Positions 1-64,000 of a stretch of DNA of 64,000 nt are shown here, in pieces. A program made the translations under genes and the position numbers. Source of the stretch: Flavobacteriales bacterium (GTDB taxonomy: Bacteria; Bacteroidota; Bacteroidia; Flavobacteriales_D; Crocinitomicaceae); assembly GCA_015665275.1 (NCBI GenBank), contig JADFAL010000007.1, forward strand, positions 43,818-107,817. Direction: 5' to 3'. The first letter of the stretch is position 1; each line of letters starts with the position of its first letter. The notes beneath the pieces are model-generated. The model saw only the letters and a list, made by a program, of their open reading frames with translations. It did no database searches and was not told the origin of the DNA.

Positions 1-1952
1 CTGGATGGCCTGTTGGATCAGGAGCTACGAACAACTTCACACTTATCCGTATGATGAACGTTCAGCAAGGATCAACTTTCTGGGCTTTAGGTCAAACACA
101 ATGGGATGTTTTTCCAATCGATATGACGGATTCATTGGGAGCACATACCATGATTGCTTGTGGGGCACCTTGTACTCCAACCTCGTCTGCAATTTCAGCA
201 GAAGACTGTGATACATACACTGCGCCAGATGGTATGGTATACACTTCTTCAGGAATTTACACGGCAATTATTCCGAACTCACAAGGATGTGATAGTACGA
301 TTACTGTGGATTTGACTATTAATACGGCAACCACTGCTACTCTTACAGAGGTTGCATGTGATTCATTTGCATTGAACGGAACTACCTACAATTTCTCAGG
401 TACATACACTCAAATACTTTCAAATGCTGTAGGATGTGATAGTATTATTACCTTAAACCTTGACATTACAGCAACGCCATCAGCGCCAGTTATTTCAGGA
501 ACATTGAATTACTGTGATGGTGATACACCGACGGCATTGACAGTTGCAGGATCAGGAGCTACAGATTCACTTATTATTTCAGGTGTTATGGATGCAACGC
601 TAACAGGAGGTCTTCCAAAGGTGGTTGAGTTCTACGCAATCGAAGATATTTCTGATTTAAGTGCTTACGGATTTGGATCGGCTAATAACGGAGGTGGAAC
701 TGACGGAGAAGAATACACATTCCCAGCAGTTTCTGTAACAGCAGGAACATATATTCATGTCGCTACGGATTCAACTAATTTCAACGCATTCCTAGGGTTC
801 TTCCCTGATTACAATGGAGGATCTGCAGCCACCATAAATGGTGATGATGCTATTGAGTTGTTCCACAACGGAGCAGTAATCGATGTGTTTGGTGATATCA
901 ATACAGATGGAACGGGTCAGCCTTGGGAATACCTTGATGGATGGGCGTACCGCAAAGACAATGCTGTTCCAAACGGAGGAAACTTTATTATTGGTGAATG
1001 GGATTTTTCAGGAATCAATGCACTGGACAATCAGCCGACAAATGCTGGGGCACCAAACCCTTTCCCGGTTGAGACATACACATACACGCCACAGAACGCT
1101 ACCGTTACTTGGTACGACGATGCTGGATTGACAAATATGGTCGGAACAGGAAGCTCATATACACCTGGAATTACTTCAGGTAACATTTCTTACTACGTAA
1201 CAGCTTCAAATACTGGAGGGGCAACATGTGCTGGTGCAGCAACACAGGTTGATGTATCGTTCAATGCGCCACCAGCCGTATTGGCAAACGCTTCGGCAAC
1301 TGCTGTCTGTGAAGGAGAGAATGTTACATTGACAGGGTCAGGAGCAGATACATACCAATGGGATAACGGAGTTGTGGATAACGTTGCGTTTGCAGCGACA
1401 GCAACAACGACGTACGAAGTTATTGGTACAGATCAGTTCGGTTGTACTGCAACGGATTCAGTTGAAATTACAGTAACTGCAGCTCCGGCTACAACGTTGG
1501 CTGCTCAGCCTACCGTTTGTGATTCTGATGTAGCATTTACGCTTTCAGGAGGAACTCCAGCGGGAGGAACGTACTCGGGGACAGGGGTTTCGAACGGAGA
1601 CTTTGACCCATCTGTTTCTGGAGCTGGAACATTCACAATTATCTACTCATACACTGATAGTATTTCTGGATGTACTGGAACTTCAACGGCTGATTTGATC
1701 GTAAACGATTGTGCAAGCATCGCAGAACTTGAAGCAGAAGGAATTCTTGTGTACCCGAGTCCAACAACGGATGTATTGAATGTTCAATCTATTTCGGACA
1801 TCAAAACGATTGAAGTTGTTGATTTGTCAGGAATGATTGTTGTCAATGGAACTGAAAATTCGGTTTCAGTTGCAAATCTTGCAGCAGGAATGTATGTTAT
1901 TAACGTAACTACAGAGACAGGAATGTTCACTAAGACTTTCGTTAAGAAATAA
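1..1952 (+). CDS. T9SS-exported surface protein, 5' end outside window
   Basis: The reading frame is open from base 3 to the TAA at 1952 (649 residues visible), so the start lies upstream of the window. Two tandem ~45-residue Cys repeats come first (each opening CD(T/S) and closing GCDS(T/I)IT). A lamin-tail-like module follows at about residues 195-330 (VVEFYAIEDISDLSAYGFG... region), then Ig/SprB-like Thr/Ala-rich segments. The last ~70 residues form a type A T9SS sorting domain (VYPSPTTDVLN, then AAGMYVINV, ending FVKK). T9SS cargo is moved across the outer membrane and often anchored to the surface. Function beyond adhesion or structure cannot be stated. Internal Met codons at 51/54 are not starts, because coding similarity continues upstream of them. 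Confidence 0.88.
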   Translation, partial: GWPVGSGATNNFTLIRMMNVQQGSTFWALGQTQWDVFPIDMTDSLGAHTMIACGAPCTPTSSAISAEDCDTYTAPDGMVYTSSGIYTAIIPNSQGCDSTITVDLTINTATTATLTEVACDSFALNGTTYNFSGTYTQILSNAVGCDSIITLNLDITATPSAPVISGTLNYCDGDTPTALTVAGSGATDSLIISGVMDATLTGGLPKVVEFYAIEDISDLSAYGFGSANNGGGTDGEEYTFPAVSVTAGTYIHVATDSTNFNAFLGFFPDYNGGSAATINGDDAIELFHNGAVIDVFGDINTDGTGQPWEYLDGWAYRKDNAVPNGGNFIIGEWDFSGINALDNQPTNAGAPNPFPVETYTYTPQNATVTWYDDAGLTNMVGTGSSYTPGITSGNISYYVTASNTGGATCAGAATQVDVSFNAPPAVLANASATAVCEGENVTLTGSGADTYQWDNGVVDNVAFAATATTTYEVIGTDQFGCTATDSVEITVTAAPATTLAAQPTVCDSDVAFTLSGGTPAGGTYSGTGVSNGDFDPSVSGAGTFTIIYSYTDSISGCTGTSTADLIVNDCASIAELEAEGILVYPSPTTDVLNVQSISDIKTIEVVDLSGMIVVNGTENSVSVANLAAGMYVINVTTETGMFTKTFVKK

Positions 1953-1976
1953 TAGAAACAACCTACTAGATAATAG

Positions 1977-2010
1977 CCCTGGCCTCCGAAAGGAGTGTCA
2001 GGGTTTTTTT
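1977..2010 (+). terminator. Rho-independent terminator after T9SS gene
   Basis: Hairpin CCCTG/CAGGG with inner CTCC-GAAA-GGAG, followed by seven T. It lies 24 bases after the stop. Its 3' half recurs almost unchanged after another T9SS gene at 39166-39200. Confidence 0.85.
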
Positions 2011-2127
2011 ATGCCTTAGCGCTGTGCATTCTCAATAAAACCGTAGGAGAATCCTTCTTGCACAGACCTTAACGAATGTTAAAATATCCTAAACCCAAAT
2101 TCACTCCGTTTGAAGCCAATTAGGTTG

Positions 2128-2135
2128 TATCTTTG
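2128..2135 (+). promoter_or_regulatory. Bacteroidota -7 box for ccsBA
   Basis: TATCTTTG fits the Bacteroidota -7 consensus TAnnTTTG. It is 19 bases before the ATG at 2155. It also shows that the TTG at 2110, which would extend the frame by 15 codons, lies upstream of transcription and is not the start. Confidence 0.6.
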
Positions 2136-2154
2136 TGTTCGAAATTCTACATAT

Positions 2155-5100
2155 ATGGAACGAATCGCACAGGAGTTTTTTTCAATGCGCATGATGGTTG
2201 TTGCGCTGTTTGTATTTCTTGTCTCAATTGGACTGGCAACATTTGCAGAAACCGTATATGATACACAAACGGCCAGATTGCTGATATATGATGCTCAATG
2301 GTTCATGGTGTTGTTGCTGTATTTGTGTGCCGGATTGGTTGCAAATATTTTCAGACACCGAATGTTTCGTGCAGAGAAAATTTCCATCCTGACATTTCAC
2401 CTGGCTTTTATCGTAATGATTATTGGGGCTGCAGCAACACGTTTCTATGGCTTCGATGGAATTATGAAAATTCGTGAGAATGGGACGGCAAACTTTATGT
2501 ACAGTTCTGATCCGTATTTGATCGTTGAGGTGTACGATGGAGAAGATGAGTCTTTTTGGGAGAAGAAATTGCTAATGTCAGAGGCATTCGATCCAACGTT
2601 CACGGAAGAGGTTCCACTTCTGAGTAATAAGAACAACAATATTAAGCAGAATGTGACTCTGGAATGCGTTGGTTTTGAAAAGAACATGGTCGATTCTTTA
2701 GTTACGCGAAAAGACATTAAAGAAACGGCACTTGGTTTCGCGATAACCAGTACAGAGGCAGAATTCGTAACGGAAGGTAGCGTAAAGATGCTCGGGCAGC
2801 TTCCATTGTCTTATGAAGTGGAGAATCCAGTTCCAGGAATTCATGTGTGGAAAGCCGGGAACAAGTTCAAAATGAAATCGAGTCTTGGACTCAGGTCATT
2901 GGCAATGACAGAACTAATTGCGCTCCGACAAAGTGGCGAATCTCCAGCAGATTCACTGTTCGATGTAGTAATGCCTGATTCCATTATCACACTGGAAATG
3001 TCAAAATTGTACAATGTTCAAGGCCAGCAATTTGTGCTCAAAGAAATAAAGAAAAATACGGGAAGGAAGTTGATCAAATCTCCGATCAAAGATGCGGCGC
3101 CAGATTACTTGCACATTAGACTTCGAAGTAAAGGCAAAGTAAGTGAGGTATACAAGATTCCCGGAGGGTTCAAGCGAGTAGCCGAAGCGTACGAAGAACG
3201 TATTAAGTTTGCCGGTCTCAACTTTGTGATTGGTTATGGATCAAAACGAATTGGGATGCCGTTCAAAGTGAAGTGTGTGGATTTCCGTTTGGAACGATAT
3301 CCAAGTTCAAACCAACCCTCTTCGTACGAAAGCGATTTGATTATCATTGATTCCATTGCTCCGAACAATATCAAGAAGATCAAAAAGAACCTCTTCATGA
3401 ACCGCGTAGTGGATTACAAAGGATATCGTCTTTTCCAATCTTCCTATGACCAAGATGAAAAAGGAACAATCCTAAGTGTAAATAACGATTGGTGGGGAAC
3501 CAATATTTCGTATCTCGGGTATTTATTGATGGGGCTAGGGATGGTCTTGGCCTTGATCGCACCCGAAGGAAGAACAAGAGAATTGATTCGAAAAATTAAG
3601 AAGTTAGAAGAGAAACGAAGCAACTTGAGCACCATTGCACTTTTAATAGCATTATCCGTAGGTTTCTCTGCTTCTGCACAAGAACCGCAGGTAGATTCTT
3701 CAACTCAGGAGGTTGCAGAGGACCATACTGGTCATGATCATGCGGAAGGCGATCATTCCGGTCACGATCATGCTTCACATGCACAGACACCGCCACCAGC
3801 TCAGGAACAACATGAGTTTGTAAAACCACCGAAGCCATCAAAAATGTACATCATGTCTGAAGAGCATTCAGACGAGTTGGCTTCTCTTCTGGTACATAGC
3901 GAAATACACAAACGTCACATGCCGTTGCATACCTTGTGTGAACAATTGCTTCGAAAAATTCACCGAAATAATACATACAAAGGACATAATTCTGTTCAGG
4001 TAATTATTGGAATGCATATGAATCCATCCTTTTGGACACATGAGCAGCTGATTTATGTCTCGAGCAAGGGAGATTTGCGCAAGAAATTAGGTGTGAAGAA
4101 GTATGCTTCCTACTGGGATCTTTTCGATGAAAAAGGAGACTTTAAATTGGAGTCTGAGCTTGAGAAGGCAAACCGTAAACGTGAAGTCGATCGTAGCGAA
4201 GAAGAAAAGCAACTCATCAAACTAGTCGAGAAATACGAGATTTTCTTGAATATCATGTCCGAAGACTGGAGGTATCTGCGCATTCTACCAAAGGTGGGAG
4301 ATGACAATGTAGAACGCTGGACGACAATTATTTCTTTTACCAAAGAAACAGAAGAGTACAAGGTAATGTTCAATTATTTCGGTTCACTCGACGCTGCCAC
4401 TCGAGGAAAAGTTGATTATGGAATAGTATCTGACAATCTAAATAAGTTGAAAGCGCTTCAGCGCTCAAAATCAAAGTTGGATCTTCCTTCGGAATCAGTT
4501 GTGAACATGGAAATCACATACAACAAAATGGAGGTGGTGAAACGGGCGTATCAATTGTACGGTTTGATTGGGTTTTTCCTACTGATATTCTTCATGATTG
4601 GGCAACTATCACGTGGAGGAATTGCACCGAAATGGGTGAGAATTGGACAGACCGGTGCCCTAACAGGCGCTATTTTGACAACAATGTACCTTGGTTCCGG
4701 ATTGGTTTTTCGTGCACTTATCGCCGGTCACGTGCCATGGAGTGATGGATACGAAGCTTTGCTCTTCATCTCTTTGGTAACCGTAGTTATTGGATTGTTA
4801 CTCTACCGCAAGAACAAAGTGATTTTGGCAGCGGCCTGTATTCTCGCTTTCTTCTTATTGTTTGTAAGCAGTTTGAATATTCTAGATCCAGAGATTACGA
4901 AATTACAGCCCGTATTAAAATCGTATTGGTTGAAAATTCATGTAGCCATAATCACGGGAAGTTACGCACCACTAGGAATTGGAGCGATGCTCGGTCTTAT
5001 CAATATGATATTGTACATCGTTAGAAACGAAGGCAACAAGGAGCGTTTGAACCTTACGATAAAGCAATTAACGTACAGAACGGAGATCGTAATAACTATC

Positions 5101-5691
5101 GGTTTGGTGATGTTGACCATCGGAACCTTCCTTGGAGGTGTTTGGGCGAATGAGTCTTGGGGACGCTACTGGGCTTGGGATCCAAAGGAAACATGGGCTT
5201 TGGTAGCCATTCTTGCCTATGCAATCTTATTGCACTTGCGTTTCATTCCAGGAGTCAAAGACGGATTTACGTTCAACGCTGTATCTCTCTGGGCTTACGC
5301 AACAATTCTATTCACATTCTTCGGAGTTAACTTTTACTTAGTAGGGCTTCATTCATATGCGAACGGAGAAGGCTTGGCAGAATTTCCAACATGGTTGAGC
5401 GCAGTGGGTGCCGGATTCTATCTGTTTACAGAATATGCCTCCTTTAAGAATCAGATCTACAAAAGTAAGGGTGAAAGCATTCCGACCATATTTTTTACAC
5501 GTAAATTGACCATTCTTGGTTCGTTGATTGTTCTTGTAGCCATCATGATGATGATCTTCAAGATCTCACCTATTGCAACCGTAGCAACTAACACTGGATA
5601 CATTTTGGCGTTGATTGTAGTTGCAACAGGAGTTCAATATCTATTGGGTGGGAGAAAGGCAAATACCAATTCGACCGAAATTCTAGACTGA
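2155..5691 (+). CDS. ccsBA: Fused cytochrome c synthetase CcsBA (ResB-CcsA)
   Basis: System II cytochrome c maturation: CcsBA exports heme and attaches it to CxxCH motifs of apocytochromes in the periplasm. The protein is 1178 residues. The N-terminal ResB/CcsB half has three membrane segments in the first ~110 residues, a large periplasmic domain and another segment near 450-470. A second signal-like hydrophobic stretch at about 493-510 is followed by a His/Asp-rich stretch (~523-542, repeated GHDH), then a ~250-residue soluble part. The CcsA half starts near 800 with about eight membrane segments and the heme-handling WWD motif WGRYWAWDPKETW at about 1002. It would serve the c-type hemes of CcoP and CcoO encoded at 23-27 kb. 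Its stop overlaps the bshB1 start (TGATG). Confidence 0.93.
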   Translation: MERIAQEFFSMRMMVVALFVFLVSIGLATFAETVYDTQTARLLIYDAQWFMVLLLYLCAGLVANIFRHRMFRAEKISILTFHLAFIVMIIGAAATRFYGFDGIMKIRENGTANFMYSSDPYLIVEVYDGEDESFWEKKLLMSEAFDPTFTEEVPLLSNKNNNIKQNVTLECVGFEKNMVDSLVTRKDIKETALGFAITSTEAEFVTEGSVKMLGQLPLSYEVENPVPGIHVWKAGNKFKMKSSLGLRSLAMTELIALRQSGESPADSLFDVVMPDSIITLEMSKLYNVQGQQFVLKEIKKNTGRKLIKSPIKDAAPDYLHIRLRSKGKVSEVYKIPGGFKRVAEAYEERIKFAGLNFVIGYGSKRIGMPFKVKCVDFRLERYPSSNQPSSYESDLIIIDSIAPNNIKKIKKNLFMNRVVDYKGYRLFQSSYDQDEKGTILSVNNDWWGTNISYLGYLLMGLGMVLALIAPEGRTRELIRKIKKLEEKRSNLSTIALLIALSVGFSASAQEPQVDSSTQEVAEDHTGHDHAEGDHSGHDHASHAQTPPPAQEQHEFVKPPKPSKMYIMSEEHSDELASLLVHSEIHKRHMPLHTLCEQLLRKIHRNNTYKGHNSVQVIIGMHMNPSFWTHEQLIYVSSKGDLRKKLGVKKYASYWDLFDEKGDFKLESELEKANRKREVDRSEEEKQLIKLVEKYEIFLNIMSEDWRYLRILPKVGDDNVERWTTIISFTKETEEYKVMFNYFGSLDAATRGKVDYGIVSDNLNKLKALQRSKSKLDLPSESVVNMEITYNKMEVVKRAYQLYGLIGFFLLIFFMIGQLSRGGIAPKWVRIGQTGALTGAILTTMYLGSGLVFRALIAGHVPWSDGYEALLFISLVTVVIGLLLYRKNKVILAAACILAFFLLFVSSLNILDPEITKLQPVLKSYWLKIHVAIITGSYAPLGIGAMLGLINMILYIVRNEGNKERLNLTIKQLTYRTEIVITIGLVMLTIGTFLGGVWANESWGRYWAWDPKETWALVAILAYAILLHLRFIPGVKDGFTFNAVSLWAYATILFTFFGVNFYLVGLHSYANGEGLAEFPTWLSAVGAGFYLFTEYASFKNQIYKSKGESIPTIFFTRKLTILGSLIVLVAIMMMIFKISPIATVATNTGYILALIVVATGVQYLLGGRKANTNSTEILD

Positions 5692-6410
5692 TGAAGAAGT
5701 TGGACATACTCGCTTTCGCAGCGCATCCGGACGATGTAGAACTCGCATGCTCGGGAACGGTAATCAAGCATATTGATGCTGGACTCAAAGTTGGAATCGT
5801 TGACTTAACGCAAGGTGAAATGGGCTCCCGTGGAACCATTGATACGCGTTACGAAGAGGCGGCAAATGCATCGGAGATTATGGGCGTAACCGAGCGCGTA
5901 AATCTTAAGATGGCTGATGGATTATTTCAAATTAACGAAGACAGCAAGCGATTAATCGTGGAACAAATTCGTCGATATCGACCGGAGATTGTTTTGGCAA
6001 ATGCAATTGACGATCGCCATCCCGATCACGGACGTGCATCCAAGTTAGTATCCGAGGCATGTTTCTTAGCAGGATTGGTTCAGTTTGAAACAGAGTGGGA
6101 GGGAACGAAGCAAGAACATTTTCGCCCGAAAGCGGTCTACCATTATATTCAGGATCGCTATATCAAGCCTGATTTTGTGATAGACGTGACTGGGGTTGCT
6201 GAACGAAAGATGGAAGCAATCAAAGCGTACAAGACGCAATTTTTCCAGCCCGACCAGGATGGACCCAAAACACCGATTTCAGGTGCGGATTTCATGGATT
6301 TCATCTGGGCACGGATGCGCGAGATGGGACGTCAGGCCGGATTTAGTTGTGGGGAAGGATTCACCGTAGAGCGATTTCCCGGTGTTAATTTATTAACGGA
6401 CTTGAAATAA
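5691..6410 (+). CDS. bshB1: Bacillithiol biosynthesis deacetylase BshB1
   Basis: LmbE/PIG-L family Zn deacetylase, 239 residues, the usual length. BshB1 removes the acetyl group from GlcNAc-malate in the second step of bacillithiol synthesis in the cytoplasm. The metal/catalytic AHPDD motif is at residues 11-15, and the DDRHPDHGRAS segment near 105 carries further metal and catalytic His. Bacillithiol is the low-molecular-weight thiol of many Bacteroidota. The start overlaps the ccsBA stop by one base, so translation is probably coupled. The bshA and bshC genes are not in the window. Confidence 0.92.
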   Translation: MKKLDILAFAAHPDDVELACSGTVIKHIDAGLKVGIVDLTQGEMGSRGTIDTRYEEAANASEIMGVTERVNLKMADGLFQINEDSKRLIVEQIRRYRPEIVLANAIDDRHPDHGRASKLVSEACFLAGLVQFETEWEGTKQEHFRPKAVYHYIQDRYIKPDFVIDVTGVAERKMEAIKAYKTQFFQPDQDGPKTPISGADFMDFIWARMREMGRQAGFSCGEGFTVERFPGVNLLTDLK

Positions 6411-6472
6411 TTCCACACGTCTTGTTAACATCATGTTAACGCTTACTTCTGGTTAAAAGGCAACACATCCCT

Positions 6473-6480
6473 TAGTTTTG
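6473..6480 (+). promoter_or_regulatory. -7 box for the gliding-type surface protein
   Basis: TAGTTTTG matches TAnnTTTG, 39 bases before the ATG at 6520. Two GTTAAC repeats at about 6424-6441 lie upstream; their role is unknown. Confidence 0.5.
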
Positions 6481-6519
6481 CGTCAGTATAGTGACGACTG
6501 ACGAGATTATGCAAAAACT

Positions 6520-9489
6520 ATGAGAACGACCTTATTTCTCCTTTTCTTCATGTGCCTGATAAATGCAAATGCACAGTTACCATGCTTTAATTCAAATACG
6601 ATTTTCTTTGAAGATTTTGAAGGCGGAAGTCCTGTTCAGGGAGCGGTTACTTCAAATATCTATGGAGGAGGAACTTATAACGGCGCAAATTACATTCTCA
6701 GCGGGAACTTGCACGGCTGGTTCAATGTTATCAATGGACTTGGCAATGTTGATGTATACGACAATCTTATTCCAGGTTTCTGTGTTGGATTACCAACCGA
6801 AGTTTCATTCTGGACACGTCAATCGTTTGGCGTTACGAACGTGACGTTTAGCGTGGAGGACAATACCGGGACTATACTAGCGAGCCAAACCTTAAATCTT
6901 ACAAATACCTACCAGCAAATCTTCTTCAACTTTACGGCAACAACAGCCGACCTTCGATTCATCATCCATTGCAATTCTACCGGTGGAAATGGCGTGGATA
7001 TTTGTGTAGAAGATATCTTGATGACACAATGCCCACCGGCTGGCGAAACGTTAGTCTATTCTGATTGCAACAATACAGGAACGGTAGATTTACATTCTTT
7101 ATTCTCTGTTGCTGTTGGTACAACGGGAACATGGTCTGGGCCTTCTGTCCTTGCCAACGGATATCTCGGGACGTTTGATCCTTCGGTCAATGCAAATGGA
7201 GTGTACAGCTATTCTGAGGGAACTGGATGTAGCGCTACAGTTTCGACTGCAGAAGTGAATTTCCCTGGAACCATCGATCTTGGTCCTGATACAACGGTTT
7301 GCGCCGGAGCCGCTGTGAATTTGGACGCTGGAGCTGGATTTGATAGTTATTCGTGGTCAAATGGAGCTACAACACAATCGATTAATGTATTGGCGCCGGG
7401 AACCTACAGTTTAGACGCTTCCGTGCAAATGGGAAATGTTATTCAGAACGGTGACTTTGAGGGAGGTCTAACAAATTCTGCAAATAATTTCACAACGGCG
7501 TATGTTCCTGGAACTGGTGGGGCATGGGGCTTGCTTTCAGCCCCTGGTCAGTATGCCATTTCAACCAGCCCTAATTTGGTTCATAACAATTTTGTTTTTT
7601 GCGGCGATCATACAACAGGAACTGGAAATATGTTCATCGCAAATGGATCTTCAACAGCCGGGACAGTGGTATGGAGCCAAACCGTTACTGTTTCCGCTAC
7701 AACAGATTATTTATTCTCGTTCTGGGCAACGAATGTGGTAAACGATCCCAATACATCCGATTTGCAACTGTACATCAATGGTGTAGCAATTGGTCCGGTG
7801 AATTCTACGACTCCATTTGGATGTAACTGGCAGCAAAGCAGCGATATTTGGAATTCAGGCGGCGCTACGTCGGCTGTTCTTGAAATTGTCAATCAAAGTA
7901 CGGCTGCAGGAGGAAATGATTTCGCTTTGGACGACATTTCATTCGGTCCCATTTGTATTGTATCAGACGCTATTGTCGTGAACCATCAAACGCCTGCACA
8001 GACGACAACCGTTGTCGATCTTTCCTGTCAAGGAGCTGCCGATGCTGAAATTCACATAGATAATGCTTTAGCGATTGAATACAGTTCGGATAATGGAGCT
8101 ACCTGGCAAGTAGATTCTTTCTTTCTGAATTTACCAGCGGGAACCTACGATATTTGTTCTCGAACTGCACTTGGATGTGATGTTTGTGAAACGGTAACCA
8201 TTGTGGATCCTGCCCCAGTAACTGTTGCCGTAAGCCCAGATGTCACAATTTGTCAAAATGGAAGTACAGTGATAACAGCAACGGGATCAGGCGGAAACAC
8301 TTTTGATTATCATTGGGACTTCACTGCGGACTTATCTGCAAATCAAACGGTTTCTCCAGCGCCAACAACAGGTCAAACAACGATAAGTTATACGGTATAC
8401 GCGGAAAATGAAAATGGATGTATTTCCGCACCTGAAATTATCAACGTAACCGTATTAGCGCCTTTATCAGCAACGATTACTCCAGCGCAGAGCATTTGTC
8501 CAGGAGAATCAGCAACTATTGCAGTCGTTGTTTCAGGAGGAGATGGAGGGCCTTACGCGTATGTTTGGGATTCTGGACAATCTACCGATCAAATTACGGT
8601 GTCTCCTACAGATACAACTATCTATACCGTTGTTATTGATGACGCTTGTGAGACAACTCCCATTACTTTGTCAATCGTTGTAAACGTAGCTCCAGAACCC
8701 GTTCCTTCCTATGAGATTATTAGTCCATTGCAATGTGAGCCTGGTATTTTCGAGATAGTTAATACTACAGATCCGAATTTGACAGATGCTATTGTTTGGA
8801 CCATCAACGGAACGGAAATATTTATCAATCAGGAAACCATTATCACGCAAGCGTACAATGCCGGGTCGTATGATTTGGAAATGACCGTGACCTCTCCGGA
8901 GGGATGTGTTGGAACGGCAATTTTTCCCGCAGCTTTGTATGTAGCACCAGCCCCAGTTGCAAATTTCATGTACAGTCCGAATCCACCAACGATGTTCAAT
9001 ACACAGGTACTATTCAACAATAATTCGGTTGGTGCCACTTCGTATGAATGGACTTTCGAACAAGGATCACCAGCGGTTTCTACTATGGAAAATCCAACTA
9101 CATTGTTCCCTGATGGACAGGTTGGATTGTACGAGACAACTTTGGTTGCCATTTCTGATTTGGGTTGCACAGACACCACGACTGTTGATATTCAGGTTTA
9201 TCCAGAAGTAATTTTATATGCTCCAAACACCTTTACTCCTGATGGAGATGAATTCAATCAAAGCTGGCACGTATTTATTGAAGGTGTTGATACCTACGAT
9301 TTTCAATTGACTGTATTCAACCGATGGGGGCAAATTATTTGGGAAACAAACGATCCGAATATTGGGTGGGATGCTACGTATAATGGACGCATGGTTCAGG
9401 ATGGAACTTACACCTGGTTCATTACAACACGCGATATTCTCAACGATAACAAGTACGAGTTTAACGGTCACGTAAATGTGATTCGATAA
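6520..9489 (+). CDS. Gliding-motility-type (type B CTD) T9SS surface protein
   Basis: 989 residues with a signal peptide ending near residue 18 (ANAQ). A carbohydrate-binding-like beta region (EDFEGG... near residue 28) and a second similar one (NGDFEGG, about 310-490) are followed by several Ig-like SprB-type repeats. A PKD domain lies at about 805-890 and a gliding-motility-associated C-terminal domain at about 900-989 (APNTFTPDGDEFN, FNRWGQIIWE, DGTYTW). That CTD (TIGR04131 type) directs export by T9SS. Role: cell-surface adhesion or matrix, inferred. It has its own promoter and a shared terminator with the convergent operon. Confidence 0.92.
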   Translation: MRTTLFLLFFMCLINANAQLPCFNSNTIFFEDFEGGSPVQGAVTSNIYGGGTYNGANYILSGNLHGWFNVINGLGNVDVYDNLIPGFCVGLPTEVSFWTRQSFGVTNVTFSVEDNTGTILASQTLNLTNTYQQIFFNFTATTADLRFIIHCNSTGGNGVDICVEDILMTQCPPAGETLVYSDCNNTGTVDLHSLFSVAVGTTGTWSGPSVLANGYLGTFDPSVNANGVYSYSEGTGCSATVSTAEVNFPGTIDLGPDTTVCAGAAVNLDAGAGFDSYSWSNGATTQSINVLAPGTYSLDASVQMGNVIQNGDFEGGLTNSANNFTTAYVPGTGGAWGLLSAPGQYAISTSPNLVHNNFVFCGDHTTGTGNMFIANGSSTAGTVVWSQTVTVSATTDYLFSFWATNVVNDPNTSDLQLYINGVAIGPVNSTTPFGCNWQQSSDIWNSGGATSAVLEIVNQSTAAGGNDFALDDISFGPICIVSDAIVVNHQTPAQTTTVVDLSCQGAADAEIHIDNALAIEYSSDNGATWQVDSFFLNLPAGTYDICSRTALGCDVCETVTIVDPAPVTVAVSPDVTICQNGSTVITATGSGGNTFDYHWDFTADLSANQTVSPAPTTGQTTISYTVYAENENGCISAPEIINVTVLAPLSATITPAQSICPGESATIAVVVSGGDGGPYAYVWDSGQSTDQITVSPTDTTIYTVVIDDACETTPITLSIVVNVAPEPVPSYEIISPLQCEPGIFEIVNTTDPNLTDAIVWTINGTEIFINQETIITQAYNAGSYDLEMTVTSPEGCVGTAIFPAALYVAPAPVANFMYSPNPPTMFNTQVLFNNNSVGATSYEWTFEQGSPAVSTMENPTTLFPDGQVGLYETTLVAISDLGCTDTTTVDIQVYPEVILYAPNTFTPDGDEFNQSWHVFIEGVDTYDFQLTVFNRWGQIIWETNDPNIGWDATYNGRMVQDGTYTWFITTRDILNDNKYEFNGHVNVIR

Positions 9490-9490
9490 A

Positions 9491-9520
9491 AAAAGCCCGA
9501 CCCTTTACGAGTCGAGCTTT
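9491..9520. terminator. Bidirectional terminator between convergent genes
   Basis: Stem AAAAGCcCGAC / GTCGaGCTTT with A-tract on the left and T residues on the right. It serves the surface-protein gene (+) and the sigma operon (-). Confidence 0.75.
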
Positions 9521-9536
9521 CCATTTATCTCTCAGG

Positions 9537-10808
9537 TTAAAACCTGTAGTTCAGTTTTGCTTGAATTCCAGTTGCCATTGATTGCGTTCTAAACAAATTG
9601 CTCGGAACTTTTTCTCGTCCTTCGAACAAATTGACAACACCAGATTGTACTCTTGCATTAACTCCTACTCGGAAGCTTTCTCCTATTTGAACAGAGGCAC
9701 CCGCCGTAAGAACTCCTCCTACATCGAAATTTCTGTAAGAAAATTCAGAGTAGTATGAATTTGATTGATTGGAAGAGATTGTTGAATTGGTGAGAATGGA
9801 CCCAAAGACTCCTCCACCCAGATTTAATTCAGGTCGAAGTTTCTTCGCTGATTTGAAAATAGGGGCAAGACGCTCATATTGCAAAGCGGCAGTTACGTAA
9901 TTTAAGGAAGTTGTTACTTCTTCTGAATTAAGTGAAGCCATCTGCGATTTTGTATCACTGAACAAAAGATCAGTAGTAAGTACATTCTTATTAAACCTTC
10001 GTGACCCTGAAATTCCCCAGGCAACATCCAAGTTGTTCGAGGTTACGGCATCCTCTCTAAACGAAAGCGGGTTCAACAATTCTGAAGATCCAACAATAAA
10101 TGTTGGTCCAACGAACCAGTTTTTCTGAGTTTCTTGCGTGTTTTCAGAAGGTTCAGCATAACGAATGGATTCCGTTGTTCTTTGAACAAGATCATTTTCA
10201 TACGGCAATTCCACTGCTATTTCTCCCGTTGGAAGTGATGCTAAGAAGGTTAGATCGAATTCTGTTTGGATTGGTTGGGTAGCTACCGCGTTATTCTGAG
10301 TGCTATTGATACTAACAGCCGGTGTTACAATAATAGTAGAATTGTTAGTCCTTAAAGGGTTAGAAGTGAGATTTTGAATCTCCTGAATTGCCGGTATTGA
10401 TGCAGCTTCATTTATCAGGTTTTCAACATTCGAAACTTGGGTATTTGAAGCAACTGCGAGGTTAGGGGTAACGGGCTCAGAGATGAAAGTTGTATTGTTT
10501 GAAACATTGGAGATCCACATTGGAATCAATGCTAAACCTGCAATCAATGAAGCAGTTCTGAGATAGAAATTGCGTTGGTATTTTTTTACGTTTCGCTGAA
10601 TTTCCAATTTTTCTTCAATGGCCTCCCAACCTCGGTTACCATTTTCAGATTGCATTCCATCAAAGTTCGATTGGTACCAATGCTTTGGCCAATCCTCCAT
10701 GCTCTTCTCGATGTTTTCCCAGGCTTCGTGCGGAGGGATGACATTGAGCTCTTTCGCCTTGTCTTTATACCACTTTCCTACCGAATCCTTCATATCGATC
10801 GATTTCAT
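9537..10808 (-). CDS. Anti-sigma-like protein with beta-barrel-like C-terminus
   Basis: 423 residues from the ATG at 10808 (ATG at 10793 is an alternative; the TTG at 10826 is unlikely). Residues 1-80 are soluble and contain two similar motifs (PPHEAWENIEKSM and GWEAIEEKL), the pattern seen in Bacteroidota proteins encoded next to ECF sigma factors. One membrane segment spans about 81-101. A Ser/Thr/Asn-rich linker covers ~102-229. The remainder alternates glycine and aromatic residues like an outer-membrane barrel and ends in Phe (KLNYRF), like a BAM recognition signal. It overlaps the sigma gene by 44 bases, which suggests coupled translation. Regulation of that sigma factor is inferred. 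The barrel could also be a periplasmic beta domain. Confidence 0.72.
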   Translation of the reverse strand: MKSIDMKDSVGKWYKDKAKELNVIPPHEAWENIEKSMEDWPKHWYQSNFDGMQSENGNRGWEAIEEKLEIQRNVKKYQRNFYLRTASLIAGLALIPMWISNVSNNTTFISEPVTPNLAVASNTQVSNVENLINEAASIPAIQEIQNLTSNPLRTNNSTIIVTPAVSINSTQNNAVATQPIQTEFDLTFLASLPTGEIAVELPYENDLVQRTTESIRYAEPSENTQETQKNWFVGPTFIVGSSELLNPLSFREDAVTSNNLDVAWGISGSRRFNKNVLTTDLLFSDTKSQMASLNSEEVTTSLNYVTAALQYERLAPIFKSAKKLRPELNLGGGVFGSILTNSTISSNQSNSYYSEFSYRNFDVGGVLTAGASVQIGESFRVGVNARVQSGVVNLFEGREKVPSNLFRTQSMATGIQAKLNYRF

Positions 10809-11370
10809 CGTCTCCAAGATTTTCAAGGAGCAATTTTCGTAAATACTTTTTCGCTTTGAACAACTGAGATTTAGAGGTGCCCTCCGTGATCTCTAATTTC
10901 GAAGCAATTTCTTTGTGTGTATATCCTTCCAGGTAGAACAAGTTCAAAACAAGCGCATATCCATCAGGAAGCAATGCTATAATCTTCAGGAATTCATCAC
11001 GATCGTAAATCGTTTCTTCCTCCTGTTCTTCTTGATGACGGTGCTGCGCCTTTTCCGTCTCTATCTCTGTTAGTTCCAATTTGTTTTTAGACCAATTATC
11101 AGATCGATAGTGATCCACGCAATTGTGCACAATGACAGTTCGAATCCAACCACCCAATGAACTTTGTTCTTTAAACTTAAAGAGGTGAACTTTCTGGAAA
11201 ACCTTCAAAAACCCTTCCTGCAACAAGTCGTTTGCTCCGTCATAATCTGTGGAATACATCAGGCACACTTTGAACATATCACTCGCGTAAAGGTCGTACA
11301 ACTCCTTTTGAGCAGCTGGCTTGCCTTTTCGACAATCTTTGAGTAATATTTTCTGTTCTCTTTCTGTCAT
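10765..11370 (-). CDS. ECF-type RNA polymerase sigma factor
   Basis: 201 residues. Sigma region 2 lies at about 24-92 (DLLQEGFLKVFQKVH; GGWIRTVIVHNCVDHYR) and region 4 at about 130-185 (LPDGYALVLNLFYLEGYTHKEIA, read as two motifs, then TEGTSKSQLFKAK). An acidic/Gln-rich linker lies between. The ATG is directly after the stop of the lipoprotein gene (TAAATG) and its 3' end overlaps the anti-sigma-like gene, so the three form one operon. It probably answers an envelope signal. Confidence 0.93.
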   Translation of the reverse strand: MTEREQKILLKDCRKGKPAAQKELYDLYASDMFKVCLMYSTDYDGANDLLQEGFLKVFQKVHLFKFKEQSSLGGWIRTVIVHNCVDHYRSDNWSKNKLELTEIETEKAQHRHQEEQEEETIYDRDEFLKIIALLPDGYALVLNLFYLEGYTHKEIASKLEITEGTSKSQLFKAKKYLRKLLLENLGDDEIDRYEGFGRKVV

Positions 11371-12054
11371 TTATTGCAGTTGTACAACAAAAGATTCTCC
11401 GACTTTATTGTTAATTGCGTTGTAAATGTTCGTGTTGTTTAATGCGTCTACCTGTATTGTTTGTGATCCATTATTATTGGTTACAGCGGCAGCATTCCAA
11501 AGTCCTGGAATTAAATTAGAAAACAAGATCTCCGTATCCAAGGTTATTGCAATCGTTTTTTGAGAATCTTCTTCAATCAAAATCGTGTTGGAGCCATCCG
11601 AATCTGTTAATAGTGTGATGATGTCTTGGTCAATTTCCAATGCGATTACTACATCGTAGGTATTTCCATTTGCTAGGTCATAGGTTCCTGAAATATTCAC
11701 CGATGGCGATCCATTCGATTCAATAGTTGTAGAAAAAGACATTTGCGTATACGTCCCAATGGGTAAATCGAATGGTTTCACGGATGTAGCGTGAAGAAAA
11801 TCTGTACTTGCGTTGTCTGCCAAGACGATATCAATGGGATTACTTTGAATACGATCACCAGCGATACGTATATCGGATAAATCAATTCGGATTTCATCCA
11901 TTACAAATTGTTTTCCGGCTATTGTGATTTCATCAGTACTGGCCTTGAATTGTACCTGCGATTGAATGGTAACATTCCAGTCCTGTTTCTTGCAGCCAAA
12001 TAATATCGTGGCCACAATGAAAAGGGAAAATAAAGTTAGAGTGTTCGTTCGCAT
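11371..12054 (-). CDS. Lipoprotein heading the sigma operon (DUF4382-like)
   Basis: 227 residues. Signal peptide with lipobox LFGCKKQ, acylated Cys at about residue 21. The body is beta-rich (ITIAGKQFVMDEIRIDLSDI, YTQMSFSTTIE, NTYDVVIALEID) and resembles the DUF4382 group of secreted lipoproteins; the assignment is tentative. Its stop abuts the sigma start, so it is cotranscribed with an ECF sigma factor and its partner. It could be the envelope sensor or a target; that is inference. Confidence 0.8.
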   Translation of the reverse strand: MRTNTLTLFSLFIVATILFGCKKQDWNVTIQSQVQFKASTDEITIAGKQFVMDEIRIDLSDIRIAGDRIQSNPIDIVLADNASTDFLHATSVKPFDLPIGTYTQMSFSTTIESNGSPSVNISGTYDLANGNTYDVVIALEIDQDIITLLTDSDGSNTILIEEDSQKTIAITLDTEILFSNLIPGLWNAAAVTNNNGSQTIQVDALNNTNIYNAINNKVGESFVVQLQ

Positions 12055-12084
12055 AGTTTGTCTTATTGTAATACTAGCCTAACG

Positions 12085-12092
12085 TAAAGATA
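12085..12092 (-). promoter_or_regulatory. Possible -7 box for the lipoprotein-sigma operon
   Basis: On the minus strand TATCTTTA, one mismatch from TAnnTTTG, about 30 bases upstream of the ATG at 12054. No clear -33 element seen. Confidence 0.35.
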
Positions 12093-12136
12093 AGGTAAAA
12101 AGGTTGCCTCAATTCTGATCAACCCCTAGAAGTTAG

Positions 12137-12164
12137 GAAAGCCGTTGGAATTCCAACGGCTTTC
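12137..12164. repeat. 28-bp perfect palindrome, terminator-like
   Basis: GAAAGCCGTTGGAA followed directly by its reverse complement. Outer arms AGTTAG / CTAACT add six more pairs after a 5-base bulge. The shape (AAAGCCG...CGGCTTT) is that of a strong hairpin. No T-run follows on either side and no annotated gene ends here, so it may end an unannotated transcript. Confidence 0.6.
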
Positions 12165-12636
12165 GACTACTAACTATACCAGATAAATTTGAGTAACCTA
12201 ACCTTTACTCCGGCGTCTTCAATATTTTTGTTTGGTGCTTCTTTAATGAGTCATTCGGCAATAAACCACAGGAACTCCAATAACTTCCGGATTAGAAGTC
12301 TAGCGGTGTTCCTGTTGCTTCCTCAATTGTAGTAGTAGTTGGTTGAGTGGAGCGAGGCTATTGCTTTAAAAGATCTTGTTAGTTGCATCAATTTTTATCG
12401 TCAATTTTAGTATTCAAATACTTAATTACATTTCTCGCTGACGAAGTTTGTTAGCGAGTCACACTGCGTCAACGGGATGAAAAAAAGAAAGGTTGCCTAG
12501 AAAAAATCAGTTTTTTTTATAGGGTGAACTAAATCAGTTTAGTACTCGGTTTTTTGTGTGAAAAAAATATTTTTCTTTGTGAAATATGTAGAATTGAACA
12601 AATTCTACCACGTTTTAAGGTTTTTTCTTGAAGAAT
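12165..12636. other. Gene-free stretch with nested inverted repeats, candidate structured RNA
   Basis: No convincing ORF on either strand. Several inverted repeats lie close together: ACAGGAAC (12268-12275) with GTTCCTGT (12308-12315) enclosing ACTTC (12283-12287)/GAAGT (12295-12299); CTCAA/TTGAG (12322-12326/12343-12347); CTCGCT/AGCGAG (12434-12439/12453-12458). An 11-bp direct repeat AAAGGTTGCCT occurs at 12099 and 12488. The 3' third is very AT-rich. I could not match it to tmRNA, RNase P or SRP RNA. The strand is undecided. Confidence 0.3.
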
Positions 12637-13083
12637 TTAGCCAATTTCTTCAATGGTAAGTGGGCCGTTCATTTGAACTACCTCACCTGCAGATTTATTG
12701 AGAATTTTTTGTCCCAACGGACTGCCTGCCGTAATGCAAAAAACCGACGCATTCTTAACTTTGATTTGACCGATGCCGACAGATACAAAGAAATAGCCGC
12801 GATTGGTCTTGACTAGACTTCCAAACGCAATCTGAGTGAATTCTTTCTTCGGATCAATTTGTCTAAAGCCATCAAGTGTTTTCCCGGTTTCTGCCAATTG
12901 ACGCGATAACTTCTCTTGCTCCAATTGAGCCATCGCTCGTCCTGTCTCGTGTTTGTCGCCTGCGGAACTTTTTGTTTCGGAAAGCAGAGCTTCGTGCAAA
13001 GCATCGAATTCACTCTGGATTCCCGCTAGTTTGGAAGTAACCATGGCGATTGCCGAAGAAAGCACTAGTTCCTTATCCAACAT
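12637..13083 (-). CDS. GreA/GreB-like transcription factor homologue
   Basis: 148 residues. The N-terminal ~85 residues look like an antiparallel coiled coil whose tip carries acidic residues in GDKHETGRA, comparable to the GD(L)xEN tip of GreA that reaches the RNA polymerase active site. The C-terminal ~60 residues resemble the Gre FKBP-like domain (GSLVKTNRGYFFVSV, then AGSPLGQKIL). Such proteins are often mislabelled 3-oxoacyl-ACP synthase in Flavobacteria. It would bind the polymerase secondary channel; transcript cleavage is not proven. The start overlaps the upstream glycosyltransferase 3' end by 11 bases. Confidence 0.75.
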   Translation of the reverse strand: MLDKELVLSSAIAMVTSKLAGIQSEFDALHEALLSETKSSAGDKHETGRAMAQLEQEKLSRQLAETGKTLDGFRQIDPKKEFTQIAFGSLVKTNRGYFFVSVGIGQIKVKNASVFCITAGSPLGQKILNKSAGEVVQMNGPLTIEEIG

Positions 13084-14194
13084 ACTTCGAGATGATTTGA
13101 TCCCATTCGTTCAGAATAGTGTAAGAATGAAAGCGCTCTCCGAAGGTTGCTATTTCTTGGTGGTTGAATTCGTGTCCTTGAATGACCTTCTTCAATCCTT
13201 CCTTCAATGATTCTGGATCTTTCTTTTCTACCAATATTTTCGCTGAATCTGGAATTTCTGGTGCGATACCAACTTCCGTGGTAACAATTGGAGTTCCTGT
13301 CGATAGAGCCTCTGCCAGAACGATGGAAAAGGTCTCGTAGTCTGAGTTCAGTACAAATGCATCTGCCTGATGATAAAATTGGGGAATGTCCTTCCAATCT
13401 TGAGGTCCAACAAAAGTAATTACGTCATCCACCACTCGTTCTTTTGAATACTGCGTCCATTCGGAAGCGTCTTCATCCGAAACAATGGTCAAATGGAACG
13501 ACTGTCCTTCGTCTTTCAATGATTTACAGGCATCAATGATTCCCACCGGATTTTTAGTATTCGCATCTAAGGTGGAAATATGTAAGAACTGGGTCGTCTC
13601 TGATTTGGATTTCTTCTTGAAAGTGAATATTGATTCATCTACGTGATTGCCAATAACTTTAATCGTGTCTGAAGAAATGTAGCGCTGCATGTCATAACGC
13701 AATGTATCTGATACCGCAACAATTTCAGAAGCTCGTAAAACCATACTTCTTCGAATCAAGCGCTCTCTTGGGCTCCATCTGCGTCGTTTGTCTCTTCGAA
13801 AATAAGAACCGTGTTCCACCCAAATAAGTGGACATTTCAAAACACGCAGGGCATGCAGAAACATCCAGCCGTGGGGGAGAAGAACATGCCCAATAATGAG
13901 GTCTACGCTCTCCAATTCTTTCAATGCATCAGAGTATACCCGAGATCGATTTCCGAAACGTGACAGCTTACTTCCTTGGGGATATTTGGCCTGAATTTCT
14001 TTGACGTCGCCATCTTCAATAATAGAAATGTTGTTCTTTTCAGAAGTTTCGCAACAAATAAGATTGATTACTGAAACGCGGTACTTCCTTGACAGCAATT
14101 GTGCATGTCTTCGTACAAAATTTCCCAAAAAGGGGCTTTTGTCATTTGGGTACCAGGAAGATACGATCAGTATGTGTGGTGCGGCTTCAGGCAT
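13073..14194 (-). CDS. Glycosyltransferase family 4 protein
   Basis: 373 residues from ATG 14194; a TTG three codons upstream is not needed. GT-B fold: N-terminal HILIVSSWYPND with the acceptor-side NFVRRHAQLL, C-terminal nucleotide-sugar half with the E-X7-E region (ADAFVLNSDYETFSIVLAEA, then GTPIVTTEVGIAPEI). It transfers a sugar from an activated donor, probably in surface polysaccharide synthesis; substrate unknown. Cytoplasmic or peripheral membrane. It lies between a cysteine desulfurase and a Gre-like gene on the same strand. Confidence 0.9.
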   Translation of the reverse strand: MPEAAPHILIVSSWYPNDKSPFLGNFVRRHAQLLSRKYRVSVINLICCETSEKNNISIIEDGDVKEIQAKYPQGSKLSRFGNRSRVYSDALKELESVDLIIGHVLLPHGWMFLHALRVLKCPLIWVEHGSYFRRDKRRRWSPRERLIRRSMVLRASEIVAVSDTLRYDMQRYISSDTIKVIGNHVDESIFTFKKKSKSETTQFLHISTLDANTKNPVGIIDACKSLKDEGQSFHLTIVSDEDASEWTQYSKERVVDDVITFVGPQDWKDIPQFYHQADAFVLNSDYETFSIVLAEALSTGTPIVTTEVGIAPEIPDSAKILVEKKDPESLKEGLKKVIQGHEFNHQEIATFGERFHSYTILNEWDQIISKYVG

Positions 14195-14212
14195 AAGCAC
14201 CAAAATACGAAA

Positions 14213-15346
14213 TTAGACCAAGGTTTTCTCGTAACAAGACTTAACTTGTTCCAAAGCGAAGTCGATTTCTTCTTTTGTGGTATATCTAGAAAAGGAGAAC
14301 CGGGCATTAGGACGTGTCATATCTGCATTAATTCCTTTCAATACATGCGAACCAGTTGAAGCTCCCGAAGAGCAAGCACTTCCGCCGGAAACTGCAACGC
14401 CTTTCAAGTCCAGCGTAAACAAAAGCATGCTGGATTTCTCATTTGCAGGGAAGCAAACATTCAATACTGTATATAATGAGCGTTCTGGGTCTGTTTCACC
14501 GTGAAATTGCACGTCATCGAAGTATTCCTTCAATTGTTCAATCATGTACGTTTTAATTCCTTGCACGTGCACTTGGTGCTCTTCCATGTCTTCATGAGCC
14601 AAATCCATTGCTTTCGCGAGTCCTAAAATTCCGGAGGTGTTTTCTGTACCTCCTCGGAATCCGCGCTCTTGCGCACCTCCATGAATCAGAGGTTCTACAT
14701 GCACGTTTCTATTTACGTAAAGGAATCCCACACCTTTTGGTCCATGGAATTTATGAGCAGCGCAGGTAACGAAATCGATATCTAAATCTTGCAGGTCGAA
14801 GCGGTAATGCCCCATTGTTTGCACTGTATCGGAATGGAAATATGCATTGTATTTACGACAAATGGTGCTTACTGCTCGCAAATCCATCTTCGTTCCGATT
14901 TCATTGTTTGCGTGCATTAAGGAAACCAATGTTTTCTCATTCGATTGAAGCAGTTCTTCTAAGTGGGCGAGATCTACGTGTCCTTTGTTGCAAACGTGTA
15001 CACGTGAAACTTTGACCTTATTTGATAGTGCATCTGCGGTATGACCTACTGCGTGATGCTCTAGTTCTGATGTAATGATATGGGTTACGCCCAGTTGACT
15101 GATGGCGGATTGCAAAGCCATGTTGTCCGCTTCTGTTCCTCCAGAAGTGAATATCAGTTCGGATGGCTGGCAATTGAGGTGCTTAGCAATTGAACGCCGC
15201 GAGGTCTCCAATAGTGCTTTCACTTGCCTTCCATAACTATGACTGGAAGATGGATTTCCAAAACAATCTCTCAACGTGGTGATCATCACGTCTACAACTT
15301 CAGGAGCGACAGGTGTAGTCGCAGCGTTGTCTAAATAAACTGCCAT
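14213..15346 (-). CDS. Cysteine desulfurase (NifS/IscS-like)
   Basis: 377-residue class V aminotransferase-fold enzyme that takes sulfur from cysteine to give alanine and a persulfide. PLP Lys199 in CAAHKFHGPKG, conserved GGTEADN at 69-75, His97/98 in ELEHHAVG, and the mobile-loop nucleophile Cys325 in GGSACSSG are all present, so the enzyme looks intact. Group I (NifS/IscS) type by the SACSSG loop. It may supply sulfur for Fe-S clusters or tRNA thiolation. No iscU or suf gene is adjacent. Confidence 0.93.
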   Translation of the reverse strand: MAVYLDNAATTPVAPEVVDVMITTLRDCFGNPSSSHSYGRQVKALLETSRRSIAKHLNCQPSELIFTSGGTEADNMALQSAISQLGVTHIITSELEHHAVGHTADALSNKVKVSRVHVCNKGHVDLAHLEELLQSNEKTLVSLMHANNEIGTKMDLRAVSTICRKYNAYFHSDTVQTMGHYRFDLQDLDIDFVTCAAHKFHGPKGVGFLYVNRNVHVEPLIHGGAQERGFRGGTENTSGILGLAKAMDLAHEDMEEHQVHVQGIKTYMIEQLKEYFDDVQFHGETDPERSLYTVLNVCFPANEKSSMLLFTLDLKGVAVSGGSACSSGASTGSHVLKGINADMTRPNARFSFSRYTTKEEIDFALEQVKSCYEKTLV

Positions 15347-15367
15347 AATCGTTCATAACTTTGGGCG

Positions 15368-15375
15368 CGAATGTA
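15368..15375 (-). promoter_or_regulatory. -7 box (TTCG variant) for cysteine desulfurase
   Basis: TACATTCG on the minus strand, 22 bases upstream of the ATG at 15346. The same octamer precedes the next gene upstream (15945-15952), so TTCG seems a locally used variant of TTTG. Confidence 0.45.
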
Positions 15376-15383
15376 AATAGAAT

Positions 15384-15905
15384 TCACGAAATTTCTTTGC
15401 CTAAAATATGGCGCATTGTTTCCTTTCCAACGGGCGCTTTTTTTAGGTTTTCCATTAAAAATACGGATTTATCAATTCTTTTTTGACTTGATTTCAACTG
15501 TGTCACGACGTAGATTACTGCTCGCTGAAGTCCCATGGTTAGGTATTCGAAGCGTTTTTTTGCATAATCGTCTTGATTTAAAAGTTCTTCAAATTCTTCT
15601 GGAACATCCATCCCATATTTCGAGGTATCCTTTTTTAGATGAACCGAAACGGTGTCTCCAAGATCTACGCCTAACTCTTTCATTCTGGCTTTGGAAAACG
15701 TAATGTAAGCTGTTCTATTTCCCAGACTCACCGACCCTGCCTTCCATGAAACTTGTTCGTTTATGGTAATTTGAAATCGTTGATTGAACAAAGAGCCTGA
15801 ATCTTCCTGCGTATAATGTTGCTCCAAAACATCTTCAGAAATAGAAACATAATGCATTTTCAATTTCTCGAGATATTCAATTTTTGAATTAAAAGGTGGT
15901 GCCAT
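15384..15905 (-). CDS. YdeI/DUF1905 family protein
   Basis: 173 residues. A DUF1905-like beta domain covers ~20-95 (VSWKAGSVSLGNRTAYI, LGDTVSVHLKKD), followed by a helical YdeI/OmdA-type tail ~100-165 (EEFEELLNQDDYAKKRFEYL, SSQKRIDKSVF). The family has been linked to bacteriocin or toxin protection (OmdA), with no known enzyme activity. No signal peptide. Monocistronic with its own -7 box; the separate promoter of the desulfurase lies downstream. Confidence 0.8.
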   Translation of the reverse strand: MAPPFNSKIEYLEKLKMHYVSISEDVLEQHYTQEDSGSLFNQRFQITINEQVSWKAGSVSLGNRTAYITFSKARMKELGVDLGDTVSVHLKKDTSKYGMDVPEEFEELLNQDDYAKKRFEYLTMGLQRAVIYVVTQLKSSQKRIDKSVFLMENLKKAPVGKETMRHILGKEIS

Positions 15906-15944
15906 GGTTTTGCGTTAGGAATGCCCTTTTGTTGGACTCCTAAA

Positions 15945-15952
15945 CGAATGTA
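15945..15952 (-). promoter_or_regulatory. -7 box (TTCG variant) for YdeI-like gene
   Basis: TACATTCG on the minus strand, 39 bases upstream of the ATG at 15905. Confidence 0.4.
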
Positions 15953-16034
15953 AGAAAATTGGCCTATTGAGAAGGGAGCTACTTAAGACCCTTTTTCGTA
16001 TCTTGAATTCGTAATCACCTTATAACCTATTATC

Positions 16035-16541
16035 ATGAAGAAAAAGCATTTTCAATTAATTCTGTTAGCACTTCCTATGTGCGCCCTACTTGTTTTTACC
16101 GGATGTTCAAGTGATGAAACCGGAGGTAATGACGATGAGACGAAAACGGAGGAAGAGAAGCCGAAAGAGCCTCTGGCGGATCGTGATCCGCAGGTAAAGG
16201 AATATTTCAAGGTATTGAATGAGGTAATCAATGAGTACCTAACGGTAAGTGAAACTACTTTGGGAATTGTAGAGAAGTTGGACGAAGGTGAGTTGAACCT
16301 GATTGATGCGGCTTCCGCTACAGCACAGTTATTGGAATCTATGGATGCCATTCAAGAATTGGAAGAATCTTTGGAACAACAAGGAACGATTAAAGAGAAT
16401 ATTGAGAAAAACTTGAATGCTAAGGATATTATGGAGTTCACAGAGATGTATACGGAGTCTCTGTCACGAATGGATTCAATTACGAAGCGACTGGAGGAGG
16501 TTGATGTAACTTCGTATTTGGAGAACGCAGATTTTTTCTAG
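16035..16541 (+). CDS. Small lipoprotein, function unknown
   Basis: 168 residues. Lipobox VFTGCSSDE, acylated Cys at about residue 24, followed by an acidic Glu/Asp/Lys linker (to ~50) that would keep the protein away from the membrane. The rest is predicted all-helical with heptad-like spacing (VNEYL..., ATAQLLESMDAIQELEESL), probably a helical bundle. No family recognised. A weak -7 box (TATCTTGA) is at 15999-16006. Confidence 0.8.
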   Translation: MKKKHFQLILLALPMCALLVFTGCSSDETGGNDDETKTEEEKPKEPLADRDPQVKEYFKVLNEVINEYLTVSETTLGIVEKLDEGELNLIDAASATAQLLESMDAIQELEESLEQQGTIKENIEKNLNAKDIMEFTEMYTESLSRMDSITKRLEEVDVTSYLENADFF

Positions 16542-16568
16542 ATGATTGTTAGTCTAGGAAGCAAGCGA

Positions 16569-16612
16569 ACCCATTATACTAATTAGCCAATTGGCTAATT
16601 AGTATAATGGGT
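16569..16612. repeat. 44-bp perfect palindrome
   Basis: ACCCATTATACTAATTAGCC then AA|TT and the exact mirror complement; 22 bp per arm, no spacer, no mismatch. It starts 28 bases after the lipoprotein stop. As RNA it would be a long AU-rich hairpin, but no T-run follows. From here to 16851 I see no gene or other motif. Confidence 0.9.
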
Positions 16613-16851
16613 GATACTTGTGAGAACAAATTTATTCTCGTACCTTAAGTAGTTATCATTGAATATTTGCCCATCAATTCCTCTATTTACGGAAGGATTA
16701 ATCCTAATGTTATAAGAGCGGTACTATCTTCTGTTTGTTGAATAAATGAAATCAAACGGCGACTCAATAAAACTGTCCTTTTAAGAGTTTACAGCATTTC
16801 AGTTGAAATATTTCTGAAGTCAAGCGTTTAAAGTAATAGATACCATTGCTT

Positions 16852-18372
16852 ATGTACTTACGCTCGCTTCTCATTCTGTTCTTTTTCTATTCCGTTGTAA
16901 CAAGTTTTTCCCAAAAAGAAAGTTTCACTTTTGCTGTCGACGATGTCTCTCAGCCGTCAACGAAGTTGAATGAAACCACGTTCGAGGTATTTGCCGAGAA
17001 CCGATTCTCCAGACAGATATACACATTTCCCGAGGAATTAGAAGGCAAGAATGTTGTGGCTCACTTTGGCAATGGATTCTTAAAAACAATAGACTTCGCT
17101 TACAAAGATCATCGCCCGTTACAGCTTTCGCCTGATGATATTTGGTTGGTTATTTGTCAAAGTTTTGCGGAACACGTTGCAGCTAATCCAGATAGTTTGG
17201 AGTATCTCCTTCTAACAAAGGATCACCCGGAATCAATTACAATTCGTAATGATAGCTTAACACAATCAGATGCGGAACAATGGAGTAATGTAATGGCATC
17301 TTTCAATAAGGAGATTGACAAAATTTCCACAGACGCATTTAAAGATCTTATTCTTCAGGATTTCAGCACTACGACTCCATCGATTAGGACAGTGTATCAG
17401 GCTACACAAATGGATGTTGTTTCTCATTATGTAGGGTTAAATGTTGTTACTATGTGTGGCTTCCCTTAGATTACCTTGTTGGGTACGCCGGAAGATTGGA
17501 AAAAGATTTACGATCAATTGGATGCGTTTTCAAAATTTGGGCTTTCGCATTGGGTCAAGGAGTTAAAGCCGGTCTTGCACGAATTTGTTTTAGCGATTGA
17601 AGGATCTCCGAAGATTGAATTCTGGCAATCCTTTTACAAGTCTGCAGAAGTTTATGACGTTGACGTTATTTCTGGGTGGATCTTAAAATTCTACCCGTAT
17701 TTGCGCGAAACTGTGGGAGGAGTGGACAAATTCAAACCGAATCCATACTTGGTAGGAAAGGATTATTTGTTGTCCGAAATAGGCGATGAAAGCTTGTCTA
17801 AAGGGAGAAGACAATGTAAAATTGAGTGGTATCGCCCGTTCGATCTTGCTGGGAAAGAAACGCTGAATTTATATTCTGGGTTCTATGGAATAATTCAAGA
17901 TGAATCGACAGGCGCTGTTCGACCTAATATTACATGGGTTTTGACATCTAATGAATCCAAGAACGGATCACGGAATATTGATTATGACATTTTTCGTCAG
18001 GAGGATTTGAAGAATCAGTCCGATGAATTCATCCCAGGATTTGTCTCTGACACACGCGTAAAACCAATTTATCAACCAGATAAAAATGATTCTTTTGAAA
18101 ACGGAGTTCAGTCCATTTCAGAGCACTTAAACCGAAGTGGTCTTTTTCATAAAAGTGACCGCCCAATTATAAAGGTGATTGTTGGTTACGACGGAACCAT
18201 TATGGTCAAGTCAATTGGCCATGTAACTCTGGAACAGGAGCAATTTATCCGTAAATTTTTGGAAAGTACAAATGGCAAATGGTCGCCAGCACAACATTAT
18301 AGAGATGGTCCTGCACATGGCAATTTGGTGCCTGTAAGCTTTGCCTTTATACTGAAGATTTCATTCGCTTAA
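16852..18372 (+). pseudogene. DUF4419 family secreted protein, interrupted by one in-frame TAG
   Basis: Start at ATG 16852 (a TTG lies two codons upstream). A signal peptide (LLILFFFYSVVTSFSQ) precedes a DUF4419 domain: HRPLQLSPDDIWLVICQSF and NPDSLEYLL before the stop, TPEDWKKIYDQL, HWVKELKPVLHEFV, EFWQSFYK and SGWILKFYPYL after it. The frame is broken by TAG at 17467-17469 between CGFP and ITLLGTPEDW, a point where the family runs on without a gap, and both halves are in the same frame with no indel. The C-terminal ~80 residues look like a TonB-C-type beta fold. One base change would restore it. It may be a recent pseudogene, an assembly error, or a readthrough gene. Confidence 0.8.
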
Positions 18373-18377
18373 AAGCA

Positions 18378-18454
18378 CAAACAATCACCCGCATAATTGC
18401 GAGTGTTTGAAACATAAAACATACGTGCGTATGACTCCATGCTAGGAGTTTCTT
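18378..18454 (-). repeat. Copy A of a duplicated gene end plus terminator
   Basis: Matches 19047-19130 over most positions. It contains a degenerate version of the last codons of the vWA gene (minus strand GAAACTCCT..CATGGAG) and a hairpin CACTCGCA/TGCGGGTG corresponding to that gene's terminator. It lies directly downstream of the 18455-18961 gene and may act as its terminator. Confidence 0.6.
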
Positions 18455-18961
18455 TCAATTTATTTTAGTTGGACTATTCAATTCGAGATTGTCACTGTGC
18501 TTAGAGTAGGAAGCAGCTTTCTGGTAATATTCTAATGATATATCGGGATTGCCCGAGTTCAGAGAAATATATCCCAATGCATGATAATATTCTGATTTTA
18601 ACGTGCGATTGAGTTTGTTAAAGTTATCGTTGCTTAACGAACGTAGCAGTTGGATGGCAGACCGATGCATCCCCAAAAAGCTTAAGCGTCGGGCAGCGGC
18701 AATGATAGTCCGGGTCTTTTGATTCGGTGCCTGAAATTCAGATCGCAAGAATTTCTTTAAATCCTGTACCTGGTCTACATTTTGACACTCCTTAAAAAGT
18801 TGATTAATGTAATAGCAATCTTCAATAGTTCCGCTTTTCTCCCTCTTGATTACGTTCGCTATAGACTTTGAGGAAGGTTGTGCTGCACCTATCAAGGGAA
18901 AAGTGAGAAGCACACAACAAAGGAGTATATTTAAAACAGCAACAGGTCGTTTGAATGCCAT
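18455..18961 (-). CDS. Secreted TPR-like protein, possibly 3'-truncated
   Basis: 168 residues with a signal peptide (LLCCVLLTFPLIGAAQ). Residues ~75-160 form helix pairs like a tetratricopeptide repeat (YYHALGYISLNSGNPDISLEYYQKAA). The family is not otherwise recognised. The stop codon lies at the edge of repeat copy A, so the natural 3' end may have been replaced when that repeat formed; TPR proteins of this kind usually continue. It sits between the two repeat copies. Confidence 0.6.
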   Translation of the reverse strand: MAFKRPVAVLNILLCCVLLTFPLIGAAQPSSKSIANVIKREKSGTIEDCYYINQLFKECQNVDQVQDLKKFLRSEFQAPNQKTRTIIAAARRLSFLGMHRSAIQLLRSLSNDNFNKLNRTLKSEYYHALGYISLNSGNPDISLEYYQKAASYSKHSDNLELNSPTKIN

Positions 18962-19046
18962 AAAGCGAAAGTAGGAATTCGGCCTTAATTAGGCTTGAGA
19001 TAAAGCTGTACAATCTTGCATTGTTATCCGAGCAGAAAATGTTCTC

Positions 19047-19079
19047 ACAAAAAAACACCCACATTGCTGCAGGTGTTTG
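19047..19079 (-). terminator. Terminator of the vWA gene (within repeat copy B)
   Basis: Minus strand AAACACC.../GGGTGTTT stem followed by seven T. It is part of the segment 19047-19130 that is duplicated at 18378-18454. Confidence 0.75.
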
Positions 19080-19103
19080 AAAACATGAAAACATACTTAC
19101 GTG

Positions 19104-20231
19104 TTACTCCATGTCAGGAGTTTCTTTTTCGAAACCGATTTCGGTCGCTTTTTCTATGATGCTTTTGTTCACAGAAGTACCAAAATCATCTACTTCACCT
19201 TCTTCGGCGCGTTTCTCCATTTCTAAATCAATGAAATTCTGTCGCTCCAAGGCCAATTCAGAAATCTTGTCTTGAAAGCGCTTGCGTTCTGCTTCTTTTT
19301 CTGCTAACAATACCTTGCGCTCTTCCGGGGTCTTTCCCTTGAATTCTTCAGGCAATTGCTCTTCGTCCATTTTTTCGATATCGATGGCTCCTGAATTTAC
19401 GCCATCCACGAGATCCCAAGTACTGTTGTTGTACACTGCTTTTGATTTTACAATAGCCCGTTCCGTTGCTACAGCCGGAGCTTCCATCTCAGCATTTGAG
19501 TCTTCCATAGTCTGTGAAGATTTACGTGCGCCCCCTAAAGATCCGTATCCATAATAGGTGCTGTTCAATGAATCATTGTAAACTTGAATGTCTTTGTCGT
19601 AAGGCGTATCAATGTGCACAACAGCTTCATTTGAGTTGATGTTGAAGTAATCACCCTCACTGCATTCCGCGCCCTCTTTCCAAAGTTCGCGAACGCCCTG
19701 ATCGTAGTCACCACAGTAAATCGTGTTGATGAAGATATTTCGCCCGATGGCTTTTTTACACTCCTCACGGAAGCTCACTGGTCCCTGATCAAATGGTTCG
19801 TTTCCTGCAATGTAAATCATCTTCAAATCGTTAGGACTTACAGACCAATTCAAATCTACTAGTGATTTTCCGATAACCGCCCCACAATATTCTTGACCTC
19901 CGTTGGTTCTCAATCCGAACAATTTCTGACTGATGACGTCCAAATCCGATGTGAGGTCTAGCACTTTTTGAATGTAGTTGTCTTCGGCGCTCAAACCATC
20001 GTTTCCATATTGATACAGAGCAAATTCCATGTTAGGGGTCTGACCGTTGTGCTTGAGGGAACTAACCTCGTTGACGATTTTCCAAATACGTGATTTGGCT
20101 TGGTCGATCAATCCGTCCATGCTGTTGGAGGTATCGAATAAAATGGCCACTTGTACTTTGCGTGGGCTTTGCGCCTGTGCTGCGAAATTGCAGATGAAAA
20201 GCAGTGCGAAGGCTAGACTAATTTTTCTCAT
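19104..20231 (-). CDS. Secreted von Willebrand factor A domain protein
   Basis: 375 residues from ATG 20231 (MRKISLAFALLFICN, signal peptide ending AQAQ). An earlier TTG would put 18 residues before the signal peptide and is rejected. The vWA domain spans ~22-230 with the MIDAS start DTSNSMDG and a later Thr/Asp pattern (RTNGGQEYCGAV). Three Cys in the domain may form a disulfide. The last ~100 residues are charged, Glu/Lys-rich and helical. Function is a metal-dependent protein interaction in the periplasm or at the surface; partner unknown. It lies downstream of the cbb3 operon on the same strand. Confidence 0.85.
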   Translation of the reverse strand: MRKISLAFALLFICNFAAQAQSPRKVQVAILFDTSNSMDGLIDQAKSRIWKIVNEVSSLKHNGQTPNMEFALYQYGNDGLSAEDNYIQKVLDLTSDLDVISQKLFGLRTNGGQEYCGAVIGKSLVDLNWSVSPNDLKMIYIAGNEPFDQGPVSFREECKKAIGRNIFINTIYCGDYDQGVRELWKEGAECSEGDYFNINSNEAVVHIDTPYDKDIQVYNDSLNSTYYGYGSLGGARKSSQTMEDSNAEMEAPAVATERAIVKSKAVYNNSTWDLVDGVNSGAIDIEKMDEEQLPEEFKGKTPEERKVLLAEKEAERKRFQDKISELALERQNFIDLEMEKRAEEGEVDDFGTSVNKSIIEKATEIGFEKETPDME

Positions 20232-20376
20232 AACGTGCTGTTGTATGTTCAATAGCAAGTACAGAGGAACCCGGTAAAGGTTCAAAATAGGAATGGAAAA
20301 AAATGTTAAAGCTTTTAATAAAGCGCGATCCAGGCCCTAAAGTAAAGGTTAAATCATTTTGGCAGACGCGGTGTAA

Positions 20377-21156
20377 TTACTCGTCTTCACAGGCATCCTT
20401 GCTATGACAGCAATCCAGAACTACTTCTGATTTCGGCTGGTTTGATTGCTTTTCGGCATCCACTTTTGTCGTTTCTGTCTGCACGGAAACTCTTGGGCTG
20501 AGATAAGGAATGTTCAAATTCATCCCGCGAAGGATTACTATGACTCCTACGAGTGAAAGGATGTAGGGCAGTGCACGACGGAAGGATTGCTGACGATCTT
20601 TCGAGATTTTACCAATCGCGAAGCTTACAAAGATCATTGCGGGAAGCGTTCCGATTCCGAAGGCAATCATAGCCAAAGAACTGTTCATGGGAGATCCAGC
20701 AAGGATGGAATTGAGTAAAGCGGCGTATACCATTCCGCAAGGGAATAAACCATTTAATGCTCCGAATAACCAAAGTTTTGCAGGATTGTTCGATCGTACG
20801 ATTTTTCCCAACAATCCGTTCAGTTTTGTAGAGAAGAAGAAGTTGGGCGCGTGTAAGAAGGAAACTCTTGACAACAGCTTACGCCAAGCGAAAAGAATTA
20901 ATAAAATTCCGGAAAGGATACTGGCCCATTGAAGGAATCCAAAAGTATGAACCGTTAGACCAATGGAGCCTGCGATAACACCGAGAAGGGCATAGGTAAT
21001 GGTTCTGCCGAGGTTGTATTGTAAAGCTCCGGACAGAATTGTAGCGTTCGATTTACGATTCAACGGTAACGCCATCGCAATAGGACCGCACATTCCGATG
21101 CAATGCAAACTGGAAGAAATCCCAAGTATAAATCCTGTGATTACAAATGTCCACAT
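20377..21156 (-). CDS. SafE/UreH-like transmembrane protein of the cbb3 operon
   Basis: 259 residues, six predicted membrane helices. The first helices carry HCIGMCGPIAMALP, a Cys/Met/His motif typical of the TauE/SafE UreH-like group found beside ccoGH genes. The soluble C-terminal tail is rich in Cys/His (DCCHSKDACEDE), which could bind a metal such as copper. The usual label sulfite exporter is doubtful here; a part in copper or heme-copper oxidase assembly fits the neighbours better (inference). It starts 3 bases after the ccoH stop. Confidence 0.82.
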   Translation of the reverse strand: MWTFVITGFILGISSSLHCIGMCGPIAMALPLNRKSNATILSGALQYNLGRTITYALLGVIAGSIGLTVHTFGFLQWASILSGILLILFAWRKLLSRVSFLHAPNFFFSTKLNGLLGKIVRSNNPAKLWLFGALNGLFPCGMVYAALLNSILAGSPMNSSLAMIAFGIGTLPAMIFVSFAIGKISKDRQQSFRRALPYILSLVGVIVILRGMNLNIPYLSPRVSVQTETTKVDAEKQSNQPKSEVVLDCCHSKDACEDE

Positions 21157-21159
21157 AGT

Positions 21160-21585
21160 TTATTTCTTAATAAATACGGAAGATTTTTGTTGGCATGGTT
21201 TCCCTTCAAATTCGTAGCGAAGTGCGATGCCATATTGTCCAACATCTAACTGGCTTTTCTCTACCATGAACATGCGTGTTCCTACGATCTCGAATTGCTG
21301 ATCCTTGTCGCTATTGTTTGGGCGACTTAAATCTAAAGTCATCTTGCTAAACTTTCCTTCAGGAATGTTCACGATGAAGTAATTATCATCTTGCGTGAAT
21401 GCTGGTTTTTTCTCTAGCTTTTTCGCATTCGATTCAGCGCTAATTTGTGCTTCATATTCGATTTCCTGCTGGTAATAATCTTCAGCTACTAAATCTACAT
21501 CTTGACGCATGAGAATGACACCCAAAGTCACAATAAATCCAATAAACAGTACCAATGCTATAGTAATTCCTTTTCCCCAATTCAT
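21160..21585 (-). CDS. ccoH: FixH/CcoH family cbb3 oxidase assembly protein
   Basis: 141 residues. N-terminal membrane anchor (ITIALVLFIGFIVTLGVILM) followed by the FixH signature VAEDYYQQEIEYEAQI and a beta-sandwich periplasmic part. CcoH is needed for stable assembly of the cbb3 complex in the inner membrane. It lies between ccoG (10-bp gap) and the SafE-like gene. Confidence 0.9.
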   Translation of the reverse strand: MNWGKGITIALVLFIGFIVTLGVILMRQDVDLVAEDYYQQEIEYEAQISAESNAKKLEKKPAFTQDDNYFIVNIPEGKFSKMTLDLSRPNNSDKDQQFEIVGTRMFMVEKSQLDVGQYGIALRYEFEGKPCQQKSSVFIKK

Positions 21586-21595
21586 CTTGTTTGAT

Positions 21596-23014
21596 TTAAA
21601 TGTGTGGCCCGCTTAATTTCACGGTTTCCCTACTTATTTCTTTTCCATTCCCTAATATTCGAATGGTGACTTTTTTCATTCCTTTGTCGAATTCACTGTA
21701 TGGCACTACCACTAGGAATCGTTCTTTGATTTCGCGCTCTCCTTTCAGAACAACGTTATCGTTCATTTTTCGGATTTCGCCGTTGTTTACACCGACCAAT
21801 TCAAAATCGATCTTGTATTTCTTTTTCGTTTTGTTGGTGAGTTTCAGTGTATACGTATTACTAATGCGTCCGTCTTCGGTGGTCAGGAAGATACTTCCAC
21901 GTTGTTTGAAAATTTCCGTTTCAAAATCTTTTCGTGTCATGAGCAATACCACCATCACAGCAACCAATCCGATTAACAATGCAGTGTACGCTTTGATGCG
22001 TCGTGTCCAAACAAATCCGTGGTTATTCTTGATTCCGTTTTCGGAAACGATACGAATCAAACCTTTATCCAAGCCAACGCCCTCCATCATGTGATCACAG
22101 GCATCGATGCAAGCGGTACAGTTCACACATTCTAATTGTGTTCCGTTTCTGATGTCAATTCCTGTAGGACAAACGTGTACACACTGATGACAATCAATAC
22201 AATCTCCTTTGCCCGATTCTTGCCTATCCTCATTCTTGCGGAATTTCGCTCGTTCTTCTCCACGCTTATGATCGTAGGCAACCACCATGGAATTCGGGTC
22301 AAGAAGTACACCTTGCAATCGTCCATAAGGACAAATGGTTGTACAAACTTGTTCACGAAGTTTCGCGAATACCAGATAGAATACGGTGGTGAAAATTACG
22401 ATTGATATCAATCCACCCAAATGTTCTTCAATAGGGTCAGTTTGAATTTTCCAGAGCTCGTCGGAACCAATAATGTATGCCAGGAAAGTATTTGCAATCA
22501 AGAAAGAGATGCCCCAGAAGATCAAATGTTTGCTCGTCTTCTTGAGAATTTTCTCTTTATTCCAAGGCATGGCTTTGAGTTTCTTTTGGTGCGTCCAATC
22601 GCCTTCAATCCAGTATTCGATACGACGAAATACCATTTCCATGAAAATCGTTTGGGGACATACCCATCCACAAAAGAGTCTTCCATAGATTACGGTAAAC
22701 AATGTGACGAAGATGATCAGGATGATTGCGGCAATGGCGAACAAATACAAATCTTGTGGCCAGAAAACTTTTCCAAAGAGGATAAACTTTCTTTCGAGAA
22801 TATTGAAGAGGAATAATTGTTCTCCTCCAATTTTTATGTGCGGAGCTGCGAAGAGTAGAATCAGTAGAGAGTAGCTAACAATCTTTCTGCGATTGAACCA
22901 TTTTCCACTGGGTTTCTTTGGGAAGATCCAAACGCGCTTCCCATCTTCATTGATGGTGGAAAGCGAGTCTCTGAATTCCTCTTCGTCTCCTGTTATTTTC
23001 TCGTGTTCACTCAT
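21596..23014 (-). CDS. ccoG: CcoG, cbb3 oxidase accessory ferredoxin-type protein
   Basis: 472 residues. About five membrane helices, with the conserved CGWVCPQTIFMEMVFRRIE loop, CTTICPYGRLQGVLLD, and two 4Fe-4S motifs (CIDCHQCVHVC and CVNCTACIDAC) near 245-300. A C-terminal Ig-like domain follows the last helix. CcoG has been linked to Cu(II) reduction for insertion into the CuB site of cbb3 oxidase. It follows ccoP after a 95-bp gap that holds a hairpin. Confidence 0.95.
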   Translation of the reverse strand: MSEHEKITGDEEEFRDSLSTINEDGKRVWIFPKKPSGKWFNRRKIVSYSLLILLFAAPHIKIGGEQLFLFNILERKFILFGKVFWPQDLYLFAIAAIILIIFVTLFTVIYGRLFCGWVCPQTIFMEMVFRRIEYWIEGDWTHQKKLKAMPWNKEKILKKTSKHLIFWGISFLIANTFLAYIIGSDELWKIQTDPIEEHLGGLISIVIFTTVFYLVFAKLREQVCTTICPYGRLQGVLLDPNSMVVAYDHKRGEERAKFRKNEDRQESGKGDCIDCHQCVHVCPTGIDIRNGTQLECVNCTACIDACDHMMEGVGLDKGLIRIVSENGIKNNHGFVWTRRIKAYTALLIGLVAVMVVLLMTRKDFETEIFKQRGSIFLTTEDGRISNTYTLKLTNKTKKKYKIDFELVGVNNGEIRKMNDNVVLKGEREIKERFLVVVPYSEFDKGMKKVTIRILGNGKEISRETVKLSGPHI

Positions 23015-23063
23015 GATTGCTTAGTTGAGTGGAGGGGACTATTTATGGATGTTTTTTCGTATT

Positions 23064-23095
23064 GTCCTCCCCCTCTTTCCCTCCGAAGGGGAGGC
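23064..23095. repeat. Hairpin in the ccoP-ccoG gap
   Basis: CCTCCCC (23066-23072) pairs with GGGGAGG (23088-23094). The C-rich run with TTCGGAGG on the other strand resembles a short repeat scattered in many Bacteroidota genomes. It could stabilise the ccoP 3' end or reduce readthrough into ccoG. No T-run. Confidence 0.4.
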
Positions 23096-23109
23096 TTACT
23101 CGACCTTAA

Positions 23110-24543
23110 TTACTTATTCTTCGGTTCTCCTTCATCTTCTTCGATGATTTCACCATTTGGCGCTACACCATCTTTTTCCGGTAATTGGAGTACGTAAGAC
23201 GCCACTTGCTGGATCTGGATAGGCGTAAGTTTACTTTTGTGCTCTGGCATACCACCCGAACGACCGTTTTTCACCGTTGAGAATACCTCTTTGATATCGT
23301 AACCATAAATCCAGTATTTATCGGTCAGGTTGGGTCCAGAACCGCTGATTCCTTCGCCATTGGGGTTGTGACATGTTGCACAACTTTGACTGAAAATAGA
23401 TTTACCTGCGCCGATGTCAGATGCTTCCGTCATCATAGTGGCATTGGTTTCATCCACATTCATCGCCATTTTATCCAAGTATGCTTTTACTTTGGCATCC
23501 TCACGTTTCATCTCTTTGTTGTATTCGGCTATTTGTAAATCTCCCGTTCCAAGAATATGAAAGTGGAATAAATAAACTATTGCAAAAACAATCGTACCGT
23601 AGAACATCCAAACCCACCAGGGTGGTAAATTGTTGTCCAATTCTCGGATGCCGTCATACTCATGATCCATTAGAATGGTGTGCTCTTCCTCGATAGGAAC
23701 TACGTCCGTAAGAATCTGATTCACTTTCTTAATCACATCTTCTTCTTCAACCGCTTCCTCCGTTTTAGGAGCTTTGGTCATAGAGATGAAAGTATTAAAC
23801 ATGCGACGTATGTACACCAACACTCCAACAAGGATGATGTTAATGGTCAAGAGCACGTACAAGTCGCTGTTTTCAATCAACAACCAAGGCTGTCCTTCTT
23901 CGGCCTCTCCAGGCGCATTGAATTCTAGTGCGAACGATGAAGTGCTCAATCCAACGAATAATCCAACCACTAGAATTGTATTCAATGTATTGTTGCGTTC
24001 GCGCAATTTTTTCTGGAAGAAATCACTTTTGATCATTCGTGTAACAGTTCCAGATATCACAATGATAGCTATGAGAAGGATGATCATCAGTGTGCACAAG
24101 ATGTAGAACATGTTGAGGTTCCATTCATAGTCTGCAACGTATACAACTTCCGGATCAGGATTGTTCGGGTCATTCACCTTTGGTTCTGGTGGTATCCAGT
24201 TGTCAACATAGGCAAGAATTGCATCCACTTCCTCGTTTGTTACTTGTTGCGCGGTCATAGATGAAGGACTGAAATTCATGACAGATTTTGCCATTGTACT
24301 GTTTCCAGCAGCGATCAATTGCGTAGAGTTTTTTACCCAATCGTATAGGAGATCTCCTTCTCCGGCATCTCCCCATTTTGCCTTCACCCCCTGAAGCATC
24401 GGTCCTGTAGAGTTTTTCTTTAAGGAGTGACATGTACTACATTTCGATTTGAACAACCCTTCTCCATCTTGCGCAATGGCTTGCGGTGCGATAGCGATGA
24501 GCATTGTAACCATAATTGCTTTTAATGTCTTCATGATGGTCAT
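23110..24543 (-). CDS. ccoP: Cytochrome c oxidase cbb3 subunit III (CcoP) with extra N-terminal cytochrome c domain
   Basis: 477 residues from ATG 24543, one base after the ccoQ stop; ATG 24534 is equally possible, and the longer frame starting inside ccoQ is unlikely. Order: signal peptide (ending AIAQ), cytochrome c domain with CSTCH, a membrane helix near 140-160, another around 195-215 and a third near 235-250, the CcoP signature YDGIRELDNNLPPWW, a further helix, then a second cytochrome c domain with CATCHNPNGEG. It passes electrons to CcoNO. Standard CcoP has two hemes in the C-terminal part; here the two CxxCH motifs are split to either end. Confidence 0.92.
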   Translation of the reverse strand: MTIMKTLKAIMVTMLIAIAPQAIAQDGEGLFKSKCSTCHSLKKNSTGPMLQGVKAKWGDAGEGDLLYDWVKNSTQLIAAGNSTMAKSVMNFSPSSMTAQQVTNEEVDAILAYVDNWIPPEPKVNDPNNPDPEVVYVADYEWNLNMFYILCTLMIILLIAIIVISGTVTRMIKSDFFQKKLRERNNTLNTILVVGLFVGLSTSSFALEFNAPGEAEEGQPWLLIENSDLYVLLTINIILVGVLVYIRRMFNTFISMTKAPKTEEAVEEEDVIKKVNQILTDVVPIEEEHTILMDHEYDGIRELDNNLPPWWVWMFYGTIVFAIVYLFHFHILGTGDLQIAEYNKEMKREDAKVKAYLDKMAMNVDETNATMMTEASDIGAGKSIFSQSCATCHNPNGEGISGSGPNLTDKYWIYGYDIKEVFSTVKNGRSGGMPEHKSKLTPIQIQQVASYVLQLPEKDGVAPNGEIIEEDEGEPKNK

Positions 24544-24544
24544 T

Positions 24545-24745
24545 TTATTTGTTCGTTGATTCATTGAAAAAATCGTTATCATCTTCCAGTGGAATAGAAC
24601 TTGCTTCATCCACTTGCGCTTTACTCATTCGAATCACGTATGTAATTACAAAGGCGAAGAAAAGCGTGAATATTAGAAGGGAAAGGATGGGAAAGATTTC
24701 GATGCCATCAATTCCTGTCATATTGTGTGAGATAAATCGTAACAT
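24545..24745 (-). CDS. ccoQ: CcoQ-type small cbb3 oxidase subunit
   Basis: 66 residues with a single membrane helix (FPILSLLIFTLFFAFVITYV) and an acidic C-terminus. Position between ccoNO and ccoP, with gaps of 5 and 1 bases, fits CcoQ/FixQ, which stabilises the complex. Identification rests on size, topology and position. Confidence 0.8.
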   Translation of the reverse strand: MLRFISHNMTGIDGIEIFPILSLLIFTLFFAFVITYVIRMSKAQVDEASSIPLEDDNDFFNESTNK

Positions 24746-24750
24746 GGCTC

Positions 24751-26985
24751 TTATTTTTTAGTTGTTTTGGTGTAGAAGTCCGATGGATCTTCTGTTCCTT
24801 TCTCTTTCTTAATATCTGTTCCAAGGCGCTGCAAGTATGCGATCAAAGCAATTACTTCACGCGTCTTTACTTTCTTGATCAAGTCCTCTTTTTTCATTTT
24901 GGAACGTTCTTTCTCTGGTATTCTATCCCATTGGAATTCGACCACGTTTGCAGCTATTTCTTCTGCTTGTTCCTGCGCATGTTTCTTCGCGTTTTTGATG
25001 TACGATTTCTTGTATGGAACCCCCAGAGTAATCATCGCTTCGATTTTATCATCGATATTCGAGAGATTCAAAGTGTTATCGTCAAACATCCATTTGTACG
25101 CTGGCATAATAGAGTTCTGCGAAACCGTTTTTGGATCGTACATGTGTCGGTAATGCCAAACGTCGTCTCGCTTTCCACCTTCACGTGCTAAATCGGGTCC
25201 GGTACGCTTAGATCCCCATTGGAACGGATGATCGTAAACAAACTCCCCAGACTTACTATATTCTCCGTAGCGTTCCGTTTCGAATCGCAATGGGCGAACC
25301 ATTTGGGAGTGACAGTTGTAACATCCTTCTTTGATATAAAGATCACGTCCTTCCAACTCGAGAGCTGTGTACGGTCGAACACTGTCAATTGTCTTCACAT
25401 TGCTTTCTACAATCATCGTTGGAACGATTTCTACCAATCCACCGATGGCTACAATAATGATACTAACGACCATCATTCGAACAGGACGCTTCTCAATTGC
25501 TCTGTGCCAGTAATTACGACCACCTTTCACGTGAGCCGTTTCAGGCAGTAATCGTGCGTTCACTGCTTCAGCTTCTTCATTTGCAAGGAAGTTTCCGCTT
25601 TTCGCTGTCTTCACCAAGTTGTAGAACATCATTACTGCTCCAATAATGAATAACAATCCTCCGATGGTTCTCAAGATGTAGTAAGGAGATAGTTCGGTAA
25701 CTGTTTCCAAGAATTCAGGGTTCGTCAACTGTCCTGTTGGCTCAAATTTTTGCCACATCAATCCTTGCACAAATCCTGCGATGTACATTGGTATTGCATA
25801 AAGAATGATCCCTAATGTTGCAATCCAGAAATGCTGATTTGCTAGTTTCTTAGAGTACAATTTCACTCGGAACATTCTTGGGAATAACCAGTACAACATT
25901 CCGAAGGTCATCATAGCATTCCATCCCAATCCACCAATGTGTACGTGGGCAATGGTCCAATCCGTAAAGTGAGAAATCATGTTTACGTTCTTCAAGGAAA
26001 GTAATGGTCCCTCAAACGTAGCCATACCGTAACACGTTAAGGCAACTACCATGAATTTCAACATTACATCATCACGAACGCGGTCCCATGCACCACGGAG
26101 TGTTAAGAGTCCGTTCAACATACCACCCCAAGAAGGAGCGATCAACATAATAGAGAATGCAACTCCTAAACTTTGTGCCCAATCCGGCAATGAAGTATAA
26201 AGAAGGTGGTGTGGTCCTGCCCAGATGTATATAAAGATGAGTGCCCAGAAGTGAATGATGGACAATCGGTAGGAGTACACCGGGCGATTGGCTGCTTTCG
26301 GTACAAAGTAGTACATAAGCCCGAGATAGGGAGTAGTTAGGAAGAAGGCTACGGCATTGTGCCCGTACCACCATTGTACCAATGCATCCTGAACTCCGGC
26401 ATACCAAGAGTAACTTTTCATCATGGAAATTGGCAACTCAAATGAGTTGAAGATGTGAAGAATTGCTACGGTTACGAAAGTTGCGATGTAGAACCAAATG
26501 GCTACGTAAAGGTGTTTTACGCGACGATTCAAGATTGTCATGAACATGTTCAATCCAAACACAACCCACATCAAGGCAATCAAGATGTCGATCCACCATT
26601 CTAACTCGGCGTATTCTTTACCGGTAGTGATCCCAAATGGCAAGGTTGCAGCAGCACATACGATAATGAACTGCCATCCCCAGAAGTTGAGGTAACTGAG
26701 TTTGTCACTCCACATCCGCGATTTTAGCAAGCGTTGGAGTGAGTAGTAAACTCCCATGAAAATTCCGTTTCCTACGAATGCAAAAATGACCGCATTGGTG
26801 TGAAGCGGTCGGATACGTCCGAAGGATAAGAAACTGAAACCGAGGTAATCGTTGAAGAAATTCGGGAAGGCCAATTGTGCCGCCGCGATTAATCCAACGA
26901 GCATTCCAGTGATACCCCAAATAATTGTTGCATAGCCGAAATACTTTACGACCTTATTGTCGTAACTAAACTTCTGTACTTCCAT
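24751..26985 (-). CDS. ccoN: cbb3 cytochrome c oxidase, fused subunits I and II (CcoNO)
   Basis: 744 residues. The N-terminal ~480 residues are the 12-helix catalytic CcoN, with heme/CuB ligand regions WWYGHNAVAFFLT and TDWTIAHVHIGGLGW. The C-terminal ~240 residues are CcoO, with one anchor helix and a mono-heme domain (GCYNCHSQMVRPLRFE, Met ligand region NSIMPAYKWM). The fusion is typical of Bacteroidota. It reduces O2 to water with high affinity and pumps protons. The start overlaps the ccoS stop by 20 bases. Confidence 0.96.
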   Translation of the reverse strand: MEVQKFSYDNKVVKYFGYATIIWGITGMLVGLIAAAQLAFPNFFNDYLGFSFLSFGRIRPLHTNAVIFAFVGNGIFMGVYYSLQRLLKSRMWSDKLSYLNFWGWQFIIVCAAATLPFGITTGKEYAELEWWIDILIALMWVVFGLNMFMTILNRRVKHLYVAIWFYIATFVTVAILHIFNSFELPISMMKSYSWYAGVQDALVQWWYGHNAVAFFLTTPYLGLMYYFVPKAANRPVYSYRLSIIHFWALIFIYIWAGPHHLLYTSLPDWAQSLGVAFSIMLIAPSWGGMLNGLLTLRGAWDRVRDDVMLKFMVVALTCYGMATFEGPLLSLKNVNMISHFTDWTIAHVHIGGLGWNAMMTFGMLYWLFPRMFRVKLYSKKLANQHFWIATLGIILYAIPMYIAGFVQGLMWQKFEPTGQLTNPEFLETVTELSPYYILRTIGGLLFIIGAVMMFYNLVKTAKSGNFLANEEAEAVNARLLPETAHVKGGRNYWHRAIEKRPVRMMVVSIIIVAIGGLVEIVPTMIVESNVKTIDSVRPYTALELEGRDLYIKEGCYNCHSQMVRPLRFETERYGEYSKSGEFVYDHPFQWGSKRTGPDLAREGGKRDDVWHYRHMYDPKTVSQNSIMPAYKWMFDDNTLNLSNIDDKIEAMITLGVPYKKSYIKNAKKHAQEQAEEIAANVVEFQWDRIPEKERSKMKKEDLIKKVKTREVIALIAYLQRLGTDIKKEKGTEDPSDFYTKTTKK

Positions 26986-27151
26986 CTGTTTGTTGATTTT
27001 CTGTTGATTGTTTTTCGTCGTCGAAGAGAATTCTTACTGATGGTGAGTAATCGTCGTCGTATTGCCCTGATTTTGCCGCCCAGAAAAAACTGAAGAGAAA
27101 GATGAGTGCAATGATCAAACTCACGATTAACATCAAATAGATAATTCCCAT
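26966..27151 (-). CDS. ccoS: cbb3 oxidase maturation protein CcoS
   Basis: 61 residues. Single N-terminal helix (IIYLMLIVSLIIALIFLFSF) followed by FFWAAKSGQYDDDYSPSVRIL, the CcoS signature of an aromatic, GQYDD and P. CcoS is needed for heme b and copper insertion into CcoN. It is the first gene of the oxidase operon and overlaps ccoNO by 20 bases. Confidence 0.92.
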   Translation of the reverse strand: MGIIYLMLIVSLIIALIFLFSFFWAAKSGQYDDDYSPSVRILFDDEKQSTENQQTDGSTEV

Positions 27152-27178
27152 AGAACAAAGGTGCTCACCAATGACCGG

Positions 27179-27222
27179 GTAAATTATGACCCTGTTACAC
27201 CTTAAAAATTGACTTTTGTCAT
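27179..27222 (-). promoter_or_regulatory. FNR-type box and -7 element of the ccoS-ccoNOQP operon
   Basis: TTGACTTTTGTCAT (27209-27222) closely fits the FNR/FixK consensus TTGAY-N4-RTCAA. On the minus strand TAATTTAC (27179-27186) is a weak TAnnTTTG. Centre-to-centre distance is 33 bp, the same as at the hemN and DUF983 promoters. TTTTGTCATGT is repeated just upstream. A stronger-looking CACCTTTG at 27156-27163 would give an almost leaderless mRNA. Confidence 0.6.
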
Positions 27223-27355
27223 GTTTTTGTCATGTAGTCTCTGAAAACCCTGATTTTGTTGAATTATAGAGGGTGGAAAGTCAACAGTTTTGGTTAGAAT
27301 TCGAAGGCGTTTCTTTTTACTTTCGACTTTTAGCCTTCTACCAAGACAGCACTTC

Positions 27356-29692
27356 TTAGTTCGCTTTTAAATACGCCAAAACCGTACTGATAAATACAAT
27401 CGTAATGGAGCTGATTGGCATTAGAATAGCCGCGATTAAGGGCGTCAGTTCGCCAGAAATGGCAAAGGTCAAACCAACAATATTGTAAAGAATAGAGAAT
27501 ACGTAGCAGATCCCAAGTATGGTTCTTGAGAATTTGGAGGTGTTTAGTAATTGAGGGAGAATTGCAAGTGAATCTGCGTCAATGATAGCATTGGAGCCAG
27601 GTGTAAATCGAAAAATATCCTCGGAAATGGCAATTCCTACATCTGCTTTTTTCAAGGCGCCGGCATCGTTCAGTCCGTCACCAATCATCAGTACTTTTCT
27701 GCCCTTGTTCTGAAGAAGATGGATGTACTCTTTTTTGTCTTCTGGCGTTTGGCCGAAATGCAATTCCTTTATGTTCGGAACGGCCGATGCAATTTTTGTT
27801 TTGTCCTTCTCGGAATCTCCGGATAATACATGAATTTCTTTCTCAGAACCAAGTGTTTCCAGAACCTTGAATATGTCCGTTCGGAATGCCGACTCTATGC
27901 GGAATTTACCCAGATAGTCATCTTCAATTTTAACGTGAACCTCTGTTTCGTTTGAGTGTGAGATCGCCCCTACGAAGGATGCTTTTCCCAATTGAATTTG
28001 TTTCTCTTCGTATGCGCCCTTAATTCCATTTCCTGACACTTCTTCGAATTCCTCAATGGATTCCGGCTGAATCCCTTCTTTCTGTAACTGCAAGGTAATG
28101 GCTCTTGAGAGTGGATGAGATGAAGCATTTGTGATACTTGAAATCGCTAGTTTCTGTGAATCCGTCAACGGTGCTCCGTCGTATTGAACTTCACGGTCCT
28201 TGTTCGATGTTAGGGTTCCCGTTTTGTCAAATACAATATCGGTGGTTTGATTCAATTGCTCAATAACTTCAGCATTCTTCAGGAACAATCCCTTTCTTCC
28301 TAGAATTCGTGTGATGTTGCCGTAAGTAAACGGTTTGGATAATGCGAGAGCACAGGGACAGGCAACAATTAGCACTGCCACCACAATTTCTACAATTCGA
28401 TGTAAATCAAGGAAGTACCAAATGATTGCTGATGCAGCAGCCAAAATCAAGACGCCCGAGAGAAAGTAAACCGACAGGCGATCACTTTTTTCCTCTGTTG
28501 CAGATTCACCAGATTCATTCCAAATTCTTGTTAGTTGACTTCGATTGCTTTCGTTTTCAGCTCTTACAATGGCGGGTTTTCCAACAATTTTTCCTCCGGC
28601 GTAAATAAAGTCTCCTTTGTGCAGGCGAATAGGCTCCGATTCTCCCGTTACAAAGCTGTAATCTATGGAAACGGTATCCGAAGTGAGTAATGCGTCGCAT
28701 GGAATGATTTCTTCATTTCGAAGTTTTATAAGGTCTCCAATGCTGATTTTGTCAATCTCAACAATTTCTTCTATTTCCTCATTAATTCGTGTTACAGCAA
28801 CGGGGAAATAGGCTGTGTAATCGCGTTCGAAGGAAAGTGATTCATAGGTTTTACTTTGGAACCATTTGCCAATAAGAAGGAAGAATACGAAACCTGCAAA
28901 ACTATCCATATACCCGGTTCCTTGGCCTGAAAGGATGGTATAAACACTTTGAGCATACAGTGCCAAAATTCCAACAGAAATAGGAACATCTAAATTCAAA
29001 CTTCGGAATCGCAACGCTTTGTAGGCTGATTTCAAATAGTCTGAAGCAGAGTAGAGAAGTACCGGAATTGAAACCGCCAATGACAGGTAGGCGGTAAAAG
29101 ATTGAATCTCAGGATTGTCATCTTCGATGCCCAGGTATTCAGGGAATGTCCAAAGCATGATGCTTCCGAATGCGAATCCTGCGACGCCTAATTTGTATAA
29201 GAATTGATAGTTTCTTTTCTTTTCCAGTGCTTTTTTGTCACCAAAATTTGGGGCGTACCCTATACGATCTAATAGCAGTGCGAATTCTGACAAACTCGCT
29301 TCTTTCTTTAGAATAATTGCTGCTGTTTTCTGAACGAAATTGACATTGCACGAACTGACGTTTGGTTCAATTTTCTGAATGTTTTCGAGAAGATAGATGC
29401 AACTGGAGCAATGAATGGTAGGAAGAAAGAGTGTTAAGTGTAAACTGTTTTCGTCTTCAAAAGTGACGTATTTTTGCCGGATTTCAGGAACATCCAGAAA
29501 GGCATATTTGTGTGTGTTTGCATTTTTGGGTTTGACTCCAGCGCCTTGCTCTATGGTGTAGAAGCTATCCAAGTTGTTTTCTGATAGCAGTTGAAACACC
29601 ATGGAACAACCATTACAACAAAAAAGTTTTTCATCGTATACAATTGGCCGCCCAACGATTTCATCTCCACAATGAAAACATGCTTCGCTCAT
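27356..29692 (-). CDS. ccoI: Copper-transporting P1B ATPase CcoI/FixI
   Basis: 778 residues. N-terminal Cys-rich metal-binding part (CFHCGDEI, FCCNGCSMVF) and an HMA-like domain with CSSC near 95. The CPC transmembrane metal site CPCALALS is near 442, the phosphorylation motif DKTGTL near 489 and the GDGLNDAGAL hinge near 670. It exports Cu(I) for cbb3 oxidase CuB assembly. It overlaps the hemN stop by 4 bases (ATGA), so it is expressed from the hemN promoter. The 27223-27355 gap downstream holds no gene. Confidence 0.94.
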   Translation of the reverse strand: MSEACFHCGDEIVGRPIVYDEKLFCCNGCSMVFQLLSENNLDSFYTIEQGAGVKPKNANTHKYAFLDVPEIRQKYVTFEDENSLHLTLFLPTIHCSSCIYLLENIQKIEPNVSSCNVNFVQKTAAIILKKEASLSEFALLLDRIGYAPNFGDKKALEKKRNYQFLYKLGVAGFAFGSIMLWTFPEYLGIEDDNPEIQSFTAYLSLAVSIPVLLYSASDYLKSAYKALRFRSLNLDVPISVGILALYAQSVYTILSGQGTGYMDSFAGFVFFLLIGKWFQSKTYESLSFERDYTAYFPVAVTRINEEIEEIVEIDKISIGDLIKLRNEEIIPCDALLTSDTVSIDYSFVTGESEPIRLHKGDFIYAGGKIVGKPAIVRAENESNRSQLTRIWNESGESATEEKSDRLSVYFLSGVLILAAASAIIWYFLDLHRIVEIVVAVLIVACPCALALSKPFTYGNITRILGRKGLFLKNAEVIEQLNQTTDIVFDKTGTLTSNKDREVQYDGAPLTDSQKLAISSITNASSHPLSRAITLQLQKEGIQPESIEEFEEVSGNGIKGAYEEKQIQLGKASFVGAISHSNETEVHVKIEDDYLGKFRIESAFRTDIFKVLETLGSEKEIHVLSGDSEKDKTKIASAVPNIKELHFGQTPEDKKEYIHLLQNKGRKVLMIGDGLNDAGALKKADVGIAISEDIFRFTPGSNAIIDADSLAILPQLLNTSKFSRTILGICYVFSILYNIVGLTFAISGELTPLIAAILMPISSITIVFISTVLAYLKAN

Positions 29693-31053
29693 ATCGTTTT
29701 AGAGAACATTGCCTCTTTTTTAAGATCGCTGGTCAAATCTTGGTCAAACGCCATGCAACAATTGCGAACAAAGGGAATTCCCGCTTCGGTAACGCGCACC
29801 TTGTTTTGGACAATATCCACCAACCCGTCTTCAATCATCGGAATCAATTTCGTTTTAATCTCAGAAAACACATAAGAGTTGATGCTAGTTTCTTCTAATG
29901 TCGTTTCGAAATGACACATCAAATCCAGAATGTATCCGCGAATTTCTAGGTCTAGATTCGACAAAATATGTCCTCTGAAGATGGGGATTTCTCCTTTGGC
30001 AATGCGTTCTTGGTATCCTTCTACCGATTTGTCATTCTGAGCGAAACCGAACCAACTGTCCGAAATCGCTGACATTCCAAGTCCCAATAGAAAATCCGTA
30101 CGCTGGGTGGTATACCCCATGAAGTTTCGATGCAATGATTTGTTTCTGAAAGCAATGGCCAAAGAATCCGTCGGAAGTGCGAAGTGATCCATTCCAATTT
30201 CCATGTATCCTGCTTTGAGGAGCATTGACTTAGCGATTTCATACAATGCGCGTTTCTCATCGTCTTTCGGAAGATCGTTTTCGTCAAAGCCGCGTTGCCC
30301 GTTTCCTTTGATCCAAGGCACATGAGCATAACTATATAGCGAAATTCGATCCGGACGCAAGGAAAGTGTATTGGCTACAGAATCGATAATGTCAGTTTTT
30401 TGTTGTTTCGGCAATCCAAATACCAAATCATGACTGATGGAAGTATATCCTAAGTTTCGAGCATATTCATGCACTTTTTTTACCTGTTCGAAACTTTGAA
30501 TGCGATTGATTGCTTTTTGAACTTCTTCGCTATAATCCTGAATTCCTAGGCTCAAGCGTCTAAAACCGAAACGGTAAAGTGTGTCCAGATGATCCTCCGT
30601 TGTATTGTTTGGATGTGCTTCGAAACCAAGTTCTACATGATTCGGATTCACTCGTTCTTGACCAAAAATGGCTTTCAGCAGTCGTTCCAATTGGTCCGCC
30701 CCGAAAAAAGTTGGGGTTCCACCACCAAAATGCAATTCACGAATGTCTGGATAAAAGGGCATTGCTTTACGATACATCTCCCATTCTTGAATCACTGCAT
30801 CGATGTACGGCACTTCGACTCCATGGTTTTTCGTAATGCGCTTGTGGCAGCCACAAAATGTGCAAAGACTCTCGCAAAAAGGAAGGTGCACGTACAAACT
30901 CATTTCCTTCGATTTAAAATGCTCGAAGTTTTTATGAATTGTTGAAAGCCAATCATTCGAATTCAATTCGGGATTTTTCCAAAAAGGAACGGTAGGATAG
31001 GATGTATACCTGGGACCAGCAACGTTGTACTTCTGGACGAGTGTTTGTGACAT
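29689..31053 (-). CDS. hemN: Oxygen-independent coproporphyrinogen III oxidase HemN
   Basis: 454 residues, typical length. Radical SAM motif at Cys60, Cys64, Cys67 (HLPFCESLCTFCGCHK) with the extra Cys69 typical of true HemN; the N-terminal YNVAGPRYTSYPT is also the HemN signature. It converts coproporphyrinogen III to protoporphyrinogen IX without O2, giving heme for cytochromes when oxygen is low. It forms an operon with ccoI and is divergent from the fnr-type gene. Confidence 0.96.
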   Translation of the reverse strand: MSQTLVQKYNVAGPRYTSYPTVPFWKNPELNSNDWLSTIHKNFEHFKSKEMSLYVHLPFCESLCTFCGCHKRITKNHGVEVPYIDAVIQEWEMYRKAMPFYPDIRELHFGGGTPTFFGADQLERLLKAIFGQERVNPNHVELGFEAHPNNTTEDHLDTLYRFGFRRLSLGIQDYSEEVQKAINRIQSFEQVKKVHEYARNLGYTSISHDLVFGLPKQQKTDIIDSVANTLSLRPDRISLYSYAHVPWIKGNGQRGFDENDLPKDDEKRALYEIAKSMLLKAGYMEIGMDHFALPTDSLAIAFRNKSLHRNFMGYTTQRTDFLLGLGMSAISDSWFGFAQNDKSVEGYQERIAKGEIPIFRGHILSNLDLEIRGYILDLMCHFETTLEETSINSYVFSEIKTKLIPMIEDGLVDIVQNKVRVTEAGIPFVRNCCMAFDQDLTSDLKKEAMFSKTI

Positions 31054-31070
31054 GCTTAACTTTATGAATA

Positions 31071-31113
31071 CAAATGTACGGAGATCATGTGTTTAAAAAA
31101 ATGACATTGATCA
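31071..31113 (-). promoter_or_regulatory. FNR-type box and -7 element of hemN-ccoI
   Basis: Minus-strand -7 box TACATTTG at 31071-31078, 17 bases upstream of the hemN ATG. The FNR-like repeat TGAC-ATTG-ATCA lies at 31102-31113. Centres are 33 bp apart, which would put the box near -42, the position of a class II activator. Confidence 0.65.
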
Positions 31114-31222
31114 TGTGATTACGTCCGTTTTGTAATTCCTTTTGAGAAAAGATTTCTAGGTATTATTTAAACTAATATTGGTTGTTTTCATGCAGCACGG
31201 TTTCGTTTTCCCAATTTTCCCG

Positions 31223-31230
31223 TATTTTTG
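31223..31230 (+). promoter_or_regulatory. -7 box of the Fnr-family gene
   Basis: TATTTTTG, exact match to TAnnTTTG, 19 bases before the ATG at 31250. The FNR-like box of hemN is 119 bp further up. Confidence 0.6.
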
Positions 31231-31249
31231 TTAGAGACCCTATAAGATT

Positions 31250-31939
31250 ATGCTAGAGAAATCACATAAACATGTCACCTGCGAAAATTGTTTATCACGT
31301 GAAAACTCCCTTTTTGGATCGTTTTGCGGTGAGAAAGTAGACAATCTTGATAGTCAAAAATCATGTTCTTACTTTAAGAAAAATCAGCCCTTGTTCATTG
31401 AGGGGAGTTCGCCTCGCGGTGTTTATTGCATTAACGATGGGAAGGTGAAGATTTTCGCGCGTGGCGAAGAAGGAAAGGAGCAAATCATTCATTTGGCCGC
31501 TGCTGGTGAGGTCGTTGGATTCCGTGCTATGTTTAGCGGGGAACCTTATAAAGTGTCTGCAACAACACTGGAAGAAAGCAATATCTGTTTCATTGGGAAG
31601 TCTGATTTTTTGAATTTAGTAGACAGCAATGCAACACTACGCAACGGTATTATGAAAGAGCTATCCAAGGAATTAGCTGATCGTGCTACTTTCATTACCA
31701 ATATGGCGCAAAAATCAGTTCGTGAGCGTCTAGCTTTTTCATTAGTAATGCTTCAAGATATCTACAAGGAAGAGATGATCAACCTCTCCCGTGAGGACAT
31801 GGCAAATTTCGTTGGTACGGCTACCGAAACCTTAATTCGTCTTTTGAAGGACTTCAAAGAAGAAAAATTCATTGCAACACATGCGCGCCGCGTCGAGATT
31901 CTAGATCGCGAAGGACTTTTACGTGTAGCCGGAAATTGA
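31250..31939 (+). CDS. Crp/Fnr family transcriptional regulator
   Basis: 229 residues. The N-terminus carries Cys11, Cys14, Cys26 and Cys39 (CENC, SFCGEK, KSCSYF), a spacing unlike E. coli FNR (CX2CX5C) but suggestive of a 4Fe-4S oxygen sensor. A cyclic-nucleotide-binding-like beta roll covers ~45-135, the dimer helix ~140-165, and the winged helix has the recognition segment LSREDMANFVGTATETLIRL. It likely controls the three FNR-type promoters nearby. Convergent with paaC (10-bp gap). Confidence 0.92.
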   Translation: MLEKSHKHVTCENCLSRENSLFGSFCGEKVDNLDSQKSCSYFKKNQPLFIEGSSPRGVYCINDGKVKIFARGEEGKEQIIHLAAAGEVVGFRAMFSGEPYKVSATTLEESNICFIGKSDFLNLVDSNATLRNGIMKELSKELADRATFITNMAQKSVRERLAFSLVMLQDIYKEEMINLSREDMANFVGTATETLIRLLKDFKEEKFIATHARRVEILDREGLLRVAGN

Positions 31940-31949
31940 TCTTAATCGT

Positions 31950-32705
31950 TTACCAGGTTGCTTCCGGATATTTATTCGGAAGAAATTGTATGTCGGATAG
32001 CATGTGTCCAAAATGTTCGCTGTGATGCCCAGATTTTCCTCCAAAGAGTTGGAATTCTTTGTTTGTTGGTTTGGCTAACTGAGCCAGAAAGAGTATCTCA
32101 TCCACCTTTTGCGACCACAATTTCTTCAGTTTGTCTTGATCAGGATAGACCCCCGTTCCAATCTGATTTGAATAGCTATTGTCACTCGCAAAAAGTTCAT
32201 CGGTATAACGCCACAATTTATTAATAGCCGCTTGCGCCCTATCTTTCGATTCATCCGTTCCGTTTCCAAACCGAATCATCCATTCCGAGCTTCGCTTTAA
32301 ATGGTACGTTACCTCCTTCAATGATTTATTCGCTAGTGCGGATAAAAAAGTATCACTCGAAACAGATAATTCGGTAAACAAGTAGTAGTGGTATGTGTCT
32401 ATAAAAAATTGCCGCGCCATCAGATGCGCGAAATCATTGTTTGGTTGTTCTACGAGCAAACAGTTGCGATAGTCGACTTCATCTCTTCTGTAAGCAACGT
32501 CGTCTCCAGAAATAGTTTCATCGGACTGTCTGGCAATTTCGTTGTACACCGATTCTGCCAATCCAATTAAGTCCAAAGCAACATTCGTGCACGCCAAGTC
32601 TTCCTCAAGGAACGGTCCGCGACTGCAATTCTCAGCCAAGCGATGACTTAATATGTGCGCATTATCTGCTATTTCCAGATAGTAATTTCTTTTTCCTGTC
32701 TCCAT
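31950..32705 (-). CDS. paaC: Phenylacetyl-CoA epoxidase subunit PaaC
   Basis: 251 residues, ferritin-like helical fold without the full di-iron ligand set. It is the structural partner of PaaA in the 1,2-epoxidase that opens aerobic phenylacetate breakdown. Signature near the start: YLEIADNAHILSHRLAE and EEDLACTNVALDLIG; later YHYYLFTELSVSSDTFL and HSEHFGHMLSDIQFLP. Start codon shares a base with the paaB stop. No paaD or paaE follows; the operon ends here against the convergent regulator. Confidence 0.95.
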   Translation of the reverse strand: METGKRNYYLEIADNAHILSHRLAENCSRGPFLEEDLACTNVALDLIGLAESVYNEIARQSDETISGDDVAYRRDEVDYRNCLLVEQPNNDFAHLMARQFFIDTYHYYLFTELSVSSDTFLSALANKSLKEVTYHLKRSSEWMIRFGNGTDESKDRAQAAINKLWRYTDELFASDNSYSNQIGTGVYPDQDKLKKLWSQKVDEILFLAQLAKPTNKEFQLFGGKSGHHSEHFGHMLSDIQFLPNKYPEATW

Positions 32706-33013
32706 TACATCTGTTTTACACCGTCGGGCAGGTTATAAAATGTCGGATGACGGTAGATCTTATCGGAGGCCGGCTCAAAGAATGAAGGACTTTCCGAAGA
32801 ACTAACTGCCACGATCTCGCTACTTGGAACCAGCCAAAGGCTTGTTCCCTCATTACGTCTGGTATAGACATCACGTGCGTTTTCGATAGCCATCTCCTTG
32901 TCGAATGCGTGAATGCTTCCTGCATGTTTGTATGCTTGACCTGGCTTTGACTGGATGAATACCTCCCAAAGCGGTCCTTGCTCTGAATTTGATGTATTGA
33001 TTGTAGTACTCAT
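32705..33013 (-). CDS. paaB: Phenylacetyl-CoA epoxidase subunit PaaB
   Basis: 102 residues, usual PaaB size. Signature LWEVFIQSKPGQAYKHAGSI, AIENARDVYTRRNEG and the C-terminal YRHPTFYNLPDGVKQM. PaaB organises the PaaAC complex. One-base overlap with paaC; three bases after the Gre-like gene. Confidence 0.95.
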   Translation of the reverse strand: MSTTINTSNSEQGPLWEVFIQSKPGQAYKHAGSIHAFDKEMAIENARDVYTRRNEGTSLWLVPSSEIVAVSSSESPSFFEPASDKIYRHPTFYNLPDGVKQM

Positions 33014-33016
33014 GAT

Positions 33017-33460
33017 TTAGAAAATGTTAGTGATGTTATATGATGTTCCCGCATATTGGAATGATTCTCCTTTACGCTTGCCATTCATCAACGTGTAAAT
33101 GGGCGATCCAGCAGAAATACCTACATATCGCTTTCCTTCCATATCGAATGGAATGGTAGGGTAGCCAATGAAGAAATTCAATGAATCTGTTTGAATTATT
33201 GCACCGGTTTCTACTTTGGTTTTTGGTGTAATATCCAGACTCGCTAAAACTTCCAATCCTCTTTCTGCGCGGTTCAGTTGCACCTTTAGCATTTGCTCCA
33301 TTTCCTGTGATTCATACTGATGTGAGTAATCCTCAGGATCAATGGTGTCCGATTCGTCAATATCCACCATTGTGTGGATGGTTTGTGTTTGTTCTTTCAA
33401 TTCTGTAACCAACCTTGATTGCTTTTCTAGTAGAAAGTTTTTAATGCTTTGCTTTTCCAT
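33017..33460 (-). CDS. Gre-like protein encoded inside the paa operon
   Basis: 147 residues from ATG 33460, 11 bases after the paaA stop; the longer frame running into paaA is rejected. The N-terminal ~80 residues look like a coiled coil with an acidic tip (DIDESDTIDPEDYSHQYES). The C-terminal ~60 residues resemble the Gre FKBP-like domain (ETGAIIQTDSLNFFIGYP, YVGISAGSPIYTLMNGK). It is a distant paralogue of the 12637-13083 protein. Not a known Paa subunit. Its position between paaA and paaB means cotranscription with the epoxidase genes. Confidence 0.72.
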   Translation of the reverse strand: MEKQSIKNFLLEKQSRLVTELKEQTQTIHTMVDIDESDTIDPEDYSHQYESQEMEQMLKVQLNRAERGLEVLASLDITPKTKVETGAIIQTDSLNFFIGYPTIPFDMEGKRYVGISAGSPIYTLMNGKRKGESFQYAGTSYNITNIF

Positions 33461-33471
33461 AATTCCTGATT

Positions 33472-34434
33472 TTAGCCTTTCAAAGAATTGCTGTTGTTTA
33501 AAAATGCTGATGCACATTCACGCACCCAAGCGCCTTCTTCATGTGCTTTAATATGATGTTCTAATCGCTGCTGATTGCAAGGGCCGTTTCCATTGACAAC
33601 TTGCCAGAATTCTTCCCAATCGATGTCGCTATGCTCGTAAGTTGGTTCTCCAAAGGAATCAGTTCCTGATACTTTTAAGTTCGAATCCGGAACTTTCAAA
33701 CCAATCAACTCTGCCTGCGGAACTGTTTTATTGATAAATTTCTCACGCAAACGATCGTTTGTCTCACGTTTGATTTTCCATTTCATCGCATTGCCTGTGT
33801 GCGCCGAGTCGCTATCGTGCGGTCCAAACATCATGAGGGCCGGCCACCACCATCTGTTAATTGCATCCTGAGCCATGCGCTGTTGATCCTTGGTTCCCTC
33901 CATCATCTTCCACATGATTTCATATCCCTGACGCTGGTGGAAGGACTCCTCTTTACAAATACGAACCATGGCTCTTGAATAAGGTCCGTAGGAAGCGCGT
34001 TGCAACGATACTTGATTGGTAATCGCTGCACCATCAACCAACCAGCCAATAGCACCGATATCCGCCCAGTTCAACGTCGGGTAATTGAAGACGCTTGCAT
34101 ATTTTGCTTTGCCTTCGTGTAACCATTGAATGTATTGGTCACGACTGACACCCAACGTTTCTGCGGCGCTGTACAAATACAGTCCATGCCCGCCCTCATC
34201 TTGAATTTTCGCCAATAGAATTTTTTTCGATCTCAGCGAAGGGGCTCTCGTAATCCAATTGCCTTCAGGTTGCATCCCGATAACTTCGGAGTGGGCATGT
34301 TGCGAAATCTGCCGGATCAAGTGCTTTCGGTAAGCCTCCGGCATCCAATCGCGTGGTTCGATTTTAGTTTCAGCTTCAATTTTCGTCTCAAAATCAGCGA
34401 GTAAAGTTGCATCGTCTAACAGCGTTTCTTTCAT
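33472..34434 (-). CDS. paaA: Phenylacetyl-CoA epoxidase catalytic subunit PaaA
   Basis: 320 residues from ATG 34434; upstream codons lie before the likely promoter. Ferritin-like di-iron oxygenase, with Fe ligands in [18 protein letters not shown] and [15 protein letters not shown]. It adds one O atom of O2 to the ring of phenylacetyl-CoA. First gene of paaA, Gre-like, paaB, paaC. Reductase PaaE and maturation protein PaaD must be encoded elsewhere. Confidence 0.95.
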
Positions 34435-34452
34435 AATGCATTGATTATGAAA

Positions 34453-34460
34453 CAAAGTAA
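34453..34460 (-). promoter_or_regulatory. Possible -7 box of the paa operon
   Basis: Minus strand TTACTTTG, one mismatch from TAnnTTTG, 18 bases upstream of the paaA ATG. No FNR-type box at the spacing used elsewhere. Confidence 0.4.
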
Positions 34461-34541
34461 CGTCTCCTTCCTTCGAATTAAAATGATTCAAAAAGGTGGA
34501 AAAACATGATAAAAATCAGTTATATGATGAATTCCAGAAAT

Positions 34542-34585
34542 GTGACCAAAGTCACTTTTCAATTGGTTGTATCAACGTACCTTTG
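34542..34585 (+). promoter_or_regulatory. FNR-type box and -7 element of the DUF983 gene
   Basis: GTGACCAAAGTCAC (34542-34555) is a perfect inverted repeat with core TGAC-N4-GTCA. -7 box TACCTTTG (34578-34585) follows with 33 bp centre-to-centre. ATG is 20 bases after the -7 box. The box is about 100 bp upstream of the paa promoter and less well placed for it. Confidence 0.65.
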
Positions 34586-34605
34586 CAGTAACAAAAGGGA
34601 ACAAC

Positions 34606-35025
34606 ATGAAGTTATTCGGAAAAGGAACAAAGTTTTATAGCATCTTGAAGATGCGATGTCCACGATGTCAGGAAGGGGAGTTTTTCGTTTCAACTCCTTA
34701 CAATTTAAAGAAAGCCGGGGATATTCATGAACATTGTCCTAAGTGCGACTTAAAGTATTCACGTGAGCCAGGTTTCTATTATGGAGCAATGTATGTAGCT
34801 TATGCCCTTGGCGTAGCACTCTTTGTTACTTTCTGGGCGTCGTTTAACTTGTTCCTACCTGAAGTTAGCGTCTGGTGGCAGGTTGGAATTATTTCCTTTG
34901 TTTCCATTGTTGCAGCACCATTGAATTACGCTTTATCCAAGATAATCTGGGCGAATTTGTTCATTCGTTTCGAAAAGAAAGAGGAAGACAAAGTCTCGTC
35001 TTCAGAGGCTGTTAGCGGAAGCTAA
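34606..35025 (+). CDS. DUF983 membrane protein
   Basis: 139 residues from ATG 34606; the TTG at 34567 lies upstream of the -7 box and is rejected. An N-terminal zinc-ribbon-like CPRC...CPKC (residues ~16 and ~41) precedes EPGFYYGAMYVAYALG and two membrane helices. The family is widespread but uncharacterised and often near oxidase genes. An FNR-type promoter suggests a role linked to low-oxygen respiration (inference). Confidence 0.88.
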   Translation: MKLFGKGTKFYSILKMRCPRCQEGEFFVSTPYNLKKAGDIHEHCPKCDLKYSREPGFYYGAMYVAYALGVALFVTFWASFNLFLPEVSVWWQVGIISFVSIVAAPLNYALSKIIWANLFIRFEKKEEDKVSSSEAVSGS

Positions 35026-35050
35026 ACAATGAAAACTTCAAGAAAAGTCG

Positions 35051-35058
35051 TATATTTG
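35051..35058 (+). promoter_or_regulatory. -7 box of the sulfotransferase operon
   Basis: TATATTTG, exact TAnnTTTG, 26 bases before the ATG at 35085. Confidence 0.6.
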
Positions 35059-35084
35059 GGCGCTTTCAAAAACGCTCGAAAACA

Positions 35085-35642
35085 ATGTCTGATATTATAG
35101 TAGTTACAGGTCTCCCAAGATCAGGAACCTCCCTCATGATGCAAGTACTAAATAAAGCGAAAGTGCCGATTCTTCAGGATGGCGTTCGTGAAAGTGATAT
35201 CAGCAATCCGCAGGGATATTTCGAATTGGAGGATGTGAAAAACATTGTTGCAGATAATTCATTTTTAGATAACGCTGGAGGAAATGCGGTAAAGATAGTT
35301 GCGCCTCTTCCTATTTACATGAAGCCATCATTGAAATACAAGATGGTATTCATGCGTCGTGACCTTGAAGAAATTCTGCAATCGCAAGAAAAAATGTTGT
35401 TGAAAGATCAGACTTCAGAGCGCGAAAAATTCCGAACCATTTATGAGTTTCATTTGAAAAAAACGTACCGTTTTTTCGCAGAGAATAACATCCCTTTCAT
35501 TGACGTCAACTACAATGAATTGATGGCAAAGCCCATCACGACGCTAACTGCGGTAGTTGAATTTTTAGGATTGGATGCCGATGCAGAAGACCTGTCCGAA
35601 GTAGTCAACCCAGAATTATACCGAAACAGAAATGAAGGATAA
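35085..35642 (+). CDS. Sulfotransferase family P-loop protein
   Basis: 185 residues, a short sulfotransferase-like protein. The PAPS 5'-phosphosulfate loop VTGLPRSGTSLMMQVL is at residues ~7-22, followed by the GYFELEDVK region. The 3'-phosphate site region is at VFMRRDLEEILQSQEKML (~residue 88). No signal peptide, so cytoplasmic. The substrate is unknown. First gene of a three-gene operon; its last 11 bases overlap the next ORF. Confidence 0.85.
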   Translation: MSDIIVVTGLPRSGTSLMMQVLNKAKVPILQDGVRESDISNPQGYFELEDVKNIVADNSFLDNAGGNAVKIVAPLPIYMKPSLKYKMVFMRRDLEEILQSQEKMLLKDQTSEREKFRTIYEFHLKKTYRFFAENNIPFIDVNYNELMAKPITTLTAVVEFLGLDADAEDLSEVVNPELYRNRNEG

Positions 35643-35799
35643 GAAACCGGTTACAATTACCATGAACGGAAAACCGTTTGAAGTCCCTCCAGGAGGTACT
35701 TTGGGGATTTTTGCACTGGGAAGTGTAGGGATTCGCGCTTGGCGAAAAGCAAAAAAAGATCACGAAGAAGCTGAACAGAATGGCAAAAAAGAAGCGTAA
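35632..35799 (+). CDS. Small conserved-context ORF, 55 residues
   Basis: ATG 35632, TAA 35797-35799. It overlaps the sulfotransferase gene by 11 bases and the phosphodiesterase gene by 20. The N-terminus KKPVTITMNGKPFEVPPGG looks like a beta hairpin, followed by a hydrophobic stretch TLGIFALGSVGIRAW and a charged helical tail (RKAKKDHEEAEQNGKK). The overlaps on both sides and its full use of the gap argue for a translated gene. Function unknown; it could tether the two neighbours. Confidence 0.7.
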   Translation: MKDKKPVTITMNGKPFEVPPGGTLGIFALGSVGIRAWRKAKKDHEEAEQNGKKEA

Positions 35800-38230
35800 A
35801 GTATTGCTGGTTGGCTGGGATGCTGCCGATTGGAAAATGATCGATAAGTTAATGGCAGATGGACAATTACCAGCCATTAAAAGTGTAATTGATCGCGGTG
35901 TTCGTGGAAGGTTGGCAACTTTGGATCCGCCATTGTCTCCCATGTTATGGACCTCTATGGCAACGGGAGTTCGCCCATACAAACATGGCGTTCTTGGATT
36001 CGTAGAAAGCGATGGGAAAGGAGGGGTTCGTCCGATCAGTTCTAATGGTCGGAAAGTGGATGCCTTTTGGAATATGTTTACCAAGGAAGGATTGAAATCC
36101 AATGTGGTGGCATGGTGGCCATCAAATCCAGTGGAGAATATCAATGGAGTCATGGTCTCAAATCAGTTCCATCAGGAAAAGATGGGAAAAAATATTGTAG
36201 AAATTGACAAATGGACAGTGCCGAAAGGTTCAGTACATCCAGAGCATTTGGCAGAAGAGATGATTGATCTCAGATTGCATCCCTATGAAATTCCCGGCAA
36301 TCTTGTAATGCCTTTTGTCCCACGTGCTGTGGAATTAGACAAAAAGCAGGATAAACGATTGAATGTGATAGCGAAATTCATAGCGCATTCCTCTACAGTA
36401 CATGCTGTTGCAACAGAATTAGTAGATACAACGGATTGGGATATTACAGCAGTATATCATGATGCTTTGGATCATTTCTGCCATGGCTTTATGAAGTTTC
36501 ACCCTCCACAGATGGAAGGTTTGGATTCAGATCAATACGATTTATACCAACATGTCGTTACGGGAGCCTATATCTGGCATGATATGATGCTTGGACGATT
36601 GTTGAATCAAATAGATGAAGACACAACGGTAATAATTTGTTCAGATCACGGGTTCCACTCAGATCATTTGAGACCAAAGTATGTTCCCGATGTGCCCTCA
36701 GGTCCGGCAATTGAACACGCCCCATATGGAGTTTTCGTAGCAGCTGGTCCAGGGATTAAAAAAGGAGAAAAAATTCACGGTGCAAGTATTTTGGACATAA
36801 CTCCAACTTTATTGTCATTGTTCGACTTACCAATTGGTCGAGATATGGACGGTAAACCGTTAGTGGGGATATACGAAAATGCACCCGAGATAAAATATAT
36901 CGATAGTTGGAGTACTGATCTTCGTTTTGGTGGTGAGCTAGTTTTAAAAGATGGAGAAACAAGCGAAGCCACGAATGAAGCAGCCTTACAACAGTTAATC
37001 GATTTGGGTTATATCAATGACGTTGAAGTAAAAGAAGGGCAAGACATCGAAGAGGCAAGTAAAGAGTATTTGCTCAATGTAATTCGGGAGAATAACTTTT
37101 ATCTAGCCAAGTCATATGCTGCCGGAGGAAAATTCGATGAATGCCTTGAAATCTTATTAGAGATTGAGAATCGGGACAAACCAGATTTCCGTCATTTGAT
37201 TGAAATCATTAACTGCTCGGTACGCACAAGGCGATATGCTTTAGCTCAGGAATATTTAGTTTTTATTCGATCTAAAGATTTATTCGCAGCGAATTTTATT
37301 GGGCTTCTTGAGGCTAAAGTACACATCGGACTCAACAATCCTGCTGAAGCTTTAAAAGCTCTGGAAGAAGCCGGAGAGAACTTCCCGGATGCTCCAGATG
37401 TTCTTTTAGAATTGGGACGCTTGCTTAACATTCTAAGACAATCTGAACGTGCGAAAACCGTCTATGCCAAAATAATCAATATCGATCCTGACAATCCTTA
37501 CGGGCATTTAGGATATGGATTGGCTGCGATGAATCTAGAAGATTATGAAACTGCTCTAGAATACTTTTTGAATTCAGTAGATCGCTTTTACCATCAACCT
37601 ATTGCGCACCTTTATCTTGGTGAAACATTGGCGTTAATGAAGGAGTACGAAATGGCCAAAAGATCCTTCGAAGTGGTAGTTACCATGTCCCCCTCTTTAC
37701 CAAAACCTTATCGCTGGCTTTACGATTTAGCTGAACTTACCGAAAACGAAGAGGAGGTTGAGAAGTACAAAAATATGCTCAAAAATGTTATCGAAGGAGA
37801 GCGTATTGTAATCACTGGTCTTCCAGGTAAGAAATTGAGTGATACGCTCGCTCTATTATCTGGATCCGGGAAGTCAATTTTTGGCAAAGATGATTTACTC
37901 GGTGAAGAAATTGACGTAATGCGCAAAGATTGGATGGATCAAATTGACGCTGATTTGGTGTATGTTCCCTTGGGGCAGGTCGGAAGTATTCCGTCTAGGT
38001 TTAATTATCGTATTCTCTTTGTTAATGAATCAATTGAAGATGTTTCAATTTATTTGAATGAACTTGATAACCTTCGTTCCAAAACATTCAATTTGGAATT
38101 GATCAAAGCGCTGAGAGAACAACTTGGAGTGGTTCAGATATGGATGGGGCAACAACCAAACCTAGATCTTTTATACCTCGATAGAGCAGAAGATGCTGAA
38201 AGTGAGTTAGTACAGACCTTTATTTCATAA
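35780..38230 (+). CDS. Alkaline-phosphatase-superfamily phosphodiesterase with TPRs and a decayed sulfotransferase-like tail
   Basis: 816 residues, no signal peptide. Residues ~1-370 form a type I phosphodiesterase/nucleotide pyrophosphatase domain: LLVGWDAADWKMIDKL, DPPLSPMLWTSMATG, DITAVYHDALDHFCHGF, ICSDHGFHSDHLRP. TPR-type helices occupy ~430-675. The last ~140 residues start ERIVITGLPGKKLSDTL, which aligns with the P-loop start of the adjacent sulfotransferase but has lost the RSGTS loop. Probably acts on phosphate or sulfate esters in the cytoplasm. Third gene of the operon. Confidence 0.85.
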   Translation: MAKKKRKVLLVGWDAADWKMIDKLMADGQLPAIKSVIDRGVRGRLATLDPPLSPMLWTSMATGVRPYKHGVLGFVESDGKGGVRPISSNGRKVDAFWNMFTKEGLKSNVVAWWPSNPVENINGVMVSNQFHQEKMGKNIVEIDKWTVPKGSVHPEHLAEEMIDLRLHPYEIPGNLVMPFVPRAVELDKKQDKRLNVIAKFIAHSSTVHAVATELVDTTDWDITAVYHDALDHFCHGFMKFHPPQMEGLDSDQYDLYQHVVTGAYIWHDMMLGRLLNQIDEDTTVIICSDHGFHSDHLRPKYVPDVPSGPAIEHAPYGVFVAAGPGIKKGEKIHGASILDITPTLLSLFDLPIGRDMDGKPLVGIYENAPEIKYIDSWSTDLRFGGELVLKDGETSEATNEAALQQLIDLGYINDVEVKEGQDIEEASKEYLLNVIRENNFYLAKSYAAGGKFDECLEILLEIENRDKPDFRHLIEIINCSVRTRRYALAQEYLVFIRSKDLFAANFIGLLEAKVHIGLNNPAEALKALEEAGENFPDAPDVLLELGRLLNILRQSERAKTVYAKIINIDPDNPYGHLGYGLAAMNLEDYETALEYFLNSVDRFYHQPIAHLYLGETLALMKEYEMAKRSFEVVVTMSPSLPKPYRWLYDLAELTENEEEVEKYKNMLKNVIEGERIVITGLPGKKLSDTLALLSGSGKSIFGKDDLLGEEIDVMRKDWMDQIDADLVYVPLGQVGSIPSRFNYRILFVNESIEDVSIYLNELDNLRSKTFNLELIKALREQLGVVQIWMGQQPNLDLLYLDRAEDAESELVQTFIS

Positions 38231-38246
38231 TATTGAAATGCTATTT

Positions 38247-38278
38247 TTTGCATTTGCCGAAAAATTGAATTAAATTCG
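38247..38278 (+). promoter_or_regulatory. Promoter of the T9SS protein at 38.3 kb
   Basis: -33 TTTG (38247-38250), 20 bases, then -7 TAAATTCG (38271-38278), the TTCG variant. It lies 29 bases before the ATG. Confidence 0.45.
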
Positions 38279-38307
38279 GAGCGTTAATTAACCAACAAAA
38301 CTCTCTT

Positions 38308-39141
38308 ATGAAGAAAGAATTACAAAACAGATTATCTAAGTATACTGCTGCTGCAGCTGCGGTTACTTTGGGAGCGACAGGAGCGAACGCTCAGATCGTT
38401 TACACAGATGTAGATCCAGATTTCAGTCACCCAGGTGACGAAGTAGGATTCGGATTGGACATGAACAATGATGGAAACTTTGATTTCATTATTGCTTCTG
38501 CTGATACGATTGTAACTTCTGGTCGTGTTCGTTACACTGTTGTTGCTGGATACGGTACTCAAGCTGCTGCAAATGCTATCGCTGGTGAAACGCCATCTGC
38601 TTATAACTACGCATTGGCTTTGGATATGGGAACTATGATCGACAACACGTTGAACTGGATCGCAGCTACAAACACAATGGCTTACAGTGTAGATTCTGCA
38701 AACCCATATGCTGAAAACTGGAATGGAGTTACTGATAAGTACCTAGGATTGCGTTTCAATGCAGGTGGTAACGATTACTACGGATGGGCACGTATGGATG
38801 TTCAAGCGATTGCAGATGCATGGACTTTGAAAGATTACGCTTACCAAGCTGGACAAACTGGAATCGAGGCTGGAGCAACTGCTTTCATCGAGGAAGGAAC
38901 TATGGATCAGTACGTACACTTCATCAACCAAGCAGATAACTCTGTAATGGTTCGTATGAACGAAGCTATCACTGGAGCTAACGTAACTGTTGTTTCTGCA
39001 TCAGGACAAGTTGTTCAGTCTGGAGCTGTTAACGGATCCGAGTTCGTAGTAGATATGAACGGTCTTGCAGGAGGAATTTACATGATCAATGTAACTTCTG
39101 AGCAAGGATCAATCACGAAAAAAATGAGCGTAGCGAACTAA
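38308..39141 (+). CDS. T9SS type A sorting domain protein
   Basis: 277 residues. Signal peptide ending GANAQ near residue 29. The central beta domain has the phrase KYLGLRFNAGGNDYYGWARMDV, as in a group of small secreted Bacteroidota proteins. C-terminal type A CTD (VTVVSASGQVVQSG, LAGGIYMINV, KKMSVAN). Codon choice is strongly biased to GCT/GGA/CGT and AAC, unlike its neighbours, which suggests high expression. Function unknown. Confidence 0.9.
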   Translation: MKKELQNRLSKYTAAAAAVTLGATGANAQIVYTDVDPDFSHPGDEVGFGLDMNNDGNFDFIIASADTIVTSGRVRYTVVAGYGTQAAANAIAGETPSAYNYALALDMGTMIDNTLNWIAATNTMAYSVDSANPYAENWNGVTDKYLGLRFNAGGNDYYGWARMDVQAIADAWTLKDYAYQAGQTGIEAGATAFIEEGTMDQYVHFINQADNSVMVRMNEAITGANVTVVSASGQVVQSGAVNGSEFVVDMNGLAGGIYMINVTSEQGSITKKMSVAN

Positions 39142-39165
39142 GCAACGTTCTTTCGAGATACGGAA

Positions 39166-39200
39166 ACCCTGACATCCGCAAGGATCGTCAGGGTTTTTTT
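39166..39200 (+). terminator. Terminator of the T9SS gene
   Basis: CCCTGACATCC-GCAA-GGATCGTCAGGG followed by seven T. The last 18 bases (GTCAGGGTTTTTTTATGC) are identical to those of the terminator at 1977-2010. Confidence 0.9.
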
Positions 39201-39330
39201 ATGCACACGAGTTTGGCGCATTTGATAATAGGTGTAACAGAATGTTGGTATATCAGAATATTCCGATCTAAATAGAAAGAAATTTCTAGGAACTTATTGC
39301 AATTCCGCTTAACATACTTGGTTAGCCACA

Positions 39331-39353
39331 AAAAAAAGGAGCCCTAGAGCTCC
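39331..39353 (-). terminator. Terminator of the aminotransferase gene
   Basis: Stem GGAGC/GCTCC with a T-run on the minus strand, 30 bases after the stop at 39384. Confidence 0.7.
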
Positions 39354-39383
39354 CTTCAATTGATTTATTATATAACCAAGTAA

Positions 39384-40583
39384 CTACACTCTACCTGGAT
39401 ACACTTTCAATGCTTCCTCGAGAATTGTTACCGCTCTTTTCAAATCTTCGGTATTTACCACGTACGCAATGCGTGCTTCTTGCTCTCCCAATCCTGGAGT
39501 AGCATAGAACCCACTTGCAGGTGCCATCATTACTGTTTCTCCTTCGTGATCGAATGACTCTAAAAGCCATTGACAAAACTTCTCAGTGCTATCTACTGGA
39601 AACTTTGCCACACAATAGAATGCTCCGCTCGGTTTCGGGCAAAATACGCCTTCAATAGCATTCAATCCATCAACCATGGTGTTGCGGCGTTCAACGTATT
39701 CAGTAACTACTTCATCAAAATAAGATTGAGGCGTATTTAAGGCTGCTTCTGAGGCAATTTGAGCAAGCGTAGGAGGAGATAATCGTGCCTGAGCAAACTT
39801 CAATGCAGAAGTCATTACTTCTTTATTTCTAGACACAATTGCACCAATTCGCGCCCCACACATGGAATAACGCTTCGAAACCGAATCAATCATGATTACG
39901 TTCTGCTCAATTCCTTCCAAGTTCATTACAGAATAAGGTTGCGCTCCATCGTAACAAAATTCACGATATACCTCATCTGCAAACAAAAACAAGTCGTGCT
40001 CTTGAACAATATCTCGCAATTGTTCCAACTCTTCCTTGCTGTATAAGTACCCAGTTGGATTCCCTGGATTACAAATCACAATGGCCTTAGTTTTGTCCGT
40101 AACCTTCTTCTTAATCTCTTCTACAGGAGGAAGCGCAAAACCAGATTCAATGGATGCCGTTACAGGAACAACATTCAATCCTGCAGCAACCGCGAAGCCA
40201 TTGTAGTTTGCATAAAACGGCTCAGGGATAATAACTTCGTCCCCAGGATTACACGTTGACATAAATCCAAAGGATAATGCCTCCGATCCTCCCGTAGTGA
40301 TCATCAAGTCTTCAGAACTAACTTCGATTCCGACACCTTGATAATACTTTGCTAAATTCTCGCGATATGAAGCGTAACCCGCCGAATGACTGTACTCAAT
40401 CACGCGGTTCGGACTAATACTTCTTACGGCTTCCAAAGCTTCTTTTGGAGTCTTAATATCAGGTTGTCCAATGTTAAGGAAATGTACTTTCTTTCCTTTC
40501 TGATTGGCTTTTTCGGCATAAGGCACCAATTTTCGAATAGGTGACTCTGGCATCTGAAGTGCTTTGCTTGAAATTTTTGGCAT
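39384..40583 (-). CDS. PLP-dependent class I/II aminotransferase
   Basis: 399 residues, fold type I, aspartate aminotransferase-like (AspC/AAT I-gamma group). Conserved NIGQPDIKTP at the start, CNPGNPTG with the PLP Asn, LFADEVYREF, and the Schiff-base Lys in SVSKRYSMCGARIG. The C-terminal Arg in EARIAYV would bind the substrate carboxylate. It transfers amino groups between an amino acid (probably Asp, Glu or an aromatic) and 2-oxoglutarate. Monocistronic, with its own promoter and terminator. Confidence 0.92.
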   Translation of the reverse strand: MPKISSKALQMPESPIRKLVPYAEKANQKGKKVHFLNIGQPDIKTPKEALEAVRSISPNRVIEYSHSAGYASYRENLAKYYQGVGIEVSSEDLMITTGGSEALSFGFMSTCNPGDEVIIPEPFYANYNGFAVAAGLNVVPVTASIESGFALPPVEEIKKKVTDKTKAIVICNPGNPTGYLYSKEELEQLRDIVQEHDLFLFADEVYREFCYDGAQPYSVMNLEGIEQNVIMIDSVSKRYSMCGARIGAIVSRNKEVMTSALKFAQARLSPPTLAQIASEAALNTPQSYFDEVVTEYVERRNTMVDGLNAIEGVFCPKPSGAFYCVAKFPVDSTEKFCQWLLESFDHEGETVMMAPASGFYATPGLGEQEARIAYVVNTEDLKRAVTILEEALKVYPGRV

Positions 40584-40600
40584 TGTTCGAAAAATTTTGT

Positions 40601-40608
40601 CAAAAATA
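40601..40608 (-). promoter_or_regulatory. -7 box of the aminotransferase gene
   Basis: Minus strand TATTTTTG, exact match, 17 bases upstream of the ATG at 40583. Confidence 0.5.
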
Positions 40609-40679
40609 AAGAGAAACTTTCATCTATTAATCGCTAAAAAGCGCAATTCTTTCCATCCTGAAATTTGTATTTTGTCAGC

Positions 40680-41516
40680 ATGATTCGCTCGGTATATACA
40701 TTCCTGGTTTTTGCCCTAATCATTCTTTCCTGTGGAGAGAAAACAAGTTCCAAGAAAGCACCAGTAGAAAAGGTGGAAAAAGAGCCGATTGAACAACCGG
40801 AACCTTCTCAATTTACGGATTCCATTCAGGATTTATATCAATCAATTGGACTGGTAAATGTGTCAGACTCTAGGATTATTGTTGATTTACGCTATACAAC
40901 GGATAACAATTTCATGGGAACTGTACTGTATGATACATTGGATCAATTGATGCTTCAATCCGAAGTTTCGGAACGATTGTCGCTTTGTCAGGACTTACTG
41001 GATTCTTTACAACCTGGCTATCGATTGAAAGTTTTTGATGGTGTGCGCCCGTTGCAAGTGCAACGTGAAATGTGGGAAGCTTTGGATTCCATCCCACCCT
41101 TGAATCGTGGTAAATTTGTTTCGAATCCAATTTTTGGTTCGGTACATAATTTCGGAACTGCGGTAGACATTACTATTTGCGATTCCTTAGGGAATGAATT
41201 AGATATGGGTGCTGGATATGATGATTTCCGACCGATCGCATTTCCATCGCGTGAGGCTCATTTCCTGAAAACAGGTGAGTTGACGAAAGAGCAATGGGAG
41301 AATCGCAGACTTTTACGTCGCATTATGAGATCGCAACGATTTTCAAATATCCCAAGCGAATGGTGGCATTTCAATGCTTACTCTAGATTAACATGCGAAG
41401 CGGAATTTGAGATTTTACTCGATGAGTCAGGAAATCACAAATGGTGGGTATCACCAAAAATCCCCAAGGACTCAACTGAGGTTATGGGAGATTCTTTACA
41501 GCCCGAGCTCGACTAG
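40680..41516 (+). CDS. M15 family D-alanyl-D-alanine dipeptidase (VanX/DdpX-like) lipoprotein
   Basis: 278 residues from ATG 40680; an upstream TTG is rejected. Lipobox IILSCGEK, so probably outer- or inner-membrane anchored. The catalytic domain has VDLRYTTDNNFMG, the Arg in FDGVRPLQVQ, the Zn motif SVHNFGTAVD, and EWWHF with catalytic Glu and third His ligand. It cleaves D-Ala-D-Ala from peptidoglycan turnover. Not evidence for vancomycin resistance: no VanH or ligase is nearby. Its last 21 bases overlap the convergent OmpH-like gene. Confidence 0.9.
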   Translation: MIRSVYTFLVFALIILSCGEKTSSKKAPVEKVEKEPIEQPEPSQFTDSIQDLYQSIGLVNVSDSRIIVDLRYTTDNNFMGTVLYDTLDQLMLQSEVSERLSLCQDLLDSLQPGYRLKVFDGVRPLQVQREMWEALDSIPPLNRGKFVSNPIFGSVHNFGTAVDITICDSLGNELDMGAGYDDFRPIAFPSREAHFLKTGELTKEQWENRRLLRRIMRSQRFSNIPSEWWHFNAYSRLTCEAEFEILLDESGNHKWWVSPKIPKDSTEVMGDSLQPELD

Positions 41517-41990
41517 TACTTCATCCATTAAATCATGCTCATCGGGACTGATTAGCATGCTTCCCGCGGCTGTATCAATAACGTAATCATATCCACGTTT
41601 GTCTGCAACCATTTCGATGGCTCCAAGGGCTTTTTCGAGGATTGGCGCTATAAGTTCTTGTTCCAAATAGACAAATTCCTTCTCGGCTAGAATTTTTGCG
41701 TCTTGAATGGTTTGCTCCAATCGTAACAATTCATTTTTCTTCATCTGAAGAATAACGGCACTCCAGGATTCACCTTGCTCTTCGATTTCCATCCCTAGAT
41801 TCGTGTACTTGACCACGAGCTCTTTCAACATGGATTCTGTTTCAATTTGTAGATGATTCAGTTTTTCCTGAGCCTGTGTTTTTTCAGGCATTTTATCAAT
41901 CAGTTCCAGTGTGTTGATATGGGCTGTTTTTTGACTAAAGGTATACGTCGCGCTCATGGCGATCAATAGAACTAGAAGTATGCGTTTCAT
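41496..41990 (-). CDS. OmpH/Skp-like periplasmic chaperone
   Basis: 164 residues from ATG 41990 (MKRILLVLLIAMSATYTF, signal peptide ending FSQ). Skp shape: short beta start (TAHINTLELIDKMPE), two long helices (~45-120), and a closing beta part (YDYVIDTAAGSMLIS). Skp holds outer-membrane proteins in the periplasm. This one stands alone, without bamA. Confidence 0.85.
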   Translation of the reverse strand: MKRILLVLLIAMSATYTFSQKTAHINTLELIDKMPEKTQAQEKLNHLQIETESMLKELVVKYTNLGMEIEEQGESWSAVILQMKKNELLRLEQTIQDAKILAEKEFVYLEQELIAPILEKALGAIEMVADKRGYDYVIDTAAGSMLISPDEHDLMDEVLVELGL

Positions 41991-42140
41991 GGTATTAAAG
42001 TATGTTTCGCGCACAATATAAATGCTCCGCGCCAGCCAAACCTTCTCGTTTAAGACATGTTAACAATCCTTTGCTTTGATTAACGAATGAGGTTTTTGGG
42101 ACATAAGATTTGAAGACGCTAGTCAAAAGACATGCTTAAT

Positions 42141-42500
42141 CTAGTTTTCAGATTCTTCTCCATTCTCTTGAATTGGTTCAGAAGTTGATGTAGAATTGTC
42201 TTTTAGGAACACTTTATCCTGCCCCCAGACGTAGAATAAGACGGCAACATTGCCCATGAATACTAGTAACCAGGTCCAATTCCATTTACGTTTACTTTCA
42301 ACGTTTTTGTACTGCCAAACTCTTCTTATCAAAAGCCCCGCTATACTGAGTTGAAACAAGGAGTAAGCGATCAGGTACGTATTGTACGTATGCATATCCG
42401 CATGCAGCCAATCAAACGCAACTGGAAAAACGATTGTGAGCATAAAAAAGATTTGCAGTAGTGCAGGCACTGTATAAAGAACCTTTGATCCAATATTCAT
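42141..42500 (-). CDS. Small integral membrane protein, unknown
   Basis: 119 residues with three predicted helices (ALLQIFFMLTIVFPVAF, YLIAYSLFQLSIAGLLI, WTWLLVFMGNVAVLFYVW) and an acidic C-terminal tail. No family recognised. A 120-bp gap to the GNAT gene shows nothing else. Confidence 0.65.
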   Translation of the reverse strand: MNIGSKVLYTVPALLQIFFMLTIVFPVAFDWLHADMHTYNTYLIAYSLFQLSIAGLLIRRVWQYKNVESKRKWNWTWLLVFMGNVAVLFYVWGQDKVFLKDNSTSTSEPIQENGEESEN

Positions 42501-42620
42501 ACTTTAATTTTCATTTTAAAATCAGACCAGAACATTTCGAAACTTCGACTAGCCCAGCACAATGCAAGCTGGCCGACCGTTGTTATTCGTTATTCAATAT
42601 TCCTGATTCATTATTAAAAC

Positions 42621-43058
42621 CTATCTCACTTTCCCCTTATCCAGAATATTGATGAAATGAAATCCCCTTGGAACGTATTTCTGCTCATAGAAAAAGCGAT
42701 GCGCCTCAAAATTATCAGTGTATGAATCCAACGCCAGCATGGTACAGCCGAGTTCTTTCGCCCAAGCCTCCATATGCTCAAACAGTTGCTGACCAATTCC
42801 CCGTCTTCTGTATTTTGAAGAAACTACTACGTTGTCCAGTTCCATATATTTTCCGCACCAGAGTTTGGAGCCAATCCAATATCCAGTTAATCCAGCACAA
42901 GTTTCCCCATCGTAAATGGCCACTTGCCCATAATTGTTCGGGAGCATGACGTCCAACTCATTGCTATATTCCTCAAGTGTGATGGTTGGATACATTTCTT
43001 GAATCAACTCGAAATTTTCGAGCATTTCCTCTTTCGTCTTCAATTCTCTCAGCTCCAT
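42621..43058 (-). CDS. GNAT family N-acetyltransferase
   Basis: 145 residues. Acetyl-CoA loop RRRGIGQQLFEHMEAWA (~82-98) preceded by the beta4 VVVSSKY; C-terminal YEQKYVPRGFHFI. It acetylates an amine of unknown identity. Its ATG shares one base with the stop of the S9 peptidase gene, so it is translationally coupled. Confidence 0.88.
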   Translation of the reverse strand: MELRELKTKEEMLENFELIQEMYPTITLEEYSNELDVMLPNNYGQVAIYDGETCAGLTGYWIGSKLWCGKYMELDNVVVSSKYRRRGIGQQLFEHMEAWAKELGCTMLALDSYTDNFEAHRFFYEQKYVPRGFHFINILDKGKVR

Positions 43059-45424
43059 TATTCTTCGTTCTTAAGTATCAATTCGTCCATAAACAATTCG
43101 TAGATCCGACGGTATTCGTCCGCCCAGGAATAGCTTTTTTTAAAACCATGTGCTTCCACCGGAAATACGGCTAATTCCCAATTGTCTTTCCCTAGTTCGA
43201 TAAAACGTTGTGACAAGCGAACAACATCTTGGAATTGAACGTTATCATCTACCATTCCATGCAACATCACCAATCGATCCTCCAAACTTTCTGCAAAGTA
43301 GATAGGAGAGCTTCTTTCATAAGCCAAGGTGTCGGTAGTTGGATAATTCAAGATGTTACTCGTGTATTCATGGTTGTAATGATACCAGTCCGTTACAGAT
43401 CGCAGGGCAGCTCCTCCCTGAAATTTCCCCGGTTCATTGAGCAATGCCATCAACGTGATAAATCCACCATATGATCCGCCGTAAATGCCCACTTTGTCCG
43501 GGTCGATTCCCATAGAGTCTATCAACCATTGTCTTCCGTCTACTTGATCCGATAAATCTTTCCCTCCCATGTGACGGTAAATAGCCGTGCGATGATCTCT
43601 TCCGTATCCGGCACTCGCCCGATAGTCGATGTCTAAAACCGTAATTCCATTGTCACGTAAAAGGTTGTGGAACATGTATTCACGGAAGTAAGAACTCCAC
43701 CAGTTGTGCGCATTTTGCAGGTATCCAGCGCCATGTACAAAGATTACTGCGGCTCCTGTTTTTACATTACTCTCTGGTTCGTACAGACGAGCGTTGACCA
43801 TTGCGCCATCCGACGCTTTGAATTGCGTTACTTTCGGATCATACCAAGGGTACGCCGTAAACATGTCTGTTGTTGAAGTGGTGATTTGTTGCAATTCCGC
43901 GCTAGTTTTGTTCGGGGCAAGATATAGTTCCCACGGTTTGTTCTTATAGGAATAACGAACAACCAACCACTTTTCATCTGGTGAAACGTTTATATCGTGC
44001 GATCCAGATTTTGTGAGAATGGGTGTTCTCTTTTTTGATTTCACATCGATATGATAAAACCCTTTGTCTCCTGGGTGTGTTTCATTGGAAGTAATGTAGT
44101 AGGTCGATCCATCGGTGCTTAAATCTACATTTTGAACTTCCCAGTTACCAGAAGTAATCGCCGTTTTGTTTCCACTATTAACGTTGTATTGATACAAATG
44201 CGAATAACCGGTTTCTTCCGATTGAAAGTAAAACGTCTGATTGTCGTTCAGCCAGCCGAGGGTTCCAGACGCCATGTTCCAATTGGAAATTCCGGGTCCT
44301 CCAATCCAAGCTTCATCGTGCTGACGTTCCAATTGTTTGATGGATCCTTCTTCCAAATTGATGGAAACAATCCATCGGTCTTTATTGTCATAACTTCGTA
44401 CATCGATCACGTTATTATTTGATCCTGAAGCGTAAATTACGCGGTGCATGACGATATTTCTATCTTTCTCGTAAACAGTTGTGGTATCGCCGTATTCCTT
44501 TAAATATTCAGGTTTCTTTCGAATATCGTCTAACGTAGAGAAATCAACGAAGTACGTGGTATCGTTATCGAAATCATAAATGGCCAATCGGTTGTTGGGG
44601 TCATTGTCATGGACTTTCACGCGTGCATCACTCGTATACGTATGCCCGTCTTTTGAAATGTGATGTTCTACATGGGTTTTTTCGGCATCCACTTTCGTAT
44701 ACAATCGGAAGGTAAGAAAACGTCCGTCTGGTGAAAATTGAACATTGCTCACAGATTCTTGTCCTCTGAAATGCGATGGAATCTTGTGTTCCCACATTTT
44801 CCGTTTCTCTTTGCGCCATTCTTTTGATTCTTCTTGCTCTTGAATAAACTGGAACAATTGACGTTCCTCCTTGGTCCAATTTGATTCTTCTGGTTTGTCA
44901 TCTCCGGGCTCACTTCCGTCTTTGAAGGCAAAAATGGTTTCAATGCATTTGTTTTTTACACAATAGGTCTTGATTTCATCACCCTCTTGAAAATAGACGT
45001 AGTCGCCGCCTTCCCGATATTGTACATTGTAAATCCCTTTTAACGAGCGATAGATCAGTTCTGCTTTTTTATTCTTGAAATCAAAATGAAACAAAGCCCC
45101 ATCTTCGTTGTAGTATGAATACTCGATTGAAGTACCACCCCAGTAGTCGGTATTGTTGTTGTAGAATTCAGGAGTAATGATTTCAGTTGTTTTTGTTTTC
45201 AGATCATACGCATAGGTAGTATTTCCCGGAGCCGATTCTGGGTTCCAATCGAATAAAATATGCTCGCCAGTCAAACTCCAATGTGCACTTTGTGGCAGAT
45301 GTCCAACAAATTCATCCCCCTTCATAATTTCGCGCAGATCAAGAGAAGATGCGTTAGGGTAATTTTGGGCTATAGCATTGATAACTAGTAGGGAAGTTCC
45401 CGTAAGGAATAAGTATTTCAACAT
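43058..45424 (-). CDS. S9 family (DPP IV-like) prolyl peptidase
   Basis: 788 residues from ATG 45424 (MLKYLFLTGTSLLVINAIAQ is the signal peptide). N-terminal beta-propeller (DPP IV-type, with NMASGTLGWLNDNQTFYF and LSTDGSTYYITSN) and C-terminal alpha/beta hydrolase. Nucleophile Ser in GIYGGSYGGF near 650, Asp in MVDDNVQF, His in VEAHGFKKSYSW. It cuts dipeptides or short peptides in the periplasm. It lies downstream of the small regulator and upstream of GNAT. Confidence 0.93.
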   Translation of the reverse strand: MLKYLFLTGTSLLVINAIAQNYPNASSLDLREIMKGDEFVGHLPQSAHWSLTGEHILFDWNPESAPGNTTYAYDLKTKTTEIITPEFYNNNTDYWGGTSIEYSYYNEDGALFHFDFKNKKAELIYRSLKGIYNVQYREGGDYVYFQEGDEIKTYCVKNKCIETIFAFKDGSEPGDDKPEESNWTKEERQLFQFIQEQEESKEWRKEKRKMWEHKIPSHFRGQESVSNVQFSPDGRFLTFRLYTKVDAEKTHVEHHISKDGHTYTSDARVKVHDNDPNNRLAIYDFDNDTTYFVDFSTLDDIRKKPEYLKEYGDTTTVYEKDRNIVMHRVIYASGSNNNVIDVRSYDNKDRWIVSINLEEGSIKQLERQHDEAWIGGPGISNWNMASGTLGWLNDNQTFYFQSEETGYSHLYQYNVNSGNKTAITSGNWEVQNVDLSTDGSTYYITSNETHPGDKGFYHIDVKSKKRTPILTKSGSHDINVSPDEKWLVVRYSYKNKPWELYLAPNKTSAELQQITTSTTDMFTAYPWYDPKVTQFKASDGAMVNARLYEPESNVKTGAAVIFVHGAGYLQNAHNWWSSYFREYMFHNLLRDNGITVLDIDYRASAGYGRDHRTAIYRHMGGKDLSDQVDGRQWLIDSMGIDPDKVGIYGGSYGGFITLMALLNEPGKFQGGAALRSVTDWYHYNHEYTSNILNYPTTDTLAYERSSPIYFAESLEDRLVMLHGMVDDNVQFQDVVRLSQRFIELGKDNWELAVFPVEAHGFKKSYSWADEYRRIYELFMDELILKNEE

Positions 45425-45468
45425 ATCGTGATAAATTCTATGCTGAAAATAGTAAGACCTAGCCAAAT

Positions 45469-45786
45469 TCAGAAACCAACCACAGATTTCATGGGGTCAA
45501 TGTGATGAACGGTTTTCTGATAAGCTCCTTCTTTGAGAAATGCTTTTCCACGGCGACTTAGTTTGATTATAATGGTGTTTTCCCAGTCTTCTCGCTCCAA
45601 TTCCTTATGATTTGTGGAACTGCGCATGAAAATATTAACGTATCCCTCGCGGTTCAGTTTTTTAATGACCGAATTAAGACGTGGGAGAGGAAGATTCAGC
45701 TTTTCTAATAAATTCGCTTTTGATTTGGCACCTCTTTTCGATAGAGTATTCAAATGCCATAGTACATCATTTAAGTCGTCAGTCAT
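45469..45786 (-). CDS. Winged-helix DNA-binding protein (MarR-like)
   Basis: 105 residues. Helix-turn-helix at ~18-50 (SKANLLEKLNLPLPRLNSVI) and a wing (GYVNIFMRS...NTIIIKLSRRGKAFL). Lacks an effector domain. It precedes the S9 peptidase gene on the same strand and may regulate this cluster. Confidence 0.78.
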   Translation of the reverse strand: MTDDLNDVLWHLNTLSKRGAKSKANLLEKLNLPLPRLNSVIKKLNREGYVNIFMRSSTNHKELEREDWENTIIIKLSRRGKAFLKEGAYQKTVHHIDPMKSVVGF

Positions 45787-45805
45787 GAGGAATAGATTTT
45801 AGGGA

Positions 45806-45943
45806 TTAGAGTACGGTAGAAATGAAAACAATGCTCGCTCCGTAAATTAATAGGATTATAAACGTGGCTATTTGACGGGTTCGGAAAGAGGTTTCCTTGC
45901 TTTGGTAAGAATACTTGAACACAGTATTGACAATCTTTTTCAT
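45806..45943 (-). CDS. Small membrane protein, 45 residues
   Basis: ATG at 45943, TAA at 45806-45808. Basic N-terminal half (KKIVNTVFKYSYQSKETSF) and one C-terminal membrane helix (ATFIILLIYGASIVFIST). It lies 19 bases upstream of the winged-helix gene on the same strand, filling an otherwise empty gap. Codon use is that of its neighbours. Function unknown. Confidence 0.6.
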   Translation of the reverse strand: MKKIVNTVFKYSYQSKETSFRTRQIATFIILLIYGASIVFISTVL

Positions 45944-46083
45944 ACGCTGAATTTGATTTCAAGATGCTCGAATTCTGAAAAGAATCGACTGACTGTTTTC
46001 CCATCGATTGAGTTTCATTTCCGAACAGTCAATTCACTTTTGTCAATTGTGATTTTATTCCTCTGAGAATTAATTGCTTTCGG

Positions 46084-46116
46084 TTGTGCGATAGTTTGAG
46101 AAAACGTGTATCTTTG
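46084..46116 (+). promoter_or_regulatory. Promoter of the rpsP operon
   Basis: -33 TTG (46084-46086), 22-base spacer, -7 TATCTTTG (46109-46116). The ~60-base leader contains a small hairpin GGGT-TTCGT-ACCC (46153-46165), which may be regulatory. Confidence 0.65.
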
Positions 46117-46181
46117 CGCTCCCGTCTCGCGTAGGCGGATTATTATTAACACGGGTTTCGTACCCAAAAGAATAAAAACAT

Positions 46182-46880
46182 ATGGCAACTAGAATTAGAT
46201 TGCAAAGACACGGTAAAAAAGGAAAACCATTTTACCACATCGTATCTGCAGACAGCAGAGCAAAGCGTGACGGACGTTTTATCGAAAAACTCGGAACGTA
46301 CAATCCAAACACAAATCCAGCAGTGATCGAATTAGATTTCGAACGTGCATTGCACTGGGTGGCAACAGGAGCTGAAATGTCAGATACTGCACGTGCAATC
46401 CTTTCTTACAAAGGAGTATTGTACAAAAACCACTTAGTTAAAGGGGTTGCAAAAGGAGCCTTGACAGACGCACAAGTAGAAGAGCGTTTTGCAAAGTGGT
46501 TGGAAGAAAAAGAATCGAAAGTATCTGCAAAATCAGACAAGTTGGCGAAAGATGCTGACAAAGAGAAAGCAGATCGATTGAAAGCAGAAGCAGACGTAAG
46601 CGCGGCTCGAGCGAAAGAAATCGAAGCTAAAAATACTCCAGAGGTAGAAGAGGCTCCAGTAGAAGAGGTTCCGGCAGCAGAAGCTGAGGAAACTCCTGCA
46701 GCTGAAGCACCAGGAGAGGAAGCTCCGGCAGCGGAAGAAACTCCTGCAGAAGCACCAGCAGCAGAAGAAGCTCCGGCTGAAGAGCCAGCGGCGGAAGAAG
46801 CACCTGCTGAAGAGCCAAAAGCTGAAGAAACTCCAGCAGAGGAAGCTCCAGCTGAAGAAGAAAAGAAAGAAGCAGAATAA
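46182..46880 (+). CDS. rpsP: 30S ribosomal protein S16 with long acidic C-terminal extension
   Basis: 232 residues. Residues 1-80 are standard S16 ([32 protein letters not shown]-like, GTYNPNTNP). A ~50-residue helical segment ([20 protein letters not shown]) follows, then ~85 residues of Pro/Ala/Glu repeats (units like PAEE-A). S16 helps assemble the 30S subunit. Extended S16 is usual in this phylum, but this tail is long and repeat-built. First gene of rpsP-rimM-trmN6. Confidence 0.96.
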
Positions 46881-46890
46881 TAGAGCTTCT

Positions 46891-47421
46891 ATGAAGAAAG
46901 CAGATTGCTTTTATTTAGGATATGTAGCGAAACTTCACGGATTTAAAGGTGAGGTTTCGCTGTTTTTGGACGTTACCAATCCGGCAGATTACGAAACACT
47001 CGATGCCGTTTTCATCGATATTAACGACCAATTGACTCCTTTCTTTGTCGAATCGCTTAAATTGAAAAACAACGGTTTTGCTGCTGTACGATTTGAAGGG
47101 TTACACGATGAGAACAATGCCAAAAAACTACTTCGGAAACAATTATATCTCCCTGCGCAGGTTTTGCCTCAATTGAAAGGGAATAATTTCTACGATCACG
47201 AAGTAGTGGGATACAAAGTCTTCGAAGCTAATTACGGCGAAGTGGGTGTTTTGGAGCAAGTAGTTGACTTCAAAGTAAATCCATTATTACAAGTGATGAA
47301 TGGGGAAAAGGAAGTATTAATTCCTTTGTTAGATAATACCATTCAGAAAGTAGATCGTGAGAAGAAAGAACTACACGTTGTTGCTCCCGAAGGTTTGGTC
47401 GCCTTATATTTGGAAGACTAA
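46891..47421 (+). CDS. rimM: Ribosome maturation factor RimM
   Basis: 176 residues. RimM barrel (FYLGYVAKLHGFKGEVSLFL) and PRC-like C-terminal domain (FYDHEVVGYKVFEANYGEVG, VLIPLLDNTIQKVD). It assists 16S processing and 30S head assembly and binds S19. Ten bases after rpsP, the classical pairing; its stop overlaps the next ATG by one base. Confidence 0.96.
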   Translation: MKKADCFYLGYVAKLHGFKGEVSLFLDVTNPADYETLDAVFIDINDQLTPFFVESLKLKNNGFAAVRFEGLHDENNAKKLLRKQLYLPAQVLPQLKGNNFYDHEVVGYKVFEANYGEVGVLEQVVDFKVNPLLQVMNGEKEVLIPLLDNTIQKVDREKKELHVVAPEGLVALYLED

Positions 47422-48152
47422 TGTCTGTCTTCCGTTTTAAACAGTTTTACATCAAACAAGAAATCAGTGCCATGAAAGTGGGAACTGATGCCATGTTACT
47501 CGGAAGTTTGGTTCGGGTCATTGAACCTGCAACTATTCTGGATGTTGGAGCGGGAACTGGCGTATTGGCTTTGATGATGGCACAGCGATTTTCGGAGGCA
47601 AAAATTCAAGCCATTGAAGTTGATACAGCATCAGCTCAGGAGGCCCAGTATAACTTTGACCATTCTCCATGGAAGGATCGTTTGAAGACAATCGAAGCGG
47701 ATTTTCTGTCTAGTAACTTTGAGCATTCATTCGATTTGATCATTTCCAATCCGCCATATTACCAATCGCGGTTGGAGAATGATGATCCACGGAAATCTCA
47801 GGCGAGACATGAATCTGCGCTGCCCATGAAAGCCATGTTGGAAAAAGTTGCGAACCTGCTAACAGATGAAGGAAGCTTTTGGGTGATAGTGCCAGCTGAA
47901 GTTTGTGAGTTATGGATTCGAACTGCCGCTGCAAGCTATTTGGAATGCGCAACAATTATTTCAATTTTCGGAAAAGAAGGAGGAGAAATGAAACGCACTA
48001 TTCTCGAATTCAAAGCGCATAGTGTTAAATCCCTTGAAAATAAACCGGAGTCGAGATGTGACTCTTCAATCACAATCCGAAATACCGACGGTAGCTACAC
48101 CGATCAATACATCGATCTAACCAAAGCGTTTCATTACAATTCATTGAAATAA
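47421..48152 (+). CDS. trmN6: tRNA1(Val) (adenine(37)-N6)-methyltransferase
   Basis: 243 residues. SAM-binding ILDVGAGTGVLALMMAQR, the N6-adenine methylase motif ISNPPYY near 108-114, and the start FRFKQFYIKQEISAMKVGTDAMLLG typical of YfiC/TrmN6. It methylates A37 of tRNA1(Val). Coupled to rimM by a one-base overlap. It ends the operon; the next gene is convergent. Confidence 0.92.
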   Translation: MSVFRFKQFYIKQEISAMKVGTDAMLLGSLVRVIEPATILDVGAGTGVLALMMAQRFSEAKIQAIEVDTASAQEAQYNFDHSPWKDRLKTIEADFLSSNFEHSFDLIISNPPYYQSRLENDDPRKSQARHESALPMKAMLEKVANLLTDEGSFWVIVPAEVCELWIRTAAASYLECATIISIFGKEGGEMKRTILEFKAHSVKSLENKPESRCDSSITIRNTDGSYTDQYIDLTKAFHYNSLK

Positions 48153-48176
48153 CTTTCTGAATTCTGAATGAATTGG

Positions 48177-49421
48177 CTACTTCAAAAAAGTGAGGTCCAA
48201 AACTATTTGCTCGTTGTCTCTTTCTACCGTCACCGAAACAGCATCTTCAGGTTGGTAATATCCCAGCGCTTCCATGTAATCATAAATGGATGCAATTTTA
48301 AACTGTCCCAGTTCAAGTAAAATATCTCCTTTCTGAATTCCCGCTGCAGCTGCTGATCTTCCTTCTTTCACACCATCTATTTTCAAGCCAACACCATCGT
48401 AGAGGTAATCTGGAATGACACCAAGAGTAACATTGAACTTTCGTTTTTCATTCGTTGGGTTAGGATCTCTGGTTTTTGTAAAAGGGAGGTCTGGGCTCTT
48501 ATCCAGTTTCGTAACCAATTTAGCAATGAACAGGGAAACATCCTTTAATCCTTCGAAATTGATCAATTCTACGTCGTCTTCTGGCTTATGATATTGTTCA
48601 TGCTGACCCGTAAAGAAATGCAGAACAGGTATGTCTTGCAAGTAGAAGGAGGTGTGATCACTTGGACCAATCCCCGAAGAATCCATGGCGAACTGAAACG
48701 TGGGGCGTTTCACCCGTTCCATTGTTGAAGTGAATTCAGGTGAAGTACCAATGCCATAAATGGCCAATCTTCGCTGATCATCTAGGCGTCCGATCATATC
48801 CATGTTGATCATAAAACTCACATCATCTGAATTAGATAGAGTCGTGTTGGCGAAATAATTTGATCCTAGCAAACCTTTTTCTTCACCCGTGAAGGCGATA
48901 AATGTAATTGAATGACGCGGGTTCTTCTTGCTGAAGTATTCTGCGAGGTATAATAGTCCTGCAACACCACTGGCATTGTCGTCTGCACCATTGTGAATTG
49001 CTTGTTCGGTTGAAAGCGAACCAGAGCCTTCACCGCCCCATCCTAAATGATCATAATGAGCACCAATAATAATGGACCCTTGACCTTCCGGGTTCAGAAT
49101 CCCAATAACGTTTCGGCCCTCAATTGTGAAGGCAGTCGATGTATCGTAAGGGTTTTTACTAATTTTCTTCGTGAATTCTTGAAAGTAGGAGTTCATACTA
49201 TTCGGTTTCCGAAGTCCTATTTCTGCGAATCGATTTGCAATGTATTGAGCAGCGATAACTTCTCCCTTCGTACCAATCTCTCTGCCTTCGAGTGAATCAT
49301 GCGATAGAAATTCAACGTCCTGATATATGGAGTTTTTGCCTTCAGTATCGGTTTGTTGCGCAGTTACCGTGTATGCAAAGTGTAAAACAATGCTTAGTAG
49401 AATGAATGAAATGATCCGCAT
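48177..49421 (-). CDS. M28 family zinc aminopeptidase with PDZ domain
   Basis: 414 residues with signal peptide (ending TVTAQ). M28 ligands: GAHYDHLGWG, NGADDNASGVAGLL, FTGEEKGLLGS, INMDMIGRLDD, and a C-terminal His in FTGQHEQYHKPEDD. The last ~80 residues are a PDZ-like domain (GRSAAAAGIQKGDILLELG). Cuts N-terminal residues or dipeptides outside the cytoplasm. Two bases after the preceding T9SS gene, so probably cotranscribed. Confidence 0.93.
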   Translation of the reverse strand: MRIISFILLSIVLHFAYTVTAQQTDTEGKNSIYQDVEFLSHDSLEGREIGTKGEVIAAQYIANRFAEIGLRKPNSMNSYFQEFTKKISKNPYDTSTAFTIEGRNVIGILNPEGQGSIIIGAHYDHLGWGGEGSGSLSTEQAIHNGADDNASGVAGLLYLAEYFSKKNPRHSITFIAFTGEEKGLLGSNYFANTTLSNSDDVSFMINMDMIGRLDDQRRLAIYGIGTSPEFTSTMERVKRPTFQFAMDSSGIGPSDHTSFYLQDIPVLHFFTGQHEQYHKPEDDVELINFEGLKDVSLFIAKLVTKLDKSPDLPFTKTRDPNPTNEKRKFNVTLGVIPDYLYDGVGLKIDGVKEGRSAAAAGIQKGDILLELGQFKIASIYDYMEALGYYQPEDAVSVTVERDNEQIVLDLTFLK

Positions 49422-49423
49422 TT

Positions 49424-51028
49424 CTAGTGCTTAATAAACGGCTGATTGGAACTATGAACGCCGTTCTGGAGAATTAGAGTATAGGTTCCCTTTGCAAAAT
49501 TCGCGATGTTAATATTGAATTCCTGTTCGCCTTCATTCTTAATCTCTAGTTTTTCTTCAATCAAGACTTTTCCCGAGAGGTCAATGATTTTGTATTCCAT
49601 GTTTTCAGGGCGAATCGCGTTGAAAGCAAGTGTGATTTCATTTGTAGCTGGAACAGGATAAAGATGCGCCTTGAAAATGTTATCCCCCGATAGAATCGTT
49701 TCATCAACCACCGCTATTGATTTATTTAGATACACTTTGAAAATGACATTACTGGCCGAACTTTGCGTCCCGTCATTAATAAAGAAGATGTTTTCTTGCG
49801 AGCTTTCAATTCCACCATAGATATAACCGATCAGTGTTTTCGTTTGAGGTACAGTATTTAAGTCGAGGATTTCCCGCGGTAAAAAATATTGATCTGAAGG
49901 AATGAATTCGGCTCCAGAACCAACCAGTGTTGGCATTTCAATATAATTCAATTTCGCTTCTTGCATATTTCCGTTGGAAAAGCGCGTTACTTTGCTAATC
50001 GTTTTGACGAAAGGAACGTCCGTATCTTCGACTAGATTCCCTTGCGCATCCATGGTAAATTGGCTGATGCCACCAAAGAAAAGTGTATGCATTGTGCTTG
50101 CATTGGCATCCCACACGGGAATTTTAGCGCTGTGATATTGACTCAAGTACTGATTAAAGTTGTTGTTCACCGTATAGGTGGCCTCATCAATGTCAACTGA
50201 GTTTAAATAAGGCAAATCGTTTGGATTAAAAACTCCTGAAAAAGCCGTAAATCCTTCCGTTCCATTTGGGAAGATTTGAGCTGCCATGTTATAATCTCTG
50301 CGGTGCAGGTTGGCAGTGTCTGTGGTAATGTCAAAATTGGTGACACTAAGATTCACGCCGTCATCGATAATTTCAAATTTTCGAATTTCATTGGTGTATT
50401 CCTGAATGAAACCCGGACCATGTGTTGGCCCCATTGGGTTGTACCTACCGTCAAATAGATGTCCTCCAACCAAATAGAAAGTACCATTCAAATACCCCAG
50501 CTGCCCCCCGGTTACCTTTAAATTATTGTTTGTGATCTGACGAAAAAATGGAAGGATATTCCCTCCGTTAATTACGGCGTCTGCGACCTGGTCAATTGAA
50601 ATGGCCGTAAGGTTCGGATAGGTAATGTGATCTAGCGCAGTGGCGCTGTACCCGTAGCCTCCGGTAACGTACATCATCGTATCGACTTGATAGAATTGCT
50701 GGTTGGTGGATTGTAATTGCTCGAACATTTCGGAAGGTAGAACGCTTAGATCTGCTGTCCAGACTTGTTCAGTCACAGGGTCAATTACCGTAATATTTTT
50801 ATTGTTGTCTTGTTCTTGAAAGGCAGCCCAAGGTTGCCGACGGTGCAATCCATCCACACGACCGCCAATGATCACCCATTTGTGGTCTGAAGTTGCTCCC
50901 CAGGAGTAGGAGTGAACGCTCGGGGCATTCGGAATTACGAGTGGTTCCAGTTCTATTGCAAAATCTTCAGGGTTCTGGGCATTGGCTACCGTGCAGCTCA
51001 ATGCCATTAGGATAAGTAAGGTTTTCAT
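49424..51028 (-). CDS. Kelch-like T9SS sorting domain protein
   Basis: 534 residues. Signal peptide ending ANAQ. The body resembles a beta-propeller with kelch-like blades (WVIIGGRVDGLH, MYVTGGYGYSATALDH, FYLVGGHLFDGRYNP, LIGYIYGGIESS). Type A CTD at the end (AHLYPVPATNEITLAF, FAKGTYTLIL). Probably a surface or secreted binding protein. Weak -7 box TACCTTTC at 51048-51055. Upstream partner of the M28 peptidase. Confidence 0.9.
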   Translation of the reverse strand: MKTLLILMALSCTVANAQNPEDFAIELEPLVIPNAPSVHSYSWGATSDHKWVIIGGRVDGLHRRQPWAAFQEQDNNKNITVIDPVTEQVWTADLSVLPSEMFEQLQSTNQQFYQVDTMMYVTGGYGYSATALDHITYPNLTAISIDQVADAVINGGNILPFFRQITNNNLKVTGGQLGYLNGTFYLVGGHLFDGRYNPMGPTHGPGFIQEYTNEIRKFEIIDDGVNLSVTNFDITTDTANLHRRDYNMAAQIFPNGTEGFTAFSGVFNPNDLPYLNSVDIDEATYTVNNNFNQYLSQYHSAKIPVWDANASTMHTLFFGGISQFTMDAQGNLVEDTDVPFVKTISKVTRFSNGNMQEAKLNYIEMPTLVGSGAEFIPSDQYFLPREILDLNTVPQTKTLIGYIYGGIESSQENIFFINDGTQSSASNVIFKVYLNKSIAVVDETILSGDNIFKAHLYPVPATNEITLAFNAIRPENMEYKIIDLSGKVLIEEKLEIKNEGEQEFNINIANFAKGTYTLILQNGVHSSNQPFIKH

Positions 51029-51130
51029 CGTGTTTGTCTCGTTTCGTGAAAGGTAAGTACACCCGGTAAATCAGAATGTTACTAATGTTACAGTTACGAG
51101 AGAAAAACACTTTTTTACTGCATTTTTTGT

Positions 51131-51164
51131 AAAAAAAAATCCGCGAGCTACGACCCGCGGATTT
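51131..51164 (-). terminator. Terminator of the thioredoxin gene
   Basis: AAATCCGCG (51137-51145) pairs with CGCGGATTT (51156-51164), with nine T following on the minus strand. Confidence 0.85.
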
Positions 51165-51184
51165 AAAAATACGATCCTGAAAAT

Positions 51185-51502
51185 TTAGGCTGCGTAGGAA
51201 CTCAGTTTTGAGTCCAGAACGCCTTTCGCTTGAAGCCCGACCATGTGTTCTTTGATTTCTCCATTCTGAAGAATAAACAAAGAGGGGATGCTCCGAACAC
51301 CAAATTCTCTTGCCAATTGTTGTTGTTTATCAATGTTCACTTTAACTATTTCTACTTCACCATTGTATTTGTCTGCCAATTCATCCACAATTGGAAGCAT
51401 CGTTTGACAAGGTCCGCACCAGTCTGCGTAGAAATCAATCAATACGGGTTTGTCTCCTTTCTTTAGTTGCTCCAGCTGTGAAGCGTTTTTTATTTCTTTC
51501 AT
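51185..51502 (-). CDS. trxA: Thioredoxin
   Basis: 105 residues. Active site WCGPC with Cys29 and Cys32 in FYADWCGPCQTM, cis-Pro in VRSIPSLFIL. No signal peptide, so a cytoplasmic disulfide reductase. Monocistronic with a strong terminator. Confidence 0.95.
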   Translation of the reverse strand: MKEIKNASQLEQLKKGDKPVLIDFYADWCGPCQTMLPIVDELADKYNGEVEIVKVNIDKQQQLAREFGVRSIPSLFILQNGEIKEHMVGLQAKGVLDSKLSSYAA

Positions 51503-51644
51503 ATCATTAGATTTTTGATTGAGAATTTAGGTCATCGAGCTGAGACGTACTCAGCTTGCCGAAGTACTGAGATGCCTATTCTCATTGTGTAATTTTATCT
51601 TTTGAAAGTACTTCTCGACTTGCTCGAAGTTCTTTCCATTTATC

Positions 51645-52184
51645 TTATCCTACCTCAGGAAAATCCACAGGAATTTGTGTCAATCCGTGTACGTAATTTG
51701 TGAAGGTAACCGCAGTGATTACGGCAACGAAATCGATCAATGCTTTTTCGTCGAATCCTGCTTCAAAGAAACGTTGGCGGCTTTCTTCGCTCACATGCCC
51801 GGATTTCTCACTCACCTCGCGCGCCAACGTTGTCAATGCATTCAATTTAGTGTCTTCAATGGATGCTTTACGTAATTTCAGTGCTTCTTCATCAGAGAAT
51901 CCATTCATTTTTGCCATTGCTGTATGTGCTGCTTTACAATAGGTACAATTGTTCACATCGGATACTGCTAACTTGATGGCTTCAATCTCTCTTTTCGAGA
52001 ACGTGCCTTTACCTGCTTCACCCGAGAATGAAAGGATGTTTGATAAGGCATTGCTGGAATATCCAATAGTTGCATACATGTTCGGGACGAACCCTAATTG
52101 ACTTTCCAGTTGATTGAAAATTGTTTGACTTTCTGCGTTTACTTGATCTTTTGTTGGTACTAGTATGTTTGTTACTGTTTCCAT
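51645..52184 (-). CDS. Carboxymuconolactone decarboxylase/AhpD-like protein
   Basis: 179 residues from ATG 52184 (METVTNILVPTKDQV); the longer frame is not supported. Peroxidase-related family with the redox CxxC and His in NNCTYCKAAHTAMA at about 81-94. Possible alkylhydroperoxidase activity with thioredoxin. It lies 139 bp from a truncated AraC regulator gene that may once have controlled it. Confidence 0.88.
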   Translation of the reverse strand: METVTNILVPTKDQVNAESQTIFNQLESQLGFVPNMYATIGYSSNALSNILSFSGEAGKGTFSKREIEAIKLAVSDVNNCTYCKAAHTAMAKMNGFSDEEALKLRKASIEDTKLNALTTLAREVSEKSGHVSEESRQRFFEAGFDEKALIDFVAVITAVTFTNYVHGLTQIPVDFPEVG

Positions 52185-52323
52185 TTTATACTGTTTTTTC
52201 GGCTCTTTCGCTCCGGCCATTTTTTGAATGCTCTAACGTAAGAGTTGTGTTTATAATTTGCTAACAGTACAAAGGTAGGGGCGCTTAAAGCCCTTTTGTT
52301 AGTCAGGAATCCCCGGTCATTTG

Positions 52324-52851
52324 TCAATTTTTCCCTTCACGGAAGTTTTGAGGTGAAACGCCATCATTTTTCTTGAAGAATCGGCTAAAAACATGAATAT
52401 CGGAGAATCCCAATTCGTAGGTGATATCCGATATGGACTGATCCGAATAGGTGAGAAGACGCTTTGCTTCTATCATAATTCGTTGGTGAATGAATTGAAG
52501 GGGAGAGGTATCGCCCATTTTCTTAAAGAGGTTGGAAAGCGTTTTGGGCGATTTGAACAACAGATCGGCATATTCCTTTACAGTATGTTTCTCTCGAAAA
52601 TGCTTTTCTACCAGAAAATTGTATTCTCGGATGATATTGGTATTCTGGTCAGAAGCTTGCAATTGGATTTTCTTCTTATAAATTCGGGTGCAGAGAATAA
52701 GAATTCGTTTCAGCATCATCTGAAGCATTTCCATCTGGAGATTGTCGGTGGACTGCATCTCTAGGCGGAACATATCGAAAACGGTTTCAAGAATTTGAAG
52801 GTCGGCCTTATCAGGATGGAGCATTGGAACATTTGACGATCCGAAGAACAA
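52324..52851 (-). pseudogene. AraC family regulator remnant, N-terminal domain lost
   Basis: The frame runs from about 52851 (TTG only) and encodes ~175 residues. The C-terminal half is an intact AraC DNA-binding domain with two HTH motifs (VKEYADLLFKSPKTLSNLF; ISDITYELGFSDIHVFSRFF). Residues before it match the second half of an AraC sensory domain (FFGSSNVPMLHPDKADLQIL). The cupin-like first ~110 residues are missing; upstream codons reach a TAG at 52885 after unrelated residues. It abuts another 5'-truncated gene on the opposite strand. It may still make a short DNA-binding protein from an internal Met. Confidence 0.65.
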
Positions 52852-53094
52852 GCGAAGAAGTGCAAAGAAGGTCAGAAAGAAATTCTAAGTGAGTTGCGAA
52901 AAGACGGTTTGATTAAAGAGAATCAGAAACGCGTCAAGATGCAGGTGAAAAACAAGAAGATGACGGTTAATGGCAAAGAGGTACCGAAGAACTTACGCGA
53001 TAAATACAAAGATTTAGTCGAGGAGTATTTTGATATCGATACAGATCAGAACCGCCTTAATTGGACTTGGACAACTGTGGAAGACAAAGATTAA
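52837..53094 (+). pseudogene. C-terminal fragment of a larger gene (BlaR1/M56-like tail)
   Basis: In frame from after a TGA at 52834 to TAA 53094, ~85 residues: charged helix EEQAKKCKEGQKEILSELR, then DGLIKENQKRVKMQVKNKK and MTVNGKEVPKNLRDKYKD. This resembles the C-terminus of Bacteroidota M56/BlaR1-like or related membrane proteins (DGLI...K..L.VNGK..). There is no ATG near the start; TTG 52894 is the first possible start. A good terminator follows, as for a complete gene. The assignment of the parent family is tentative. Confidence 0.55.
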
Positions 53095-53115
53095 GATTTT
53101 TAATATGATGGTTTC

Positions 53116-53155
53116 AACCGGGGGATATGCATTGCGTGTTCCCCGGTTTTATTTT
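53116..53155 (+). terminator. Terminator after the gene fragment
   Basis: AACCGGGG (53116-53123) pairs with CCCCGGTT (53141-53148), followed by TTTTATTTT. Confidence 0.8.
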
Positions 53156-53249
53156 AGAGCATGGATCCCATGAATACCTTTGCATCTTCCTGTGCATTCG
53201 CTTGAACCGTGACAAATAACAATGCAAGTAGCAAGATCAATCGTTTCAT
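53154..53249 (-). CDS. 31-residue ORF consisting mainly of a signal peptide
   Basis: ATG 53249, TAA 53154-53156. MKRLILLLALLFVTVQANAQ is a clear signal peptide with a cleavage site; only 11 residues follow (EDAKVFMGSML). Either a very small secreted peptide or the 5' remnant of a deleted gene, given the deletion scar 300 bp away. Confidence 0.4.
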   Translation of the reverse strand: MKRLILLLALLFVTVQANAQEDAKVFMGSML

Positions 53250-53265
53250 AGTTCCTCTAAGTTAA

Positions 53266-53811
53266 TTAGTATTCGCAGCCTTTCTGAACTTCTTTATGCC
53301 TCCATTGAATCCAATATTCTTTGAGGCCTTCAGGAGTTTGGTGCAATTCACTAACGTCAAGATAATCATCAAAAAGAAGCTCGCCTTCGAGTTCACTTAA
53401 GCGCTTTTTAAGTTCAGGTTCATGTCCCCATCCGCCAACATGATCGAAGGCTGTGCATGCAAGGCATTTCTGACTTAGGCGCCAGAACGGTATTTCAAGT
53501 TGATACCTAACTTTTCCAGTGCCCATGCCATTTGTAGACATTTTAATGGCATCAAGGCGAACACGATTGTATTTCCCTTGTTTGTATAGCTGTTTCAACT
53601 TTCTGCCGACTTGTTGGCTCATGAGGTTTGAAAACTGGTGAGCTACATCCATGTCGTATATGAATTCCGGACCATAGTACTCGCCATAACATCCGCCATC
53701 ATCACAGGTGATGGTAGAATTATCTGCAAGGAAGTCTTTGCCTTTTTCAGCATCTGAACTACAGGAGTTAATAACTAAGAAGAGAATACCAATAAAAATG
53801 AAACGCAACAT
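53266..53811 (-). CDS. Lipoprotein, unknown
   Basis: 181 residues. Lipobox VINSCSSD. The mature part has Cys pairs (ITCDDGGCYGEYYGPEF and SQKCLACTAFDHVGG) that could form disulfides or bind metal, and a beta-rich core with basic helices. No family recognised. It follows the thioredoxin-like gene after 38 bases on the same strand. Confidence 0.75.
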   Translation of the reverse strand: MLRFIFIGILFLVINSCSSDAEKGKDFLADNSTITCDDGGCYGEYYGPEFIYDMDVAHQFSNLMSQQVGRKLKQLYKQGKYNRVRLDAIKMSTNGMGTGKVRYQLEIPFWRLSQKCLACTAFDHVGGWGHEPELKKRLSELEGELLFDDYLDVSELHQTPEGLKEYWIQWRHKEVQKGCEY

Positions 53812-53849
53812 TTCAAGTGTTTACTCTAAAATAATTCTTTGGTCGGGAT

Positions 53850-54410
53850 TTAAGCCTTTACTCTTGCAAAGAGTTCGTTCAATTCTTCTTGAATTAAAGT
53901 CGCCTTATCTTTGTTGTACCAGTTTTGAATCACTTTGTGAACTTCTTCGTAAGGACTCTCCTTGGCTTTCATGTCCATTACAATCGTTTGAGCCTCTTCT
54001 GGGCGCGGTCCCCAGCTGAATAAGTCGTTGTCATTTTCATCTCGAACTACCAGTTTTGGAATAGATTTCCCTCCATTGGTCAAGTAAGAATCGATCAAAT
54101 CGGAACTGTCGCGCAGCACAATTTCCAACTCAATATTCGGGTTCAACTCCGAAAAAAAATGAATGATTGGTGTAGAATGTGCGGCATCACCACACCAAGG
54201 TTCCGTAATTAAAATCCATTTCTGCGGGGTGTCAATGCTTTTTATTGCCGCAATGGTTTCTTCACTAATGGGATTTTGTTTCAACCAACGCATGGTGCGT
54301 GATTTGTTCATTCGAACGTAGTCCCAATATGCCGGTTTGTCATAGGGTGCTTCAGTGTTTCTTTTTTCAAGAATGTCGTCAAACAATCCCAGATATGTAT
54401 TCCAATCCAT
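53850..54410 (-). CDS. Thioredoxin-fold protein with altered active site
   Basis: 186 residues. A helical N-terminus is followed by a thioredoxin core (WILITEPWCGDAAHSTPIIHFF, LRDSSDLIDSYL, GGKSIPKLVVRD with cis-Pro). The CGPC site is replaced by WCGDAAH, so only one Cys remains. This matches a Bacteroidota group annotated as thioredoxin family. Not a dithiol reductase; a monothiol or binding role is inferred. Confidence 0.85.
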   Translation of the reverse strand: MDWNTYLGLFDDILEKRNTEAPYDKPAYWDYVRMNKSRTMRWLKQNPISEETIAAIKSIDTPQKWILITEPWCGDAAHSTPIIHFFSELNPNIELEIVLRDSSDLIDSYLTNGGKSIPKLVVRDENDNDLFSWGPRPEEAQTIVMDMKAKESPYEEVHKVIQNWYNKDKATLIQEELNELFARVKA

Positions 54411-54460
54411 CGCCTCTAATCTTAAATGTTTGTCATTAGACGGTAAAGCTAAAGAAAGCT

Positions 54461-54523
54461 TTCAACCTTCAACTTTCAACCTTGAACCTTGAACCTTCAG
54501 CCTTGAACCTTCAACCTTCAACT
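54461..54523. repeat. Nine tandem copies of a 7-bp unit (TTSAACY)
   Basis: Units in order: TTCAACC, TTCAACT, TTCAACC, TTGAACC, TTGAACC, TTCAGCC, TTGAACC, TTCAACC, TTCAACT. It lies in the 125-bp gap between the E1 gene 3' end and the thioredoxin-fold gene. Confidence 0.9.
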
Positions 54524-54535
54524 TTCTACTATACC

Positions 54536-56980
54536 TTAGTAAATCGCCGGAAATCCTTCAGGATCAACTTCACTCATAATCCCATAAGCCTTCTCAACGA
54601 TATCCTCAATGCTAGGCTTCGAGAAGTAATCCCCATCAGAACCATAGGCAGGACGGTGATCTTTCGAGGTCAATGTTTCAGGAGCAGAATCCAAGTGGTA
54701 GTATCCTTTTTGCTCGACTAAAATTTTGTCTAACATATAGGCAACGGCACCGCTACTCACATCTTCATCCACAATCATCAAACGATTCGTTTTCTCCAAA
54801 GAGTCTGCAATCATATGCTCAATATCAAATGGAAGCAAGGTTTGAACGTCAATCAATTCTACAGAAATACCCAACTCAGTCAATTGCTTTGCAGCAACTT
54901 CACAAAGGTTGAATGTTGATCCGTAAGAAACGATTGTCAAATCTGTTCCTTCAACAACCACTTCAGGCACTCCCAAAGGCTCCCGGAATTCCCCTATATT
55001 CGTTGGGATAAGTTCCTTCGTTCTGTACCCGTTCAATGGCTCCACCACCAATGCAGGTTCATCCGCAGCCATTAGTGTATTGTAGAAACCAGCAGCTTTT
55101 GTCATATTACGCGGCACACAAACATGCATTCCACGCAATGAATTGATGATCATTCCCATAGGTGATCCGCTGTGCCAAATTCCTTCCAGACGGTGTCCAC
55201 GAGTGCTCACAATTAACGGTGCTTTTTGTCCTCCTTTCGTACGGTACTGAACCGTAGACAAATCATCAGATAGCACCTGAACGGCGTACAATAGATAATC
55301 CAAGTACTGGATTTCAGCAATTGGACGTAATCCGCGCATTGCCATTCCAATTCCTTGACCAATAATAGTCGCTTCGCGAATTCCTGTGTCAGCAACACGC
55401 AATTCGCCGTATTTTTCTTGCATGCCTTCCAAGGTTTGGTTAACACCACCAATCTTTCCAGCATCCTCTCCGTAAACCAAGGCTTCCGGATAATTTTCTA
55501 AAATTTTATCGTAGTTGTCGCGAAGAATAATACGACCGTCTTCCATGTCCCCGGAACCATCATATTCCGGTGCAACAGGATCAATATTTAACGCCGACTG
55601 CGCAGACTCTGAATGCAAGTGACTGCTATAACGATCGAAGTTCAATTGAATTTGCTCACGAATCCAAGCCGACAATGCCTGACGCGAAGCTCCGTTTTCA
55701 CCCCGCGTTATGCGAAGTGCCTTTCGAGCCGCGCTCAACACATCCTTACGAATAGGATCCATTGCATTGTCCAATTCGTCCGCCAACTTTCCAATGAAGG
55801 CTCCATTGCTACTTTCTTCAGCCAAGGCACGCAACATTCCTATTGCTTCTGTATTATCTTTTGCTAAAACATCTGTAAATGCCTTCCATGCCGCTTTTTG
55901 AGAATTTCGAACCTCCTTCTTAGTTTCTTTTCGAATGGCCTCTAATTCTTCTTTTGTAGCTATTGTCAATCCGTCGGCATCGAAGTTGGTGATCCACTCT
56001 TCGAATTTATTTACACAATCGAATTCTACTTCCCATTTCAAACGCTCTTCAGATTTGTAGCGCTCGTGTGATCCGCTAGTCGAGTGTCCTTGTGGTTGAT
56101 TCACTTCTTTGACGTGAACCAAAACCGGAACATGCTCTTCACGTGCCAATTTAACCGCCTTTTCGTAGGTCTCACACAAGTGTGCGTAATCCCATCCTTT
56201 CGTTACGAAGATTTCGTATCCGGGCTTATCTTTTGTGCGCTGCATTCCTGCCAACGCCTCTGAAATACTATCTTTTGTTGTTTGATGCTCACGAGATACA
56301 GAGATTCCATATCCATCATCCCAAACAGACATTACCATTGGAACTTGAAGAACGCCAGCTGCATTAATTGTTTCCCAGAATGGCCCTTCCGAAGTCGATG
56401 CATCTCCAATAGTACCGAAAGCAACTTCGTTTCCACCATTGGTGAATTTTTGGAATGCTTCCAGTTCTTTCAATTCTGGATGGTTTCTATAAATTTTTGA
56501 TGCCAAAGCCAATCCCAACAAACGTGGCATTTGGCCGGCAGTAGGAGAGATATCCGCAGAACTATTTTTCTGCGACATCAAATCTTTCCACTCGCCCTTT
56601 TCGTCCAAATTACGTGTGGCAAAGTGCCCACCCATTTGACGGCCGGCAGATTGCGGCTCTACCTCAACATCCGTGTGAGCGTACAATCCCGCGAAATATT
56701 GCTGAATGTCCAATTGATCATTGGCCAACATAATCGTTTGATCACGGTAATATCCCGATCGAAAATCACCATCACGGAATTGTTTCGCTAACGCAATTTG
56801 CGCTAACTCTTTACCATCACCAAAGATTCCAAATTTTGCCTTACCCGTCAATACCTCGCGACGACCTAACAATGAGGCTTCGCGTGATAAACTTGCTAAG
56901 CGAAAGTCATCCAGTACTTGGGTTTTAAAAGCTTCGAAATCGACGTTCGTGGCAGTTTCCGTAATAGAATCTTTGGACAT
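54536..56980 (-). CDS. 2-oxoacid dehydrogenase E1, fused alpha and beta subunits
   Basis: 814 residues from ATG 56980 (MSKDSITETATNVDFEAF); the 25 upstream codons lie before the -7 box. The alpha half binds thiamine diphosphate (GTIGDASTSEGPFWETINAA, QPQGHSTSGSHERYKSEER). The beta half begins near 470 (YPEALVYGEDAGKIGGVNQ) and has ADTGIREATIIGQGIGMAMRG and TIVSYGSTFN. It decarboxylates branched-chain 2-oxoacids or pyruvate and passes the acyl group to E2 lipoamide. The single-chain layout is typical of Flavobacteriia. E2 and E3 are not nearby. Confidence 0.93.
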   Translation of the reverse strand: MSKDSITETATNVDFEAFKTQVLDDFRLASLSREASLLGRREVLTGKAKFGIFGDGKELAQIALAKQFRDGDFRSGYYRDQTIMLANDQLDIQQYFAGLYAHTDVEVEPQSAGRQMGGHFATRNLDEKGEWKDLMSQKNSSADISPTAGQMPRLLGLALASKIYRNHPELKELEAFQKFTNGGNEVAFGTIGDASTSEGPFWETINAAGVLQVPMVMSVWDDGYGISVSREHQTTKDSISEALAGMQRTKDKPGYEIFVTKGWDYAHLCETYEKAVKLAREEHVPVLVHVKEVNQPQGHSTSGSHERYKSEERLKWEVEFDCVNKFEEWITNFDADGLTIATKEELEAIRKETKKEVRNSQKAAWKAFTDVLAKDNTEAIGMLRALAEESSNGAFIGKLADELDNAMDPIRKDVLSAARKALRITRGENGASRQALSAWIREQIQLNFDRYSSHLHSESAQSALNIDPVAPEYDGSGDMEDGRIILRDNYDKILENYPEALVYGEDAGKIGGVNQTLEGMQEKYGELRVADTGIREATIIGQGIGMAMRGLRPIAEIQYLDYLLYAVQVLSDDLSTVQYRTKGGQKAPLIVSTRGHRLEGIWHSGSPMGMIINSLRGMHVCVPRNMTKAAGFYNTLMAADEPALVVEPLNGYRTKELIPTNIGEFREPLGVPEVVVEGTDLTIVSYGSTFNLCEVAAKQLTELGISVELIDVQTLLPFDIEHMIADSLEKTNRLMIVDEDVSSGAVAYMLDKILVEQKGYYHLDSAPETLTSKDHRPAYGSDGDYFSKPSIEDIVEKAYGIMSEVDPEGFPAIY

Positions 56981-57001
56981 AATCTCAAATTTAAGGAGGC
57001 A

Positions 57002-57009
57002 CAAAAGTA
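57002..57009 (-). promoter_or_regulatory. -7 box of the E1 gene
   Basis: Minus strand TACTTTTG, exact TAnnTTTG, 21 bases upstream of ATG 56980. It rejects the longer start at 57055. Confidence 0.55.
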
Positions 57010-57119
57010 CGAAAACTTTAGCCAAATTCCAAGCAGAAAATACCCGCAAATACACGCACGATGCGGAAAGCGAAAGATTGCCGTTTACTCAATTATTACT
57101 ACTGTTCCTTCGATTGTTC

Positions 57120-57127
57120 TATCTTTG
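57120..57127 (+). promoter_or_regulatory. -7 box just before a 35-codon ORF
   Basis: TATCTTTG ends five bases before ATG 57133, so transcription would start on or next to the start codon. Confidence 0.5.
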
Positions 57128-57132
57128 AGTTC

Positions 57133-57240
57133 ATGCGATTGAAAGGGTTTTGGAAACGCTATTCTCCCTATTTTGTGGACATCTGGCAATATTTGGTCAT
57201 TATATTGATCTTCATTCTAGCGGCAATTTTCTTTCTATAA
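57133..57240 (+). CDS. Small membrane protein, 35 residues
   Basis: ATG 57133, TAA 57238-57240. A basic/aromatic N-terminus (MRLKGFWKRYSPYFVDIW) is followed by one helix (YLVIILIFILAAIFFL). An exact -7 box directly precedes it and the next gene starts 45 bases later. Family unknown. Confidence 0.6.
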   Translation: MRLKGFWKRYSPYFVDIWQYLVIILIFILAAIFFL

Positions 57241-57285
57241 ACCCTTCACTTATCCGTATCTTGCAGGTACGAAATGCAATTAGTT

Positions 57286-59610
57286 ATGTGGAAACAACTT
57301 ACAACGCTGTGCCTTTGTTTAATGGCCAGTACTTCGTTCTCTCAATTAAATATCGATTCTGTCGGTCATATCAATCTGAATGCGATGCACAACCAGCGCT
57401 TGAATGATATTTGGGGATATACGGATGAATTGGGCAATGAATACGCACTTGTCGGTGGAACGAAAGGTACCAGCGTAGTCGATATTTCCGATCCAACCAA
57501 TCCTATTGAAGTGTTCTACGAACCAGGAATGGAATCAACCTGGCGGGATTTAAAAACGGTAGGTGATTATGCCTACGTGACAACAGAAGCGAATAACGGA
57601 TTATTGATCATCGATTTGTCTCCATTGCCACAGTCGACTGCATTACCGGTTACTTATTACAACGGATCGCTTCAGGGAACTTGGTCTTCAGCACACAATA
57701 TTTATGCAGATGATAGTGGATATGCCTACATTTTTGGAGCAAATCGTGGTAACGGAGGAGTAATCATTTTGGATTGCGTAACAGATCCCATGAACCCCAT
57801 TGAGGTAGGAGAATTTGATAACTGGTACGTTCATGATGGCTATGTTGAGAACGATACAATGTACCTTGGACACATTAACGAAGGTTTCTTTAGCATTGTT
57901 GATGTTACAGACAAAGCGAATCCAGTTTTACTAGGAACGCAAGTAACTCCAAATACGTTCACGCACAACGTATGGATTCGTCAAGGCGGATATGCGTTTA
58001 CAACAGACGAGGTCTCAGATGCTTATTTGGCGGCTTACGATATCTCCGATCCTGCTAACATTGTTGAAGTAGACCGAATTCAAAGTTCCCCGGGAGCGGG
58101 AGTAATTCCGCATAATGCCCATGTTCTGGGTAATTTCTTAATTACAAGTTATTATTCCGATGGGGTAGTGGTGCACGACATCACGCATCCATACAACATG
58201 ATTGAAGTTGCGAATTACGATACCTATCCTACGCAGACCACCGGATATGATGGCTGTTGGGGCGTATATCCTTTCTTTGGCTCGGGAACTATGGTTGCAT
58301 CGGATCGCGACTTTGGAATGTTTGTTTTGAGTCCAACGTATGTTCAAGCAGCTTATTTGGAAGGAGTCGTTACAGATGTGCAAACAACGAACCCCATCTT
58401 TGACGTTGATGTGCAGATCACCGGAAGTAATCAAACAGAGAATACGTCTAGCATTGGTTTCTACGCTACCGGAATGGCAAACGGGGGCAATTACGATGTT
58501 ACTTTCAGCAAAGTAGGATATTATCCTGAAACCGTTTCCGCAACACTTATCAACGGACAAATTTCCATTTTAGACGTTGAACTTACACCAATTCCACCAT
58601 TCACCTTGAACATTACGGTTCTGGAGCAAGGAACGAACAATCCGATTGAAAACGTCGAAATTCGTTTGGAGTCTTCGTTGGCAGACTGGCTAGGTACCAC
58701 AAATGCACTTGGACAGGAAACAATGACCCTATACTATGAAGAGCAATACAAAACCTTTTTCGGGAAATGGGGACACGTAACACACTGCGAATGGATCGAC
58801 ATTGATGCGAATACAGGCTCACTGACCATCTATCTTGATCCGGGATATTACGATGATTTCGCTTTCGATTTCAACTGGTCCATTTCAGGATCAGCCGTTA
58901 CCGGACAATGGGAAAGAGCAATACCGTATGGAACATTGAGCAGTCCAGCATTGGATTCGCAAAACGATTGTTCTGATTATTGTTTCGTTACCGAAAATGC
59001 CACAACGCAAGATTTTGCCGTTGGAACAGTACACGATGGGACGGTTATTTTACAGTCACCAATGATGGATTTAACGGGATATACCGACCCATATGCTCAC
59101 TACGATCGTTGGTTCTTCTGTGATCTTGGGGCTTCGCCAGACGATTCCCTTCAAATTTTTATGAGCAATGGAACTACCATTGAGCGCATCGATGTTCAAT
59201 TACGTGATACGGCAACACACGGCTCTTGGTTCACCAAAGACATCCGGATTCTCGATTACATCTCGTTGTCTTCAACAATGCAATTCAGTGTAAGAGCGTC
59301 TGATTTTGCACCCGATATTAACGTAACCGAAGCTGCAATTGATGATTTCTTCATTGTAGAGTCTCAATTTGTATCCACTCCAGAACAGCAATTAGAAAAA
59401 TGGCAACTGCAACCAAATCCAACTACTGGGATTATTCAAGTGGCGAACCTTGGCAGTTCATCTGCATTTGAAGTACGAACCCTAAGCGGAAAATTGGTTC
59501 AAACAGGAATGTTCAATCCCGGAGAAACTATTGATGGTTCGTTGTGGGATTCAGGTGTCTATTTCGTGAAAATTAAAGACGAAATACAAAAGATTGTTAT
59601 TGCCCGATAA
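57286..59610 (+). CDS. Choice-of-anchor B (LVIVD-repeat) T9SS protein
   Basis: 774 residues from ATG 57286 (ATG 57274 also possible). Signal peptide ending STSFSQ. LVIVD-type propeller repeats cover ~10-350 (GTSVVDISDPTNPIEV, GLLIIDLS, GFFSIVDVTDKANPVLL, YLAAYDISDPANIVEV). Two carboxypeptidase-regulatory-like beta domains follow (~360-520: LEGVVTDVQTTNPIFDVDV, TTNALGQETMTLYYEE), then a jelly-roll-like part. Type A T9SS CTD at the end (LQPNPTTGIIQVANL, SGVYFVKI). Surface-exposed; function unknown. Confidence 0.92.
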   Translation: MWKQLTTLCLCLMASTSFSQLNIDSVGHINLNAMHNQRLNDIWGYTDELGNEYALVGGTKGTSVVDISDPTNPIEVFYEPGMESTWRDLKTVGDYAYVTTEANNGLLIIDLSPLPQSTALPVTYYNGSLQGTWSSAHNIYADDSGYAYIFGANRGNGGVIILDCVTDPMNPIEVGEFDNWYVHDGYVENDTMYLGHINEGFFSIVDVTDKANPVLLGTQVTPNTFTHNVWIRQGGYAFTTDEVSDAYLAAYDISDPANIVEVDRIQSSPGAGVIPHNAHVLGNFLITSYYSDGVVVHDITHPYNMIEVANYDTYPTQTTGYDGCWGVYPFFGSGTMVASDRDFGMFVLSPTYVQAAYLEGVVTDVQTTNPIFDVDVQITGSNQTENTSSIGFYATGMANGGNYDVTFSKVGYYPETVSATLINGQISILDVELTPIPPFTLNITVLEQGTNNPIENVEIRLESSLADWLGTTNALGQETMTLYYEEQYKTFFGKWGHVTHCEWIDIDANTGSLTIYLDPGYYDDFAFDFNWSISGSAVTGQWERAIPYGTLSSPALDSQNDCSDYCFVTENATTQDFAVGTVHDGTVILQSPMMDLTGYTDPYAHYDRWFFCDLGASPDDSLQIFMSNGTTIERIDVQLRDTATHGSWFTKDIRILDYISLSSTMQFSVRASDFAPDINVTEAAIDDFFIVESQFVSTPEQQLEKWQLQPNPTTGIIQVANLGSSSAFEVRTLSGKLVQTGMFNPGETIDGSLWDSGVYFVKIKDEIQKIVIAR

Positions 59611-59627
59611 TCACTGTGGCAATTGCT

Positions 59628-59635
59628 TATATTTG
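59628..59635 (+). promoter_or_regulatory. -7 box of the glycosyltransferase operon
   Basis: TATATTTG, exact match. It lies inside the longest open frame of the next gene and so forces a start downstream, the TTG at 59656. Confidence 0.6.
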
Positions 59636-59655
59636 TCAGCAACAAAGCCGTTGAT

Positions 59656-60618
59656 TTGACGAAAAAGCTAGACATTTCTGTTGTTGTCCCACTGTATAAC
59701 GAGGACGAGTCATTGCCAGAATTGAGCAAATGGATTTCTAAGGTAATGGACGAAAATTCATTCACCTATGAGGTACTGTTTATTGATGATGGGAGTAAGG
59801 ATAACTCTTGGCAGGTAATTGAAGAACTGTCGTCAGAGAATTCAGTTTTCAAAGGAATCAAATTTCAAAGAAATTACGGAAAGTCGGCTGCTTTGCAGAA
59901 AGGATTCGAGGCTGCACAAGGAACTGTAGTAATTACTATGGATGCCGATTTGCAAGACTCTCCAGAAGAAATTCCAGAGTTGTATCGAATGATCACGGAA
60001 GATGATTTCGATGTGGTTTCTGGGTGGAAAAAGAAACGTCACGATCCAATAACCAAAACGGTTCCAACCAAACTCTATAACTGGGCGGCCCGTGTCATCA
60101 CAGGAATCAAATTGCACGATTTCAATTGTGGATTGAAGGCTTACAAGTTAGCTGTAGTTAAGAGTATTGAAGTGTATGGAGACATGCACCGATACATTCC
60201 ACCTTTAGCAAAATATGCAGGTTTTAATAAAATTGGAGAGAAAGTCGTTCAACATCAAGCCCGTAAATATGGGGTCACCAAATTTGGTTTGAATCGATTT
60301 GTGAACGGACCATTGGACTTAATGACGGTGGCCTTCATGGGGAAGTTTGGCAAGAAACCAATGCACTTCTTTGGTGTTTTGGGAATGCTCATGTTCTTTA
60401 TCGGGCTTAGTATTTTCATGTACCTCGGAATTGTGAAACTATTTATTGACGGAGACGCGAAACTAATTGCAGATCGTACAGAGTTTTACTTAGCCTTGAC
60501 CTCAATGATTCTTGGTGTACAATTCTTCCTTGCCGGATTCATCGGTGAAATGATTGGTCGAAACTCTTCCTCGCGAAATGTGTACCTGGTAGAAAAAGAG
60601 TTAAATATCCATGACTGA
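59656..60618 (+). CDS. Family 2 glycosyltransferase, DPMS/GtrB-like
   Basis: 320 residues from TTG 59656 (TKKLDISVVVPLYNEDESL); no ATG is available and the promoter excludes an earlier start. GT-A catalytic domain with FIDDGSKDNSW, MDADLQDSPEE (metal and donor site) and a C-terminal pair of membrane helices (FFGVLGMLMFFIGLSIFMYL; LTSMILGVQFFLAGFIGEMI). It probably moves a sugar from a nucleotide donor to polyprenyl phosphate. Overlaps the next gene by 8 bases. Confidence 0.92.
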   Translation: MTKKLDISVVVPLYNEDESLPELSKWISKVMDENSFTYEVLFIDDGSKDNSWQVIEELSSENSVFKGIKFQRNYGKSAALQKGFEAAQGTVVITMDADLQDSPEEIPELYRMITEDDFDVVSGWKKKRHDPITKTVPTKLYNWAARVITGIKLHDFNCGLKAYKLAVVKSIEVYGDMHRYIPPLAKYAGFNKIGEKVVQHQARKYGVTKFGLNRFVNGPLDLMTVAFMGKFGKKPMHFFGVLGMLMFFIGLSIFMYLGIVKLFIDGDAKLIADRTEFYLALTSMILGVQFFLAGFIGEMIGRNSSSRNVYLVEKELNIHD

Positions 60619-61159
60619 TTGGGAAGTTGACGCTACCTGGACCCTTTTTCTAGATCGCGACGGAGTGATCAATAAGCGGAACTTTGACGGTTATATCACA
60701 GAAGTAAAATCATTCGAATTTTTACCTGATGTTCCTAGCGCAATTGCTTCGTTATCAACCATTTTTCATAGGATTATCGTAGTTACAAACCAACAAGGTA
60801 TCGGCAAAGGTTTGATGTCCGAGCGTAACCTCCTTGAGATTCATACTTATATGAATGATGAGATTTATGCCGCTGGTGGGAAGATCGATAAATGTTACTT
60901 CGCACCGAACCTAAAAGGGGCTGAAGACGACATGAGAAAACCAGGACCTGCCATGGCTGAACTAGCCAAAATGGAATTTCCTGAAATTGAATTTTCACGT
61001 TGTGTAATGGTCGGAGATACAGATTCCGATATTCTCTTTGGCAAGAATCTTGGTATGAAGACGGTGAGGGTGCGCTCGCAAGAAAAAGCAGATGTGCCCG
61101 CAGATATTGAGGTGGATGGATTACACGAACTGGTAACCAAATTGACACATGAAAAGTAA
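60611..61159 (+). CDS. gmhB: HAD-IIIA phosphatase, GmhB-like
   Basis: 182 residues. HAD motif I LFLDRDGVIN with Asp15 nucleophile and Asp17, motif II TNQQGIGKG, motif III RKPGPAM, motif IV MVGDTDSDI. Resembles D,D-heptose 1,7-bisphosphate phosphatase of LPS core synthesis, but the Zn-binding Cys-x-His cluster is not apparent, so histidinol-phosphatase-like or other sugar phosphates remain possible. Between a GT2 gene and a MORN-repeat gene with overlaps on both sides. Confidence 0.85.
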   Translation: MTDWEVDATWTLFLDRDGVINKRNFDGYITEVKSFEFLPDVPSAIASLSTIFHRIIVVTNQQGIGKGLMSERNLLEIHTYMNDEIYAAGGKIDKCYFAPNLKGAEDDMRKPGPAMAELAKMEFPEIEFSRCVMVGDTDSDILFGKNLGMKTVRVRSQEKADVPADIEVDGLHELVTKLTHEK

Positions 61160-61919
61160 ATTGACACTATTGGTATTGTTATTGACAAGCTTGGCTTTCG
61201 GACAAGTGAATCAAGTAGACTCAAAAGGTCGCAAGCAGGGGACGTGGGAAAAAACGTACGAAGGTTCTATTGTGTTCCAATACCGCGGTCAATTCAAAGA
61301 CGATAAACCCGTAGGAAAGTTTACCTATTACTACGAGTCAGGAAAAGTGAAGGCGATTATACAGCACGATAATTTGGAGAAAGGGCGATCGTTAGCGTAT
61401 TTCTATCACGAAAACAAGCAGGTTATGAGTGCTGGAATCTATCGCAATTCAAAGAAAGATAGTACTTGGGTGAATTTCACGCCAGCTGGAAAACTCAGCA
61501 CGAAAGAAGAATTCAAAAATGACAAGTTGAACGGAGTCACGTATGTTTATTTCGTTTCGGAGGATATTAAAAGTGTGCAACCAGTGGTGGCGACCAAGAA
61601 GACCTATAAAGATGGCATCCTTCATGGAGATTACCTAGAATACTTCATCAACGGGAAGGCCAAAATTAAAGGCAAGTATGTGAACAATCGTCAGGATGGA
61701 GCATGGGAAGAGTTTCATCTCAATGGGAAACGTGCCATCACGTACCGTTACGACAACGGCAAAAAGCACGGCTATCAAATCGCTTACGATGAAAGCGGGA
61801 AGCGCTTGGCCGAGGTATTTTATTACAACGGACATATGTTGGAAGGGGAGCGTTTGGAGAAATTGCTCGAAGACCTTGAAGCAAAAGGCATTAACCCATA
61901 CACCATGACAACCAAATAA
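61149..61919 (+). CDS. Secreted MORN-repeat protein
   Basis: 256 residues. Signal peptide (LLVLLLTSLAFGQ). About eight MORN_2-type repeats (GRKQGTWEKTY, GQFKDDKPVGKFTYYYESGK, GKYVNNRQDGAWEEFHLNGK, DNGKKHGYQIAYDESGK). Often annotated as YwqK-type antitoxin; no toxin is seen here, so that label is not supported. Overlaps gmhB by 11 bases. Confidence 0.88.
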   Translation: MKSKLTLLVLLLTSLAFGQVNQVDSKGRKQGTWEKTYEGSIVFQYRGQFKDDKPVGKFTYYYESGKVKAIIQHDNLEKGRSLAYFYHENKQVMSAGIYRNSKKDSTWVNFTPAGKLSTKEEFKNDKLNGVTYVYFVSEDIKSVQPVVATKKTYKDGILHGDYLEYFINGKAKIKGKYVNNRQDGAWEEFHLNGKRAITYRYDNGKKHGYQIAYDESGKRLAEVFYYNGHMLEGERLEKLLEDLEAKGINPYTMTTK

Positions 61920-61941
61920 TTGGTATTTTCGTTATATTAAT

Positions 61942-62616
61942 ATGATGAAGACATCTTTTATCGGAATTCTCACGTTGGCTCTTATACTATTCGGGTGTAA
62001 GAAGCAAACAACCCCTAATTTTCACACAGATTATTTTGGACTGGAAACAGGTCGGTACGTTATTTATAACGTAACTGAAATTACGCATGATACTGCCTTG
62101 AATCCAGCGCATGATACTGTTTCCTATCAGTTAAAAACTGTTTGGGAAGGCGAGTACATCGACAACGAAGGACGAAGAGCAAGTGAATTTCGCAGATATA
62201 CACGAGCGTCGGAAAATGATCCTTGGGTGTTGTCTGATATCTGGACGGGAATCATCGATGGAATCCGTGCAGAACTCATCGAAGAAAATCAACGCGTGGT
62301 AAAACTGGTATTCGCACCAACCCTCAGCAAAGAATGGGATGTCAACGCTTACAATACCATGAATGAAATGAATGCGTATTATGCAGATGTTCATATCGAT
62401 ACAACGATTAATGGCGTTGCTTTTGATTCAATTATTGTGGTAGATCAAGATCGATTTAACAGTCTTATCGATACCGTACGATTGTTTGAAGTGTATGCAA
62501 AGAACGTTGGGTTGATCCGCAAATTCGAAAAGAACAATCAATACAACTTCTCAGATTCAGAACCTCAGACAGGAAGAGAAGTCTACTACGATTACCTAGA
62601 GCACGGTTATCAATAA
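61942..62616 (+). CDS. Lipoprotein, unknown
   Basis: 224 residues. Lipobox LILFGCKKQ. Beta-rich mature part (FGLETGRYVIYNVTEITHD, GEYIDNEGRRASEFRRYTR, TLSKEWDVNAYNTMNE, KNVGLIRKFEKN). Similar layouts occur in Bacteroidota envelope lipoproteins with no assigned role. In line with the preceding MORN gene (22-base gap). Confidence 0.8.
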   Translation: MMKTSFIGILTLALILFGCKKQTTPNFHTDYFGLETGRYVIYNVTEITHDTALNPAHDTVSYQLKTVWEGEYIDNEGRRASEFRRYTRASENDPWVLSDIWTGIIDGIRAELIEENQRVVKLVFAPTLSKEWDVNAYNTMNEMNAYYADVHIDTTINGVAFDSIIVVDQDRFNSLIDTVRLFEVYAKNVGLIRKFEKNNQYNFSDSEPQTGREVYYDYLEHGYQ

Positions 62617-62644
62617 GCTAAATGATTTCTGCTAAATTCGCCGC

Positions 62645-63763
62645 ATGAGAATAGCACTCATCTCAGCATTTTACCCTTATCGTGGCGGCATAGCCCAGTT
62701 CGGCGCGATGTTATATCGTGAATTGGAAAAAGAGCACGAAGTCGTTACGTATACATTCAAGCGACAATACCCCAATTTTCTATTTCCCGGAACGTCTCAG
62801 TTAGTAACGGCGGAAGATAACGCGGACCCTATTCCGTCTCAGCGAATCATTGACAGTATCAACCCAATTTCTTTCAAGAAAACAGCAAAGAAAATTGATC
62901 AAGGAAATCCAGATTTGATCATCTCGCAGTATTGGATGACCTTCTTCGGACCTGCATTTGGGAACATACAAAAATCCTTGAAGTCTGGAGCAAAACGAAT
63001 GGCGATTCTTCACAACGTGATTCCTCACGAAAAACGTTTTTTCGATGGACCTGCCAATCGCTACTTTTTGAAGCAAAATGATGGTTTTGTGGTAATGAGC
63101 GACGTTGTCATGAATGATTTATTGTCCATCAAACCCGATGCGAAATACCTTCGTATCGATCACCCTATTTACAATCAATTTGGAGCAGGATTGCCAAGAG
63201 AAGAAGCACTTTCTGCATTGAACTTACCGAAAGAAAAGAAGTACCTCTTGTTCTTCGGTTTCATTCGTAAATACAAAGGATTGGATTTATTACTCGAAGC
63301 TTTAAGCCTTCTTAATGAAGACTATCACGTAATTGTGGCTGGAGAAATCTACGGTTCCTTTGACGATTATCAAGCATTGATTGATCAATACAATTTACAG
63401 AACCGTGTGCACATGTTTACAGAGTACATTTCAGACGAGGAGGTGAAAATCTATTTCTCCGCTGCAGACGTTTGTATGCTCCCGTACAAAAGTGCCACGC
63501 AAAGCGGAATTACGGCCATTGCACATCATTTCGAAATGCCAATTATTGCTACGGATGTCGGAGGACTCAAAGAAACCATTGATCATCAAGAAACCGGATT
63601 GATTGTGGACCATGCAAATGGTGATGAAATTGCCAAAGCCGTGCAATCGTTCTTCAACGATTTCGATCCAGAAGCCATGAGAACCGCCATTCGCAAAAGA
63701 AACGCGGAAAACACATGGGAGAATTTCTCGAAGCGAATCTTAGAATTCTCAAAGACCCTCTAA
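62645..63763 (+). CDS. Family 4 glycosyltransferase
   Basis: 372 residues. GT-B fold: N-terminal ISAFYPYRGGIAQFGAMLYREL, donor half with LLFFGFIRKYKGLDLLLEA, and YFSAADVCMLPYKSATQSGITAIAHHFEMP (split motif), GGLKETIDHQETGLIV. Sugar and acceptor unknown; probably surface glycan or glycolipid. Last gene of the 59.6-63.8 kb run. Confidence 0.92.
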   Translation: MRIALISAFYPYRGGIAQFGAMLYRELEKEHEVVTYTFKRQYPNFLFPGTSQLVTAEDNADPIPSQRIIDSINPISFKKTAKKIDQGNPDLIISQYWMTFFGPAFGNIQKSLKSGAKRMAILHNVIPHEKRFFDGPANRYFLKQNDGFVVMSDVVMNDLLSIKPDAKYLRIDHPIYNQFGAGLPREEALSALNLPKEKKYLLFFGFIRKYKGLDLLLEALSLLNEDYHVIVAGEIYGSFDDYQALIDQYNLQNRVHMFTEYISDEEVKIYFSAADVCMLPYKSATQSGITAIAHHFEMPIIATDVGGLKETIDHQETGLIVDHANGDEIAKAVQSFFNDFDPEAMRTAIRKRNAENTWENFSKRILEFSKTL

Positions 63764-63934
63764 TATAGTACACAAGTTTCAATTTTCTATCCTCTTGCTT
63801 AGGACTATGTTCGTTCAGTGTTCTTCTGACGCAGAAAATAGTTAGTAGTAACTTCGATAAGTTAGCTGCACTGTTAAACAAAAAGAATTGGGCCTTACCT
63901 TGTAAAGTGTTTTCCATAAAAGCGAATTAATCGC

Positions 63935-63942
63935 TATATTCG
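63935..63942 (+). promoter_or_regulatory. -7 box (TTCG variant) near window end
   Basis: TATATTCG, 25 bases before ATG 63968. The 63764-63934 stretch otherwise shows no gene. Confidence 0.35.
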
Positions 63943-63967
63943 TGCGGCTTAATTGCTGCTAATAAAT

Positions 63968-64000
63968 ATGTTGAAGTTCACAAGCATAGTATCATCGTTA
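63968..64000 (+). CDS. Start of a gene cut by the window end
   Basis: ATG followed by 10 codons (MLKFTSIVSSL) open to the end. The start looks like a signal peptide. A plausible -7 box precedes it. Nothing more can be said. Confidence 0.4.
   Translation, partial: MLKFTSIVSSL

Follow-up and report, generated by a model that had tools for sequence, protein, structure and literature searches.

The analysed window is a 64,000-nucleotide stretch of a Flavobacteriales genome, in which three plus-strand reading frames of 185, 55 and 816 residues overlap end to end, by 11 and then by 20 bases, and are followed by a gene for a secreted protein, here termed the companion (Table 1). A sequence-only reading had described this overlap and proposed that the 816-residue protein ends in a decayed copy of the sulfotransferase encoded by the first gene. 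That observation was confirmed overall, and its interpretation as a decayed copy lying beside an intact enzyme is supported by the relatives described below. The operon is one form of a conserved module consisting of a phosphodiesterase-TPR-sulfotransferase enzyme and a secreted companion. The gene set is present in several bacterial phyla, usually adjoining one kind of secreted surface protein, and a neighbourhood survey found the gene order to be kept among relatives. Roseibacillus persicicus KCTC 12988 and Cerasicoccus frondis NBRC 105381 are among the cultured carriers. Literature searches returned no description of a module combining such an enzyme with the companion. In our opinion, the companion gene and the 55-residue reading frame are more informative than the other parts of the operon.

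Table 1. Features of the operon and the adjoining companion gene, numbered by position in the window
Feature	Residues	Position	Strand	Basis or remark
TAnnTTTG match TATATTTG		35051..35058	+	26 bases upstream of first gene; weak
Stand-alone sulfotransferase (predicted)	185 aa	35085..35642	+	PF13469 match, P-loop GLPRSGTS intact
P-loop GLPRSGTS	9-16	35109..35132	+	alignment
55-residue ORF, resembling a detached PEP-CTERM tail	55 aa	35632..35799	+	profile comparison
Conserved core VPPGGTLGIFALGSVGIRAWRK of 55-residue ORF	18-39	35683..35748	+	alignment
Phosphodiesterase-TPR-decayed sulfotransferase protein	816 aa	35780..38230	+	Pfam, model
Alkaline-phosphatase-superfamily domain (PF01663)		35780..36949	+	Pfam, alignment
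TPR superhelix	about 423-670	37046..37789	+	Pfam, model
Decayed sulfotransferase domain (predicted)	671-816	37790..38227	+	profile, model; W..QQPNLD motif conserved
Companion, secreted, T9SS type A sorting domain		38308..39141	+	homologous to PEP-CTERM companions of other phyla
Extended signal-peptide motif RLSKYTAAAAA	8-18	38329..38361	+	consensus by eye
T9SS C-terminal sorting domain (Por_Secre_tail)	210-275	38935..39132	+	profile match

Upstream of the first gene lies a match to TAnnTTTG, which we take to be the -7 promoter element of Bacteroidota; the match is weak because the window shows no enrichment of such sequences (43 found against 57.5 expected). Promoter-like sites number 7 (11.1 expected) and terminator-like sites 6 (2.9 expected). 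Anti-phage defence was rejected as a role, PADLOC models having matched none of the three proteins at E 0.01.

The 185-residue product is predicted to be a sulfotransferase. It matches PF13469 with 48.3 bits, over the curated cut-off of 27, and its GLPRSGTS loop is presumably the 5'-phosphosulfate-binding loop. The second conserved R...S motif is likewise intact (R92, S100), and R92, E96, S100 and Q101 are invariant in 17 of 17 aligned sulfotransferases; we take the loop and this motif together as the signature of the family. The stand-alone sulfotransferases of the window's kin (n = 10) form a single clade with support of 100/100. The tree, whose bootstrap is not fully settled, has deep forks with support of 59/92, and it does not distinguish an origin of the stand-alone gene in the fused domain from an origin elsewhere.

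The N-terminal domain of the 816-residue protein matches PF01663 with 88.1 bits (cut-off 23) and the sulfatase family PF00884 with 25.6 bits, just above the cut-off of 25. Residues D14, S53, D231, H235, D289, H290 and H313 are invariant in 30 of 30 phosphodiesterase homologues and presumably supply the metal ligands and the nucleophile, the latter being covered by one alignment. S53 is aligned with the threonine of phosphonoacetate hydrolase that we take to be the nucleophile of that enzyme. No signal peptide is apparent by eye in the 816-residue protein.

The resemblance originally quoted between the C-terminal tail of this protein and the first gene product is not convincing alone, because BLASTP of the two proteins recovers only a 21-residue VTGLP stretch (E 0.29); a Pfam search at E 1 leaves the tail unmatched. 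An hhalign comparison of nine decayed tails with 26 sulfotransferase sequences gave a collinear match of 97.8% over 137 columns (E 1.2e-12), with both quoted blocks in register, against a best value of 2.1% among 100 column-shuffled controls. As judged from this homology, the last ∼145 residues are a degraded sulfotransferase domain. The claimed loss of the P-loop also held: its Arg and Thr are gone in 14 of 14 tails and invariant in the 17 aligned sulfotransferases, and its Gly is still present in one or two decayed tails. A model of the isolated tail has a P-loop fold, and its confidence is high (pLDDT 90.9). Foldseek returned nothing with an E of 0.001 or lower, with kinases at the top of the listing, and in a second structure comparison adenylate, shikimate and other kinases (Z 8 to 10) were level with two sulfotransferases (8.8 and 8.6). 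This tie means that the fold by itself cannot assign the tail to a family, and the tail could in principle be an unrelated P-loop domain with a merely common fold. That explanation is extremely improbable given that the profile match is collinear across the domain and that 36 of 50 Bacteroidota homologues have an intact sulfotransferase in this position; the partly decayed intermediates among relatives (L008, L009 and the second copy of L032) already count against it.

Relatives of the 816-residue protein thus far surveyed show a fused intact domain, a partly decayed domain, or a decayed domain together with a separate gene. Within Bacteroidota, a separate sulfotransferase gene was found in the examined stretch for 2 of 36 intact-tail copies (one of the two, at L035, being a gene end cut by the contig border) and for 14 of 14 decayed-tail copies, which are the window's close kin, have separate sulfotransferases of one clade and share one sulfotransferase between tandem copies, and so represent far fewer than 14 independent events. 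In the window's lineage, decay of the fused domain goes together with a separate sulfotransferase gene. The series from a fused domain to a separate gene plus a pseudo-enzyme is a clean natural example of such a transition, and the window's kin have kept the decayed domain. One role for the retained domain would be that of a sensor which has given up sulfate transfer and gates the phosphodiesterase through bound PAPS or PAP, tuning sulfation to donor supply. The kept P-loop fold with its high-confidence model, the conserved W..QQPN motif and the invariant phosphodiesterase catalytic residues would all fit such a role. Against this, the nucleotide-binding loop is lost in every one of the 14 tails, which makes nucleotide binding by the tail doubtful, and 50 of 83 relatives carry an intact transferase instead; a sensor is considered improbable.

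The companion encoded downstream carries a C-terminal sorting domain that matches TIGR04183 (34.2 bits, cut-off 23) and PF18962 (31.4 bits, cut-off 27). Profile comparison shows this T9SS protein to be homologous to PEP-CTERM proteins encoded beside the same phosphodiesterase in other phyla. The body of the companion is recognisable across lineages and the C-terminal sorting signal varies, being PEP-CTERM, T9SS or, once, IPTL-CTERM. A PEP-CTERM tail over the Pfam cut-off was found in 3 of 3 scanned companions from Planctomycetota and Verrucomicrobiota, and in a single alphaproteobacterium the tail of the neighbouring protein fits only a purpose-written rule and neither Pfam nor NCBIfam. Companions of different phyla have an extended signal-peptide motif in common, with a consensus drawn by eye of (K/R)LxxY(S/T)AxAGA; by a loose rule without a background count, the pattern is present in 44 of 66 rows from Bacteroidota and in 15 of the 34 other rows. 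When 1199 ORFs from the loci of other phyla are scored with a profile of companion N-termini from Bacteroidota, the top eight ranks all go to companions. This result is partly circular, since the companion profile, made from 16 companions, covers the N-terminus and draws on some of the counted loci. The 1199 ORFs also stem from loci picked around the enzyme, where companions are over-represented among secreted proteins, and the companion labels derive partly from the same regions.

Of 50 phosphodiesterase genes in Bacteroidota, 40 have a profile-detected companion no more than 3 kb away. Among 33 such genes from other phyla, 26 have a companion nearby; 21 of these were recognised by profile, and the other 5 by a PEP-CTERM-like tail lying no farther off than 1.5 kb, called by a rule written for this analysis. 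None was found beside 10 of the Bacteroidota genes and 7 of the others. These counts omit L102, which shares its genome with L031, and phosphodiesterase paralogues below 400 bits of the profile (L034, L037, L095 and the unmatched L094). When 910 ORFs from 80 loci were clustered, the widest cluster beyond the module families covered 8 loci, all of them from the window's near kin; outside that group, no additional family turns up repeatedly next to the module in the 80 loci. These surveys show how the module is built, and we infer its reaction and substrate.

The 55-residue ORF is free-standing and not the C-terminal tail of a secreted protein. Its family nevertheless resembles a detached PEP-CTERM tail placed next to the enzyme gene: profile comparison with companion tails gave 97.2% and a score of 45.5, while 150 block shuffles reached no more than 33.4. 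The ORF itself falls below every curated PEP-CTERM cut-off (PF07589, 13.5 bits against 20.7; NF050011, 17.5 against 24), and the window genome (96% complete) has no match to exosortase (PF09721) or PEP-CTERM. A charged or His residue breaks the hydrophobic stretch in 36 of 40 cores of the family, as opposed to 10 of 34 companion tails, and the product is therefore probably not a membrane anchor. With the 55-residue profile, companions score a median of 8.9 bits and other PEP-CTERM tails 0.1 (p 0.003; 34 against 37), the ranges overlapping, so that specificity for companion tails is only partial; the L131 rows, which are companions themselves, were removed from this comparison, and p was 0.015 with them included. 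One protein far from the module, at L137, has a companion-like N-terminus and scores 23 bits with this profile, the next of the remaining 35 scoring 13.8. It is very unlikely that the ORF is either a spurious frame or a ferredoxin-like fragment. In 39 of 50 cases, a Bacteroidota enzyme gene is preceded on its own strand by this ORF within 700 bases, and dN is 0.28-0.41 against a dS of 1.1-1.6 in three comparisons, both of which speak against this reading. Four of 14 members do show a Fer2_4 resemblance below the cut-off (best E 0.0011), but the window copy has no cysteine and distant members lack the Fer2_4-like part; a Fer2_4 identity was rejected on these grounds.

APS kinase makes PAPS, the sulfate donor. 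It was found in 11 of 11 carriers of the module and 12 of 49 non-carriers (Fisher 3.9e-6, kinship ignored; the 49 were hand-picked from 89 for more complete genomes), and in one carrier, at L108, its gene adjoins the enzyme gene. The reading considered most likely, with a probability approaching an even chance, is that a PAPS-using complex in the cytoplasm modifies the companion ahead of its export. The enzyme would be cytoplasmic, as the apparent lack of a signal peptide suggests. Its TPR superhelix would hold the companion precursor, which the sulfotransferase would sulfate from PAPS before Sec export, tyrosine being the first candidate acceptor, and the phosphodiesterase domain may cleave the nucleotide left over from the transfer or some other phosphodiester. 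The 55-residue peptide would be a former docking tail now provided in trans, and the decayed domain may have been retained so that the separate sulfotransferase can dock on it. The enzyme genes with no companion beside them argue against this model, as do 10 of 19 non-Bacteroidota enzymes that lack an intact fused sulfotransferase and have none at all in the examined stretch; the companion may also be co-regulated rather than modified.

The enzyme could instead act on a small molecule, lipid or glycan, such as the anchor or surface polysaccharide of sorted proteins, with the companion merely co-expressed; this is possible, if on balance unlikely. In the view reported in PMC7468200, both T9SS and PEP-CTERM sorting would conclude by linking the protein to a further compound, which would be a glycolipid for T9SS and an unidentified one for PEP-CTERM; this is consistent with such a substrate. 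So is the presence of exosortase in 16 of 16 carriers and 17 of 40 non-carriers from Planctomycetota and Verrucomicrobiota (kinship ignored; the first 20 listed non-carriers per phylum, and carrier G506 omitted). However, it is the companion family that recurs beside the module, and a mere passenger would not need a signal-peptide motif that extends across phyla, even if both observations are compatible with a substrate encoded elsewhere.

Modification of the companion can be extended, more speculatively, to a less likely view in which PEP-CTERM-type tails, besides their part in exosortase sorting, double as docking handles for the cytosolic phosphodiesterase-TPR-sulfotransferase, which would modify a dedicated set of surface proteins ahead of export. 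The handle would have been freed as a ∼55-residue peptide encoded next to the enzyme when Bacteroidota switched these proteins to T9SS. If true, protein sulfation independent of the sorting system would occur in four phyla (one represented by a single genome), and sulfation or another modification of surface proteins would be portable between two unrelated sorting systems in several phyla. A PEP-CTERM-like sequence would also gain a function besides exosortase cleavage, and clients could be named from sequence by their signal-peptide motif and tail.

TPR-containing sulfotransferases exist, in which TPR adjoins the sulfotransferase domain; the module differs from these in its additional N-terminal phosphodiesterase and in that the transferase can be a separate gene. 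The phosphodiesterase domain shares its superfamily with nucleotide pyrophosphatase/phosphodiesterase and phosphonoacetate hydrolase (PF01663; PDB 7n1s, 3szy), and the sulfatases within this superfamily lie just as close in profile and in fold, but the window protein has a putative serine nucleophile and is fused to TPR and sulfotransferase domains. By analogy, the placement of a sulfotransferase gene with an exported polypeptide recalls RaxST/RaxX, a bacterial tyrosine sulfotransferase and its exported peptide (PMC4216712, PMC6637879); that system uses type I secretion, the available parts of these papers mention no phosphodiesterase or TPR partner, and for the window operon sulfation is a prediction. 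The PEP-CTERM/exosortase system (PMC1569441; PF07589, PF09721) is matched in Planctomycetota and Verrucomicrobiota, where companions have a PEP-CTERM tail and the tested carriers an exosortase, in contrast to the window genome, which has neither. The available text of that paper names a TPR protein, the lipoprotein PrsT, and contains no word starting 'sulfo', nor 'phosphodiesterase'. As T9SS type A cargo (TIGR04183) the window companion is ordinary; the enzyme encoded alongside it is what is unusual.

The sequence-only reading described three window genes that overlap end to end, and this arrangement was confirmed: the sulfotransferase and the 55-residue ORF share 11 bases, the ORF and the phosphodiesterase gene share 20, and 77 bases separate the latter from the gene for a secreted companion protein. 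The nearest named relative found was Fluviicola sp. XM-24bin1 (Crocinitomicaceae), with 73% identity over the best segment of the phosphodiesterase. Among the loci compared, the neighbouring DUF983 and PaaA/PaaC genes recur only in close relatives, and so are probably not part of the module.

Positions of the module genes, their neighbours and the features singled out at other loci
Feature	Location	Strand	Assignment
Phenylacetate-degradation (PaaA/PaaC) gene, divergent	window 33472-34491		
DUF983 gene, just upstream of module	window 34567-35025		
Sulfotransferase, 185 aa	window 35085-35642	+	PF13469, 48.3 bits (cut-off 27)
55-aa ORF	window 35632-35799	+	ORF
Phosphodiesterase-TPR-tail protein, 816 aa	window 35780-38230	+	PF01663, 88.1 bits (cut-off 23), then TPRs
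Companion, secreted, 277 aa	window 38308-39141	+	T9SS type A sorting domain: PF18962, 31.4 bits (cut-off 27); TIGR04183, 34.2 bits (cut-off 23)
L061 phosphodiesterase (Verrucomicrobiota)	6677-9043	+	Weak sulfotransferase remnant, 33 bits
L096 companion (Chitinophagales)	8885-10105	-	Terminal IPTL-CTERM motif, PF18203, 28.7 bits (cut-off 20.8)
L108 (G010) APS kinase ORF	5926-6450	+	
L108 (G010) phosphodiesterase-TPR-sulfotransferase gene	6447-9020	-	

The tail of the 816-aa protein found no match in a Pfam scan, and two-sequence BLASTP of that protein against the window sulfotransferase was not significant (E 0.29). A profile of nine tails from close relatives of the window, however, matched one of 26 sulfotransferase sequences with 97.8% probability over 137 collinear columns (98.4% for fused sulfotransferases alone, 96.2% for standalone ones), against a best of 2.1% in 100 column-shuffled controls. 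Both blocks in which the tail had been likened to the sulfotransferase lie in register, and the proposed loss of the P-loop was borne out, its Arg and Thr being missing in 14/14 tails and kept in 17/17 sulfotransferases. Judged from these sequence profiles, the tail is a decayed sulfotransferase. Its AlphaFold model is a confident P-loop fold (pLDDT 90.9) that in the PDB resembles nucleotide kinases, at Z up to 10.1, and two sulfotransferases, SgdX2 (Z 8.8) and Stf0 (Z 8.6), which tie with the later entries; the fold thus leaves the family undecided. The tail is also the most divergent part of the protein, with 42-55% identity to three relatives, where the catalytic domain reaches 74-78% and the separate sulfotransferase 70-88%.

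A survey of 79 loci yielded 83 phosphodiesterase genes with scores of at least 400 bits, in which a sulfotransferase end was counted as intact at 100 bits or more. The 50 Bacteroidota enzymes comprise 36 with an intact end and 14 with a decayed one, and within the stretch examined 14/14 of the decayed but 2/36 of the intact are accompanied by a separate sulfotransferase. As the 10 standalone sulfotransferases from the window's kin fall into a single clade with 100/100 support (deeper forks open), the 14 decayed copies represent few events. At three loci (L032, L099 and L100) a single standalone sulfotransferase gene stands beside a tandem pair of phosphodiesterase genes, both with decayed tails and each with a free peptide ORF and a companion of its own. 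At four others (L034, L037, L094 and L095) a more diverged phosphodiesterase-TPR-sulfotransferase copy stands in tandem with the counted one; at L034, L094 and L095 it is the diverged copy that the free peptide ORF precedes. The 33 genes from Planctomycetota, Verrucomicrobiota and one Pseudomonadota include 14 with a fused, intact domain, 18 without the domain and one weak; of the 19 lacking an intact fused domain, nine are accompanied by a separate sulfotransferase within the stretch and ten are not. The weak remnant, at L061, has no separate sulfotransferase within the stretch examined and is possibly an independent decay.

A companion profile was built from 16 Bacteroidota T9SS companions, some from loci later counted. 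It retrieved PEP-CTERM proteins upstream of the phosphodiesterase in 8/13 non-Bacteroidota loci (best E 3e-14), and placed a companion within 3 kb of 40/50 Bacteroidota genes (some scores low, 20-35 bits) and 21/33 others, the latter rising to 26/33 when ORFs on the same strand that lie within 1.5 kb and have a PEP-CTERM-like tail are also counted. Outside the sorting signals, the window companion and eight others scanned gave no match over cut-off; weak matches to companion bodies include that of L054 to the EDSAP-1 PEP-CTERM family (20.8 bits, cut-off 100). The L096 companion, from a Chitinophagales-centred survey, bears IPTL-CTERM in place of T9SS or PEP-CTERM, and narrowly misses the cut-off of the NCBIfam IPTL-CTERM model. 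Many companions have in common an unusual signal-peptide motif, (K/R)LxxY(S/T)AxAGA. With a signal-peptide profile from Bacteroidota companions only, the top eight of 1199 ORFs from other phyla's loci were companions, although, taken singly, most of the 34 companions in those loci have scores too low to count. In Bacteroidota, likely cleavage, placed by eye, exposes QIVYTDVDPD at the mature end, in agreement with the published Q-rule (PMC5837995). Genome G589, in which no companion was found beside the enzyme (L052), encodes far from the module (L137) a PEP-CTERM protein with the companion motif (RRLAAYSA) and a free-peptide-like tail; clients may therefore be encoded elsewhere in the genome.

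The 55-residue ORF has the family core VPxxGxLGLLALGxVGxRAWREA and lies within 700 bases upstream, on the same strand, of 39/50 Bacteroidota phosphodiesterases and 0/33 others. Its dN was well under dS in all five comparisons with estimable dS. In hhalign, 40 free-ORF cores matched 34 non-Bacteroidota companion tails at 97.2% (score 45.5), compared with maxima of 15.3 in 150 full shuffles and 33.4 in 150 shuffles within six-column blocks. Against the C-termini of the 1199 ORFs, the first 18 hits of the free-ORF profile were companions, and companion tails scored higher than other PEP-CTERM tails (median 8.9 versus 0.1 bits, p 0.003, ranges overlapping). At L072, L092 and L108 companion, free ORF and phosphodiesterase follow one another on one strand, the ORF standing where the companion tail would in other phyla; the window companion is downstream. 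Assignment as a PEP-CTERM protein was rejected, since the ORF scores below every curated PEP-CTERM cut-off and, in 36/40 family cores, a charged or His residue interrupts the hydrophobic stretch. We read it instead as a derivative or imitation of a PEP-CTERM tail.

APS kinase was found in 11/11 carriers of the module and 12/49 non-carriers from the same family, with weak matches in two of those 12 (Fisher 3.9e-6, uncorrected for relatedness). Only at L108 was the module seen to be linked physically and directly to PAPS synthesis: there the APS kinase and phosphodiesterase genes are convergent with a four-base overlap and the fused sulfotransferase is intact; no other locus of L031-L110 contained APS kinase. 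Exosortase was present in non-Bacteroidota carriers throughout (13/13 of one set and 16/16 of another, G505 being common to both), the latter set comparing with 17/40 non-carriers (Fisher 3.9e-5 overall; Planctomycetota non-carriers 4/20, 9e-4; Verrucomicrobiota 13/20, 0.06). It was absent from all 14 rows of the window's kin (one genome counted twice), and below cut-off in the genome of L033, while three Chitinophagales gave weak matches over cut-off. Clustering of 910 ORFs gave no widely recurring family outside the module, the widest covering eight loci, all close relatives. The module is patchy: with starting genomes included, it occurs in 2/395 genomes drawn from the window's phylum, 34/248 of one order (Chitinophagales centre), 11/240 Verrucomicrobiota, 1/248 of one alphaproteobacterial family and, at a laxer threshold, 16/294 Planctomycetota, six of which exceed 400 bits.

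All seven residues that a two-metal phosphodiesterase should have are invariant in 30/30 homologues, and S53 aligns with the nucleophile of phosphonoacetate hydrolase. The full-length protein is predicted to be well ordered (pLDDT 89.6, pTM 0.83), comprising catalytic domain, TPR superhelix and tail. What the data show is anatomy, co-occurrence and conservation; for substrate and reaction we infer, as the most likely mechanism, that the 816-aa enzyme would be cytoplasmic and hold the companion precursor on its TPRs, and that the attached or separate sulfotransferase would move sulfate from PAPS, with the phosphodiesterase acting on the resulting nucleotide or some other ester. The separate transferase would sit on the decayed tail, and the free peptide would provide docking in trans.

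No description of the module was found in open-licence literature, taken mostly as titles and abstract openings, on PEP-CTERM/exosortase with sulfotransferase or sulfation, PFE-CTERM, phosphodiesterase, TPR, T9SS and Planctomycetes. Words starting 'sulfo' or 'phosphodiesterase' do not occur in the text of the founding PEP-CTERM paper. In the parts consulted, PMC8776678 has PEP-CTERM and sulfotransferase in unrelated places, and PMC7468200 connects PEP-CTERM systems with T9SS anchoring sugars via other genes. RaxST/RaxX offers a precedent, by analogy of function, in which sulfation is tied to export.
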